From NCBI RefSeq assembly GCF_036711975.1, contig NC_091966.1, forward strand, positions 1,371,501 to 1,435,500: a stretch of 64,000 nt of DNA, in the 5' to 3' direction. The position numbers and the translations under genes are program-made. This stretch comes from Onthophagus taurus (taxonomy: Eukaryota; Arthropoda; Insecta; Coleoptera; Scarabaeidae). The notes under the pieces were generated by a model, which was not told where the DNA came from, ran no database searches, and was given only the letters and a program-made list of their open reading frames with translations. Below are positions 1-64,000 of the stretch, piece after piece. Every line of letters begins with the position of its first letter. Within the stretch, counting starts at the first letter, position 1.

Positions 1-663
1 AATATTAAATATTAATAAAAAATGTGAAATAATGCAATATCAAAAGTAATAAAATAATAATCTATTCCAACTTTTGTGTAAAACAAATATAAATCAAATA
101 GTTCAACAAATATATTTGTTTCAAATATCAGAAATATGTTTTTTTAATTTTTAGTTGTGATTTACAGGAAACTGTAAATTTAATTTTTAATTTAAAAATT
201 TTTTTTTAGCTTTATTCCAAAACAATAAGAAATAGACCTGTCAAACCCTATATTTTTGTAATCAGAAGAAAATAACGAATTTAATAAACGAGTAATCAGT
301 GGTTGTCTCCATTAAAAAAAAAACGATATAATACGTATAATAATAACCAAGATAATTTTATTGCGCTTGTTGGTTTTACGATATTTTCAATTTTGGCCTC
401 TAGGGGAAAAACAAAAGATGACAGCGCTTTGAGGTTTTCGGCATTAGCAGTTTCTCGAAAAACGAGATCATGACATATAATCTACTTTTTTTCTAACTAT
501 TATAGTTTCCAAGATAGCCTATTCGGACATCGAATTTGAACCACCCTGTACAGCTTATTAGAAACTGTATGGGTATAATAGAGAATGCATACAATTTTTT
601 TAATATACCAAAGCGCCAACTGTCTTAACCGAAAAATTAAATGAGTTAAATTCCACATCAAGA
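1..663. other. AT-rich spacer with unclassified transposon relic
   Basis: No gene is visible. From about 380 to 560 the base composition rises and the sequence ends in a stretch like the termini of short insect DNA transposons (ACCACCCTGTACAG near 540-553). I could not find its partner terminus, so this is only a likely relic. The rest is low-complexity AT-rich DNA. Confidence 0.3.
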
Positions 664-728
664 CGAGACAAATTGAAACAACTGTGTTCCACGCGATGGA
701 TGTAACGACAAGATTCCATTGTTGTAAT

Positions 729-1914
729 CAGTGATGGGCGCTGGGTAAATATCTGACGGGTAGGTATTTATAAAATGGGTATTTATCCGGGTATTTACCC
801 CGACCCAGGGTAAATATCCAAACAGTACGTATAAAAGTGACACAAGTAAAAATATATCAAATTCCGAAAAAATGAAGAGGAAGATCATGAAATGGACGTT
901 GAAGACGAGGAATTGTTAACAATCTAAGACTTATTACCATCAGACGAATCTGATGTAATTTAGATTAGATCAAGTCATTATGATTATTATCATCAAGCCA
1001 TTGTTGGACATGGGCCTCCCCTATTCTGTTACATTCGATTCTATTCTGAATATTCTATTGTTGAAGTTTGCCACAATGTTGACCACATTATTACCGCCAG
1101 TTCTTCTTCATAGGTCTTCATTTCAGTCTTTGCGTTACTTTGAGCCTCCTGGCAGTGGCTACCGTTAATGTTAATGTTTCGGAGCCGTACGTCATAAGCG
1201 GAAACACGCATTAATTGAAAGCCTTTCTTTTCAAATATATAGGAATATCGCTCTTGAAGATATCTTTAAGTTTCCCGTAGGCTGTCCATGCGAGTGTGAT
1301 CCGTCTTCTGTTTAGTTCACGTATTTGATTATCTCCATACACGAACCTCATGGCCAAGATGAGGTGTCAACCCTCTCAATCTCATTATCCCCAATGTTGA
1401 TGTTAGACTTGGGAACAAGATTTATCATAAATTTTGATTTCTTTACGTTAATATGTAACCCGACTCTTGCACACACCTCCTTTAAGTCGTTCACCATTAG
1501 TTTCATCTCTCCAAGGCTATCCAAAATAAGAACTATATCGTCCGCGTAGCATAAATTACTTAGGTATTTGCCATCAATGTTTATGCCTTCTTGGGTCGAA
1601 TCCAGTTGTTTAAACGCATTCTCCAGGACTGTGATGAACAATTTGGGTTCAACACTGTATCGCCTTGTTTTACTCACAATCAGTAATTCTAGGCAGTTTT
1701 ACCGTCATTGTAGCATTCTTGTAGATGATGTAAACAAGTTTGGTGTATCGATAATCGACTCTGCATTCTTGAAGTGCTTGCAAAACTGCCATCAACTCAG
1801 TTTAAATTTAAATTTTATAAATACCTCTAAATACCCATCATGGGTAAATACCCCCGGGTATATATCCAGGAAATTTATCCTTGAAAATAAATACCCGGGT
1901 ATTTAACAACACTG
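729..1914. mobile_element. Non-autonomous hAT-like element with 8-bp target duplication
   Basis: The left end reads CAGTGATGGGCGCTGGGTAA and the right end, read inward on the minus strand, starts CAGTGTTGTTAAATACCC. Both ends carry clusters of GGGTATTTACCC-type motifs. The octamer GTTGTAAT flanks it exactly at 721-728 and 1915-1922, the 8-bp duplication typical of hAT elements. No hAT transposase lies inside; the interior is largely an RTE-type LINE fragment on the minus strand. The element itself sits inside an older hAT relic. Confidence 0.75.
964..1677 (-). mobile_element. RTE-like non-LTR retrotransposon 3' fragment
   Basis: Minus-strand reading frames show reverse transcriptase with the catalytic box YADDIVLIL (1348-1677). 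Beyond stops and frameshifts this is followed by C-terminal sequence containing MTYGSETLTLT, typical of insect endonuclease-reverse transcriptases of the RTE group. The 3' end (about 1015 down to 964) has the conserved CCATTGTTGGACATGGGCCT motif (plus strand) and then a short ATG/ATA-rich microsatellite, as RTE tails do. It is 5'-truncated and dead, nested within the hAT-like element at 729-1914. Confidence 0.7.
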
Positions 1915-1922
1915 GTTGTAAT

Positions 1923-2740
1923 AAAAGAACTGTAAGAATCCGTAGAGTCTGCTCTAGAAAACATATCAACTTGGAAAGATTGGGAATCGTCATCTGGGGC
2001 AACATTGTTGAAAAATTCTTTAAGTTCTTCCAAATTTATGTTGTCTCTTTTAGTTATGGAAGTCGTTTTTGTATACACATTATCCTTGTCAAAATTATTT
2101 CAATTTTCCTGGTAGAAAATTGTATAGAAGAATTAAAAAATCTGCGAAACAATGTTGATACATCTTTTAACAATAATTTCTGGAAGGAAACCAATTGATG
2201 TGGAATATATTTGGAGAACAATTGGAAAGATCAAGACTTGTACTTAGTTAGACAATGAAATAGAGCGAATTTTGAAATAAAAACTACAAAAGAATATTAC
2301 AACATATTAGTTTTCATTCGATTCTTAGACAACTATTAAAATTTGAACAGTTAGTAGAATTTTATAAATATGATTTAGATGACGTCTCAAAACCTATTGC
2401 ATCTGGTGAATTTAAACTTTGGTGCAGAAGATTTTACAACAGTTTACCAGAAGAATTTCCCAATTCTCCTTTAAATGCATTATCAATTTGTAATTCATTT
2501 ATCTTTCCTCATATTTATACGTTGTTGATCATTTTGTGCACCTTGCCAGTAAGCACAGCTACTCCAGAGAGAACATTTTCAATTCTAAAATTGTTGAAAA
2601 CATATTTAAGAAATACTATAAGTGAGGATATTAAATGGAATGACGCTATTGTATATTTATCCTTCAATAACAATTACGCCCAAAGAAGTGTTGGATGAAC
2701 TTGAAAAGAAAAGAAGAAAACTAGATTTTGTTTTGTAGAT
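1923..2740 (+). pseudogene. hAT transposase relic (C-terminal half)
   Basis: Broken plus-strand frames contain ENCIEELKNLRNNVDTSF, then KEYYNILVFIRFLDNYL (about 2285-2340), and finally LCTLPVSTATPERTFSILKL with KTYLRNTISEDI (about 2530-2640). The last is the hAT C-terminal dimerisation region, of the kind seen in ZMYM/DUF4371-type hAT proteins. Many stops and frameshifts make it a pseudogene. The element at 729-1914 is inserted upstream of this part, so it probably split the relic. Confidence 0.65.
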
Positions 2741-3065
2741 ATATCATTAAAAATATATAGGTACTTATGCATTTGATATGATAACAAAAAGATTGTATTT
2801 TTTACGTTATGTTGTTATTTAAGAAAAGGATTTATTTTGTTTGTTATTAATTATTTCACAATAAACTTTGTTTTATTATAACAAATTTCTTTCCACTGAT
2901 TTAAGATAAAGCCTTGCATGTGATACCAACAAATTTTTAATAAAATGTTGTAAAATAATAGAACAATAGCCTTTGTCATTCTTTTCAACGTCTTAACTTA
3001 ATTGTTATTTACTTCAACACACTTTATCTATTCATAAATAAATTGACAAATTCTTTTTAATATAC
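2741..3065. other. Spacer between hAT relic and ArfGAP1
   Basis: AT-rich sequence with no recognisable coding. On the minus strand it follows the last visible ArfGAP1 exon and would have to be intron or 3' UTR of that gene. I looked for the usual downstream ArfGAP1 motif (LPPSQGGKY-like) and did not see it. Confidence 0.4.
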
Positions 3066-3852
3066 TTACTCTCTTCTAGTAGCATTTTCATTTTGTACTC
3101 TAGCAAAGAATGCTTCCTTTTGATCTTTGAACTCCGAAGTATTATAATTTTGATAACCAACACTTCCACCTCCACCGCTTTGGTATCCATCCGTTTGATA
3201 AGACTGATAAGAATTACTATTATTATAAGAAGAATTATTTGAATAGCTATTAACACTGCTCATCATTCCCGAATAACTCTGCGCAGATGATTTTCTTTCA
3301 TCCCAATCTTTACCTTGAGCTAAAGTTGAAATCTAAAAAAAAATAATTAATATGAAATTGTTTTACAGCGCGTTATCTTTCTATTTTTTTTTGTTTACTT
3401 TATCTCTATATAGGGCGGCTGCTTTTGTATTGTATTTCTGTTGTATACTCATGTTATCATCATAATCTGCTTGTGCTTCAAAAAATATTCTAGCGTTTCT
3501 GTTACCACCGACTTTCATCTTTTCTAGTTCAACATCTTTCCATTTATCCATCGTTATGGAGCGTACAAAGGATAAGTGGACGCCGAGACCACGATGTTTT
3601 CCCGAACATTCCAAACATATCCATATTCCATATGTCACAGATGCCCATTGGGGGTTATGGCTTTGACACTCAAAACATTTCTATTAAAATAAAGGTTTTT
3701 ATTTGAAACGAGATAAAATTATTAATATAGAATTATTTGTAAAAGCATTTTGATTCGTTTTAAGGTCCAAAAGTAACAAAAAAATCGCTCACCTCATTTT
3801 CATTGCTAGGCTTTAGTTCTTGAAGTACTCTACGCGTTCTAGGACTGGCCAT
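3066..3852 (-). CDS. ArfGAP1: ArfGAP1, GTPase-activating protein for Arf1 (N-terminal exons)
   Basis: ADP-ribosylation factor GTPase-activating protein of the Golgi/COPI cycle. Exons read as 3793-3852 (start [20 protein letters not shown]), 3399-3680 and 3066-3332. The ArfGAP zinc finger is complete: [19 protein letters not shown], then [16 protein letters not shown] (CX2C-X16-CX2C), with the catalytic arginine region in [13 protein letters not shown]. After the domain come a Ser/Asn/Tyr/Gly-rich linker and [20 protein letters not shown], as in ArfGAP1. Family members are over 400 residues; only about 200 are seen here. The final exon ends in an in-frame TAA that overlaps a consensus splice donor (GA/GTAAGT). 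Either the protein is short or further exons lie beyond the transposon block or outside the window. Shares a divergent 560-bp promoter region with EMC1. Confidence 0.9.
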
Positions 3853-4412
3853 TGCGTGTTAATAATAGAGTTAATACATAAAAAATTGATTGGATTCGAT
3901 CCCGTTGAGAGCGGATGAAAATTTAAAGAGATCTTATTAAGATATATGTCAAAACCAGTACCCTGTAGACGTGTTCAAATTTTATCAAATGTTCGATATA
4001 CTGCGACATGAAGTTAGATACTTTATTAATTTATATTCAAATGTGTACGCGGGCTTTAATTTCTTTTAAAAATTAAAACCAATTTTAAGTTAATAATTTT
4101 ATTAAATTATTTCGTTTTATTTTAATTATTTTATCACAAAAAAATAAATTTAAATTAACACATCCCAAGTCATTCTCTAAAAATCTATGATCGTCATTAA
4201 ACAACTAACTTCATAATGTTCAAAAGTAATTAGTGTTTCACTTCAAATAAGCGGTTTTTTAACTAAACTTGGTCCACTTCAACGAAAATTATTATTCAAA
4301 ACGAAGAAATATGAAGAGTTTTACGCGATAAAGTGCCGCATAACCCACGAATGCCAAAAGAAAAGACACATTGACAGTTGAGGTTAGGTTCGTTTTTCAA
4401 GTATAATGTGAT
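3853..4412. promoter_or_regulatory. Bidirectional promoter region, ArfGAP1 / EMC1
   Basis: The two start codons face away from each other across 560 bp, so both promoters must lie here or overlap. There is no clear TATA box near either start. EMC1 translation begins in the context GTGATATGGCAAAAATGG. The sequence is AT-rich and shows no transposon. Confidence 0.5.
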
Positions 4413-7079
4413 ATGGCAAAAATGGCTATAATTGAGTCGATCGCGCGTGTTTTGGTGATATTAATCGCTATTTCAAAAATAACCGTATCGTTATACGAAG
4501 ACCAAATAGATAAATTCGATTGGAAACAGTCATATGTAGGAAAAATTAAATTTGCACACTTTGACTCTGTTAAGCGAATAATTGTTGGTACCGAAGAAAA
4601 CGTGATAGCCGCTTTAAATTTGAAGAATGGACAAATATTTTGGAGGAACGTCTTAGAGGATACTAATCAAATAGAGTTTTTGCACGTTGATAAAGAGGTT
4701 ATAAGTGTGTCTGGAAATCAAAATACTTATTATGTGCGAGGGTGGGATTTAAATAGTGGGGTGTTATTGTGGGAGTGGGTTTTGCACCCTGAAAAAGATA
4801 ATGGAAGGTGGTTTATACATGGGAGAAATTTAATTCATGTTGTTGCGGTATTAAATTCTCACGTGGAAGTTAGCGAATATGATGTACAAAGTGGTAAAAA
4901 TAAGGGGGTTAGTTCGCGGTTATCGACGCCGTGGATTAATGATTTAAAAAGGTGTGGTTTAGCGGAAACTTATTTTGTTTGTTTATCATCGGATGATAGT
5001 AATGGGCAAATTTATTATATCGATTTAACACCGGGGGAGGAGGCACATGTTATTTCAAAACCTCTCACTAATTTAATTGGAAATGCTCCAGGAAAAGTTA
5101 CAATTAAAGAGTTTAAATACACCGAACCGGCTATATTATTAATAAGAAATAATGTTGCTCGTTTAGTAATTTTAAAACAATCCGATACGGTTGTATTACC
5201 CAATTCTTTCTCGCCAGACGCGATTATTATTAATAATAACGATCAAATACAATTTATGGATTTAAGTACAAATGATGATTCGTCTAATTTACGAATAAAA
5301 ACGATGGAACTCGCGGGGCAAGATAATGTTATAGATGTTGAATATTTAAATAGTTTAGGAAAACCGAAAGCTTTAACGGGTATTTGTCGCGGAAACGCGT
5401 GTCGTATGCTATTTACAACAACAACGGACGTAGTGGGGTTATTACAATTACCCACGGGGAAAATTTTATGGACGAGGGAAGAATCGTTGAGTAAAATTTC
5501 CGGGGTTGAATTCGTCGAATTACCGGTTTCCGATTTAGACGCATCCATCGAGAAAGAATTTACCCCATCAAACGATGTTATAGCAATGCTTTACAACCGC
5601 CTCCTCAGCCAAACGAGGCAACTATCATCATTATTATCAGGCCAACAATTAAAATCAAACAAATTAATACGTGACGAATTCGGTTTGCATAAATTAATTA
5701 TCATTGCGACGAACGTTGGGAAATTATTTGCGTTGGATAGTTTATCTGGGGAAATTATTTGGAGTGTAACTCTTCCAGATATTGAACCATTTAAAATTTT
5801 TGATAAAGAAAGTATAATACTGTTAGAACAAAGAAATGCGAGATATGCCCCATTAACCGCCGAATATATACTTGTTGCTCGAAATATTAAAACGGGTAAA
5901 GGGGTGTTGTACAATTTTGATCCAATCACGGGAGAACCAAAAGATGGTTTGAAATATTTAGATTATAAAATAAAACAAATTATGCTATTACCCTACGAAG
6001 ATGAATCACATTTAAAAGGATTATTAATTTTAAGCGACGAAGACAAACCTTATTTATACCCGGAAAATATGCAACAAATTTTGTATCAAACTCATTTATC
6101 TTCAACTTATATGTACACCATAAACAGTATAACCGGCATTTTAAACGGATTTAATTTCGTACATAGCACAAAAATGAATTTGAAAGCAACACCTACGTGG
6201 AAACTCACGTTTAAACCGTCAGAAATTGTCGCGGTCAGTGTAAGACCTGCAATTGAAAGGGTGCATTCCCAAGGAAGAGTATTAGCTGATAGATCAGTTT
6301 TATATAAATACGTAAATCCAAATTTAATCGCTTTAGCAACTTTAACAGAAGATCCAATACACAAACACGTTTTAAGCGTGTATTTAATTGATGGTGTAAC
6401 GGGATTAATCATTTATTCGATTAATCATAAACGAGCTAAAGAGCCGATTCATTTGGTTCATTCGGAAAATTGGGTGGTTTATTCTTACTTTAACGAAAAA
6501 TTCCGCCGCATGGAAATGGGTTCTTTAGAGCTTTACGAAGGTGCAAGACAAAGTAACAGTACAGCTTTTAGTTCTCACGCTTTGAGTCAACTCCCGCACG
6601 TCGAAACTTTATCTTGCATTCTTCCGGCTTATCCTTTAGCTATGGTTGCAACATTAACCGAGCGCGGAATAACAAATAAACATTTACTCATCGCTTTAGC
6701 AAACGGGGGTGTAAACGAGATGCCTTGGATGTTCTTAGAACCAAGGGGACAGCACATTCTTTCGAGTCCTGATGAAGGTTCGGTGCCGTACATGCCCGAA
6801 TTACCTCTAGTCACAGAAGCAACGATAAATTATAACCAAAGTTTAGCACGGATTAAGGGAATTAACGTTTCGCCGGCTCGTTTAGAAAGCACAACGTTGG
6901 TGTTTGTGCACGGATTGGATTTGTTCTATACGCGGGTGATGCCGTCGAAAACGTTCGATATGCTCAAAGAGGATTTCGATCATTGGCTGATTGTTATGGT
7001 GTTGGTTGGGTTAATCGTTTCATCGTACGTTACGAAACAGTTGGCGTTAAGAAAAGCTCTACGACAAGCCTGGAAGTAA
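4413..7079 (+). CDS. EMC1: ER membrane protein complex subunit 1
   Basis: Largest subunit of the EMC, which inserts tail-anchored and multipass proteins into the ER membrane; most of it forms lumenal beta-propellers. The 888-residue frame is uninterrupted. Residues 1 to about 27 form a signal peptide (hydrophobic VLVILIAISKITVS). The propeller follows, with PQQ-like repeats such as LKNGQIFWRNVLED, LNSGVLLWEWVL, LPTGKILWTREE and SLSGEIIWSVTLPD. The DUF1620 C-terminal domain contains TLSCILPAYPLAMVATLTERG. One membrane segment (about 857-877, HWLIVMVLVGLIVSSYV) precedes a short basic cytosolic tail ending LRKALRQAWK. The length matches insect orthologues (about 900; human about 990). The single-exon structure is unusual beside its intron-rich neighbours, but the frame is intact, so it looks functional rather than a retrocopy. 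Confidence 0.97.
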   Translation: MAKMAIIESIARVLVILIAISKITVSLYEDQIDKFDWKQSYVGKIKFAHFDSVKRIIVGTEENVIAALNLKNGQIFWRNVLEDTNQIEFLHVDKEVISVSGNQNTYYVRGWDLNSGVLLWEWVLHPEKDNGRWFIHGRNLIHVVAVLNSHVEVSEYDVQSGKNKGVSSRLSTPWINDLKRCGLAETYFVCLSSDDSNGQIYYIDLTPGEEAHVISKPLTNLIGNAPGKVTIKEFKYTEPAILLIRNNVARLVILKQSDTVVLPNSFSPDAIIINNNDQIQFMDLSTNDDSSNLRIKTMELAGQDNVIDVEYLNSLGKPKALTGICRGNACRMLFTTTTDVVGLLQLPTGKILWTREESLSKISGVEFVELPVSDLDASIEKEFTPSNDVIAMLYNRLLSQTRQLSSLLSGQQLKSNKLIRDEFGLHKLIIIATNVGKLFALDSLSGEIIWSVTLPDIEPFKIFDKESIILLEQRNARYAPLTAEYILVARNIKTGKGVLYNFDPITGEPKDGLKYLDYKIKQIMLLPYEDESHLKGLLILSDEDKPYLYPENMQQILYQTHLSSTYMYTINSITGILNGFNFVHSTKMNLKATPTWKLTFKPSEIVAVSVRPAIERVHSQGRVLADRSVLYKYVNPNLIALATLTEDPIHKHVLSVYLIDGVTGLIIYSINHKRAKEPIHLVHSENWVVYSYFNEKFRRMEMGSLELYEGARQSNSTAFSSHALSQLPHVETLSCILPAYPLAMVATLTERGITNKHLLIALANGGVNEMPWMFLEPRGQHILSSPDEGSVPYMPELPLVTEATINYNQSLARIKGINVSPARLESTTLVFVHGLDLFYTRVMPSKTFDMLKEDFDHWLIVMVLVGLIVSSYVTKQLALRKALRQAWK

Positions 7080-7274
7080 CAGTGAGGGTCCACCGACCAC
7101 ATTTAGTAGGAAATTTCAATTGCTGTTTTTTTTTTCTTTTTGTTTATTGAATGTTGAGTCGTCGCGAGTGTAGATTTTTTTACAGTAGATAGTCCGAGTC
7201 GCCATTGTATCTGTGTTTTTCAAAGAATGTATAAGATGTGTTCTTGTTGGAATTTGTAATTTAACTTAATTGAA

Positions 7275-7280
7275 AATAAA
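7275..7280 (+). terminator. Polyadenylation signal of EMC1
   Basis: AATAAA about 195 bp after the EMC1 stop codon, followed by a T-rich stretch (7303-7318). It is the first good hexamer downstream of the gene. Confidence 0.5.
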
Positions 7281-7352
7281 TATTCACTTTTTAAGAGGGA
7301 GTCTTTTTTTCTTTATTTTTATGATAATTGTTTTTTTATTATCCTCTTCATT

Positions 7353-7838
7353 ATTACCAAGCAGGCATTTTTAGAGAAAATCTATATTTCAGAGTATTAT
7401 CATGAATCAGGAAATAAAAACGCATTTAGACTTTTCTGCTGGAGATATAGACAGAACCATTGACCTTGATGAGACGGACTATTGAATAGTAGAAGAGATG
7501 GGGAAGATTATATTAGGAGGTAGAACCAATAGAGGAAAATTGTTATTAGGTCTGATTTTAACCCAAAAGTAGTAATTTCTCAAAACGAATGAAGTAATTG
7601 CGAAACAGCACAAAAATCAGTTATTCAACAGATTTCTGCGTTTGTTAATTATTATGATAATTGGGAGTACGTACGGCACAGAAATATCCGTATGTCAGCA
7701 AGAAAAAGTTAGTAAAGTTGTTACATGGTGGGCATACAATGGCTTGGAGATGATTCTGCAGTAGTTCCACGAGAGTTTTCTTGAAAAAAAAGTAACAGCA
7801 CAAAAATATTGGCAGTACAATATATTTCAACCACAACA
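7353..7838. repeat. Unknown dispersed repeat, copy 1
   Basis: About 480 bp, recurring with scattered mismatches at 8264-8535 plus 10263-10560. Shared landmarks are ACCAAGCAGGCATTTTTAGA at the left, a GTACGGCAC.GAAATAT segment in the middle, and GGTGGGCATACAATGGC plus CCACGAGAGTTTTCTTGAAA at the right. Copy 1 lacks about 40 bp present in copy 2 (near 10380-10435). No intact frame. I do not recognise the family. Confidence 0.65.
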
Positions 7839-7859
7839 ATGAACACTATGCTGCATATT

Positions 7860-8153
7860 TTTATTGAAGTAAAACTAGAACTAACACTAGACCTGGGGAC
7901 GCACGGCTAAACCCGAAACTTTCTAGTTCTAGGTCTAGTGTTAGTTCTGGTTTTAATTGTTATACAGCGCTAGACTAAGAAATAGAATCAATCGGGTTTA
8001 GCCGTCTTAAAAGACGTACGGCTACACCCAAATGTTTCTAGTTCTAGTGTTAGCACTATTTCAATAAAAATAGACAACAATTTAACGCTTAATAACAATT
8101 AAAACAAGAACTATCACTAGTACTAACACAAGACCTAGAACTAGAATCATTCG
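7860..8153. repeat. CTAGAACTA-type foldback repeat
   Basis: Imperfect inverted repeats built from short words CTAGAACTA, CTAGACCTAGAACTAG and GGGTTTAGCCG around a GACGTACGGCTA-like core. Arms such as ACTAGAACTAACACTAGACC on one side are mirrored by GGTCTAGTGTTAGTTCTGG on the other. The same family recurs at 11826-12235, 13880-14350 and 15080-15310 and at the ends of the Penelope-like element near 45.46 and 48.0 kb. Confidence 0.7.
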
Positions 8154-8220
8154 AGGAAAACCGAAAACTTTAACGGGTATTTGTCGCAGTAACGCTTGTC
8201 GTATGCTATTTACAACAACA
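8154..8220 (+). pseudogene. Stray 67-bp fragment of EMC1 coding sequence
   Basis: Matches EMC1 positions 5357-5423 (GKPKALTGICRGNACRMLF region) with about four substitutions over 67 bp. It lies immediately beside the foldback repeat, 1.1 kb after the EMC1 stop codon. It is too short to encode anything and ends abruptly within TTTACAACAACA. This is a captured or duplicated gene fragment. Confidence 0.85.
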
Positions 8221-8263
8221 TATTGTTTTTGTTTTCTTTAATACCCAACTGAACCCTGTTCAT

Positions 8264-8535
8264 AATTACCAAGCAGGCATTTTTAGAGAAAATCTTTATT
8301 TCAGAGAATTATCATGATTCAGGAAATAAAATCGCATTTAGACTTTTCTGTTGGAGATTTAGACAGAACTATATTGACGTTGATGAGACAGAGACTATTG
8401 AATAGTAGAGAAGATGAGGAAAATTGGGTTAGAAGGCAGAACTGATAGAGGAGAATTGTTTAGGTCTGATTTTAACCTAAAAATAGTAGTTTCTCAAAGC
8501 GGATGCTGTTTATCTTGCGCCACGAGTAGTGAAAC
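8264..8535. repeat. Unknown dispersed repeat, copy 2 (left part)
   Basis: Left portion of the second copy of the repeat at 7353-7838. It begins at the same ACCAAGCAGGCATTTTTAGA landmark and is interrupted at GTGAAAC by the hAT-like element 8536-10262. The remainder resumes at 10263. Confidence 0.65.
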
Positions 8536-10262
8536 CAGAGGCGGCGCTACCAGGGGGTGCACTGCACCCGGGCGCCGCTTAAAAGGGGGCGCCGGCGCCT
8601 TTTTAATGTTTTCTCCAACAATATCTTATCTTTCTTTTGCAGTATTTAGACCTGTCAGCAGTAGTTAGCCTTCAAAAAGCAGTATTTAGTCTCCACAAAG
8701 CAATTTTAGTCTTTAGAAAGCAGTATTTAGTGTTCCAGACGCTGTATTTAGACCTGTCGGCAGTATCTAGTCTTCAGAAAGCAGTATTTAGTTTTCTAGA
8801 AGCAGTATCTACTCTTCTGCCAAAGTTATGTATGTTTTCTCCAACAATATCTTATCTTTCCTTTGCAGTATTTAGACCTGTCAGCAGTATCTAATCTTCA
8901 GAAAGCAGTATTTAGTCTCCACAAAGCAATTTTAGTCTTTAGAAAGCAGTATTTAGTGTTCCAGACGCTGTATTTAGACCTGTCGGCAGTATCTAGTCTT
9001 CAGAAAGAAGTATTTAGTTTTCTAGAAGCAGTATCTAGTCTTCTGTCAAAGTTATGTATGTTTTCTCCAAAATATTTTAACTTTCTTTTGCAGTATTTAG
9101 ACCTGTCAGCAGTAGCTAGTCTTCAGAAAGCAGTATTTAGTCTCCACAAAACAATTTTAGTCTTTAGAAGGCAGTATTTAGTGTTCCAGACGCTGTATTT
9201 AGACCTGTCGGCAGTATCTAGTCATCAGAAAGCAGTATTTAGTCTTCTAGAAGCAGTATTTAGTCTCCACAAAGCAATTTTAGTCTTTAGAAAGCAGTAT
9301 TTAGTGTTCCAGACGCTGTATTTAGACCTGTCGGCAGTATCTAGTCTTCAGAAAGCAGTATTTAGTCTTCTAGAAGCAGTATCTAGTCTTCTGCCAAAGT
9401 TATGTATGTTTTCTCCAACAATATCTTATCTTTCTTTTGCAGTATTTAGACCTGGCAGCAGTATCTAATCTTCAGAAAGCAGTATTTAGTCTCCACAAAG
9501 CAATTTTAGTCTTTAGAAAGCAGTATTTAGTGTTCCAGACGCTGTATTTAGACCTGTCGGCAGTATCTAGTCTTCAGAAAGCAGTATTTAGTTTTCTAGA
9601 AGCAGTATCTAGTCTTCTGCCAACGTTATGTATGTTTTCTCCAACAATATCTTATCTTTCTTTTGCAGTATTTAGACCTGGCAGCAGTATCTAATCTTCA
9701 GAAAGCAGTATTTAGTCTCCACAAAGCAATTTTAGTCTTTAGAAAGCAGTATTTAGTGTTCCAGACGCTGTATTTAGACCTGGCGGCAGTATCTAGTCTT
9801 CAGAAAGCAGTATTTAATCTTCCAGAGCAGTATCTAGTCTTCAGAAAGCAGTATTTAGTTTTTTAGAAGCAGTATCTAGTCTTCTGCCAACGTTATGTAT
9901 GTTTTGTTCTTGATACTGACAGCAACTTTTTTCTGGGTGTCTATCATCATCTTTTTGGGAGCCTCTTATTATCTATACGGATCTTGTACCACCTGGTACC
10001 TCATTTCTGCAGCTGTTAGTTTGCTTTTGTGCTTATCCTGCATTGGCAAAGTTTCAGTATTGGTGATTTCCTGTCCTGTGCAATAACAAGACAAGTCCAT
10101 TAGTTTCTTGTTCATATTCTTCGTATTCTTTTATTGAACACATAACTATTGCCATAAAAAATCATGTTTCGTTTATAATCAATTTTTTGTTTTCTCTGCT
10201 TGGTGAGGGGGCGCCACTCCGGTTCCCGTACCCTGGCGCTTCATTTGCTAGCGCCGGCACTG
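8536..10262. mobile_element. hAT-like non-autonomous element with GC-rich ends and a tandem-repeat core
   Basis: The ends are imperfect inverted repeats: CAGAGGCGGCGCTACC at the left, and CAGTGCCGGCGCTAGC read inward from the right. They are strikingly GC-rich for this locus (GGGCGCC blocks at 8567-8602 and 10208-10260). Flanking octamers AGTGAAAC (8528-8535) and GGTGAAAC (10263-10270) differ at one base, matching an 8-bp hAT-type target duplication, and the flanking repeat continues seamlessly across it. No transposase is present. The interior is a tandem array followed by a short hydrophobic frame (9895-10086) that I do not recognise. Confidence 0.75.
8637..9890 (+). repeat. 226-bp tandem array inside the hAT-like element
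   Basis: Units start at the CAGTATTTAGACCTGKCAGC word near 8640, 8866, 9091, 9440 and 9666, a 226-bp spacing except for one unit enlarged by an internal duplication of about 122 bp. Each unit is built from shorter 25-35-bp elements around AAAGCAGTATTTAGT. Long open frames run through the array only because the units have few stops; the period is not a multiple of three. Confidence 0.85.
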
Positions 10263-10800
10263 GGTGAAACAGCACAAAAATCAGTCCTTCGACAGATTTC
10301 TGTGTTTGCTAATTATTGTGATAATTGGGGGAACGTACGGCACTGAAATATTCGTACGTCAGCAAGAAAAAGTTAGCAGAGTCTTTAAAAGGAGTCCGCC
10401 GAATATCAACCGAAATGAAGATTCTAGAAAAAATTAAGAAGTTGTTACATGGTGGGCATACAATGGCTTTGGGATAATTTTGTCGTAATTCCACGAGAGT
10501 TTTCTTGAAAAAAAGTAACAGCACAAAAATATTGGCAGAAATTAATATTTCAGCCAAAACGAAAATCCACCGAAAATCCGTCAGATACAGTGTGATGGTG
10601 GTTGCCACTGCAGCTGCAATCGGTCACGAAGTCGTGCTCTCTAAGTAATTGCGCCATCAAACGTTCTGGACAAAGACTACACCAGAAATTACCAACACAA
10701 CCTGACCAGGGCAAAAATTGTAAGATCTACTTTAAAAAACGATTATGCCATAAAGCTGAAGTTTATTCAATTAGAACTGCAGCAAAAATCGATTAACAAC
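10263..10800. repeat. Unknown dispersed repeat, copy 2 (right part) and tail
   Basis: Continues the copy begun at 8264, matching copy 1 until about 10560 (CACGAGAGTTTTCTTGAAAA and onward). The following 240 bp are slightly GC-richer but show no intact gene. A plus-strand frame from 10602 to 10796 has no recognisable domain. Confidence 0.55.
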
Positions 10801-11082
10801 TATTTCGTAATTATAACTATAATAACTATAGTGATCAATATCCAGTTCAGTTTTTTTTTCATCATTAAATAACATACATTACTTAGTTGGGTGCTATTTA
10901 TCTTTGTACAAAAATTTTAAAATAAATAAACGTTCTAAAATAACAAAGAAATAACTATAAAATAAATCATATACACATCATATATATATATACAACTCAA
11001 CAATAACATTAAAAACAATCAGATTTCATTTAATTTTAACATTGCAAATGTGTTAAGTTACGCAATCTGAGCGGAATGTAAT
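10801..11082 (-). other. Probable 3' UTR and spacer of gamma-SNAP
   Basis: AT-rich DNA downstream of the gamma-SNAP stop on the minus strand. It includes a TA-rich run near 10979-10992 and several AATAAA-like hexamers. Nothing else is seen. Confidence 0.4.
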
Positions 11083-14000
11083 TTAACATAGACCCTCGTC
11101 TTCTTCATCTTCCTCTTCGTCAACTTGTGGTGGTTTTGAATCTCCAGATGCGAGGGGAGTCGAAGTAGACGTTTGATCGGGGGAAATTTGATCCTATAAT
11201 TAAAAAAAATTATTTATGAAAGAAAATTAAATGATATCTAAGTTACATTATTGGAATTAGGCGAGACGTATGAGGCCGTAGCGTTCTCTCTAACGTTCGG
11301 TTTTTGGGGAATATTAATTCCTTCTGGAAGGGGCATATCTCTAGCTAAAATCGAATATTCTACATCCATATGCTTGATAAATGGATTATTTAAAGCTTGT
11401 CTAGCCGCATCGGGGTCTTCTTCGTCGTACGCTTGTAACAGCATTTCTAATGTTTGTACTTCGGCGCCTTCACAACAATTACCCCATTCTTTAAATGCTT
11501 TTTCTGCCGCGACAACATCTCCTCTACCCAATTGTACCAAAACTAAGGCAACGGCTAATCGTCCCATCGCTTGGTAAGATTCATTTTGTTGATGAATACC
11601 AATTTCGCGTCTTATTGCATCAGCTGCAGCATCAAACCTAATCAAATAATTAATTAATTAATATTTTTAAACGCAATTAATAAATTATTAACTAACTTTT
11701 TCAGTTTAACATTAATTCGAGCTACTTTACTGATATATTCTGCTGCTTGTCTTGTACTATCTTGAATCTATAATTAAAAATGAAATTATTATAATGTTTC
11801 ATAAGTAATTATGAAGAAATATAAGTATGAAGGTTTTCACAGCCGTTGTTAATTAAACTAAAACTAGAACGCTAGCATTTTCACTAGAACTAACACTAGA
11901 CCTAGAACTAGAAAGTATTGGGTTTAAACCCTAATATTTCTAGTTCTAGGTCTAGTATTAGTTCTAGTTTTGCACTAGCACTATCACCAGAACTAACACA
12001 AGACCTAGAACTAGAATCATTCGGGTTTAGCAGTCTTGAAATACGTGCGGCTAAATCCGAATGTTTCTAGGTCTAGTGTTAGTTCTAGTTTTACACTAGA
12101 GCACTGTTATTATGTAGAACTAACACTATACCTAGAACTAGAATCATTTGAGTTTAGCCGCACGTCTCTAAAGACGGCTAAACCCGGAAGTTTCTAGTTC
12201 TAGGTCTAGTGTTAGTTCTAAATTTAGTAGTTAAATTAGGTGTGTGGAAAATATTTCAGAGAGTAAAAGAAAATGAAGCAAAATGTTCGAAATGTTACGC
12301 AATTTTAAAACCTCCTGAAAAATGAAATAAGAGTGCAGTTGAATCTTCTAGCATGGCGAATTTTATTCAAAGAGAATCCATGGCAGAATTATTAGCCAAG
12401 TAAGTGTGCTGCTTATGATGGCTTTTCTATTACTGCACACAATGAATGACAGTTAAGTCTTATTTCCATAAAAAGTTTTTGCGATACCCATCAAGAGCAG
12501 GTATTAGTTGAAAGAAAATTAAACGAAAATGATATTACGTAAATACACATATTTTGGCTTCAACTCAAGATGGGGCCAGTGTTATGAAAAAATATACACA
12601 GTTGAATGGCGTTGAAAATCAATTTTGCCTAAACCATGCAATTCATTTAGCTATAATGGATACCTTCTATAAAAAATGTGATAGTACCAGCCTAGCACAA
12701 GAATTTTCTGATACAGAAACAGGTTATCGTTTCGAGATGATAACAATGAAAACAATAATGAGTACAGTTTGGAAGATAAAGATGTGGAGAACATTTTACA
12801 AAATGTGCGCCAGATATTAAAATCTTTCAGAAAATCACCAGTTAGGAACGGCATACTGCAACGATATGTTTTTGAAAAAGAAAGCAAAACACTATCCTTC
12901 TTACTAGATTGTAAAACTAGATGGAATTCACTTATACCAATGATGGAAATATTCATTCAAACAAAAGACTGCATAAACAAAGCATTACAAGAAATCTGAC
13001 GAAGTGATTTGTACATTGAATAGGATTTTAATTGATATGTTGAAACCTGTGGAATTGGCAGTTATAGAACTAAGTAAATCATCCTCAAATTTATTAAAGG
13101 CAGAGGGCGTTCTAATATTTTTATTTAATAAATTAGAGCAAAACGATAGTAAATTTGGAAAAAAAAATGTATCACTCAATAAACAAAAGAATTTTAGATA
13201 CATATAACTACGTTATATAAATTTGTACATAGCGGATCTTTCCCGCAAGGGGATGACATACCATCTTCTTTGGCGGAAAGATTATTTAAAGTTCCAAATA
13301 ACGAAGGGATTGAGAAGGAAGCTGATGCAATTAAAGAAGTAACAAAATCAGCAACTACAGGAACATCTTTGTTTCAGCAGATGCAAGAAACGATCTCGAA
13401 AATGTTGCAGGATACAAAAAAAAAACAGAGAGACCGAGTTTGGAAATAACGTAAAAAAAGAATTAAAGATGTTTGAAGCGACAAAAATTAAGAAAATTTA
13501 TACAAAGCTTTAGGGACTACACAACCGACATATACTGAAAGTGGAAGAGTTTTTCCGTTGCGAGTAACTTTTGAATAAAATTCAGGTCAAAAAGTAAATT
13601 CGACTTAATAGACGCGTTAGTTTTTTAAAATATTATTTTATAAAAACATTAAGTTTATAAATTATATTTTAATTTTGTTTTTGTAGAAAAATATACCTTT
13701 TCTGTTGTATATTTTGTAATTTTAATACACATAATATTTGCTTTGTATAGTTTTAATATGATAATTATTTTGACATCCTTCTATAAACACTTTTAGTTGT
13801 ACTTTACGCAATTTTTTGGTTATTTGCCATTATTAATTAATTGAAAAATCGGTTTTTGAAATATTCCGGTTTTTTGCGAATCCTACACTATACCTAGAAC
13901 TAGAATTTGGGTTTAGCCGCACGTCTCTAAAGACGGCTAAACCCGAATGATTCTAGTTCTAGGTTCTAATTTTACACTTGCACTAGCACTAGAACTAACA

Positions 14001-15972
14001 TTAGATCTAAAACTAGAAACATTTGGGTTTAGCTGTACGTCTCTTAAGACGGTTAAACCCAAATGATTCTAGTTCTTGGTCTAGCGCTACATAACAATTA
14101 AAAGTAGAACTAACACTAGACCTAGAGCTAGAATCATTTGGATTTAGCCACACGTCTCTAAAGACGGCTAAACCCGAATGTTTCTAGTTCTAGGTCTAGT
14201 GCTAGTTCTAGTTTTACACTTGCACTGTTACACTGTAGAAGTAACACTATACCTAGAACTAGAATCATTTGGATTTAGCCCCACGTCTCTAAAGACGGCT
14301 AAACCCGAATGATTCTAGGTCTAGTGTTAGTTCTAGTTTTACACTAACTACTTTCGTTCTATTAGTAGTTATACTCGATTATTTTATGCTGGCATAAAAT
14401 ATTCGCAGAACGTAGTTAACTCCTCATTGTTAACTACTTTAGGTATTCTAACTATTTTTGTTTATTTTAATTCCTTTTAAGTAATTTAACTACTTTTAAG
14501 ACAGTTTAAGTACTTCCAAATATCTAGTATGTACTTATGTTCACATTTCCTTCAACACACTAAACATAAATAAAATTATGCACTAGCCAAGACACGTCAG
14601 TTGACCAATAAGTCGTGTTAGAACAAGTCTGTAGATTTCATTCCGTAAACTACGCCCTTGATGCATTTAAAGTTACAAGATTCTATGTTGATTTGTTTAT
14701 TATATTTTTTAAACAACTTTAAATTTCTAAATAATCTTAATACCTACTTCATAAGTTTCAGCTTTGTGTTTTTGTACCAAAAGAATCTGACTTTTAAGCA
14801 TAATTTATGTATAACAGTTCAAACAGTTGTTAACTGCTAACTAGAAACTGTAGTTACCTTTAAAATAAACTTTATATAATAAAAAGTTGTTTATTTTATT
14901 TTGCATTTCTTTATTTATTATTGTAGACCTTTTTATGAATTTTTGCAGTTATAGTTAAAAAAGTAGGTAGATATTTAACTACTAACTACTTGGTAGTTAG
15001 TAATCTAAGTACCATTTTTTAAAAGTAGTTTAACTACCAAGTAGTTAAACTACTTTTTTCAAGCAGTTTGCCCAGCTCTGCCTAGAACTATAATCATTTT
15101 GATTTAGCCCTACATCTCTAATGATTCTAGTTCTAGGTATAGTATTAGTTCTAGTTTTACACTTGCACTGTCACTAGAACCAACATTAGCTCTAGAACTA
15201 GAAACATTTGGGTTCAGCCATACGTCTCTTAAGATGGCTAAACCTCAAAGTTTCTAGTTCTATGTCAAATGTTAGTTCTAGTGATAGTGTTAGTTCTAGT
15301 TTAATAATTATAAAGATAATTATAAAGAAATTTACCAAAGCAATTTCTGATGCTTGATGATACAATTTTAAAGCATCCTCAGGATGTGATTGCTCCAAAA
15401 TCTTCGCAGCTTTGTCTAAAGATGCAGCACCAGTTTCTGGACTTCCATGTCGCATATACATGTTTGCTGCTCTATCAGCCAACTGACCTACTTCACGTAA
15501 ATCTCCTAATTCTTTACATACTGTTATTGCTTGGTCAAGGGCTTTAGCAGCGTAAAATAAACTAATGTATTATTAAGAAAAATACCTCTTTCTTTATTAA
15601 ATGTCATAAAGAAATTCATTAAAATAAAGGATACTTCCTATTTTGCTTATGACAATCAGCGGATTTCATCAAACAGTCTTTGCATTGCTCGAAAGATTTT
15701 GCATTACGAAAACAAGTGGCTAAAAACATTTAAAACATATCCGATTATTTAATTAGAATTAAAAACTCCCACCGTTTTTAATTTATACCTGCTTTGTTGT
15801 ATTCATCGGCAGCTTCTTCGAAATCGGGTCGCCATTTCAGTAGGGATGTTTTTAGACTGTATTTGGAAAAAGGGTTGAGTTAAATTTTAAATAATTAATT
15901 TTAAGATGATTACCTTTTTTCAGCTAATCGTATATGTTCTATACCTTCCTCTATTTTTTTATTGCTTGCCAT
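11083..15972 (-). CDS. NAPG: Gamma-soluble NSF attachment protein (gamma-SNAP)
   Basis: Adaptor that recruits NSF to SNARE complexes for disassembly. Seven exons with good junctions: 15914-15972, 15789-15856, 15635-15719, 15336-15561, 11697-11767, 11247-11637, 11083-11193. They join to 1011 nt, 336 residues (human about 312). Start is MASNKKIEEGIEHIRLAEK. TPR-like helices follow: LKTSLLKWRPDFEEAADEY, FRNAKSFEQCKDCLMKSAD, LFYAAKALDQAITVCKELG, RAANMYMRHGSPETGAASL, DSTRQAAEYISKVARINVKL and AMGRLAVALVLVQLGRGDV. The acidic tail ends DEEEDEEDEGLC, as in gamma-SNAPs. Intron 4 (11768-15335, about 3.6 kb) is filled with foldback repeats and a dead hAT, whereas introns 1-3, 5 and 6 are short. Divergent from DCAF11. 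Confidence 0.93.
11826..12235. repeat. CTAGAACTA-type foldback array in gamma-SNAP intron 4
   Basis: Several consecutive palindromic units, each with an arm of CTAGAACTAACACTAGACCT type, a GGGTTTAGCCG step, a GACG-containing centre and the inverted arm. The left edge (11826-11860) reads GAAGGTTTTCACAGCCGTTG then AATTAAACTAAAACTAGAAC. Its counterpart sits at the left edge of the Penelope-like element near 45437-45485. Confidence 0.75.
12241..13560 (+). pseudogene. BED-type hAT transposase relic
   Basis: Plus-strand fragments in order: a BED-finger-like GVWKIFQRVKENEAKCSKC (12241 onward), the core DGASVMKKYTQLNGVENQFC with LNHAIHLAIMDTFYKK (12560-12690), LLDCKTRWNSLIPMMEIFIQ (about 12900-12960), and LNRILIDMLKPVELAVIELS (13013 onward). 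Stops and frameshifts throughout. The C-terminal dimerisation box is not visible. Foldback arrays flank it on both sides. Confidence 0.7.
13880..14350. repeat. CTAGAACTA-type foldback array
   Basis: Four or more palindromic units. Centres of the form CACGTCTCTAAAGACGGCTA occur near 13920, 14150 and 14284, and a variant with CTCTTAAGACGG near 14040. The arms differ by small substitutions and deletions, so the units have diverged. Confidence 0.75.
14351..15079. repeat. AT-rich element with AACTACTTTT-type ends
   Basis: AGTAGTTAACTAC-type words occur near the left side (14340-14500) and, inverted and denser, at the right (14960-15060, for example AAAAGTAGTTTAACTACC). This suggests a small non-autonomous DNA element, but I could not define ends or a target duplication. 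No coding is seen. Confidence 0.35.
15080..15310. repeat. CTAGAACTA-type foldback unit
   Basis: Last member of the family in gamma-SNAP intron 4, ending 26 bp before the exon that starts the minus-strand intron. Shows ACATTTGGGTTCAGCC, then CTCTTAAGATGGCTAAACC, then the inverted arm TTTCTAGTTCTATGTC. Confidence 0.65.
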
Positions 15973-16657
15973 GATAATAAATTCGCCGCGATAGCGTATC
16001 GAACATGAAAAATCGAGATATTGTTTCCGAATTGACAACTTTGACAGCTGTCGTAATTTTGGGCGGATATCGCCAACGTAAACTAGGTTGAACGAAAAAT
16101 TCCCTAATATCGTAACGTCAAATTTCAAATAAAACGATAAATTAAAAACAAATATGAATTATTTATTGGATAATTATTTCGTTGTATTCTTTTATATGAT
16201 TTTTGTTTCGTAAAAATAATAAAAGATTGATTTTTTTTTAAGTATCAGATGATTTGGTATGTTATGCGTTTCAACAACTTTCAACTCTGTCATTTACCAT
16301 TGCACTTTCTACGTTTTATAATGATTTCGTAGCACATGTCATACGAGATAAGTCAAAAATAGACTGCCAAAATAAAACGAAAAGTCAACGTTTAATATTA
16401 GTAATCTCAACAGTACAAATTATTAAAAAAATATCAGGTAAAAGTACTTTTTTTATTGTTGTTCCAAATTCCATTTTGATAACCCTATCACAAAAACATT
16501 ATTGTTTACTTCTCAGAACTTAATAAGTTTATAAATATGGCCTTTTATCAACCTTATAATTTTTTTTTAAGGTAATTAGAGTAGATAGGTGAAAATTATG
16601 AGCAATTGGGCACCTTCCAGGTGAAACAAAGTTTTCCCTTTGTTTTAAAATCATCAT
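15973..16657. promoter_or_regulatory. Bidirectional promoter region, gamma-SNAP / DCAF11
   Basis: Divergent start codons 685 bp apart. The half nearer gamma-SNAP (15980-16100) has relatively high GC with repeated CG dinucleotides (for example CGCGATAGCGTATCG), which looks promoter-like. No TATA box is placed convincingly. A small frame at 16254-16523 shows no domain and is probably noise. Confidence 0.45.
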
Positions 16658-19600
16658 ATGGGCCCCCTTAATTCTCGTACCATGGGTGATGATGATTCTA
16701 GATCTTCAGATTATGATAGTGATAACGATGAAGTACGTTACGATCTCATTCAAAGGATAATTAATAGGTAAGTCAATAAAATGGGTGTTATTGATTTATA
16801 CACAGATGTCTAATTTTATATTAAATATAGTTTTGCTCATAGCCCTCGTGAACGAGTGGATTTATCGGAATATACATATTCTTGTGAACAATATGGTGCC
16901 AGGTTGCCAAAAGTGTATAGACCATGTGTTAAAAGACTTTCTGTAAGTTAATTATTTTTAAAACTATTTTTTTTTAATTAATATTACTTTTGTTTCATAG
17001 AAAAGTCACTTTTACTTTAGTACTAAAATTGCTAGTGGATTGATAACATCAAGAAGACGACCTGTTGGTAATAATATAACTTCAATGCTCTTAAATCGAG
17101 AAGTATGTATTATTTTTGCTAGACTAAGTATTTAAATAAGAGTGTCCAGGAAAATTCTTAATCATTAACATGAATTTGTCACAACTACCCAAAGTTGTTA
17201 TTTAATGGTGATTGTAGGAAAAAAGATATCATTTTACATGCAATACAAAGTAAATTAAGCTAGAGATTATGTTAAAAATTCTTGGAAGGCAATAACCACA
17301 ATAAAGAGAGGGGAGGAAGAAATTTTTCATGGATTTTATTTCTTGCAAATGGAAATAAAGAAACTATCTCGATTATTTGATTAACTAGGGCGACATCTAT
17401 TAACGAAAACGATAAAATTATATTGGTTAAGTCAAATTGATAATTTTTAAAATTGATTTTGATGTTTTACCTAATTCCTTGTTTATTAATTGAATTATCA
17501 GGTTTTATTTTGAGTATTGCTACTCAGGGTACTATTTCTTTCTGAAAATTGCATCACATTTTTTTCTAAGAAATATTTTTTGGATATTCTTACTTAAATA
17601 CTTATTAATAAATAATATTTAATAAATAACATCTAAATATAATCCTTTTTAGCGAAATATGTGTCCTTATGAGAAATTTTCTAGACCAAATAAAATTAGA
17701 ATAGAAAATTGGTTTTTGCCAAATACAATGGAAGAAATTGATCGGTACAGCGGAAAAGCGTTTTGCGGTGTTTTTTCAAACGATGGAAATTATTTTATAA
17801 CCGGCGCTCAAGGTTAATAATATACTCCCTTCATCCAGAAATAAGTGTCCAATATCGATTTTTCTTCAAAAATTAAGGCTTTGCTTTTAAACGTCAGTTG
17901 ACGTTTTGAAAACACTTATTAAAGGTTAAGTTTTTCATTGCCATTAAAAGTTTTGTAATTTCTCCTAGAGTATAAGTTTTTAATCCAAAAAACGCGACTT
18001 TTCAAGACCTCACATAAAGATACTGTTTAAGAAAATAATGGTAGAGAGGAAAAACATTTTCACAAGACATGGTCATTAAAGACCAAACCTAAGTCCCAAC
18101 ACAAGGCAAGCCATTTATCATGCGTTACTGGACGCATATTTCAAAAAATCAATAAACTACACTCAGTGGCATAAAAAACGCATCACCTAGAATGATGACC
18201 AGTTTCAAACTGCAATAACTTTTGAACGTATTGCTCTTATTCAAAAATAAGGTCTACCTTTGCCAATATTTCTGTAGGTGCCTTCCCCATTTTGGCGCTC
18301 TTCAATTTCAGCAATGGCGAATAACGCTAATGCGTGTTTTTTTCATACATTTTGAATCTTGCTGTGGGGTGCACCGACAAAAGAAAATAATTTTAATCAT
18401 AAGGAGCTTGCAGTCTCGTCTGTTCTGATCACTTCTGTTTTTTGTCCAAGTTTCTATTGTTGTTAGCACCAAAGTTACAAGCTCTAAAAGATAACGCAGC
18501 TTTTTCGGCAGCGCCATCAGAAATTAAAACAAATCATAAATGTCGATTCGATGAAATTTAATTTTATTAAACTGTGGCAAGTAAATCAAGCAAAATGTTA
18601 ATAACGGGTAAAAACTGTATAACTTCGAGGCATACTTCGAATCGGGTTTTGAATTTCATTTTGGGGAATTTGGTTCCACTCTTCTTCTAGCGCTATGAGA
18701 AGATCATCTAGCGTTTGTATAACGGCACCACAGGCTTTAAATCGTTTCCCTAGCATATCCCACATGTGTTCTATAGGGTTTAAATCAGGGCTACGTGCAG
18801 GCCATTGCATTCTGGCCAAATCATCCATGTATTGGGACACTATGCGGCCTGTTTGGGAGCGTGCATTATCGTGCATGAACAAGCCATGTGTTCAGCCAAA
18901 ATTTCTTCAATATACCGAGCCGCGATTAGATTGCCATTGCTAAAGCAAACCATTACAGATCCTCTTTGGTATTGTACTCTTTCAGAGAAGTTGCACTGAG
19001 CATAACGCTCTCCTGCTCTTCTCCAAACTCTCTCTCGACCACCTGGAGAATACAAGCCAAACCTCGACTCGTCTGAGAACAGCACGTTTCGCCACTCTGC
19101 ATTGGTCCACTATACATGGTCTCGTGCAAATTGTAATCGAGCAACACGACGTTCTCGAAGCAACTGTAGTCTAGTTGCTGGTCTCTGTGATCTCAACCCC
19201 GCTTTTTCAAATCTCCTTCTTACTGTGGGTTCACTCACGTTCTTATCTCAACTGCTGTAGTATGTCGATTTCTTAACACGGTCGTTACGATACATCAATA
19301 ATCACGGGGTTGTGTGGTGCGTCTTCTTCCTGACCCAGGTCGTCTGATGAAGGTACCAGACTGCGGAAATCTTTGAATGGCGCGTGAAACCGTACTTTGT
19401 ATCGCGCCAAGAACACGAGCAACATAACGAGTCCATTTTCCACCAAAGCCACTGTCTGAGCAACTTCTGCTAGACTTAAAGGCATTTTTCTTGTTTAGCA
19501 ACAATCAACGACGCTGTTTTTGTCAATTTTCATGATTTGCTATAATTTCTTATGGTGCTGCCGAACAAGCTGCGTTATCTTTTAGAGCTTCTAACTTTGG

Positions 19601-22600
19601 TGTTAACAACAATAGAAACTTGAACAATAAACAGAAGTGATCAGAACAGACGAGGCTACAAGCTCATTATGATTAAAATTATTTTCTTTTATCGGTGCAC
19701 CCCACAGCAAGCTTCAAAGTGTAGGAAGAAAAGACGCATTAGCGTTCTTCACCATTGCTGAAATTAAAGAGCGCCAATATGGGAAAAGCCCCTACAGAAA
19801 TATTGGCAAAGGGTAGACCTTCCAAATAAAATAACCTTATTCAAATCGAGGAATACATTCGAAAGTTATTACAGTTTGAAACCAGCATTTTTTATGCCGC
19901 TGAGTGTATGTAAAAATGAAAGGATTGATAACATTTTCAGATCCTAAAATTGGTTAATTTTTGCAATAATTAATATTAAAATTCAAACTCCCCTCTATAA
20001 AAGCTTTGGTGATGTTTACGAGGTTTTATATCAATAAGACTTAGCGCATAAGATTCTCGTGGCATCTCGCTCATGCACCTTTTACTGATTTTTATTTCAT
20101 CCAACCTCATGCGAAACAACGGTGACGTCTCCAAAGTGTTTTCAAATTTTCATTATTTTTTTTTGGAAAAACTAATGCCCAGTTTGAAAAATAAAAAATT
20201 GTTGAAGTCTTCAATTTTGCTAAACTAACGAATAAGTCAATAAAAAAACTGTAACGGCCCCATTGAGTAACAATAGCAAACTGAAACAAGGTTCAATTAA
20301 GATGACAGCGAATAAATTTTACATTTCTGTAAAAATTGTAAGCCGAATTTGGCATCAAGCCCGAAAAACATTAGCTGATTGTACTGAAGTAGGAGGAAAA
20401 AAGAACTCGTTGGTCGAAAACCGGGAAATATTGAGACGGCGCTAATAAAGTTCATACCATTACATTATCAACGTATTATTCGTTCGTTAGCTTCTTAATC
20501 AACGTACCAAAATCTACGATTCTTAATAGACTGAAATCAAGTGCAGTCAAGCATTTCCTCACAGACGTCAATAAAATTGAAAGACTGAAATATTGTCTGT
20601 CAATGCTTAAACCAGAAAGTTTAGACGAGAAATGATTTTACTATCCGTGCAAAAAGTCAAGGCTTCTCACTTTAGAGATCGATATCTTCGCAACCGTTCG
20701 ATAAAAAAAATTACGACACAGTTTGTTGTAATTACTGAACATTTCTACGTAACATATGTCAATTTGAAAATTTTCGGATCCACGGTTTTGTTTTTATCGC
20801 GAGTTAAATGACAAAAGTACCCGTTTTTTTACGGTATTGGCAACTTTGTCAATTTTGCGATTTTTTTTCTCGAAAACTATCGTAGGAAAAAATTTTAATT
20901 TTAAACAGGTGGTAGCCCGATGTGTTCTTAATGAGTGGCATATCTTATTTTTTCGATATTCCATACAGTTTCGCGGAAAATCGCGGTTTAGTAAGACGCC
21001 GTTATGTCGAAACCGGCTGGGTGGATTTCCTGAATATGTCAAATAATGTGGATTGTCTGATTTCGTTATCAGTTTTTCCAAATTAGAGCTCCCTAATTTT
21101 TTAAGAGCGATTTAATGGAATTACAAATTAAAGAGAAACAGAAAAAAGCTATGCTTTAGTTCCAATCGGAACAGATGGTGCGTTCCAGACAGGACGTCGC
21201 GCCTTATTTCTTTATGTAGGTAAGATAAAGGCGCGACGTACTGTCTGGAACACATCATCTGTTCCGATTGGAACTAAAGCATAGCTTTTTTCTGTTTCTC
21301 TTTAATTTATAATTCCTTTAAATCGCTCTTAAAAAATTAGGGAACCCTAATTTTGAAAAACTGATAACAGAATCCGACAACCGACATTATTTGACATATT
21401 TTGGTAAAAACCGCGTTGAAATCTATATGGAATATCGAAAAAATAAAATATGCCCCACATTAAGAACACACCAGTTCAAATTTGAAATTTTTTCGTCGAA
21501 TAGTTTTGGAGAAAAAAAATCGCAAAGTAGGTAAAGTTGCTGGCACTCTCAAAAATCGGGTACTTTTTTCACTTAACTCGCGATAAAAGAAAAACCGCGG
21601 ACCCCAAAATTTCCAAATTAACATGTGATACGCAGAAATATTCACTGATTACAATAAACTTTACCGCAATTTTTTTCATCGAGCGGTTACGAAGATATCG
21701 ATCAATAAAGTGAGGGGCCTTGACTTTTTGCACGTATAGTAGTTGAAAGCAACAAGGAACTATACAGGGCCTGCAAAAGTAAGCGTTCTCTCACTGAAAT
21801 AATGTTCTTAGACCCACTTTTACCACCTCTTGATAAATTTATCCGATAGATAAATCTAGCTCTTAGCCAATGAGAGCGCTTAAAACCGCCATAACCATGG
21901 CAACTATCCTCTAGATCAGCGGTTCTCAAACTTATATCCTTGCGTACCACTAAGGCTATTTTAAAAATCAGGTAGTACCACTGAACAAAAAAAAACAATA
22001 ATGATAATGCAAATATAAACAGTTTTGCGTACCACTTGAGAACTTCTCGCGTACCATCAGTGGTACGCGTACCATACTTTGAGAACCACTGCTCTAGATA
22101 GTTTATCAGGAGGATGGTAAAAGTGGGCCTTAGCCGCTTTAGCTCGTCCACGTTGGATTCATTCTGAAAACAAGAATTTGGATGGAAAACTTGGCATTTG
22201 GCCTTGTATAAGAACATGATTATTGGAAAATTGTTGCCCGAACTTCAAGCAAAATGGCCAAGATCCGATCATTGCCAAACAAACCACACATTCTTCCTGG
22301 TGACAATAAATTTAATGAAGTTTCAAATAGAACTGGATTCAAATTCAAAATGTTATGTCAGCCACCTAATACTCCCGATACAAACGTCTCAGATTTAGAG
22401 TTTTTTAATGCAATTCAGAAAGTCTTTTCCAAATTGAGTACTTGAGTTCCAAATTGAGTAAAATTGAATACTTTGAATAAATCAGACACTTATTTTTGGA
22501 CAAAAAAATCAATATTGGACACTTATTTCTGGACGGAGAGAGTATTTATAATTATTAATAAGCTATTCTTATGACGCTCATTTTTTAGACCAAAAAATTA

Positions 22601-25600
22601 GAGTATACGATTCGAGCGATCATCATTATAAACTTAAATTTACAATTCCCGGACGAGATATCGGATGGAGTATTTTAGACGTTTCCGTAAGCCCTACAAG
22701 AAAACATTTCGTTTATTCAACTTGGTCTTCGCAAAGTATTTGTTTGATAATGAATTATTTTCATTGATTTTAATTTGTTTATTTTTTTTTAGTTCAATTA
22801 TGTAGTTTAGATGATCCTGATAAGCAAATGGCCTTAAATTTAATTCCAACCAGCAGAAGATTCGCGATATTCGCTTTGGCTTTTTCCGCCGATGGAAGGG
22901 ATGTTTTATGCGCCGGAAACGATGGGCATCTTCACACATACAACATCGATCGGAATGAACACGTACATGGGGTACTTAATTGCGATCATTTTAACCCGAA
23001 TTAAATCATTTTTAAATCAATTTTTAGATTCGTGCTCATGATTTTGACGTAAACAGTATAGCTTTCGCTGATGATTCCTCGCACGTAATTTTCAGCGGAG
23101 GTGACGATGGTTTAGTTCGCGTTTGGGATCGACGGACGTTAGGCGATGACGATTGTAAACCTGTAGGAATGCTGGCGGGTCATAAAGATGGAATAACGCA
23201 TATTTGTTCGCGCGGTGATAATAGGCATCTTATATCAAATAGTAAGGATCAGACGATTAAGCTGTGGGATCTGCGAATGTTTTCGGATCAGACAGCTATT
23301 GAAAGTACGCAAATGTGTGTTAAAAATCAAACTTGGGATTATCGTTGGCAAGGTGTGCCAAAAAATAGTTAGTATTTGAAAAAATTTTTGTAGTATAAGA
23401 GTGGGTTTAAAATTTTTTTTTATAGTGATGAGTACAAAAAGTGTATTACCTGGGGATAGTTCAATATTAACAATGCGTGGGCATGTTGTTACCAGAACTT
23501 TAATTAGGGCTAGATTTTCACCTTTGGAAACTACTGGCCAAAGGTATATTTATACAGGTTGTGGATATGGAAGACTTATAAGTAAGTATTTATTAATTTT
23601 AGTTGTGATACATTATCTCCAATTATCTTTGTGGCAATGTTTTTTGTTTATGATTTGATATTCTAATTAGTGGTAATAATCTATCTACAATGATATACCT
23701 AATGTCTGTCAAAAAGAAATGTTTGATGACCAATTAAGAATATGACCTCTTGTTTATCGTTTAGGGCCAAAAAGAAACTCAAATATGAGGAACTAATTGC
23801 TTTAGATACTGCACACAACACTTGGACAGTGCATACATATAATAGTCTTCTGCATACTGAAATCATCCACTGCACATTGCAATCATCTAGCAGAAATTTT
23901 CGTCATTTTCTGAATGCTGGATATAATCATAACATATACGACATATGCGGTATCTAACTTCTGATTTATGGAACCAATTGCTTCAGATACTGCACACAAC
24001 ACTTGAACAGCGCAATCGTGTACTGGATACTGGAATCATCCACTGGACATTGCAAGAATCCAACAAAAAATTTTGGCATTTCTTGGATACTTGATTTATT
24101 AATAATGGATACAGTATCTAACTTCTGAATAGTGGAACCAACCACTAAAGATGCTGCACCCAATGGTTTTACATCTGCTATAGACGTTTTAGTCAGTACG
24201 AAATCTGAATCTAACTTCTGCATTTTGAATGCTGGAATCATTGTTTAAACACTGAAATCATTCACTCAATTATGGTCATTTAGTGTTGTTAAAAATGACA
24301 GAAAAGTTGGTATATCATTGAAAACTTGTCTAAATTGTTGAAAACTGATTCATAGCTACTTCAGATAGCTCAAAAGGAAATGAAAACTGTAATATAACGG
24401 TGCAAAACTATTCGAAATAATAAAATTCGATTCGTCATCTTTGTAGTTTGTCTAAATGATTGAGAACTGGTGTGTAGCTATTTCATATTGTTCCAACTAG
24501 TTTAAATTGGGTTGGAAAACTTTGGAAAGTTGTCTAAATGATTAAAAATTGATTGATAATCATTGATAACTTGTTTAAACGGTTGAAAACTGATTCATTG
24601 ATTCCTCAGGTTGTTCAAAATGATGATTTATATCAAAATGAGGTTGTTTAAGATGATTGAAATTCGCTTGGTCATCTTTGTAATTAGTCTAAATGGTTGA
24701 CAGCTGGTTCATAGCTATTCCAAGTTATCCAAATTTACTGAAAGCTTATCTAAATGATTGAGAAATAGTTTATAGCTATTCTATATTGTTCTAAATCATT
24801 AAAGGTGTGTTGCCAAACTTTGGAAATTTGTCTAAATTATTGCAACCTAATTTAAGGCTTAATTAACTGCATCTAAATTAGTTCAAGTTGATTTGTGACG
24901 TTGCAAAATTGTTGAAAATGATGAAAATTCGTTTGGCAACCTTTCGAAACTTGTGTAAATGATTAAAAATTGATTGGTAATCATTGATAACTTGTTTAAA
25001 CGGTTGAAAACTGATTCATTGATTCCTCAGCTTGTTCAAAATGATGATTTATATCAAAATGAGGTTGTTCAAGATGATTGAAATTCGATTGGTCAACCTT
25101 GTAGTTAGTCTAAATGGTTGAGAGCTGGTTCATAGCTATCCCAAGTTATCCAAATTTACTGAAAGCTTATCTAAATGATTGAGAAATAGTTTATAGCTGT
25201 TCTATATTGTTCTAAATCATTGAAGTTGTGTTGCCAAACTTTGGAAATTTGTCTAAATTGTTGCAACCTAATTTAAGGCTTAATTAACTGCATCTAAATT
25301 AGATCAAGTTGATTTGTGACGTTGCAAAATTGTTGAAAATGATGAAAATTCGTTTGGCAAACTTTCGAAACTTGTGTAAATGATTAAAAATTGATTGGTA
25401 ATCATTGATAACTTGTTTAAACGGTTGAAAACTGATTCATTGATTCCTCAGGTTGTTCAAAATGATGATTTATATCAAAATGAGGTTGTTCAAGATGATT
25501 GAAATTCGATTGGTCATCTTTGTAGTTAGTCTAAATGGTTGACAGCTGGTTCATAGCTATTCCAAGTTATCCAAATTTACTGAAAGCTTATCTAAATGAT

Positions 25601-28130
25601 TGAGAAATAGTTTATAGCTATTCTATATTGTTCTAAATCATTGAAGGTGTGTTGCCAAACTTTGGAAATTTGTCTAAATTATTGCAACCTAATTTAAGGC
25701 TTAATTAACTGCATCTAAATTAGATCAAGTTGATTTGTGACGTTGCAAAATTGTTGAAAATGATGAAAATTCGTTTGGCAAACTTTCGAAACTTGTGTAA
25801 ATGATTAAAAATTGATTGGTAATCATTGATAACTTGTTTAAACGGTTGAAAACTGATTCATTGATTCCTCAGGTTGTTCAAAATGATGATTTATATCAAA
25901 ATGAGGTTGTTCAAGATGATTGAAATTCGATTGGTCATCTTTGTAGTTAGTCTAAATGGTTGAGAGCTGGTTCATAGCTATTCCAAGTTATCCAAATTTA
26001 CTGAAAGCTTATCTAAATGATTGAGAAATAGTTTATAGCTATTCTATATTGTTCTAAATCATTGAAGGTGTGTTGCCATACTTTGGAAATTTGTCTAAAT
26101 TATTGCAACCTAATTTAAGGCTTAATTAACTGCATCTAAATTAGATCAAGTTGATTTGTGACGTTGCAAAATTGTTGAAAATGATGAAAATTCGTTTGGC
26201 AAACTTTCGAAACTTGTGTAAATGATTAAAAATTGATTGGTAATCATTGATAACTCGTTTAAACGGTTGAAAACTGATTCATTGATTCCTCAGGTTGTTG
26301 AAAATGATGATTTATATCAAAATGAGGTTGTTCACGATGATTGAAATTCGATTGGTCATCTTTGTGATTAGTCTAAATGGTTGAGAGCTGGTTCATAGCT
26401 ATTCCAAGTTATCCAAATTTACTGAAAGCTTATCTAAATGATTGAGAAATAGTTTATAGCTATTCTATATTGTTCTAAATCATTAAAGGTGTGTTGCCAA
26501 ACTTTGAAAATTTGTCTAAATTATTGCAACCTAATTTAAGGCTTAATTAACTGCATCTAAATTAGATCAAGTTGATTTGTGACGTTGCAAAATTGTTGGA
26601 AATGATGAAAATTCGTTTGGCAAACTTTCGAAACTTGTATAAATGATTAAAAATTGATTGGTAATCATTGATAACTTGTTTAAACGGTTGAAAACTGATT
26701 CATTGATTCCTCAGGTTGTTCAAAATGATGATTTATATCAAAATGAGGTTGTTCAAGATGATTGAAATTCGATTGGTCATCTTTGTAATTAGTCTAAATG
26801 GTTGACAGCTGGTTCATAGCTATTCCAAGTTATCCAAATTTACTGAAAGGTTATCTAAATGATTGAGAAATAGTTTATAGCTATTCTATATTGTTCTAAA
26901 TCATTGAAGGTGTGTTGCCAAACTTTGGAAATTTGTCTAAATTATTGCAACCTAATTTAAGGCTTAATTAACTGCATCTAAATTAGATCAAGTTGATTTG
27001 TGACGTTGCAAAATTGTTGAAAATGATGAAAATTCGTTTGGCAAACTTTCGAAACTTGTGTAAATGATTAAAAATTGATTGGTAATCATTGATAACTTGT
27101 TTAAACGGTTGAAAACTGATTCATTGATTCCTCAGGTTGTTCAAAATGATGATTTATATCAAAATGAGGTTGTTCAAGATGATTGAAATTCGATTGGTCA
27201 TCTTTGTAGTTAGTCTAAATGGTTGACAGCTGGTTCATAGCTATTCCAAGTTATCCAAATTTACTGAAAGCTTATCTAAATGATTGAGAAATAGTTTATA
27301 GCTATTCTATATTGTTCTAAATCATTGAGGGTATGTTGCCAAACTTTGGAAATTTGTCTATATTATTGCAACCTAATTTAAGGCTTAATTAACTGCATCT
27401 AAATTAGATCAAGTTGATTTGTGACGTTGTAAAATTGTTCAAAATGATGAAAATTCGTTTGGTAATCCTTGGTAATGCGTCTAAATGGTCAAAGATTAAT
27501 TCGTGACTATTCCAAGTTGTCAAAATTAACTAAAAACTTGTCTAAATGGTTGAGTACTAGGTTATAAATGTTGTTCAAAATAATTGAAAATGCATTGGTT
27601 TTTTAGCAAATTTGTCTAAATGATTTTGAACTAACTCATGGTTATTTAGTATCGTTCAAAATGATTAAAAACTGATTGATAATCATTTCAAACTCATCTA
27701 AATGCCTAAAATCTGATTTATAGCTGCTTTAGAGCTAATTAAATTTAATTAAAATTATTTTTCAAATTTGTTTTTATAACTTACTTTATTTTATTAGTAT
27801 ATGACGCTTTAACTGGTAGAGTAAAGCGTTCGTTAAAAGAACACTCAGTTTGCGTTCGAGATATTTCCTGGCATCCAACTCGACCGGAAATTTTAACAAG
27901 TTCCGTAAGTATAACGTTAAGCTTTAAAAAAAATTGTGTTAATTTTGGTTTAATTCAATTTAAAGTGGGATAAAACGGTTGGTCGATGGACGTATAAATA
28001 CATAGAAAACAATAATAAGTCGGATGGGGCAGCTTCGGAAAATGGGAAAACAGAAACGGTACGTAGAAGTCCAAGAATAGCTCTTCAACAGTTGAAGAAT
28101 GCGTCAACTGAAGGCGAAGAAGGATTCTGA
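16658..28130 (+). CDS. DCAF11: DDB1- and CUL4-associated factor 11 (WDR23)
   Basis: Substrate receptor of the CUL4-DDB1 ubiquitin ligase; WDR23 is known for restraining Nrf2/SKN-1-type factors. Ten exons: 16658-16767, 16831-16942, 17001-17102, 17653-17812, 22589-22735, 22793-22971, 23028-23367, 23426-23581, 27798-27904, 27966-28130. They join to 1578 nt, 525 residues (human 546). An acidic Ser/Asp N-terminus (MGDDDSRSSDYDSDNDEVRY) precedes the WD propeller: YSGKAFCGVFSNDGNYFITG, RDIGWSILDVSVSPTRKHFV, IFALAFSADGRDVLCAGNDG, SGGDDGLVRVWDRRTLGDDD (DDB1-binding WDxR box), HLISNSKDQTIKLWDLRMFS, QTWDYRWQGVPK, GDSSILTMRGHVVTRTLIRA, and VCVRDISWHPTRPEILTSSW. Two introns are greatly enlarged: intron 4 (4.8 kb, nested transposons) and intron 8 (4.2 kb, tandem array). 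Confidence 0.94.
17103..17652. other. DCAF11 intron 3, no identified element
   Basis: 550 bp of AT-rich intron. No transposon ends, genes or tandem structure were seen. Confidence 0.4.
18160..19906 (-). mobile_element. Tc1-like element with ~375-bp terminal inverted repeats (Bari-like)
   Basis: TA duplications at 18158-18159 and 19907-19908. The ends read CACTCAGTGGCATAAAAAAC and, inward from the right, CACTCAGCGGCATAAAAAAT. Similarity continues for about 375 bp on each side (to about 18540 and from about 19530), as in long-TIR Tc1 families such as Bari. The minus-strand transposase is broken into frames: helix-turn-helix TVSRAIQRFPQSGTFIRRPG with RRTTQPRD (about 19295-19400), MLFSDESRFGLYSPGGRERV (first D), MFMHDNARSQTGRIVSQYMD (second D), and WPARSPDLNPIEHMWDMLGK (E), the DD34E arrangement. 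Frameshifts make it inactive. Confidence 0.85.
20641..21739. repeat. 1.1-kb foldback (inverted repeat) element
   Basis: Left arm 20641 to about 21207 and right arm about 21225-21739 are inverted copies with moderate divergence, separated by a loop of under 20 bp at TTCTTTATGTAGGTAAG. The outer ends read CTATCCGTGCAAAAAGTCAA and, inward from the right, CTATACGTGCAAAAAGTCAA. The inner ends share GTTCCAGACAG and CGTCGCGCCTT. No transposase frame is intact. It is nested in the mariner-like element. Confidence 0.85.
21917..22091. mobile_element. 175-bp hAT MITE with perfect 8-bp target duplication
   Basis: The ends are CAGCGGTTCTCAAACTTATA and, inward from the right, CAGTGGTTCTCAAAGTATGG. The octamer CTCTAGAT flanks it exactly (21909-21916 and 22092-22099). 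The interior has a second palindromic motif around GCGTACCACT / AGTGGTACGC. It interrupts the transposase region of the mariner-like element. Confidence 0.9.
23790..24160. repeat. ~180-bp direct dimer in DCAF11 intron 8
   Basis: Two diverged direct copies about 180 bp apart share GATACTGCACACAACACTTG (23805 and 23985), then CATCCACTG.ACATTGCAA and GTATCTAACTTCTG. A partial third copy seems to follow. It is not related in sequence to the 421-bp array that follows it. Confidence 0.7.
24285..27720. repeat. 421-bp-period tandem array in DCAF11 intron 8
   Basis: The landmark GATTCCTCAGGTTGTTC (last bases vary) recurs at 24600, 25021, 25442, 25863, 26284, 26705 and 27126, always exactly 421 bp apart. 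The seven units are nearly identical and have almost no indels. Each unit is itself made of diverged 60-70-bp blocks with words such as TCTAAATGATTGA and CATAGCTATTCCAAGTTATC. The edges (24285-24540 and 27470-27720) hold more diverged single blocks, as expected for an array homogenised in its centre. Confidence 0.95.
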
Positions 28131-28601
28131 AAAAAATAAAGCGTATCAAATGGAGTGTTTATATATTGTACATTATTTTGTTAAAAATATTAATTCATTT
28201 TTTTTATATAACATTATATTATAGATCGCGGTTGATACTTGTTACTCAAGCTGCAATAATCTAGTATTAAGAATAAAATTTAAATCACCTCCATAAAGAT
28301 TTTTTTTTGTTACATTTATCCTTATCATACAGGAACGATAACATTATCACGTTGCTTCTTTTTAATCTCTCTAATTCTGATTTATGTAGTCATTATTATT
28401 CGCGAAAACGTTAAAAAATTATGTTAATAATAATTTAAATAAGTTTCTTTTAAGGGACGATATTTTTTGTAGTGGGGATTATCAATTAGTATAAATACGT
28501 GTGGGGTTCTTTCCACACGACACAAAACCTATCCGTCCGTTTCAAAACGCGTTTAAGCGACGTGTTTTTCAGTCAACACTTTTCAGATATTTCAGTGAAA
28601 A
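28131..28601. other. DCAF11-tan intergenic spacer
   Basis: Contains the DCAF11 3' end (AATAAA just after the stop near 28133-28138) and the tan upstream region. Otherwise AT-rich without other features. Confidence 0.4.
28490..28497 (+). promoter_or_regulatory. TATA box, probable tan promoter
   Basis: TATAAATA lies 112 bp before the tan start codon. It is followed after about 25 bp by TTCCACACGACACAAAACC, where transcription would start. Among the genes here only tan has a clear TATA element, which suits a tissue-restricted gene. Position-based inference only. Confidence 0.45.
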
Positions 28602-31600
28602 ATGTCAAATGAAATAACCATTAAACGGAAGTGCATTCCAATAATTTACACGCGTGGAACTCATTATGAAGTCGGATTTGATATTGTAAGTTATAACTTT
28701 TTTTCTAATCGAATTAATTCTGATTAAAAATGTTGTGTTTTGATTCAAGATGCTTTAGTCACTGACAATGAGTTATTTTTATTTCCAAGGTTTTTAAATT
28801 AAAGAAATCAATTCTATTTTGAATTAAAAAATATATTTATTTAAAATGATTTTAGGTTTTTAACGCTTTCAATCTCTTCACATCAAAAAAATGAAACAAT
28901 TAACAACTCGTTCCTAATTATACTAAGATTACTAAGCATTAAACCCAATCTTTACATCTTCACAAACAAATTAAAAAAGAAAAACGAGTTTTTTTTTTGG
29001 TATTTAACTCTCAAAATTATTATCATTGTTTCGAGTTTATTTTTATTTTCAAGGTTTTTTAATTCTAATGTTACTTGTGAGTATAAGAATCGATATTAAC
29101 CTGAATTCATTTAATAATTGAATCGATAAATTCGCCTATAACATAAGTGAAGATTAAATGTTAAAAAAAAATTCAAAAACACGATTTAAACGACCGTAAT
29201 ATATCCATTTTATGGCATCGCCACAATCGCTTTATTTTCAAACCGATGAACCACGTGTTTATGTAATATTAATGGTTGTTACTGGTGACAATTAGAAGTC
29301 GTTTAGTTAATGTGATAAATTCAAATTGTTACGTTAGAAATAACAGAAAAACATATAAAGTTTTTGTTAAAAAATTATTGTTGTTTTAATGGTTTATAAA
29401 AAAAATAATGAGGTCAAATAAATAGGATATTATATCGTGTTTGTAACCTATTTGTTAAAACGAGTGGAATGGTGTATCCGTTATCATAATGTTATTGCGT
29501 AATGTTGAGAATTACAGGAATTCTTATTACTTAGATTTTTATAATGTTCTCTATATTTATATTACATGGTTTGTTTACCTATTAAAATTTTCAACAAAGT
29601 AAATAAAGAAATAAAGTGTTATAAAATGTGTCTCATAACTTTCATTCTTTATTGGAGCTTTTAAGTCTTCCTGAACTTTAATGAAAGATTGTAGCTTAAA
29701 TACAACACAAAGATAATTGGTGGTTTAACTAACCTATTAGGAATTGTCTCATCTTATTGTAATGCAGTGCAACAGCGATGCAATTAAAGTGTTCCACATT
29801 GTGATAGTTATTACATTATTATCTTACAACTGGGGTGGTTTTTACTAATTTTGCTTGTTCTTTTATGAGTGTACTTCCTTCACTTTCCTTGCTGATTGGA
29901 ACAAAATGCTAATGTTCCCTGGCAAAAGGAATTTTCTTTTTGTATTTGTTACTAAAGATGTTGGGGAATGGGATGTGGTTCAAATTGAATTAATGGAAAA
30001 TTCTGCTCAACTCGAAATTTCCAAAAATTCATTGAAAACTGGTAGAGTAAAATGGGAAATGAAAAAAGTATTTTTTACAAATAAGCTATCTGGGAGATAA
30101 TAAGGAACATGATAGAGTTCAAACCAAATTGATTAAACATTTTACTCAACCTCAAATTTGTAAAAAATCTAGAAAAACTTGTTTTTTTTAGAAAAATAGA
30201 ACATGGCTAAAAGAATTTTCTTTTTGTATTTGTTGCTATAATTATGGGGAATGCGATGTGGTTCAAATTTAATTAATGGAAAATTCTGCTCACTTCGAAA
30301 TTTGTAAAAATTCATGAAAAATGGTTTTCCAAAGAAATAGCAAATGACAAAAGTATTTTTTTACAAATTAGCTATTTTAGAGTTGATGAAGAATATATTA
30401 GAGTTCAAACCAAAGCGATAAAAAATTCTGCTCAACCAGAAATTTGTAAAAATTCCAGAAAAACATATTCTTTTTATATTAGTTGCTATTGATGGTGAAA
30501 AAATTGATGCGGTTCAACTTTAATTAAATAAATTGTGCCCATTTCGAGAGTTGTAAAAATTTTGGAAAAATTTTGCTTAGTTCAAGTGGCAAAAGTATTT
30601 TTTTTCGTAACAGCTATTATAGAAACGACAAAGAATATAACCAAGCTGTTCAGAAATTTTGTTTAAGCCAAAATTTACAAAAATTCCAGAAAACCATGTT
30701 TTTCAGAAAAATTGAACATGGCCAAATGAATTTTCTTTTTGTATTTGTTACTATAGATGGCGGAAAATATGATAAGGTTCAAATTTAATTAATTAACAGT
30801 TCTGCCCAGCTCGGAATTTGAGAAAATTCCAGAAAAACATGTTTTTCAGAAAACTAGGACATAGCAATATGAATTTTCTTTTTATATTTGTTGCTATAGA
30901 TGGTGAAAGAATGATGCAGCTCAAACTTAATTAATTAAATTGTGCCCAGCTCCAAATTTGTAAAAATTTTAGAAAAATTCTGCTTAGTTCAGGTTGCAAA
31001 AGTATTTTTTTAAGTAACAGCTATTATAGAAAGGATAAAGAATATAATACCGTTCAAACCAACCTGTTCAGAAATTCTACTTAAATCAAAATTTGCAAAA
31101 ATTTCAGAAAAACATGATTTTCAGAAATATTGAACATGGCAAAAGGAATTTTCTTTTTGTATTTGTTGCTACATATGGTTAAAAATATGATGCGATTCAA
31201 ATTTCATTAATTAAAAGTTCTGCTCAGCTCGAAATTTGAGAAAATTTTAAAAAAACATGTTTTTCAGAAAACTAGAATATAGCAAAATAAATTTTCTTAT
31301 TATATTTGTTGCTATAGATGGTGAAAAATATGATGCGGTTTAAATTTAATTAATTAAATTGTGCCCAGTTAGTAGAGATTTGTAAAAATTTTAGAAAAAT
31401 TCTCCTTAGTTCAAGTGGCAAAAGTTTTTTTTTTTCGTAACAGCTATTTTAAAGATGATGAGGAATATATTAGAGTTTAAACCGAAATGATAAAAAATTC
31501 TGCTCAACCCGAAATTTGCAATAATTCTAGAAAAACTTGTTTTTCAGAAAAATTAAACATGGTAAAATGAATTTTCTTTTTGTATTTGTTGCTATAGATA

Positions 31601-34600
31601 GTGAAAAATATGATGAGGTTCAAAATAAATTGATTAAAAGTTATGCGCAGCTCGAAATTTGCAAAAAGAATAAGAAAACTCAGTTTTCCAGAAAAATTAA
31701 AAAAGGCAATAATAATTTTCTTTCCATATTTACTGCTATAGAGTATGGAGAATACGATATGGTTCAAATTGAATTGATGAAAAAAATTCTGCTCACCCCG
31801 AAATTTGGAAAAATTCTAGAAAAACATGTTTTTTAAAAAAATTAAACATGGCAAAATGAATTTTCTTTTTGTATTTGTTGCTATAGATGGCGAAAAATAT
31901 GATGAGGTTCAAATTAAATTGATTAAAAATTATGCGCAGCTCGAAATTTGCAAAAAGAATAAGAAAACTCAGTTTTCCAGAAAAATTAAAAAAGACAATA
32001 ATAATTTTCTTTCCATATTTACTGCTATAGAGTATGGAGAATACGGTATGGTTCAAATTGAATTGATGAAAAATTCTGCTCACCCCGAAATTTGAAAAAA
32101 TTCTAGAAAAACATGTTTTTCAAAAAAATTAAACATGGCAAAATGAATTTTCTTTTTGTATTTGTTGCTATAGATGGCGAAAAATATGATGAGGTTCAAA
32201 TTAAATTGTTTAAAAGTTATGCGCAGCTCGAAATTTGCAAAAAGAATAAGAAAACTCAGTTTTCCAGAAAAATTAAAAAAGACAATAATAATTTTCTTTC
32301 CATATTTACTGCTATAGAGTATGGAGAATACGGTATGGTTCAAATTGAATTGATGAAAAATTCTGCTCACCCCGAAATTTGGAAAAATTCTAGAAAAACA
32401 TGTTTTTCAAAAAAATTAAACATGGCAAAATGAATTTTCTTTTTGTATTTGTTGCTATAGATGGCGAAAAATATGATGAGGTTCAAATTAAATTGATTAA
32501 AAATTATGCGCAGCTCGAAATTTGCAAAAAGAATAAGAAAACTCAGTTTTCCAGAAAAATTAAAAAAGACAATAATAATTTTCTTTCCATATTTACTGCT
32601 ATAGAGTATGGAGAATACGATATGGTTCAAATTGAATTGATGAAAAATTCTGCTCACCCCGAAATTTGGAAAAATTCTAGAAAAACATGTTTTTCAAAAA
32701 AATTAAACATGGCAAAATGAATTTTCTTTTTGTATTTGTTGCTATAGATGGCGAAAAATATGATGAGGTTCAAATTAAATTGATTAAAAGTTATGCGCAG
32801 CTCGAAATTTGCAAAAAGAATAAGAAAACTCAGTTTTCCAGAAAAATTAAAAAAGACAATAATAATTTTCTTTCCATATTTACTGCTATAGAGTATGGAG
32901 AATACGATATGGTTCAAATTGAATTGATGAAAAATTCTGCTCACCGCGAAATTTGGAAAAATTCTAGAAAAACATGTTTTTCAAAAAAATTAAACATGGC
33001 AAAATGAATTTTCTTTTTGTATTTGTTGCTATAGATGGCGAAAAATATGATAAGGTTCAAATTAAATTGATTAAAAGTTATGCGCAGCTCGAAATTTGCA
33101 AAAAGAATAAGAAAACTCAGTTTTCCAGAAAAATTAAAAAAGACAATAATAATTTTCTTTCCATATTTACTGCTATAGAGTATGGAGAATACGATTTGGT
33201 TCAAATTGAATTGATGAAAAATTCTGCTCAACCCAAAATTTACAAAAATTCCAGAAAAACACGTTTTTCAGAAAACTAGAACATAGCAATATGAATTTTC
33301 TTTTTATATTTGTTGCTATATATGGTGAAAAAATGATACAGTTCAAACTTAATTAATTAAATTGTGCCCCTTATCGAGATTGTTAAAAATTTTAGAAAAA
33401 TTCTGCTTAGTTCACGTTGCAAAAGTATTTTTTTAAGTAACAGCTATAATAGAAAGGATAGAGAATATAATACCGTTCAAACCAACCTGTTCAGAAATTC
33501 TACTTAAATCGAAATTTGCAAAAATGTCAGAAAAACATGATTTTCAGAAAAATTGAACATGGCAAAAGGAATTTTCTTTTTGTATTTGTTGCTACATATG
33601 GTAAAAAATATGATGCGATTCAAATTTCATTAATTAAAAGTTCTGCTCAGCTCGAAATTTGAGAAAATTCTAAAAAAACATGTTTTTCAGAAAACTAGAA
33701 CATAGCAAAATAAAATTTCTTTTTATATTTCTTGCTATAGATGGTGAAAAATATGATGCGGTTTAAATTTAATTAATTAAATTGTGCCCAGTTAGTAGAG
33801 ATTTGTAAAAATTTTAGAAAAATTCTCCTTAGTTCAAGTGGCAAAAGTTTTTTTTTTCGTAACAGCTATTTTAAAGATGATGAAGAATATATTAGAGTTC
33901 AAACCAAAGCGATCAGAAATTCTGCTTAATCAGAAATTTGAAAAATTTCAGAAAAACATGTTTTTCAGAAAAATTGAAGATGGCAAAAGGAATTTTCTTT
34001 TTGTATTTGTTGCTACAGGTGTTGAGGAATGGAATGTGGTTTTAAATTGTGGAAAATTCTGCTCAGCTCGAAATTTGCAAAAAATCATGGAAAACTAATG
34101 GATTTTCTAAAAAAATGGGAAATGACAAAAGTATTTTTTTACAATCTAACTGTTTTAGAGATAATAAGGAATATATTGGTGTTTAAACCCAATTGATCAA
34201 AAATGTTGTCCTTGGTTCAACCCGATAGAAAAACTTGTTTTTTAGAAAAATAGAACATGGTAATGGGAATTTTCTTTTTGTACTTGTTGCTATAAATGAT
34301 TGCAATGTGGTTTAAATTGAATTAATGGAAAATATTGCTCAGTTCGAAATTTGTAAAAATTAATGAAAAATGGGTTTTCAAATAATTGGCAAATGTCAAA
34401 AGCATTTTTTTACAAATTTGCTATTTTAGAATTGATGAGGAATATATTAGAGTTCAAACCGAAATGATAAAAAATTCTGCTCAACCCGAAATTTGCAATA
34501 ATTCTAGAAAAACATGTTTTTCAAAAAAATTAAACATGGCAAAATGAATTTTCTTTTTGTATTTGTTGCTATAGATGGCGAAAAATATGATGAGGTTCAA

Positions 34601-37600
34601 ATTAAATTGATTAAAAATTATGCGCAGCTCGAAATTTGCAAAAAGAATAAGAAAACTCAGTTTTCCAGAAAAATTAAAAAAGACAATAATAATTTTGTTT
34701 CCATATTTACTGCTATAGAGTATGGAGAATACGGTATGGTTCAAATTGAATTGATGAAAAATTCTGCTCACCCCGAAATTTGGAAAAATTCTAGAAAAAC
34801 ATATTTTTCAGAAAAATTAAACATGGCAAAATGAATTTTCTTTTTGTATTTGTTGCTATAGATGGCGAAAAATATGATGAGGTTCAAATTAAATTGATTA
34901 AAAATTATGCGCAGCTCGAAATTTGCAAAAAGAATAAGAAAACTCAGTTTTCCAGAAAAATTAAAAAAGACAATAATAATTTTCTCTCCATATTTACTGC
35001 TATAAAGTATGGAGAATACGATTTGGTCCAAATTGAATTGATGAAAAATTCTGCTCAACCCAAAATTTACAAAAATTCCAGAAAAACACGTTTTTCAGAA
35101 AACTAGAACATAGCAATATGAATTTTCTTTTTATATTTGTTGCTATATATGGTGAAAAAATGATGCAGTTCAAACTTAATTAATTAAATTGTGCCCCTTA
35201 TCGAGATTGTTAAAAATTTTAGAAAAATTCTGCTTAGTTCACGTTGCAAAAGTATTTTTTTAAGTAACAGCTATAATAGAAAGGATAGAGAATATAATAC
35301 CGTTCAAACCAACCTGTTCAGAAATTCTACTTAAATCGAAATTTGCAAAAATTTCAGAAAAACATGATTTTCAGAAAAATTGAACATGGCAAAAGGAATT
35401 TTCTTTTTGTATTTGTTGCTACATATGGTAAAAAATATGATGCGATTCAAATTTCATTAATTAAAAGTTCTGCTCAGCTCGAAATTTGAGAAAATTCTAA
35501 AAAAACATGTTTTTCAGAAAACTAGAATACAGCAAAATAAATTTTCTTTTTACATTTTGTTGCTATAGATGGTGAAAAATATGATGCGGTTCAAATTTAA
35601 TTAATTAAATTGTGCCCAGTTAGTAGAGATTTGTAAAAATTTTAGAAAAATTCTCCTTAGTTCAAGTGGCAAAAGTATTTTTTTTTTTTTCGTAACAGCT
35701 ATTTTAAAGATGATGAGGAATATAGTAGAGTTCAAACCAAAGTGATCAGAAATTCTGCTTAATCAGAAATTTGAAAAATTTCAGAAAAACATGTTTTTCA
35801 GAAAAATTGAACATGGCAAAAGGAATTGTCTTTTTGTCTTTGTTGCTACAGATGTTGAGGAATGGAATGTGGTTTTAAATTGTGGAAAATTCTGCGCAGC
35901 TCGAAATTTGCAAAAAATCATGGTAAACTGATTTCCTAAAAAAATGGGAAATGACAAAAGTATTTTTTTACAATCTAACTGTTTTAGAGATAATAAGGAA
36001 TATATTGGTGTTTAAACCCAATTGATCAAAAATGTTGTTCCACCCGATAGAAAAACTTGTTTTTTAGAAAAATAGAACATGATAATGGGAATTATCTTTT
36101 TGTACTTGTTGCTATAAATGATTGCAATGTGGTTTAAATTAAATTAATGGAAAATACTGCTCGGTTCGAAATTTGTAAAAGTTCATGAAAAATGGTTTTT
36201 CAAATAAATGGCAAATGTCAAAAGCATTTTTTTTACAAATTTGCTATTTTAGAATTGATGAGGAATGTATTAGAGTTCAAACCGAAATGATAAAAAATTC
36301 TGCTCAACCCGAAATTTGCAATAATTCTAGAAAAACATGTTTTTCAAAAAAATTAAACATGGCAAGATGAATTTTCTTTTTGTATTTGTTGCTATAGATG
36401 GTGAAAAATATGATGAGGTTCAAATTAAATTGATTAAAAGTTATGCGCAGCTCGAAATTTGCAAAAAGAATAAGAAAACTCAGTTTTCCAGAAAAATTAA
36501 AAAAGACAATAATAATTTTCTTTCCATATTTACTGCTATAGAGTATGGAGAATACAATATGGTCCAAATTGAATTGATGAAAAATTCTGCTCAACCCAAA
36601 ATTTACAAAAATTCCAGAAAAACACGTTTTTCAGAAAACTAGAACATAGCAATATGAATTTTCTTTTTATATTTGTTGCTATATATGGTGAAAAAATGAT
36701 GCAGTTCAAACTTAATTAATTAAATTGTGCCCCTTATCTAGAGTGTTAAAAATTTTAGAAAAATTCTGCTTAGTTCACGTTGCAAAAGTATTTTTTTAAG
36801 TAACAGCTATAATAGAAAGGATAGCGAATATAATACCGTTCAAACCAACCTGTTCAGAAATTCTACTTAAATCGAAATTTGCAAAAATTTCAGAAAAACA
36901 TAATTTTCAGAAAAATTGAACATGGCAAAAGGAATTTTCTTTTTGTATTTGTTGCTACATATGGTAAAAAATATGATGCGATTCAAATTTCATTAATTAA
37001 AAGTTCTGCTCAGCTCGAAATTTGAGAAAATTCTAAAAAAACATGTTTTTCAGAAAACTAGAACATAGCAAAATAAATTTTCTTATTATATTTGTTGCTA
37101 TAGATGGTGAAAAATATGATGCGGTTTAAATTTAATTAATTAAATTGTGCCCAGTTTGTAGAGATTTGTGTAAAAATTTTAGAAAAATTCTCCTTAGTTC
37201 AAGTGGCAAAACTTTTTTTTTTTTCGTAACAGCTATTTTAAAGATGATGAGGAATATATTAGAGTTCAAACCGAAGTGATCAGAAATTCTGCTTAATCAG
37301 AAATTTGAAAAATTTCAGAAAAACATGTTTTTCAGAAAAATTGAATATGGCAAAAGGAATTTTCTTTTTGTATTTGTTGCTACATATGGTAAAAAATATG
37401 ATGCGATTCAAATTTCATTAATTAAAAGTTCTGCTCAGCTCGAAATTTGAGAAAATTCTAAAAAAACATGTTTTTCAGAAAACTAGAACATAGCAAAATA
37501 AATTTTCTTTTTATATTTGTTGCTATAGATGGTGAAAAATATGATGCGGTTCAAATTTAATTAATTAAATTGTGCCCAATTTGTAGAAATTTGTAAAAAT

Positions 37601-40600
37601 TTTAGAAAAATTCTCCTTAGTTCAAGTGGCAAAAGTATTTTTTTTTCGTAACAGCTATTTTAAAGATGATGAGGAATATATTAGAGTTCAAACCAAAGTG
37701 ATCAGAAATTCTGCTCAACCCGAAATTTGCAATAATTCTAGAAAAACATGTTTTTCAGAAAAATTAAACATGGCAAAATGAATTTTCTTTTTGTATTTGT
37801 TGCTATAGATGGCGAAAAATATGATGAGGTTCAAATTAAATTGATTAAAAATTATGCGCAGCTCGAAATTTGCAAAAAGAATAAGAAAACTCAGTTTTCC
37901 AGAAAAATTAAAAAAGACAATAATAATTTTCTTTCCATATTTACTGCTATAGAGTATGGAGAATACGATATGGTTCAAATTGAATTGATGAAAAATTCTG
38001 CTCACCCCGAAATTTGGAAAAATTCTAGAAAAACATGTTTTTCAAAAAAATTAAACATGGCAAAATGAATTTTCTTTTTGTATTTGTTGCTATAGATGGC
38101 GAAAAATATGATGAGGTTCAAATTAAATTGATTAAAAGTTATGCGCAGCTCGAAATTTGCAAAAAGAATAAGAAAACTCAGTTTTCCAGAAAAATTAAAA
38201 AAGACAATAATAATTTTCTTTCCATATTTACTGCTATAGAGTATGGAGAATACAATATGGTCCAAATTGAATTGATGAAAAAAATTCTGCTCACCCCGAA
38301 ATTTGGAAAAATTCTAGAAAAACATGTTTTTCAAAAAAATTAAACATGACAAAATGAATTTTCTTTTTGTATTTGTTGCTATAGATGGCGAAAAATATGA
38401 TGAGGTTCAAATTAAATTGATTAAAAATTATGCGCAGCTCGAAATTTGCAAAAAGAATAAGAAAACTCAGTTTTCCAGAAAAATTAAAAAAGACAATAAT
38501 AATTTTCTTTCCATATTTACTGCTATAGAGTATGGAGAATACGATATGGTTCAAATTGAATTGATGAAAAATTCTGCTCACCCCGAAATTTACAAAAATT
38601 CCAGAAAAACTTGATTTTTAGAGAAATATTATAAATAACCACCAATTTTTTGCATTTTTCTAAAAATCTTTTATATGGCATTCTCTAATTATTACAGGGT
38701 ACCACATTTGGATCCATGATTCACGATTTATTAGAAAAATGCGTAGAATTTTTAAAACTACCTACATACGAAACTGAATCGGGAAAAGAAGCTTACGAAA
38801 ACACTTTAGCAGTAGTAAAAGAAAATTTTCCCCAATACATAGAAGAAATTCAAGGAATAGCCGATGGAGCAAAAGTTCCTTTTTATAAAGTAAACAATTT
38901 ATTTCATAAAATTTATTAATATTATTTAATTTATATTTAGTTATTTCTATTACATATGGACGATATAATGCCAAGTTCTGAGCAGAACAAAAATTGTTCC
39001 TGCGAAAACCAATTAAGCGGATGTAGCACGATATGTGTCAACACAGAAAATGTGGTAAGTAAGAATCATTTAAATAAAAAGGAAACCTTGCAGTTTTAAA
39101 TGGGATTAACGAGTTAAAATTGAATTTAATAAAGAAAATCGATTTAATCCTAATATACCTTCAAGGTTTTATTATTTTAATTTAGATTGTTTTTTAAGGA
39201 AAAAATAAGAACGTGATTACAATAAATTCTTACTCGATTGAACTTCAATTGAAAATTAATTTATTCCTTATCAAAGATCTCCTTATTATAGTCTAAGACG
39301 TTTGTGATTTATTACAAACGCCTACTTTATTTTTTGTACACCTTATCATTTATGTATAAATGCAATGAGTGTTGATACAAATACATGTATTATAATAATA
39401 TATCAATTTTTTCTAAATTAAATCCACCTTTGACTCAAATTAATATTAATTCTACAATTCTCTCACTGCCACATGAAATCATTTACATAAACTAAGATCG
39501 ATTTACTGCATAAACTACTCGATAAATAGACATTTTATTGTATCTATTTATTTATTTTTATAATTATTATCCATTCCAATACGGTTAACTATTTAACATT
39601 AAGTGATGCATTAAAAACGACTCGATTAACTTGTATACATTTAATTCAAGGCCAATGAATGTTCGAGACAAAAAAGATGTCATCATCATTTACCATGATA
39701 ACGATTTGACATAAATTCTATTACCATTATCGTAGCAAATCCTCGCTCATAATGAAGACGTTTTAAGCGAGATGCTTGACCTGTTCTATTTGGTCTCGGT
39801 CCATATAGTCGCCGAGGAACCTCGAGGACGTTGGGGAGTTAAAGAAGAGAAATTCACTTCTCTTTCCTATGCTGGACATCTTCCAGGTTACACGATGGGT
39901 TATAATCATCATGGTCTTATTTTTACCATTAATACCTTAGCAGCTGATAAATGTCTTGTGGGGAAAACGCGTAAGTAAATACATGAATCGCATTATAATT
40001 ATTTATCGCCTTAATTATTGTCTTTCTTATCTGATTATGTTGTTCCATTTTGTTATTAATTTTTTCAATAAATAAATTATGTTAATCATATTATAGAGAA
40101 TAGAAACGAAATGATAATAATAGTGTACTTGGCCGAGAATAATAATAAACTTGAAGTAGTTTTGCCCCAAAGAGTTGAGATGAAGTATAGAAACGTTTCG
40201 CTTTTTTTTTTCTTTTTCCATTTTGAGTGATAAAACATTGATCAGAACTAAAATACGACCTTTAGCTATTGATGGATGTAACACAATTATCTTGAGAATG
40301 TAACGAATTGTTACACAACTTTTATTCTCAATTTGGTCAAATACCATTAACCCAAATGTGTCCATGCTTCTAAAAAACAAAACCTTTAAGGAACAAAAAC
40401 TGTATAAATTAAATTACGATTAAGAAAATAATTATATATGGCTTTTTATTTTAGCGAGATATTTTATAACAAGAGCTTTATTAGCAGCAGAAAATTTCGA
40501 ACAAGCTGAACAAATCATTCAGGATTTGGGATGTGGGGCTGGGAATGGTTGTTCGATAAATATGACGTTCCTGAAACCTGAATTGCCGAGAATTTTTTAT

Positions 40601-43600
40601 AACATCGAAATGGGACCTGCATATGACTCGCAAGAATCTCAATTAAATGTAATTACCGGAAATTGTGGGGAAACTTTAGCTCATTTTAATATGTAAGTAT
40701 ATTTATGTCGACAATTATGATAGATATCGTTATCAAATTTCACCGTGCAGTCCAATGCTCTTAACATTAATACCTTGCTCGGCGAAAGGTCATTCAGATC
40801 CCTTGAGGAGATAAACTGCGACCCAAAAATCGAGAATCTGATACGGTTAACAGCAGGGCAGCGGCATAAAACATGGTCAACCGTCTCTGCTTCCTCCGCA
40901 CATAGTCGGCATTCAACATCGTCGGCTAAACCCAACAAGTTGAGGTGTGCTTTTAATCGGCAGTGCCCAATAAAAACACCCATTAGAACTTTTATGCTAC
41001 TACGGGCAAGTCCTAAAATATTCCCGGGTTTGGCAGTGGCGATGTTAATAAACAGCTTAGCATGTCTCATTCCAGGAGAACTGGTCCACAGTAGGCGAAG
41101 TCTCTCTTCAGCCCACAGTCCAATCCTATATTTGGCCATCGCAAATGATACACCAACTGCTGGTTCCGGCCCCACAAGCTTCAGCGCTGCTATCTCGTGC
41201 TAGCTTATCTGCCGCTTCATTGCCAGCAACCCCAGAGTGACCCGGAACCCAGATCAGAGAGACTCTGTTATCACAACTCAGTGTGTTTAATGTTCTCTTA
41301 CAATCATTAACCAGAGCCGACACCGTTTTCACGGCTTGCAGCGCCTGGAGAGCGGCTTGACTGTCTGAGAAAATTCGTACTGTCATGTTCTTCACCCCTC
41401 TTTCAAGAAGGATTTTAGCACCCATGTTAATAGCAAATACTTCCGCCTGGAATACAGTACAGTACGTACCCAGGCTGTAAGCTTGCTTAATTCGAGGTGT
41501 CTGGCAGTATACTCCTACCCCTTCAGGCGTTTTTGATCCATCTGTGTACAAGCAAATGTCTGCCTGAATCAGAGAATTTTCATTTTCGATCCAGGACTGC
41601 CGCTCAGGCAGTACAATCTGGTATCGAGCATTAATCACTGATAGTGATACCGCCAAATCTGACGGCATTGATAGCACAGTATCAGTGCTTATAATGTCTT
41701 CCGCAGCCCATTGGTAAGACATGTCGGAACAGTTTTGAGCATATTGCTTAAATCTGTAAATGGTTGCTCTAGCCACTTTCTCTATATGCAAATGCAGAGG
41801 AGATAGGCCAAGCAGAACTTCCATTGCTAGAGTTGGCGTTGTGCCTATCGCACCAGAGATTGCCACTCCAGCTACTCGTTGAAGTCGTGAAAGTTTACTG
41901 ATAACTGAAGTCTGTCGGACTTTCCTATACCAGGCTGCTGCTCCGTATGTGATCATAGGTCTAACCACAGTGACATAGAGCCAGTACAGTCTTTCAGGGG
42001 TAAGACCCCAATTTTTTCCACAAAGACTGCGACAAGTCCACAAGGATAGTCTAGCTTTGTGCAAAACTCCCTGCAAATGTCCATTCCATGACAGGGTTTT
42101 GTCTAGGATTACTCCTAGATATTTGACTTCCTTTGAGAAAGGAATTTCTTCACCTTGGATAGTTGGGCGGATTAGTCCATCCAACTTTCGTTTCCTGGTG
42201 AAGGGCACAACAATTGTCTTTTGCGGGTTTATTGAGTGGTTCTCTCCCTTCCACCAAGCGCAAATGGTATCTAGGGTCACCTGGAGGACTTTAGATATCC
42301 TCGGCAAACAGGTTCCTTTGACCATAACGACAATGTCATCAGCATAAGCTTGTATTTCCACACCAACGGCTTCGACTATCGCAATCAGATCGTCAACTAG
42401 GAGGGACCAAAGCAGGGGAGATAACACCCCTCCCTGCGGGCAGCCACCTCCCGGTCTGAAGCGTATCGTATCACCGTGGAGTGAAGTAGAAACTATTCTA
42501 CTATCTAGCATATTGCGGATCCAACCCGCTATAGTTGCTTCCACTCCCCTGTCAAGAGCAGCTCTTTCAAGAGATTGTGGTATTGCGTTGTTGAACGCTC
42601 CCTCTATATCCAGAAACGCACAAACCAAGATTTCTTTATCCTGCAGCGTCCTGGATACTCTACCAACTACGTTGTGTAGAGCCAATTCTGCCGATTTTCC
42701 CGCTTGATAAGCATACCAATGGCACCGTACGAATATACCGTTCCAGAACTTTTTCAAGGGTTTTCAACAGAAATGACGTTAGGCTGATGGGTCGAAAGGC
42801 ATTAGAAGTAGGGACCGAAATTATGATATAAGTGGAGAGTGAAAAATAAAAATTTTAATCATTACTGACTACCATCAGCTGTGCCTTTTCAGGTTGTACG
42901 TGGAGTAATAATGTTATTTATCATATTTGGTGTAAACCTCGGAATATTTTCATGAATCCACTTTTCTATTAAGATGACCAAAAACCTTAAAAAATCTCAA
43001 GAATGCGAATTATGAGAACAAATTGGAGTCATAAAGGTGATAACTTCGCGAAGTTAAGGAAGACAAAAGATTTTAAAGAACATTAAACCGTTAATTCGGG
43101 CACAGAAGATAGAAACTGCAATACCAGTTTTTTCTAGAAATTATCCGTGAAGCGCCCTATAATAGGTTGACTATACAGAATGTCCCGTATCATCCGCATC
43201 AGAGCATTATACGGTTGTAGGATACATTATTCTGAAGCGATCTTTCTAATAAAATGTTTATAATAACCGCACGGGAACTGTTTAAAGTTTACAACCGTAT
43301 AATGCTCTGATGCGGATGAAGATACGGGACACCTGTATATGATAATTTGCTTGTGTCAAAGATATTTTGCTTCTGTAAAATAAGACTTATTCCCGCTGAT
43401 ACTTTGAACTCTTTGTGAAACCACGCATCAGTTCATTTTATTCGTGATAATTTTCTTTTAGTTATGCAAATTTCTTTGTGCTCATGACATTTCTTTGAGC
43501 GTTTGGATGCCTTTGAGAGGAATTGATGCATCAAAAGGACCAAGAGCGGACTGTATTCTTGCCATCATAATTAGAAGTTGTTGTGAGTCACTTTCTTTTC

Positions 43601-46600
43601 CTTTAACTGTTATATATAACCGGCCGATTCAATCTGGAGCTGTTCTACGTGTTTGGAATAGGGTCATGTAATCAGCACGCTTTTTTTGCTCGATCGAGAG
43701 CAACTTGTTGCAATACACCCAACTATATTTTAAACTCTATGGATGATTCCTTTCAAGTTGACTCCATTTATACCGATTTTAGTAAGGCTTTCGGTCGAGT
43801 CGATCATGTTCTGCTTCTTTCAAAACTTCGTATGTTTGATATTGACGAACATCTTGTGCGTTGCCTTCTATACACGTGGAAGGATAATAAAATTAGTAAT
43901 AATGATATATGAAGGTGAATATCAATAGTCACTTCAGCATGATTGTTACCTCCGGTGTACCGCAAGTACACTTAGGACCTCTTCTATTTAACATTTATAT
44001 CAATGATATTTTTTCAATAATTAAACACTCATTTGCTTGATGTATGCTGATGATTTAAAAATTTTTACTCGACTTTCTTCACCTTTGGATTACTTGAGGC
44101 TGCAACGGTGACATTGATGCGCTACGTATTTATTGCAGATCAAATTTTTACATCAGATATTCTGCGTACAAGTTTAATATTTTTCTTTCATCCATCTATC
44201 GATAACGAGTTGTTGATCAACAAAACAATTTCAAATCAATACAACTTCAGAATTTGAGGAAATTAATAATTATTGACTTATTTCGTCACCTTGGAAAGAA
44301 CTTTCAAAGCAGTTCGGGGATCACTGTATCTTAGGGGTTTAAGTATTAGGTAAGATAGATATATGGCTTTCATCCAAAAAGCACTGTTATCTAGCAATAT
44401 TTGTAGTCTATATGCCAGCTCCACTGCAAAGAACCTAATCAATTTTTTATATAGGAGACCACAACCATCTTAACTTTTCCTCCAGTTATCTGATACGGTT
44501 CGTTTCCTCATTTTTCCAACTTATTAAGTGTTTTTGTAGGTCGTACTTATTACAACAGCGAAATGATTTTTCTTTAATACAAAGCTATGTCATATATCAT
44601 TATTACTAATTTTATTATCCATCCTTCTCCTCCTCTGGTTTCAATCCGATCCGATGCAGTTTTCAAATAAGTTCTTCCTCTCTTAAAGAAAACTACAATG
44701 GTTCCATCTTAAGAGAACTTGACGCTATTTCTATCCCTATCTCATTTACTAATAATGGCTCTTTGATCTTGATGATGTAGCGAAGATTCTACTCAGAGTT
44801 CATTTTGTCTTAGCCCATCAATTACAGAATGCAGGGATTTCATTAGAATTTGATTATATTTCTAATTTTCACCTAATGACAAATTAACAATACATTTCAG
44901 TATAGTTTCTATCCAAAATACAGGGTGATTCACATAAGAACCGACACAGAGAGAGACAATAAATTAAGATGATATAACGCAACTTATCTCTATACTAAGT
45001 TGTAGCTCTGAATTATAGACCTTCAAAGTTGGGTCTTAAATTTTTAAAACATTGAATATCTTCGTAATACCTTAAGCTAAAAAAACAAATTTGGTATTGT
45101 GCATATTTTTGAGAACTAGTAACGTTTTCTTTTTCTAAATGTGGAAAGTGAGACACATTATTCTGCAAAAGATGCTGTTTCCACAATTTTAATTTGCGCT
45201 CAAAGCCCTGAATTTTATCATATAAATTGTGAATAAACTGTCCTTTGCCTTGAAGTTCCACATTAAGATCATTGAGATGCTGAGTCACGTCGATAAGAAA
45301 CCCAAAATCGCACTGTTCATATCCAAGAACAATTGTATTTCGCTTTTTAAGTTGTATATTCTTTTTAACATTGCGCCGCTACTAAGCCAACGTATTCAGC
45401 CATATTCAGTTTCTAAATCTTTCAGGAATTATAAGTACGAAGGCTTTCACGGCCGGTGTGAATTAAAGTAAAATTAGAACTAACACTAGAAACTTTCGGG
45501 TTTTGCCGTGCGTCTTTTAATAAAAGGTTTGACGTTTCGGATGCCATGTTGCAACCTTCTTCAGAAACTGGTTCGAAGTGACGAGATCAAAAATCGGTAA
45601 CTATATATAAGTCGGAAAAACTAATTAATAATCAGTTAACGTTAATTACAAGCTAATTAATAACTAATTGCGTCGCGTCCGGTGTGAGGCGGGAAGAGGT
45701 CTTCGTGTTCACCACCATCTTCCATGTTCTGCTAAGCTTCCAGCCATCCTCTCCATTAATGTTATTTTTATGTCGGTGGATCTCTATGGCTTCTCTTGTC
45801 AGTCTTTGGTAGTATCTGTTGTCCCTAGCCAGCACCTTTGTTTGTTCGAAGTCTATTCGGTGGCCCTCTGCATGGCAATGTTCCGCAACCGCCGACTGCT
45901 GGATCTTCTTCAGCCTTACATCCCTCTCATGCTCCTTGATGCGGCACTCGACGTCGCGTCCAGTTTGGCCAACATAAACCTTCCCACAACTACACGAAAG
46001 TCGATAGACCCCCGCTCCTTTTAATGGAGTTAGTTTGTCCTTGGCTATCGGGAGTGTGTTCCGAATTTTGCTGACCGTGCCGTACCGCACTACGATGTCG
46101 TTCTTCTTGAGGTGCCTAGCAATTCGTTCCGTTACACCTGAAACGTAGTGAAGACAGATAAATCCAAGTGGTTTTGTACTTACCGTGTCCTCTTTCTGCT
46201 TTCGCTACTTGATGGCCTGGTTGATGTCCCTCGAAGTGTATCCATTCTTCTGCAGCACGCCTCGTAGAAAGTGTTGCTCCTTCTTCAAGTTCTCTCCTTC
46301 ACATAGTCTCGCTGCTCGCTGAAATAATGTACGGATCACGGACCTCTTCTGTTGGGGATGATGATGTGAACATGCCTGTAAATACCTGTTGGTATGGGTC
46401 TTCTTTCGGTATACACCAAGTTCTATATCTCCATTTGTCGTCCTGGTGACCAATACATCTAGGAAAGGTAGTTTTTTGGCAGTTTCTGTTTCCATGGTGA
46501 ACTTAATCATAGGATGTTGAGAGTTCAAGTGATCCAAGAACTCTTGGAGCCGTTTTTGACCATGTTGCCATATCACAAACGTGTCATCCACATATCGTAG

Positions 46601-49494
46601 CCATAGTTTTGGTTTCCACTGGCTCTTCTTCAAAGCGTCCTCTTCGAATAATTCCATGTAGAAATTAGCTATAACTGGCGATAGTGGAGATCCCATGGCT
46701 GCCCCTTCGAACTGCTCGTAAAATTCTCCTTTCCAGCTAAAATACGTCGACGATAAGCAATACTCCACCAGATTTGGCACGTATTCTGGTAAACCCTCCG
46801 GAATGAGTTTTCGGCGAAGACCCTCTACAGCATCCTTAACTGGTACCCTAGTAAAAAGGGATTCCACATCGAAACTTACCAACATATCCCCAGCCTCCAG
46901 CTTTACACCTTTTACCGATTCCACAAAATGTGTAGAATCCCTAACATACGATTCCGTGTTACCTGTAAAGGGAGACAGAATCTTTGCAAGATGTTTGGCC
47001 AGCTGGTATGTTGGGGAGTTGATGGCGCTGACGATAGGGCGGAGGGGTACGTCTGGTTTGTGAATCTTCGGCGCCTGCACAAACAAACCTTTCTGCTGTT
47101 CTGCTGGAATTCCAGTGGATTTTATCAGTTTCTTCATTTTCCTTACGATTTTGTCTGTGGGGTCCTTCTTTATCTTCCTGTAGGTGGCTGGGTCCAGTAG
47201 GTTCATCATTTTGTCGTCGTATTCTTTCCTGTCCATAACAACGGTGGCATTCCCCTTGTCTGTTGGTAACACGACGATTTCTGATTTTTCTTTTATAGAT
47301 CGGAGTGCCTTCTTTTCACCAACCATCAAGTTGGATTTTGGTGGTTTTGCTAACTTCAATACTCTCGCAACTTCTTGTCGGAGCACAGAGGTTTCGTCTT
47401 TCGTTAGTGGGACATTCGATCTGTTAATGACGATTGTTTCTACTGGTAAACTTACTTTTCTTCTTTTGCGACCGGCGTTCCAGAGATTCAAACTTCTTGA
47501 TGTGTGTGTCACGGGTCTTCTGACATTCGCGATTAGTCTTCTCCATTGTTAGTCTGTCCACTTTGTCCCAGTCTTCTCCGGATATACAATTGGAAAGTGA
47601 GAGGTGGAGTCGTAGTAACTTCTCACTTATTTTTTGTAGATCATTGAAGGTCTTGTGGATTCTTTCTCGTAGCAGTGCTTGTTCTGTCCTAATCAAAATT
47701 CTACGTGCTGCAGCGGAGTCGATGTGGTGCTTCACCTTCAAGAAGGTTGGCGTTACTTTCTTCTCTCTGCATCTTCGTAGAAAGGCCAAACTGCTCAACA
47801 GCTTGCGTTGCAACGTTTCAACGCTGCAACGCAATTGCAGCGTTGTAATTAGCGTTAACTGATTATTAATTAGTTTTTCCGACTTATATATAGTTACCGA
47901 TTTTTGATCTCGTCACTTCGAACCAGTTTCTGAAGAAGGTTGCAACATGGCATCCGAAACGTCAAACCTTTTATTAAAAGACGCACGGCAAAACCCGAAA
48001 GTTTCTAGTTTTAGTTCTAATTTTAGTTTCTTTCAGGAATTCTTAAAATTTTCAAAACACATAAATTTTCCTGGTGAATTATGCGGTGGTTAACGAATAT
48101 TTCCCTTCCTGTGACCTTCTTAATGTCTTGAAATAGCCTTCCCGATACTTCTACCTCCATGCTTGACATTGCTCGTGCTCCATCTGTCGATATACCAATA
48201 ATCTTTTCTAATAAAATTGAAAAATTTTCCAACAGAGTCTAGTTCATCGTACAGGTCTTGGTCGGTTGTAGTTTCTTTCATTGGAATCAGTGAGCACAAT
48301 TCTTCGGTAATATTAAATTTGGTGTCAATACCACGTCAAAATATAGCCAGTTGAGCTGTATCGCTAATATCGCAACTCTCATCAAGTGCCAAAGAACAGT
48401 ATTCGAATTTTGCAATGCGTTCACGAAGCGTTGTTGCTATGTTCTCGGACAAGTCTTCAATTCTCCTTGCAATAGTGAATCTTGATAAACTAATGTTTGA
48501 AATAATATTTATTTTGTCAGTCAAACATTCTTTAATCATCTCTCCATCCGCAAAGGGTTTCATTTTTTTTGCCAGTATTTGACTGACAACAAAACTAGCC
48601 TTCACTGCCGTATTTGATAAAATAGCAATAAGTTTTTCTCCATTTGATTAAACTTATCTATCCGAAGTTGTCCTGTTAAGTTTTTATATTGTTGTTCATG
48701 TTTTGTGTCGTAATGCCTTTTTATGTTATATTTCTTTAATGTCGACACAGTCTCTGAGCATATTAAGCATACAGCATCTTAGACGAAACTAAAAACTTTC
48801 TTGAAAATGCCTGTGCTCATCCGCAACCTTTCGTTTTTTTGTTTGCTTTTCCGACATGCTATTATGGATTAAAAATTTGGAACTAACAAAAATTTGTAGG
48901 AAAACTTAATTTTGAATAAAAAAACTCTAATACTACCTTTTTGACTATAATATTGCACTCACGCCTTTCAAGAAACACAAGAATTGCTAAAATTGCTAGT
49001 TAAAAGCATACCAGTCTGACTGATTGTGTGACACGTCACAAAAAATTGTTTAGGTTTAGTATGTACTACCGCGTGTTGCTCATCCCTGTTGTAAACCAAT
49101 ACAAAACTTCCCCAATACTTTCTAAAAAGTAGTTTCATACTTTTTATTGTAGGTATTTACGATTACCCGTTCAGGAAATAGATACAGGAAGGATAATAGA
49201 TACCAGTATTTGCCGAATGGCCGTTTATAAAAACCGAAAAGAACCAAAATCACTTCAAGATGTATTAGAATTTTTAGGTGAAACTAACAAAGATAATGAG
49301 GTGTATCAAAACTGCGAAGTACGAACAGTTGCAACAGGTAAATACATTTACAAATTTAATTTACATTTTTTTTTTAATTTAATTTCGTTATTGTAGGTAT
49401 TTTTGATTGCATTGCAAATACATGGACTTTGTATGCTGATAACCCAAAAACGAGTGAACCACTCGTCGTTTTACCTCTGATCTTAAAATCATAA
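28602..49494 (+). CDS. tan: Tan, N-beta-alanyl-dopamine / carcinine hydrolase
   Basis: Self-processing Ntn-type amide hydrolase (peptidase C45 family) that regenerates dopamine or histamine from beta-alanyl conjugates, acting in cuticle pigmentation and photoreceptor transmitter recycling. Exons: 28602-28685, 38698-38889, 38941-39054, 39736-39970, 40455-40692, 49153-49337, 49397-49494. They join to 1146 nt, 381 residues (Drosophila about 387), with all phases consistent. Landmarks: CIPIIYTRGTHYEVGFDI then GTTFGSMIHDLLEKC, GIADGAKVPFYKLFLLHMDD, SGCSTICVN, YAGHLPGYTMGYNHHGLIFT, KTPRYFITRALLA, and TWTLYADNP near the end. Gly119-Cys120 is the expected autocleavage site and Cys120 the nucleophile. 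Introns 1 (10.0 kb) and 5 (8.5 kb) are hugely enlarged by tandem repeats and transposons; the coding exons are intact. Confidence 0.94.
28686..29830. other. Tan intron 1, 5' part without identified repeats
   Basis: AT-rich intron sequence before the tandem array. No genes, transposon termini or tandem structure were recognised. Regulatory elements could lie here but none is visible by eye. Confidence 0.4.
29880..38620. repeat. 143/287-bp tandem satellite array in tan intron 1
   Basis: About 8.7 kb built from a monomer of about 143 bp with landmarks GAATTTTCTTTTTGTATTTG, TTGCTATAGATGG, GAAATTTGCAAAAA and CAGAAAAACATG. In parts the monomers form a near-identical 287-bp dimer (unit starts 31826, 32113, 32400, 32687, 32974; also around 34514, 36337, 37748, 38035 and 38324). 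Elsewhere more diverged monomers alternate, and larger blocks recur: the GTGCCCCTTATC variant appears at 33364, 35191 and 36727. Open frames of 96-106 codons recur on both strands only because the dimer is stop-poor. The array ends 78 bp before tan exon 2. Confidence 0.95.
39055..39735. other. Tan intron 3, nothing recognised
   Basis: AT-rich intron between splice donor GTAAGT (39055) and acceptor TAG (39733-39735). No element was identified. Confidence 0.4.
39971..40454. other. Tan intron 4, nothing recognised
   Basis: AT-rich intron with donor GTAAGT at 39971 and acceptor TTTTAG ending at 40454. A minus-strand frame at 40027-40380 has no recognisable domain and is discounted. Confidence 0.4.
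40723..42818 (-). mobile_element. 5'-truncated LINE with reverse transcriptase and RNase H (I/LOA/R1-like group)
   Basis: Flanked by the 10-bp duplication AATTATGATA (40713-40722 and 42819-42828). The minus-strand main frame (41126-42757) has FLDIEGAFNNAIPQSLERAA, GCPQGGVLSPLLWSLLVDDL, the catalytic AYADDIVVMV, and a full RNase H domain from ICLYTDGSKTPEGVGVY through FSDSQAALQAL to WVPGHSGVAGNEAADKLARD. A -1/+1 frameshift near 41130-41175 leads to the C-terminal zinc-knuckle region CRLCAEEAETVDHVLCRCP. Upstream of 42757 another frameshift precedes FRPISLTSFLLKTLEK, and then the copy is truncated. It is inserted only 20 bp inside tan intron 5, next to the splice donor. Confidence 0.88.
42829..43175. 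other. Tan intron 5 segment without identified element
   Basis: About 350 bp between the LINE and the MITE; no coding or repeat structure was recognised. Confidence 0.35.
43176..43335. mobile_element. 160-bp Tc1/mariner-type MITE
   Basis: TA flanks at 43174-43175 and 43336-43337. The terminal inverted repeats of about 45 bp start CAGAATGTCCCGTATC and, inward from the right, CAGGTGTCCCGTATC. Both continue ATCCGCATCAGAGCATTATA then CGGTTGTA. No coding capacity. Confidence 0.85.
43640..44900 (+). pseudogene. Degenerate non-LTR retrotransposon reverse transcriptase
   Basis: Plus-strand fragments with stops between them: VDSIYTDFSKAFGRVDHVLL (43770-43820), TSGVPQVHLGPLLFNIYIND (43950-44010), YADDLKIFTRL (about 44043-44075), and later short pieces resembling the conserved C-terminal region. 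The order of RT motifs is correct, but the frame is heavily broken. It is a Jockey-like relic, older than the neighbouring LINE. Confidence 0.7.
45431..48028 (-). mobile_element. Penelope-like retroelement with inverted terminal repeats
   Basis: The 13-mer TCTTTCAGGAATT flanks it (45418-45430 and 48029-48041). Terminal repeats of about 185 bp, 45464-45651 and 47843-48028, are near-identical and inverted relative to each other. Each contains TAATAAAAGGTTTGACGTTT or its complement. The minus-strand protein is an N-terminal region (47834-47424), a reverse transcriptase (47512-46205) with SFDVESLFTRVPV, AMGSPLSPVIANFYMELFEE and catalytic LRYVDDTFVIW, and a GIY-YIG endonuclease (to 45653) with GVYRLSCSCGKVYVGQTGR. 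One frameshift near 47440-47460 and one in-frame TAG at 46205 are the only breaks, so it is fairly young. Confidence 0.92.
47930..47963 (+). ncRNA. Hammerhead-ribozyme-like motif in the Penelope terminal repeat
   Basis: Order of boxes: CTGAAGA, a short stem (GG-TGC with loop, GCA-CC), then CGAAAC and GTC. The sequence before the first box (GTTT) can pair with AAAC after GTC, forming a short stem I. This is the hammerhead arrangement with an almost absent stem III, as described for Penelope-like elements. One box differs from the canonical CTGATGA (A for T), so catalysis is doubtful. The mirror copy in the other terminal repeat lies on the minus strand near 45530-45563. Confidence 0.4.
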
Positions 49495-49534
49495 AAGGAA
49501 TTTTAAGAAAAAATGTGCCTACCTTGAAGTAGTA

Positions 49535-49575
49535 TTTATTTGTATTTAATGTATCAAGTATATGCAAGCAATAAA
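49535..49575. terminator. Overlapping polyadenylation signals of tan (+) and selenoprotein K (-)
   Basis: AATAAA on the plus strand at 49570-49575, 76 bp after the tan stop. AATAAA on the minus strand at 49540-49535, about 105 bp past the SECIS-like structure of selenoprotein K. If both are used, the two convergent transcripts overlap by tens of bases. Confidence 0.5.
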
Positions 49576-49645
49576 TGTAATTAGAATTCAAATTTTGAAT
49601 TATACAAAACAAAACCTTCAACTTTACATAAAATTAAGTAAAAAT

Positions 49646-49749
49646 CCTAATCATGATTAAATAAACACTCAACCTCGGTTAATCCCCTCCTGTTTACCAG
49701 GTTTATGAGAAAAACGTCATTCATTTGAGGTAAATAATCATAGATTAGG
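49646..49749 (-). promoter_or_regulatory. Candidate SECIS element (type II) of selenoprotein K
   Basis: Read on the minus strand, the outer ends pair as CCTAATC(T)ATGATTA with TAATCATGATTAGG (14 bp, one bulge), then CTCAA with TTGAG. Next comes an internal loop with the ATGA quartet (49720-49717) opposite a GA in CCGAGG (49678-49673). An interrupted, GU-containing helix II follows (GTT/AAC, TTTCTC/GAGGGG). The unpaired AAA (49704-49702) lies 12 nt after the quartet, topped by a small CTG/CAG hairpin. This spacing and the extra apical stem match form 2 SECIS elements. It starts about 105 nt after the UGA, within the normal range. Helix II is the weak part. Confidence 0.7.
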
Positions 49750-49817
49750 ACCATGTTTGTTCAATATAAATTTCAATTAAATCAAATTAATTAAAATTTA
49801 TATCAAACAAAAAAATT

Positions 49818-49841
49818 CTCTTAGGTTGTTAAACCTAAGAG
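49818..49841 (-). promoter_or_regulatory. Perfect hairpin just downstream of the selenocysteine UGA
   Basis: CTCTTAGGTT and AACCTAAGAG form a 10-bp perfect stem with a 4-nt loop (minus strand TAAC). It begins 11 nt after the UGA codon and 2 nt after the TAA stop. Position and strength resemble a selenocysteine redefinition element, though it could be fortuitous. Confidence 0.5.
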
Positions 49842-49843
49842 GT

Positions 49844-50313
49844 TTAGCGTGCTCATCCACCTCCAGGCATGGAACAATCTTGGATTGTGGTTATGCGCCC
49901 TATCGTACGAGGTCCTCTAGGACTAAAAAAAAATTTAATCATATTTGTAAATAAACATTTTTAATTTAATTACCCTCTCCCTCCACCGGGATAATCGGGA
50001 CCTCCTCCCCCTCTTGAACCACCACGCGAACCATTTGATGATGACGAAGAAGTATCAAAACCAAATAAAGTTTTAAAGCTAATTTAAAAGTTGAATTATA
50101 AATCTCGAATATCAAACGTATTTAAATAACTTACAAGAAAATCACAAATGCGATTATACCCCAAAAAAATTCGGGGATTCTCCTTAAACTCCATGGTCTT
50201 CCTTCAGCGACTCTACCACCTAATAATTTAAAAATACGATAAAGGAAACAAATTTGAGGTTATGTTTGATGGATTTTCTTAAGTATTGAATAATTACCTT
50301 GTACGTATACCAT
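49844..50313 (-). CDS. SELENOK: Selenoprotein K with in-frame UGA (Sec) near the C-terminus
   Basis: Single-pass ER membrane protein of ER-associated degradation and calcium-linked palmitoylation. Exons: 50298-50313, 50135-50219, 49974-50078, 49844-49922, joining to 285 nt. The product is 94 residues with UGA at codon 92; human SELENOK is also 94 with Sec at 92. Landmarks: MVYVQGGRVAEGRPWSLRRI, membrane segment EFFWGIIAFVIFFFKTLFGF (residues 22-41), a Ser/Gly/Arg/Pro-rich cytosolic tail (SRGGSRGGGGPDYPGGGRG), the conserved IGRI, and the end PGGG-U-AR followed by TAA. A non-Sec reading would end at GGG. A SECIS-like structure follows. A Cys at residue 85 is extra. Convergent with tan, divergent from the ionotropic receptor gene. 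Confidence 0.92.
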
Positions 50314-51047
50314 TTTATTACTAAACTACACCATTTATTATTTTAGGTTTTAATTTTATCGAAATAATAAATTATTTTAATTTATCTTATAAACATTACG
50401 TGGTTTTACAAAATATTGCATCAAATGACAGATAATAATTAATGACTTGTCAGTTTTATCAACTAAAATGAAGTTAGTTAATTATGACAACAATAAAAAT
50501 CCCTAAATTTAAATTTGATTATTAATTAGTATTTGTTCATGACTACCATGTTTGATATTAAAAAAACCTAAATAAATTCCTTTTTTCGTATGATTTAAGC
50601 ATAAATTAATTAATTTTCGTAAAGAAAACGACGTTTCATAAAATTGACATTTAATTTTGACAAATTGTTGTGAAGTTGGTTACAGTTAGTAACATTGAAT
50701 TTGTGTCACATTGACGTTTAAACTTTATTCAACAATTTATTTAAAAAATAAATTTATGGAATCAATTCTAATAGTCGGGGACAAAGTATAGTATTCTACT
50801 CGCATATAATAATCTATTATCTTATTTAAAATATTAATTATACAACATTAACAAATCATTTTATTAATTCATTTAACTAAACATCATTTAAAATTCTTCT
50901 TGAAAATTCATCAAAAGACTTTGAAACGAACGTTTTCCTTTACATTTGCAAATTTTGTTTAACTTAATTTAATATTTAATCTACGACCTATTTTTGCAAA
51001 GATATAAATTCAAATTGTTTCAGAACAACTTTAAATAACATTGTAAA
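50314..51047. promoter_or_regulatory. Divergent upstream region, selenoprotein K / ionotropic receptor
   Basis: 734 bp of AT-rich DNA between opposite-facing start codons. No transposon ends or other genes were seen. Promoter function is inferred from position only. Confidence 0.4.
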
Positions 51048-52016
51048 ATGGAAGTTTACGTAAATCTTTTGGCAAATATAATTGTAACAAATTACTTTTC
51101 AACAACAAAGTGTTTGTACGTTTTTACAGACAGCAAATCAACGTATAAACATTTCGAAAATATTCCTGCAATAATTGTCGATGTCGAATTAATGCGAAAT
51201 AATCCAAATGTTTACACCAAATTTTATTGCGATCATTTTATAATTAATACCGAGAAAGCTAACGAAACGTTTGAGGAAATTGAAAATTTGATTCGTTACG
51301 GAGAGAATCGGTTTCATTTTAGAAGTTATTTAGTTTTACCAACGAGAAATCTTGATAGAAATACCACCTCAATTTTTGAAACGAAAAGTGTTGATTTTGT
51401 CGCGAATATTTTGGCGGTTTTTCCTGATAAATTAAGTAATTCAGATGAAGGAATATTTAACTTATACACACATAAATACGCTGCGTATCACGATTATAAC
51501 CAAGTTTATTTATTGGATAAATGGTTTTCGAAAAATTCGAGTTTTTTATTTGGAAATAATTTATATCCTGATAAATTAAGTAATCAAGGCGGAAGAATTT
51601 TAAGTATTGGAACCATAACTTACAAGCCATATTCAGTAATTGGTAAAAAAATAATTTGATTTAATCAATTTAATACTTTGTTTAATCATTATTTAAGATT
51701 ATTTGGATGGAACAGAATTAAGCGCAGTTTTAGAAGCAGCTTGTAAGTACAACATGACGATTACGGTGACTGATTTTGATGGTGATTGGGGTGATGCTTT
51801 TGAAAATTTTACTGGTGATGGAGTACTGGGAAACTTAGCCAGAGATAAAACTGATATAGGATTTGGTATAGCTTCAAAAAATAATCGTTGGGTTTAAAAA
51901 AATTAATTTTTGTTTTTTAAAGCTTCGCTATTTATGTATTCTTCAACTTATCAGTACCTTGATGTTACAACTCCATTAGTACATACTGGAATAACGGCTT
52001 TAGTTCCATCACCAAA
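51048..52016 (+). CDS. Ionotropic receptor (IR), 5' exons only
   Basis: Variant ionotropic glutamate receptor used in insect chemo-, thermo- or hygrosensation. Exons 51048-51642, 51698-51865 and 51923-52016 join in phase. The N-terminal region is divergent; the ligand-binding S1 half is clear: NLYPDKLSNQGGRILSIGTI, TYKPYSVIDYLDGTELSAVL, TDFDGDWGDAFENFTGDGVL, GNLARDKTDIGFGASLFMYS, YLDVTTPLVHTGITALVPSP. The third exon runs to AA/GTAATT, either a splice donor or, if unspliced, a TAA stop after PSPK. The pore, S2 and membrane segments do not follow before the satellite begins. So the gene either continues past at least 11 kb of satellite or is truncated. I cannot assign an IR subfamily. FPDKLSN-like words occur twice in exon 1. 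Confidence 0.83.
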
Positions 52017-52644
52017 GTAATTAAGAACACGTTATCACAGTAACTCATTGTATTTAGCATTTATCTCTTCTTCGGGGCAGTTTTTAAACAAAATTTATTT
52101 AGGCGAACAAAAAATAATTACAACAAGAATAAAAGAAAAAAATGTATAGACATTCTAAAGTCACGTTATTACCTTACGATGAACGAATTATCTTTAATTA
52201 CATGAAAAAACCCATATTTTTATCTCTAAAAATAAAGCTTGGGGGAAATCTCCAGACTTTTAAAACATTGAAATGTTACTGATATAATCTAAACTACTGG
52301 TGGAACAGATATCCGGCCTATCCGGCCATTTGTTAAAATCGGGCCGTATATCGAATAGTTACCAAATATCCGGCTTTGCCTTATTACTTAGTACTCCACC
52401 AACGACCGGAATTAGTACCTCTTTTAGGTGTTGAACACTGCAGATAATAATCAAGTTCAACCCCAATAGAACTTTTTTCATTGAATACAACTTTATTTAT
52501 ATCAGGTTTGTCATTAGCAACCTCATTGTAATAATCCCAATACGAAATATAAAATCTCTTATTGCAATTTCGTCTAGTTTTCTTCTCTTCGCTTGTAATT
52601 CATCATCACATTCATTACTAACAGAACTGTCGCTGTTATCACTT
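52017..52644. other. IR intron or flank with hAT-like debris
   Basis: From about 52290 to 52640 the composition changes. Minus-strand pieces such as DSDNSDSSVSNECDDELQ followed by KRRKLDEIAI resemble the charged linker of BED-type hAT transposases. A cluster of CCGG-containing words (TATCCGGCCTATCCGGCC) lies near 52310-52325. Ends were not found. Confidence 0.35.
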
Positions 52645-55600
52645 TCGATTATTAATTAAAGTACCCTCTTTCTAATGCAACAAGCCGTTTTAAAAAATCA
52701 CTTTTAGTTTTTGAGAAATAAATTTTTGAAATAATCGATATATTTTTCGATTTTGCAATTTTCGACGATTAAGTTTTAAAAATTCGTATAAAATCCAGTT
52801 TTTGGAATATAACTAAGAAAATTTTCCAAAGTGTCCTCTTTCCAATGAACCAATCCGTTTTGAAAAATAACTTTTAGTTAGTTTAGTTTTGAGAAAACAA
52901 TGTTTGAAGTTTTGATAAAATTTTCGATGTTGCAATTTTCATCAATAATTTTCAAAATTCGCTATAAAATTAATTTCTTGAAGGATCCTTTTCGAAATAT
53001 CACCTATTATTAATTAAAGTATCCTCTTTTTAATACAAAAAGCTGTTTTGAAAAATCACTTTTTGTTCTTGAGAAATAAATTTTTGAAATGATCGATAAT
53101 TTTTTCGAATTTTGCAATTTTCGACGTTTAAGTTTTAAAAATTCGTATAAAATCCATTTCTTGGAATATGAGTATGAAAATTTTCCAAAGTGTTAACAAA
53201 AGTGTCCTCTTTCCAATGAACCAACTCGTTTTTACAAGTAACTTTTAGTTTTTGAGAAAACAATATTTGAAGTTTTGATAAAATTTTCGATGATGCCATT
53301 TTCATCAATAATTTTCAAAATTCACTATAAAATTAATTTCTTGAAGGATCCTTTTGGAAATATCACCTATTATTAATTAAAGTATCCTCTTTTTAATACA
53401 AAAAGCCGTTTTGAAAAATCACTTTTTGTTCTTGAGAAATAAATTTTTGAAATGATCGACAATTTTTTCGAACTTCGCAATTTTCGCCGATTCAGTTTTA
53501 AAAATTCGTATAAAATCCAGGTCTTGGAATATGAGTATGAAAATTTCCCAAAATATTAATAAAAGTGTCCTCTTTCCAATGAACCAACCCGTTTTTAGAA
53601 ATAACTTTTAGTTTTTGAGAAAACAATATTTGAAGTTTTGATAAAATTTTCGATATTGCAATTTTCATCAATAATTTTCAAAATTCGCTATAAAATTAAT
53701 TTCTTGAAGGATCCTTTTCGAAATATCACCTATTATTAATTAAAGTATCCTCTTTTTAATACAAAAAGCCGTTTTGAAAAATCACTTTCAGTTCTTAAGA
53801 AATAAATTTTTGAAATGATCGATAATTTTTTCGAACTTCGCAATTTTCGCCGATTCAGTTTTAAAAATTCGTATAAAATCCAGGTCTTGGAATATGAGTA
53901 TGAAAATTTCCCAAAGTGTTAAAAAAAGTGTCTTCTTTCCAATGAACCAACCCGTTTTTAGAAATAACTTTTACTTTTTGAGAAAACAATATTTGAAGTT
54001 TTGATAAAATTTTCGATGATGCCATTTTCATCAATAATTTTCAAAATTCGCTATAAAATTAATTTCTTGAAGGATCCTTTTGGAAATATCACCTATTATT
54101 AATTAAAGTATCCTCTTTTTAATGCAAAAAGTCGTTTTGAAAAATCACTTTTTGTTCTTGAGAAATAAATTTTTGAAATGATCGACAATTTTTTCGAATT
54201 TTACAATTTTTGCCGATTTAGGTTTAAAAATTCGTATAAAATCCAGTTCTTGGAATATCACTATGAAAATTTCCCAAAGTGTTAACAAAAGTGTCCTCTT
54301 TCCAATGAACCAACCCGTTTTTAAAAATAACTTTTAGTTTTTGAGAAAACAATATTTGAAGTTTTGATAAAATTTTCGATGTTGCAATTTTCATCAATAA
54401 TTTTCAAAATTCGCTATAAAATTAATTTCTTGAAGGATCCTTTTCGAAATATCACCTATTATTAATTAAAGCATCCTCCTTTTAATACAAAAAGCCGTTT
54501 TGAAAAATCACTTTTTGTTCTTGAGAAATAAATTTTTGAAATGATCGACAATTTTTTCGAACTTCGCAATTTTCGCCGATTCAGTTTTAAAAATTCGTAT
54601 AAAATCCAGGTCTTGGAATATAAGTTTGAAAATTTCCTAAAGTGTCCTCTTTCCAATGAACCAACCCGTTTTTAGAAATAACTTTTAGTTTTTGAGAAAA
54701 CAATATTTGAAGTTTTGATAAAATTTTCGATGTTGCAATTTTCATCCATAACTTGCAAAATTTGCTATAAAATTAATTTGTTGAAGGATCCTTTTGGAAA
54801 TATCACCAATTATTAATTAAAGTATGCTCTTCTTAATGGAACAAGCCCTTTTGAAAAAACACTTTCAGTTCTTAAGAAATAAATTTTTGAAATAATCGAC
54901 AATTTTTTCGAATTTTGCAATTTTCGCCGATTAAGTTTTAAAAATTCGTATAAAATCCATTTAATGGAATATGCGTATGAAAATTTACTAAAGTGTTAAC
55001 AAAAGTGTCCTCTTTCCAATGAACCAACCCGTTTTTAGAAATAACTTTTAGTTTTTGAGAAAACAATATTTGAAGTTTTGATAAAATTTTCGATGATGCC
55101 ATTTTCATCAATAATTTTCAAAATTCGCTATAAAATTAATTTCTTGAAGGATCCTTTTGGAAATATCACCAATTATTAATTAAAGTATTCTCTTTTTAAT
55201 GCAAAAAGCCGTTTTGAAAAATCACTTTTTGTTCTTGAGAAATAAATTTTTGAGATAATCGAAAATTTTTTCGAATTTTACAATTTTTGCCGATTTAGGT
55301 TTATAAATTCGTATAAAATCCAGGTCTTGGAATATGAGTATGAAAATTTCCCAAAGTGTTAACAAAAGTGCCCTCTTTCCAATGAACCAACTCGTTTTTA
55401 CAAATAACTTTTAGTTTTTGAGAAAACAATATTTGAAGTTTTGATAAAATTTTCGATGTTGCAATTTTCATCAATAATTTTCAAAATTCGCTATAAAATT
55501 AATTTCTTGAAGGATCCTTTTCGAAATATCACATATTATTAATTAAAGTATCCTCTTTTTAATGCAAAAAGTCGTTTTGAAAAATCACTTTTTGTTCTTG

Positions 55601-58600
55601 AGAAAAAAATTTTTGAAATAATCGAAAATTTTTTCGAATTTTACAATTTTTGCCGATTTAGGTTTAAAAATTCGTATAAAATCCAGTTCTTGGAATATCA
55701 CTATGAAAATTTCCCAAAGTGTTAACAAAAGTGTCCTCTTTCCAATGAACCAACCCGTTTTTAAAAATCACTTTTAGTTTTTGAGAAAACAATATTTGAA
55801 ATTTTGATAAAATTTTCGATGTTACAATATTCATCGGTAACTTGCAAAATTCGCTATAAAATTAATTTCTTGAAGGATCCTTGTGGAAATATTACCAATT
55901 ATTAATTAAAGTATCTTCTTTTTAATGCAAAAAGCCGTTTTGAAAAATCAGTTTTAGTTCTTGAGAAATAAATTTTTGAAATAATCGAAAATTTTTTCGA
56001 ATTTTACAATTTTTGCCGATTTAGGTTTATAAATTCGTATAAAATCCAGGTCTTGGAATATGAGTATGAAAATTTCCCAAAGTGTTAACAAAAGTGTCCT
56101 CTTTCCAATGAACCAACCCGTTTTTAGAAATAACTTTTAGTTTTTGAGAAAACAATATTTGAAATTTTGATAAAATTTTCGATGTTGCAATTTTCATCAA
56201 TAATTTTCAAAATTCGCTATAAAATTAATTTCTTGAAGGATCCTTTTGGAAATATCACCTATTATTAATTAATGTATCCTCTTTTTAATGCAAAAAGCCG
56301 TTTTGAAAAATCACTTTTTGTTCTTGAGAAATAAATTTTTGAAATAATCAAAAATTTTTCGAATTTTACAATTTTTGCCGATTTAGGTTTATAAATTCGT
56401 ATAAAATCCAGTTCTTGGAATATCACTATGAAAATTTCCCAAAGTGTTAACAAAAGTGTCCTCTTTCCAATGAACCAACCCGTTTTTAAAAATAACTTTT
56501 AGTTTTTGAGAAAACAATATTTGAAGTTTTGATAAAATGTTCGATGTTACAATTTTCATCAATAATTTTCAAAATTCGCTATAAAATTAATTTCTTGAAG
56601 GATCCTTTTGGAAATATCACCTATTATTAATTAATGTATCCTCTTTTTAATGCAAAAAGCCGTTTTGAAAAATCACTTTTTGTTCTTGAGAAATAAATTT
56701 TTGAAATAATCGACATTTTTTTTTAATTTTTCAATTTTCGCCGATTAAGTGTTAAAAATTCGTATAAAATCCAGTTCTTGGAATGTGAGTATGAAAATTT
56801 CTCAAAGTGTTAACAAAAGTGTCCTCTTTCCAATGAACCAACCCGTTTTTAAAAATAACTTTTAGTTTTTGAGAAAACAATATTTGAAGTTTTGATAAAA
56901 TTTTCGATGTTGCAATTTTCATCCATAACTTGCAAAATTCGCTATAAAATTAATTTGTTGAAGGATCCTTTTGGAAATATCACCTATTATTAATTAATGT
57001 ATCCTCTTTTTAATACAAAAAGCTGTTTTGAAAAATCACTTTTTGTTCTTGAGAAATAAATTTTTGAAATGATCGACAATTTTTTCGAACTTCGCAATTT
57101 TCGCCGATTCAGTTTTAAAAATTCGTATAAAATCCAGGTCTTGGAATATGAGTATGAAAATTTCCCAAAGTGTTAAAAAAAGTGTCTTCTTTCCAATGAA
57201 CTAACCCGTTTTAGAAATAACTTTTACTTTTTGAGAAAACAATATTTGAAGTTTTGATAAAATTTTCGATGATGCCATTTTCATCAATAATTTTCAAAAT
57301 TCGCTATAAAATTAATTTCTTGAAGGATCCTTGTGGAAATATTACCAATTATTAATTAAAGTATCTTCTTTTTAATGCAAAAAGCCGTTTTGAAAAATCA
57401 CTTTTTGTTCTTGAGAAATAAATTTTTGAAATGATCGACAATTTTTTCGAACTTCGCAATTTTCGCCGATTCAGTTTTAAAAATTCGTATAAAATCCAGG
57501 TCTTGGAATATGAGTATGAAAATTTCCTAAAGTGTCCTCTTTCCAATGAACCAACCCGTTTTTAGAAATAACTTTTAGTTTTTGAGAAAACAATATTTGA
57601 AGTTTTGATAAAATTTTCGATAATGCCATTTTCATCAATAATTTTCAAAATTCGCTATAAAATTAATTTCTTGAAGGATCCTTTTGGAAATATCACCAAT
57701 TATTAATTAAAGTATTCTCTTTTTAATGCAAAAAGCCGTTTTGAAAAATCACTTTTTGTTCTTGAGAAATAAATTTTTGAAATAATCGAAAATTTTTTCA
57801 AATTTTACAACTTTTGCCGATTTAGGTTTAAAAATTCGTATAAAATCCAGTTCTTGGAATATAACTATGAAAATTTCCCAAAGTGTTAACAAAAGTGTCC
57901 TCTTTCCAATGAACCAACCCGTTTTTAAAAATAACTTTTAGTTTTTGAGAAAACAATATTTGATGTTTTGATAAAATTTTCGATGTTGCAATTTTCATCC
58001 ATAACTTGCAAAATTCGCTATAAAATTAATTTCTTGAAGGCTCCTTGTGGAAATATAACCAATTATTAATTAAAGTATCCTCTTTTTAATACAAAAAGCT
58101 GTTTTGAGAAATCACTTTTTGTTCTTGAGAAATAAATTTTTGAAATGATCGACAATTTTTTTGAACTTTGCAATTTTCGCCAATTCAGTTTTAAAAATTC
58201 GTATAAAATCCAGGTCTTGGAATATGAGTATGAAAATTTCCCAAAGTGTTAAAAAAAGTGTCTTCTTTCCAATGAACCAACCCGTTTTTAAAAATAACTT
58301 TTAGTTTTTGAGAAAACAATATTTGAAGTTTTGATAAAATTTTCGATGTTGCAATTTTCATCTATAACTTGCAAAATTCGCTATAAAATTAATTTCTTGA
58401 AGGATCCTTTTCGAAATATCACCTATTATTAATTAAAGCATCCTCTTTTTAATACAAAAAGCCGTTTTGAAAAATCACTTTTTGTTCTTGAGAAATAAAT
58501 TTTTGAAATGTTCGACAATTTTTTCGAACTTCGCAATTTTCGCCGATTCAGTTTTAAAAATTCGTATAAAATCCAGGTCTTGGAATATGAGTATGAAAAT

Positions 58601-61600
58601 TTCCCAAAGTGTTAAAAAAAGTGTCTTCTTTCCAATGAACTAACCCGTTTTAGAAATAACTTTTACTTTTTGAGAAAACAATATTTGAAGTTTTGATAAA
58701 ATTTTCGATGATGCCATTTTCATCAATAATTTTCAAAATTCGCTATAAAATTAATTTCTTGAAGGATCCTTGTGGAAATATTACCAATTATTAATTAAAG
58801 TATCTTCTTTTTAATGCAAAAAGCCGTTTTGAAAAATCACTTTTTGTTCTTGAGAAATAAATTTTTGAAATGATCGACAATTTTTTCGAACTTCGCAATT
58901 TTCGCCGATTCAGTTTTAAAAATTCGTATAAAATCCAGGTCTTGGAATATGAGTATGAAAATTTCCTAAAGTGTCCTCTTTCCAATGAACCAACCCGTTT
59001 TTAGAAATAACTTAGTTTTTGAAAAAACAATATTTGAAGTTTTGATAAAATTTTCGATGTTGCAATTTTCATCAATAATTTTCAAAACTCGCTATAAAAT
59101 TAATTTCTTGAAGGATCCTTTTCGAAATATCACCTATTATTAATTAAAGTATCCTCTTTTTAATGCAAAAAGCCATTTTGAAAAATCAATTTTTGTTCTT
59201 GAGAAATAAATTTTTGAAATAATCAAAAATTTGTTCGAATTTTACAATTTTTGCCGATTAAGGTTTAAAAATTCGTATAAAATCCAGTTCTTGGAATATA
59301 ACTATGAAAATTTCCCAAAGTGTTAACAAAAGTGTCCTCTTTCCAATGAACCAACCCGTTTTTAAAAATAACTTTTAGTTTTTGAGAAAACAATATTTGA
59401 AGTTTTGATAAAATTTTCGATGGTGCAATTTTCATCCATAACTTGCAAAATTCGCTATAAAATTAATTTCTTGAAGGATCCTTTTGGAAATATCACCTAT
59501 TATTAATTAAAGTATCCTCTTTTTAATGCAAAAAGCCGTTTTGAAAAACCACTTTCAGTTCTTAAGAAATAAATTTTTGAAATGATCGACAATTTTTTCG
59601 AACATCGCAATTTTCGCCGGTTCAGATTTAAAAATTCGTATAAAATCCAGGTCTTGGAATATGAGTATGAAAATTTCCCAAAGTGTTAACAAAAGTGTCC
59701 TCTTTCCAATGAACCAACCCGTTTTTAAAAATAACTTTTAGTTTTTGAGAAAACAATATTTGAAGTTTTGATAAAATTTTCGATGGTGCAATTTTCATCC
59801 ATAACTTGCAAAATTCGCTATAAATTTAATTTCTTGAAGGATCCTTTTGGAAATATCACCTATTGTTAATTAAAGTATCCTCTTTTTAATGCAAAAAGTC
59901 GTTTTGAAAAATCACTTTTTGTTCTTGAGAAATAAATTTTTGAAATAATCGAAAATTTTTTCGAATTTTACAATTTTTGCCGATTTAGGTTTAAAAATTC
60001 GTATAAAATCCAGTTCTTGGAATATCACTATGAAAATTTCCCAAAGTATTAACAAAAGTGTCCTCTTTCCAATGAACCAACCCGTTTTTAGAAATAATTT
60101 TTAGTTTTTGAGAAAACAATATTTGAAGTTTTGATACAATTTTCGATGTTGCAATTTTCATCAATAATTTTCAAAATTCGCTATAAATTTAATTTCTTGA
60201 AGGATCCTTTTGGAAATATCACCTATTATTAATTAAAGTATCCTCTTTTTAATGCAAAAAGTCGTTTTGAAAAATCACTTTTTGTTCTTGAGAAATAAAT
60301 TTTTGAAATAATCGAAAATTTTTTCGAATTTTACAATTTTTGCCGATTTAGGTTTAAAAATTCGTATAAAATCCAGTTCTTGGAATATCACTATGAAAAT
60401 TTCCCAAAGTGTTAACAAAAGTGTCCTCTTTCCAATGAACTAACCCGTTTTTAAAAATAACTTTTAGTTTTTGAGAAAACAATATTTGAAGTTTTGATAA
60501 AATTTTCGATGTTGCAATTTTCATCAATAATTTTCAAAATTCGCTATAAAATTAATTTCTTGAAGGATCCTTTTCGAAATACCACCTATTATTAATTAAA
60601 GCATCCTCCTTTTAATACAAAAAGCCGTTTTGAAAAATCACTTTTTGTTCTTGAGAAATAAATTTTTGAAATGATCGACAATTTTTTCGAACTTCGCAAT
60701 TTTCGCCGATTCAGTTTTAAAAATTCGTATAAAATCCAGGTCTTGGAATATGAGTATGAAAATTTCCTAAAGTGTCCTCTTTCCAATGAACCAACCCGTT
60801 TTTAGAAATAACTTTTAGTTTTTGAGAAAACAATATTTGAAGTTTTGATAAAATTTTCGATGTTGCAATTTTCATCCATAACTTGCAAAATTTGCTATAA
60901 AATTAATTTGTTGAAGGATCCTTTTGGAAATATCACCAATTATTAATTAAAGTATGCTCTTCTTAATGGAACAAGCCCTTTTGAAAAAACACTTTCAGTT
61001 CTTAAGAAATAAATTTTTGAAATAATCGACAATTTTTTCGAATTTTGCAATTTTCGCCGATTAAGTTTTAAAAATTCGTATAAAATCCATTTAATGGAAT
61101 ATGCGTATGAAAATTTACTAAAGTGTTAACAAAAGTGTCCTCTTTCCAATGAACCAACCCGTTTTTAGAAATAACTTTTAGTTTTTGAGAAAACAATATT
61201 TGAAGTTTTGATAAAATTTTCGATGATGCCATTTTCATCAATAATTTTCAAAATTCGCTATAAAATTAATTTCTTGAAGGATCCTTTTGGAAATATCACC
61301 AATTATTAATTAAAGTATTCTCTTTTTAATGCAAAAAGCCGTTTTGAAAAATCACTTTTTGTTCTTGAGAAATAAATTTTTGAAATAATCAAAAATTTTT
61401 CGAATTTTACAATTTTTGCCGATTTAGGTTTATAAATTCGTATAAAATCCAGTTCTTGGAATATCACTATGAAAATTTCCCAAAGTGTTAACAAAAGTGT
61501 CCTCTTTCCAATGAACCAACCCGTTTTTAAAAATAACTTTTAGTTTTTGAGAAAACAATATTTGAAGTTTTGATAAAATGTTCGATGTTACAATTTTCAT

Positions 61601-64000
61601 CAATAATTTTCAAAATTCGCTATAAAATTAATTTCTTGAAGGATCCCTTTGGAAATATCACCTATTATTAATTAATGTATCCTCTTTTTAATGCAAAAAG
61701 CCGTTTTGAAAAATCACTTTTTGTTCTTGAGAAATAAATTTTTGAAATAATCGAAAATTTTTTCGAATTTTACAATTTTTGCCGATTTAGGTTTAAAAAT
61801 TCGTATAAAATCCAGTTCTTGGAATATCACTATGAAAATTTCCCAAAGTGTTAACAAAAGTGTCCTCTTTCCAGTGAACCAACCCGTTTTTAAAAATAAC
61901 TTTTAGTTTTTGAGAAAACAATATTTGAAGTTTTGATAAAATTTTCGATGTTACAATTTTCATCGATAATTTTCAAAATTCGCTATAAAATTAATTTGTT
62001 GAAGGATCCTTTTGGAAATATCACCAATTATTAATTAAAGTATCCTCTTTTTAATGCAAAAAGCCATTTTGAAAAATCACTTTTTGTTCTTGAGAAATAA
62101 ATTTTTGAAATGATCGACATTTTTTTTTAATTTTTCAATTTTCGCCGATTAAGTGTTAAAAATTCGTATAAAATCCAGTTCTTGGAATGTGAGTATGAAA
62201 ATTTCTCAAAGTGTTAACAAAAGTGTCCTCTTTCCAATGAACCAACCCGTTTTTAAAAATAACTTTTAGTTTTTGAGAAAACAATATTTGAAGTTTTGAT
62301 AAAATTTTCGATGTTGCAATTTTCATCCATAACTTGCAAAATTCGCTATAAAATTAATTTCTTGAAGGATCCTTTTGGAAATATCACCTATTATTAATTA
62401 AAGTGTCCTCTTTTCAATGCAACAAGCCGTTTTGAAAAATCGCTTTTAGTTTTTGAGAAATAAATTTTTGAAATGATCGAAAATTTTTTCGAATTTTGCA
62501 ATTTTCGTAGATTATGTTTTAAAAATTCGCATAAAATCCATTTCTTGGAATATGAGTATGAAAGTTTCCCAAAGTGTTAACAAAAGTGTCCTCTTTCCAA
62601 TGAACCAACCCGTTTTTAAAAATAACTTTTAGTTTTTGAGAAAACAATATTTAAAGTTTTGATAAAATTTTCGATGTTGCAATTGTCATCGATAACTTGC
62701 AAAATTCGCTATAAAATTAATTTCTTGAAGGATCCTTGTGGAAATATCACCAATTATTAATTAAAGTATTCTCTTTTTAATACAAAAAGCCGTTTTGAAA
62801 AATCACTTTTTGTTCTTGAGAAATAAATTTTTGAAATGATCGATAATTTTTTCGAATTTTGGAATTTTCGCCGATTAAGTTTTAAAAATTCGTATCAAAT
62901 CCAGTTCTTGGCATATAACTATGAAAATTTCCCAAAGTGCTAACAAAAGTGTCCTCTTTCCAATGAACCAACCCGTTTTGAAAAATAACTTTTAGTTTTT
63001 GAGAAAACAATATTTGAAGTTTTGGTAAAATTTTTGATGTTACAATATTCATCGGTAACTTGCAAAATTCGCTATAAAATTAATTTCTTGAAGGATCCTT
63101 GTGGAAATATCACCAATTATTAATTAAAGTATCTTCTTTTTAATGCAAAAAGCCGTTTTAAAAAATCACTTTTAGTTCTTGAGAAATAAATTTTTGAAAT
63201 GATCGACAATTTTTTCGAACTTCGCAATTTTCGCCGATTCAGTTTTAAAAATTCGTATAAAATCCAGGTCTTGGAATATGAGTATGAAAATTTCCCAAAA
63301 TATTAACAAAAGTGTCCTTTTTCCAATGAACCAACCCGTTTTTAAAAATAACTTTTAGTTTTTGAGAAAACAATATTTGAAGTTTTGATAAAATTTTCGA
63401 TGATGCCATTTTCATCAATAATTTTCAAAATTCGCTATAAAATTAATTTCTTGAAGGATCCTTTTGGAAATATCACCAATTATTAATTACAGTATCCTCT
63501 TTTTAATACAAAAAGCCGTTTTTAAAAATCACTTTTTGTTCTTGAGAAATAAATTTTTGAAATGATCGACAATTTTTTCGAACTTCGCAATTTTCGCCGA
63601 TTCAGTTTTAAAAATTCGTATAAAATCCAGGTCTTGGAATATGAGTATGAAAATTTCCCAAAGTGTTAAAAAAAGTGTCCTCTTTCCAATGAACCAACCC
63701 GTTTTTAGAAATAACTTTTAGTTTTTAAGAAAACAATATTTGAAGTTTTGATAAAATTTTCGATGTTACAATATTCATCGGTAACTTGCAAAATTCGCTA
63801 TAAAATTAATTTCTTGAAGGATCCTTGTGGAAATATTACCAATTATTAATTAAAGTATCTTCTTTTTAATGCAAAAAGCCGTTTTGAAAAATCAGTTTTA
63901 GTTCTTGAGAAATAAATTTTTGAAATAATCGAAATTTTTTTCGAATTTTACAATTTTTGCCGATTTAGGTTTATAAATTCGTATAAAATCCAGGTCTTGG
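52645..64000. repeat. ~363-bp satellite array (dimer of ~181-bp monomers), runs off the window
   Basis: The GAAGGATCC landmark recurs every 363 bp (52980, 53343, 53706, 54069, 54432), with occasional 351-bp units lacking GTTAACAAAAGT (for example ending at 54783). About 31 units fill 11.3 kb. The two halves of each unit are diverged relatives: both begin AAAGTRTCCTCTTT, then a GTTTT-AAAAAT-ACTTTT block, TTTTTGAGAAA, and AAAATTCG.TATAAAAT. Longer blocks are near-identical: 54462 onward recurs at 60592 (offset 6130), 57.0-57.5 kb at 58.4-59.0 kb (offset 1439), and 56.27 kb at 61.31 kb (offset about 5041). No genes inside. Confidence 0.97.

Follow-up and report, generated by a model that had tools for sequence, protein, structure and literature searches.

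SelK of the beetle Onthophagus taurus is very probably a true selenoprotein gene, with a SECIS-like element and a candidate redefinition hairpin

Introduction

Insects have lost selenocysteine (Sec) repeatedly, and for a long time beetles were regarded as one of the groups without it. A tRNA-Sec is present in 46% of 200 insect genomes (PMC12923644); one copy is given for Oryctes rhinoceros (PMC9172067) and none for Monochamus alternatus (PMC10864374). The closest described case to the locus studied here comes from the same species and the same gene. In Onthophagus taurus, a dung beetle of the scarab group, a Sec-containing SelK and a Sec-containing SPS2 were reported together with good SECIS elements and a complete Sec machinery (PMC5330540, Secmarker), and the Sec-SelK of this species has thus been known since 2017. 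The initial annotation of our DNA, which was made from the sequence letters, considered Sec unexpected if the species was a beetle. It is a beetle, and the surprise was real, but the case had already been published. The text of PMC5330540 on the Sec machinery does not mention the hairpin and the make-up of SecS that we describe below. In the open-licence literature, this was the sole relevant paper for O. taurus and selenoproteins, and also the sole match for Nicrophorus; we found nothing there on a SelK hairpin or on a wider occurrence of Sec-SelK in beetles.

Two other systems are relevant because they carry an RNA structure close behind the Sec codon. Human SelS, which has been placed in one family with SelK, contains a stem-loop (SL1) 9 nt downstream of the UGA, with its start three nt inside the 3'UTR; when SL1 was removed, the signal that depends on Sec fell greatly in vitro (PMC3628699). 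In SelN, as told in the same paper, the Sec redefinition element (SRE) is part of the coding sequence and follows the UGA at a distance of 6 nt.

Here, we analyse the SelK locus in a stretch of 64,000 nt of O. taurus DNA (hereafter the window), located on contig C1 of a genome of 290.8 Mb in 33 contigs that was searched as a whole. Positions without a contig name refer to the window.

Results

The SelK gene lies on the minus strand (49844-50313). Its four exons, separated by GT..AG introns, join to 285 nt or 95 codons:

50298..50313, minus strand: exon 1 (ATG GTA TAC GTA CAA G), placed by the reading frame and a GT donor
50135..50219, minus strand: exon 2, with AG acceptor and GTAAGT donor; a hydrophobic, presumed membrane segment lies within
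49974..50078, minus strand: exon 3, Gly/Ser-rich region
49844..49922, minus strand: exon 4, with the 3' end GGG-UGA-GCA-CGC-TAA
49853..49855, minus strand: in-frame UGA at codon 92, the putative Sec codon; the record for the O. taurus protein ends with the residue upstream of this codon

The translation starts with MVYVQGGRV and ends with DCSMPGGG, stop, AR, stop, i.e. MVYVQGGRVAEGRPWSLRRIPEFFWGIIAFVIFFFKTLFGFDTSSSSSNGSRGGSRGGGGPDYPGGGRGPRGPRTIGRITTIQDCSMPGGG-UGA-AR-TAA. The UGA is codon 92 of 94 and follows a Gly run near the C-terminus, while the TAA at 49846-49844 (minus strand) is codon 95, which yields a product of 94 residues. When the TGA residue was treated as Cys, this product matched the Pfam family SelK_SelG (PF10961) with 80.2 bits (cut-off 23.3), in an alignment that spans residues 2-90 and the entire profile (1-86/86). 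The four-exon model of the initial annotation, with its 94 codons, UGA at 92 and TAA at 95, is confirmed by the joined exons and by this match. Beyond the whole-length match, the product shares with the SelK/SelG family the GG-U-x-R end, the Gly-rich middle and the single hydrophobic segment. Human SELENOK has the same codon layout (UGA 92, TAA 95). Its U is followed by G-R, where O. taurus has A-R; otherwise nothing of note differs.

A profile search of the O. taurus genome with PF10961, in which 4 candidates were scored, gave no match, as was the case in the control genomes, and missed the known SelK gene too; a spliced Cys paralogue may likewise have been missed.

The public record 'selenoprotein K-like [Onthophagus taurus]' (P0001) is 91 aa long and has 100% identity over 97% of the query, and its final residue is the one directly before the UGA. 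Such a record is what would be seen if the UGA were a plain stop, so that SelK would be a protein of 91 residues without Sec and the structure in its 3'UTR a relic. Yet, annotation often drops Sec, which is absent, for instance, in 22 of 36 SelS records (PMC3628699).

The 3'UTR contains the following features:

49668..49729, minus strand: SECIS-like core (ATGA, AAA, apical mini-stem, GA), from an Rfam alignment and a custom scan
49640..49760, minus strand: SECIS-like element including a long outer helix, from a minimum-energy fold (z -3.16)
49535..49540, minus strand: AATAAA downstream of the SECIS-like element, a possible polyadenylation signal (motif only)

Eukaryotic SECIS elements are marked by ATGA / AA / GA and by the length of helix II, landmarks that are also visible in the Rfam alignment. 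The SelK element agrees with this plan, and its helix II has the usual length. Its ATGA (49720-49717) is followed after 12 nt by AAA, a mini-stem CCTG/CAGG and GA (49676-49675), and a long helix flanks the whole. When 49640-49760 was folded freely, an outer helix, AUGA opposite GA, an inner helix, an unpaired AAA and an apical mini-stem were obtained, at -32.4 kcal/mol; only 1 of 200 shuffles folded as well. The foldable ATGA/AAA/GA element with mini-stem and flanking helices that had been noticed from the letters is thereby borne out. Its distance was originally given as 105-130 nt downstream; the ATGA is located 123 nt past the TAA and 132 nt past the UGA.

A SECIS call had been named as a check on the initial annotation. 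The Rfam model SECIS_1 aligned over its full length (1-64/64) and on the right strand, but with 17.6 bits it remained under its gathering score, which is 35. The E value of 2.4 over 4227 families corresponds to about 6e-4 for one family in 821 nt. At the gathering score, the Rfam search of the 64,000-nt window gave no SECIS. The genome-wide search with SECIS_1 at E up to 10, in which 150 of 5914 first-look candidates were scored, returned nothing and missed the elements of both SelK and SPS2. The sub-threshold score might be taken to favour a plain stop. However, because SECIS_1 misses the SPS2 element as well, the model appears insensitive here, and the weak score is no strong counter-argument. 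A custom scan of the window, run on either strand, required ATGA, a spacer of 9-13 nt, AA and GA, as well as pairing of both helices. Among 267 ATGA cores, two reached the score of the SelK element, namely SelK itself and a core at 41220, inside a retroelement ORF.

Most of the Sec machinery was found in the genome. The best match to the tRNA-Sec model (C7:6278620-6278705) scored 75.7 bits against a cut-off of 47 and has the anticodon TCA according to ARAGORN. The other nine of the ten genome matches were weaker; two of these, one at 47.1 bits, were run through ARAGORN and proved to be tRNA-Ser. Since the model also gave matches in every one of the 14 control genomes, 5 of them with a score over the cut-off, the call of tRNA-Sec depends on how high the best match scores and on its anticodon. 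In the 64,000-nt window, ARAGORN found no tRNA.

SPS2 (C8:959446-960255 plus an upstream exon) has an in-frame UGA at the catalytic position (FSDLRG-UGA-GCKVP). Its 3'UTR shows a SECIS-like fold of the same plan as the SelK element, with a stronger inner and a weaker outer helix, to which SECIS_1 gave no match. SPS1 is a separate gene on C7, with Arg at the site of the UGA in SPS2 (FADLKGRGCKVP). The elongation factor eEFSec was located at C1:31685835-31686149 and in neighbouring ORFs; the best PDB match of the first ORF is eEFSec (163.3 bits), and the second contains both eEFSec-specific Pfam domains. SecS (C3:25682106-25684100) scored 375.9 bits against a cut-off of 224.85. For an ORF at C6:18275478, the two PSTK models of NCBIfam were the best matches, at 102.9 and 96.1 bits, far under their cut-offs of 290.5 and 382.35, and we call it PSTK-like.

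SBP2 was not detected in the genome with the L7Ae domain (PF01248) and a human SBP2 domain as queries, both of them weak searches that score exon by exon. PF01248 gave 7 matches in 6 genes, none of which reads as SBP2. One candidate was rejected as it is of the GADD45 type by PDB comparison; the others we take to be ribosomal proteins and NHP2/SNU13-type proteins. The unmatched SBP2 fits a plain stop, but an exon-wise search for a divergent protein shows little when it fails. The retention of tRNA-Sec, SPS2 with its UGA, eEFSec and SecS in the same genome argues against that reading. The initial annotation held that this species retains Sec decoding, and most of the machinery genes sought support it: four were present, PSTK was represented by an ORF under the cut-offs, and SBP2 alone went undetected.

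A second structure lies between the stop codon and the SECIS-like element:

49818..49841, minus strand: perfect 10-bp hairpin with a 4-nt loop, candidate Sec redefinition element (z -4.22)

The hairpin begins 11 nt past the UGA and 2 nt past the TAA, and none of 200 shuffles folded as well. Its pattern occurs at one place in the O. taurus genome, even with up to 3 mismatches allowed, and an origin from a repeat was rejected on this ground. Perfect stems of at least 10 bp with loops of 3-8 nt were found at eight separate places in the window, this hairpin included (11 matches when overlaps are counted), or about one per 8 kb. A pattern search for SelK relatives with DNA matched 25 stretches in viral contigs and 7 in prokaryote contigs, none of which encodes a relative.

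SecS has an unusual make-up and looks duplicated within the gene. A frame of 484 residues is open at L017:526-1977 (minus strand), within L017:117-1977, which corresponds to the coordinates on C3 given above. It matches the PDB chain 4zdl_A out of order. Residues 5-93 correspond to 43-131 and residues 206-257 to 282-333, after which residues 276-321 correspond to 12-57 (a weak match of 5.2 bits) and residues 331-482 to 118-269. The next exon continues at 252-356 of 3bc8_A, including the STDKN site. The two halves within the frame are similar in sequence (28% over 72 residues, E 6e-5). The first half has kept the segment HGIGRSGDLNESQPKAPGSSLL (HGIGRSGD..QPKAPGSS) and has KDNN in place of the DKN of the enzyme, whereas the second half has kept DKN and lacks the stretch that matches about 58-117.

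Several other features were observed in the window and the genome. The retroelement ORF around the core at 41220 extends over 41126-42760 (minus strand) and encodes domains of reverse transcriptase and RNase H. At 45653-47545 (minus strand), some 2 kb away from the 3'UTR of SelK, a reverse transcriptase ORF is followed by a frame without a Pfam match that we take to be of GIY-YIG type, presumably in an arrangement as in Penelope-like elements. A single long open frame at 4407-7079 (plus strand, 890 aa) encodes EMC1, subunit 1 of the ER membrane complex, and an open frame of repeated units at 8800-9468 (plus strand, LYLDLSAVSSLQKAVFS...) is most probably an array of repeats and not a gene. Elsewhere in the genome, a full-length COI that is open under the invertebrate mitochondrial code (L014, G000:C1:21446788-21448128) sits inside a 44-Mb contig, next to frames that we take to be COII- and ND2-like; it is either a copy in the nuclear genome or a join made during assembly.

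Discussion

Our results point with near certainty to SelK (SelG) of O. taurus as a true selenoprotein gene in which UGA-92 would be read as Sec. This reading is well supported by the gene model, the SECIS-like element, tRNA-Sec, SPS2 with its UGA, eEFSec, SecS, the PSTK-like ORF and the earlier report (PMC5330540). The ribosome would receive, by way of the SECIS in the 3'UTR, an SBP2-type protein together with eEFSec and Sec-tRNA(Sec). The codon UGA-92 would then be decoded as Sec, two more residues would be added and translation would terminate at TAA-95. Like SelK of other organisms, the product would be a small membrane protein of the ER with Sec near its C-terminal end.

The C-terminal ends of other SelK proteins are relevant to the status of the UGA. 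Our profile search, in which only the 7989 candidates that share most words were scored, gave 76 SelK proteins, nine of them with beetle names, and the ends were examined in 40 of the 77 SelK proteins found overall. The records that do not stop at the Sec site have kept a Cys-bearing end. This is seen in the chrysomelids Gonioctena and Leptinotarsa (two of the nine beetle records, ending GGCAGGSCGM), in the fly Hermetia and in all ten plant records examined. This retention of a Cys end, together with the machinery kept in the genome, speaks against a plain stop, and we consider a 91-residue SelK without Sec very improbable in O. taurus.

In the other seven named beetle records (Onthophagus, Popillia, Trypoxylus, Ignelater, Aquatica, Photinus and Nicrophorus), the last residues are MPGGG, and the protein ends right where Sec would follow. 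The simplest reading is that all seven genes have a UGA-Sec codon, for which the basis is DNA in O. taurus alone and protein records in the others. This wider hold of Sec-SelK in beetles may be new, although modestly so. The SelK of Nicrophorus vespilloides (P0007) stops exactly at the Sec site, and the sole selenoprotein named for this species in PMC5330540 is SPS2. Another protein, P0008, is a scarab-like SelK (66% to Trypoxylus) that has no stop at the Sec site and finishes in GCGCSG, possibly a Sec-to-Cys conversion or a paralogue.

Fireflies and click beetles belong to Elateriformia. The records of Ignelater (P0003), Aquatica (P0006) and Photinus (P0009) stop at the Sec site and are likely unrecognised selenoproteins, judging from the predicted proteins. 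Sec loss was inferred in the Agrilus branch of Elateriformia (PMC5330540). If true, Sec-SelK in fireflies and click beetles would refine that picture.

The position of the hairpin behind the UGA seems strikingly similar to that of SL1 in human SelS, even though such stems occur about once per 8 kb. Both are stem-loops close behind a Sec UGA, at 11 versus 9 nt, and both start shortly into the 3'UTR, at 2 versus three nt. The hairpin differs from SL1 in that it sits in another gene, SelK, and is known from sequence alone. It also differs from the SRE of SelN, which is coding, in that it follows the TAA.

A strong hairpin at this distance might alternatively help a near-cognate tRNA to read the UGA, i.e. 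readthrough without Sec, as proposed for the UGA of insect SPS1 in Hymenoptera (PMC4561486). Yet, a SECIS-like element and the Sec machinery are present, the SPS1 of O. taurus has Arg instead of UGA, and the hairpin in a similar position in SelS promotes Sec insertion (PMC3628699). We consider this explanation exceedingly improbable, more so than a plain stop. The hairpin behind the UGA may be a modest novelty. A broader proposal, which we offer tentatively and with some doubt, is that the hairpin is an SRE of beetle SelK and the counterpart of SL1 in the related SelS, such that recoding in this reduced selenoproteome would rely on two RNA elements, the hairpin nearby and the SECIS further on, and that fireflies, click beetles and burying beetles have also retained Sec-SelK, which would make Sec loss in beetles later and patchier than in the picture of 2017.

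In SecS, the active site is formed where a loop and a lysine from different chains meet, and it is the lysine of DKN that binds the cofactor. The O. taurus frame might thus be one chain of two halves with complementary losses, the first with the substrate-loop segment but not the DKN lysine and the second with the lysine but not that segment, which would place an active site of the dimer interface in a single polypeptide. Because the frame is open, a pseudogene or an erroneous join seems less likely, and we give a real and functional protein of this kind about an even chance. Although it lies outside the window, this make-up may be new, and is more curious than the by-products of the window. 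If it is real, nature itself would here have dissected an active site made by two chains.

SelK and SPS2 are the two published selenoproteins of O. taurus. Since SPS2 serves the Sec apparatus itself, SelK is the sole known reason for keeping this apparatus and a suitable case for asking why Sec is retained or lost. The cut-off public record of SelK, apparently matched in several other beetles, conceals the Sec trait from routine surveys.
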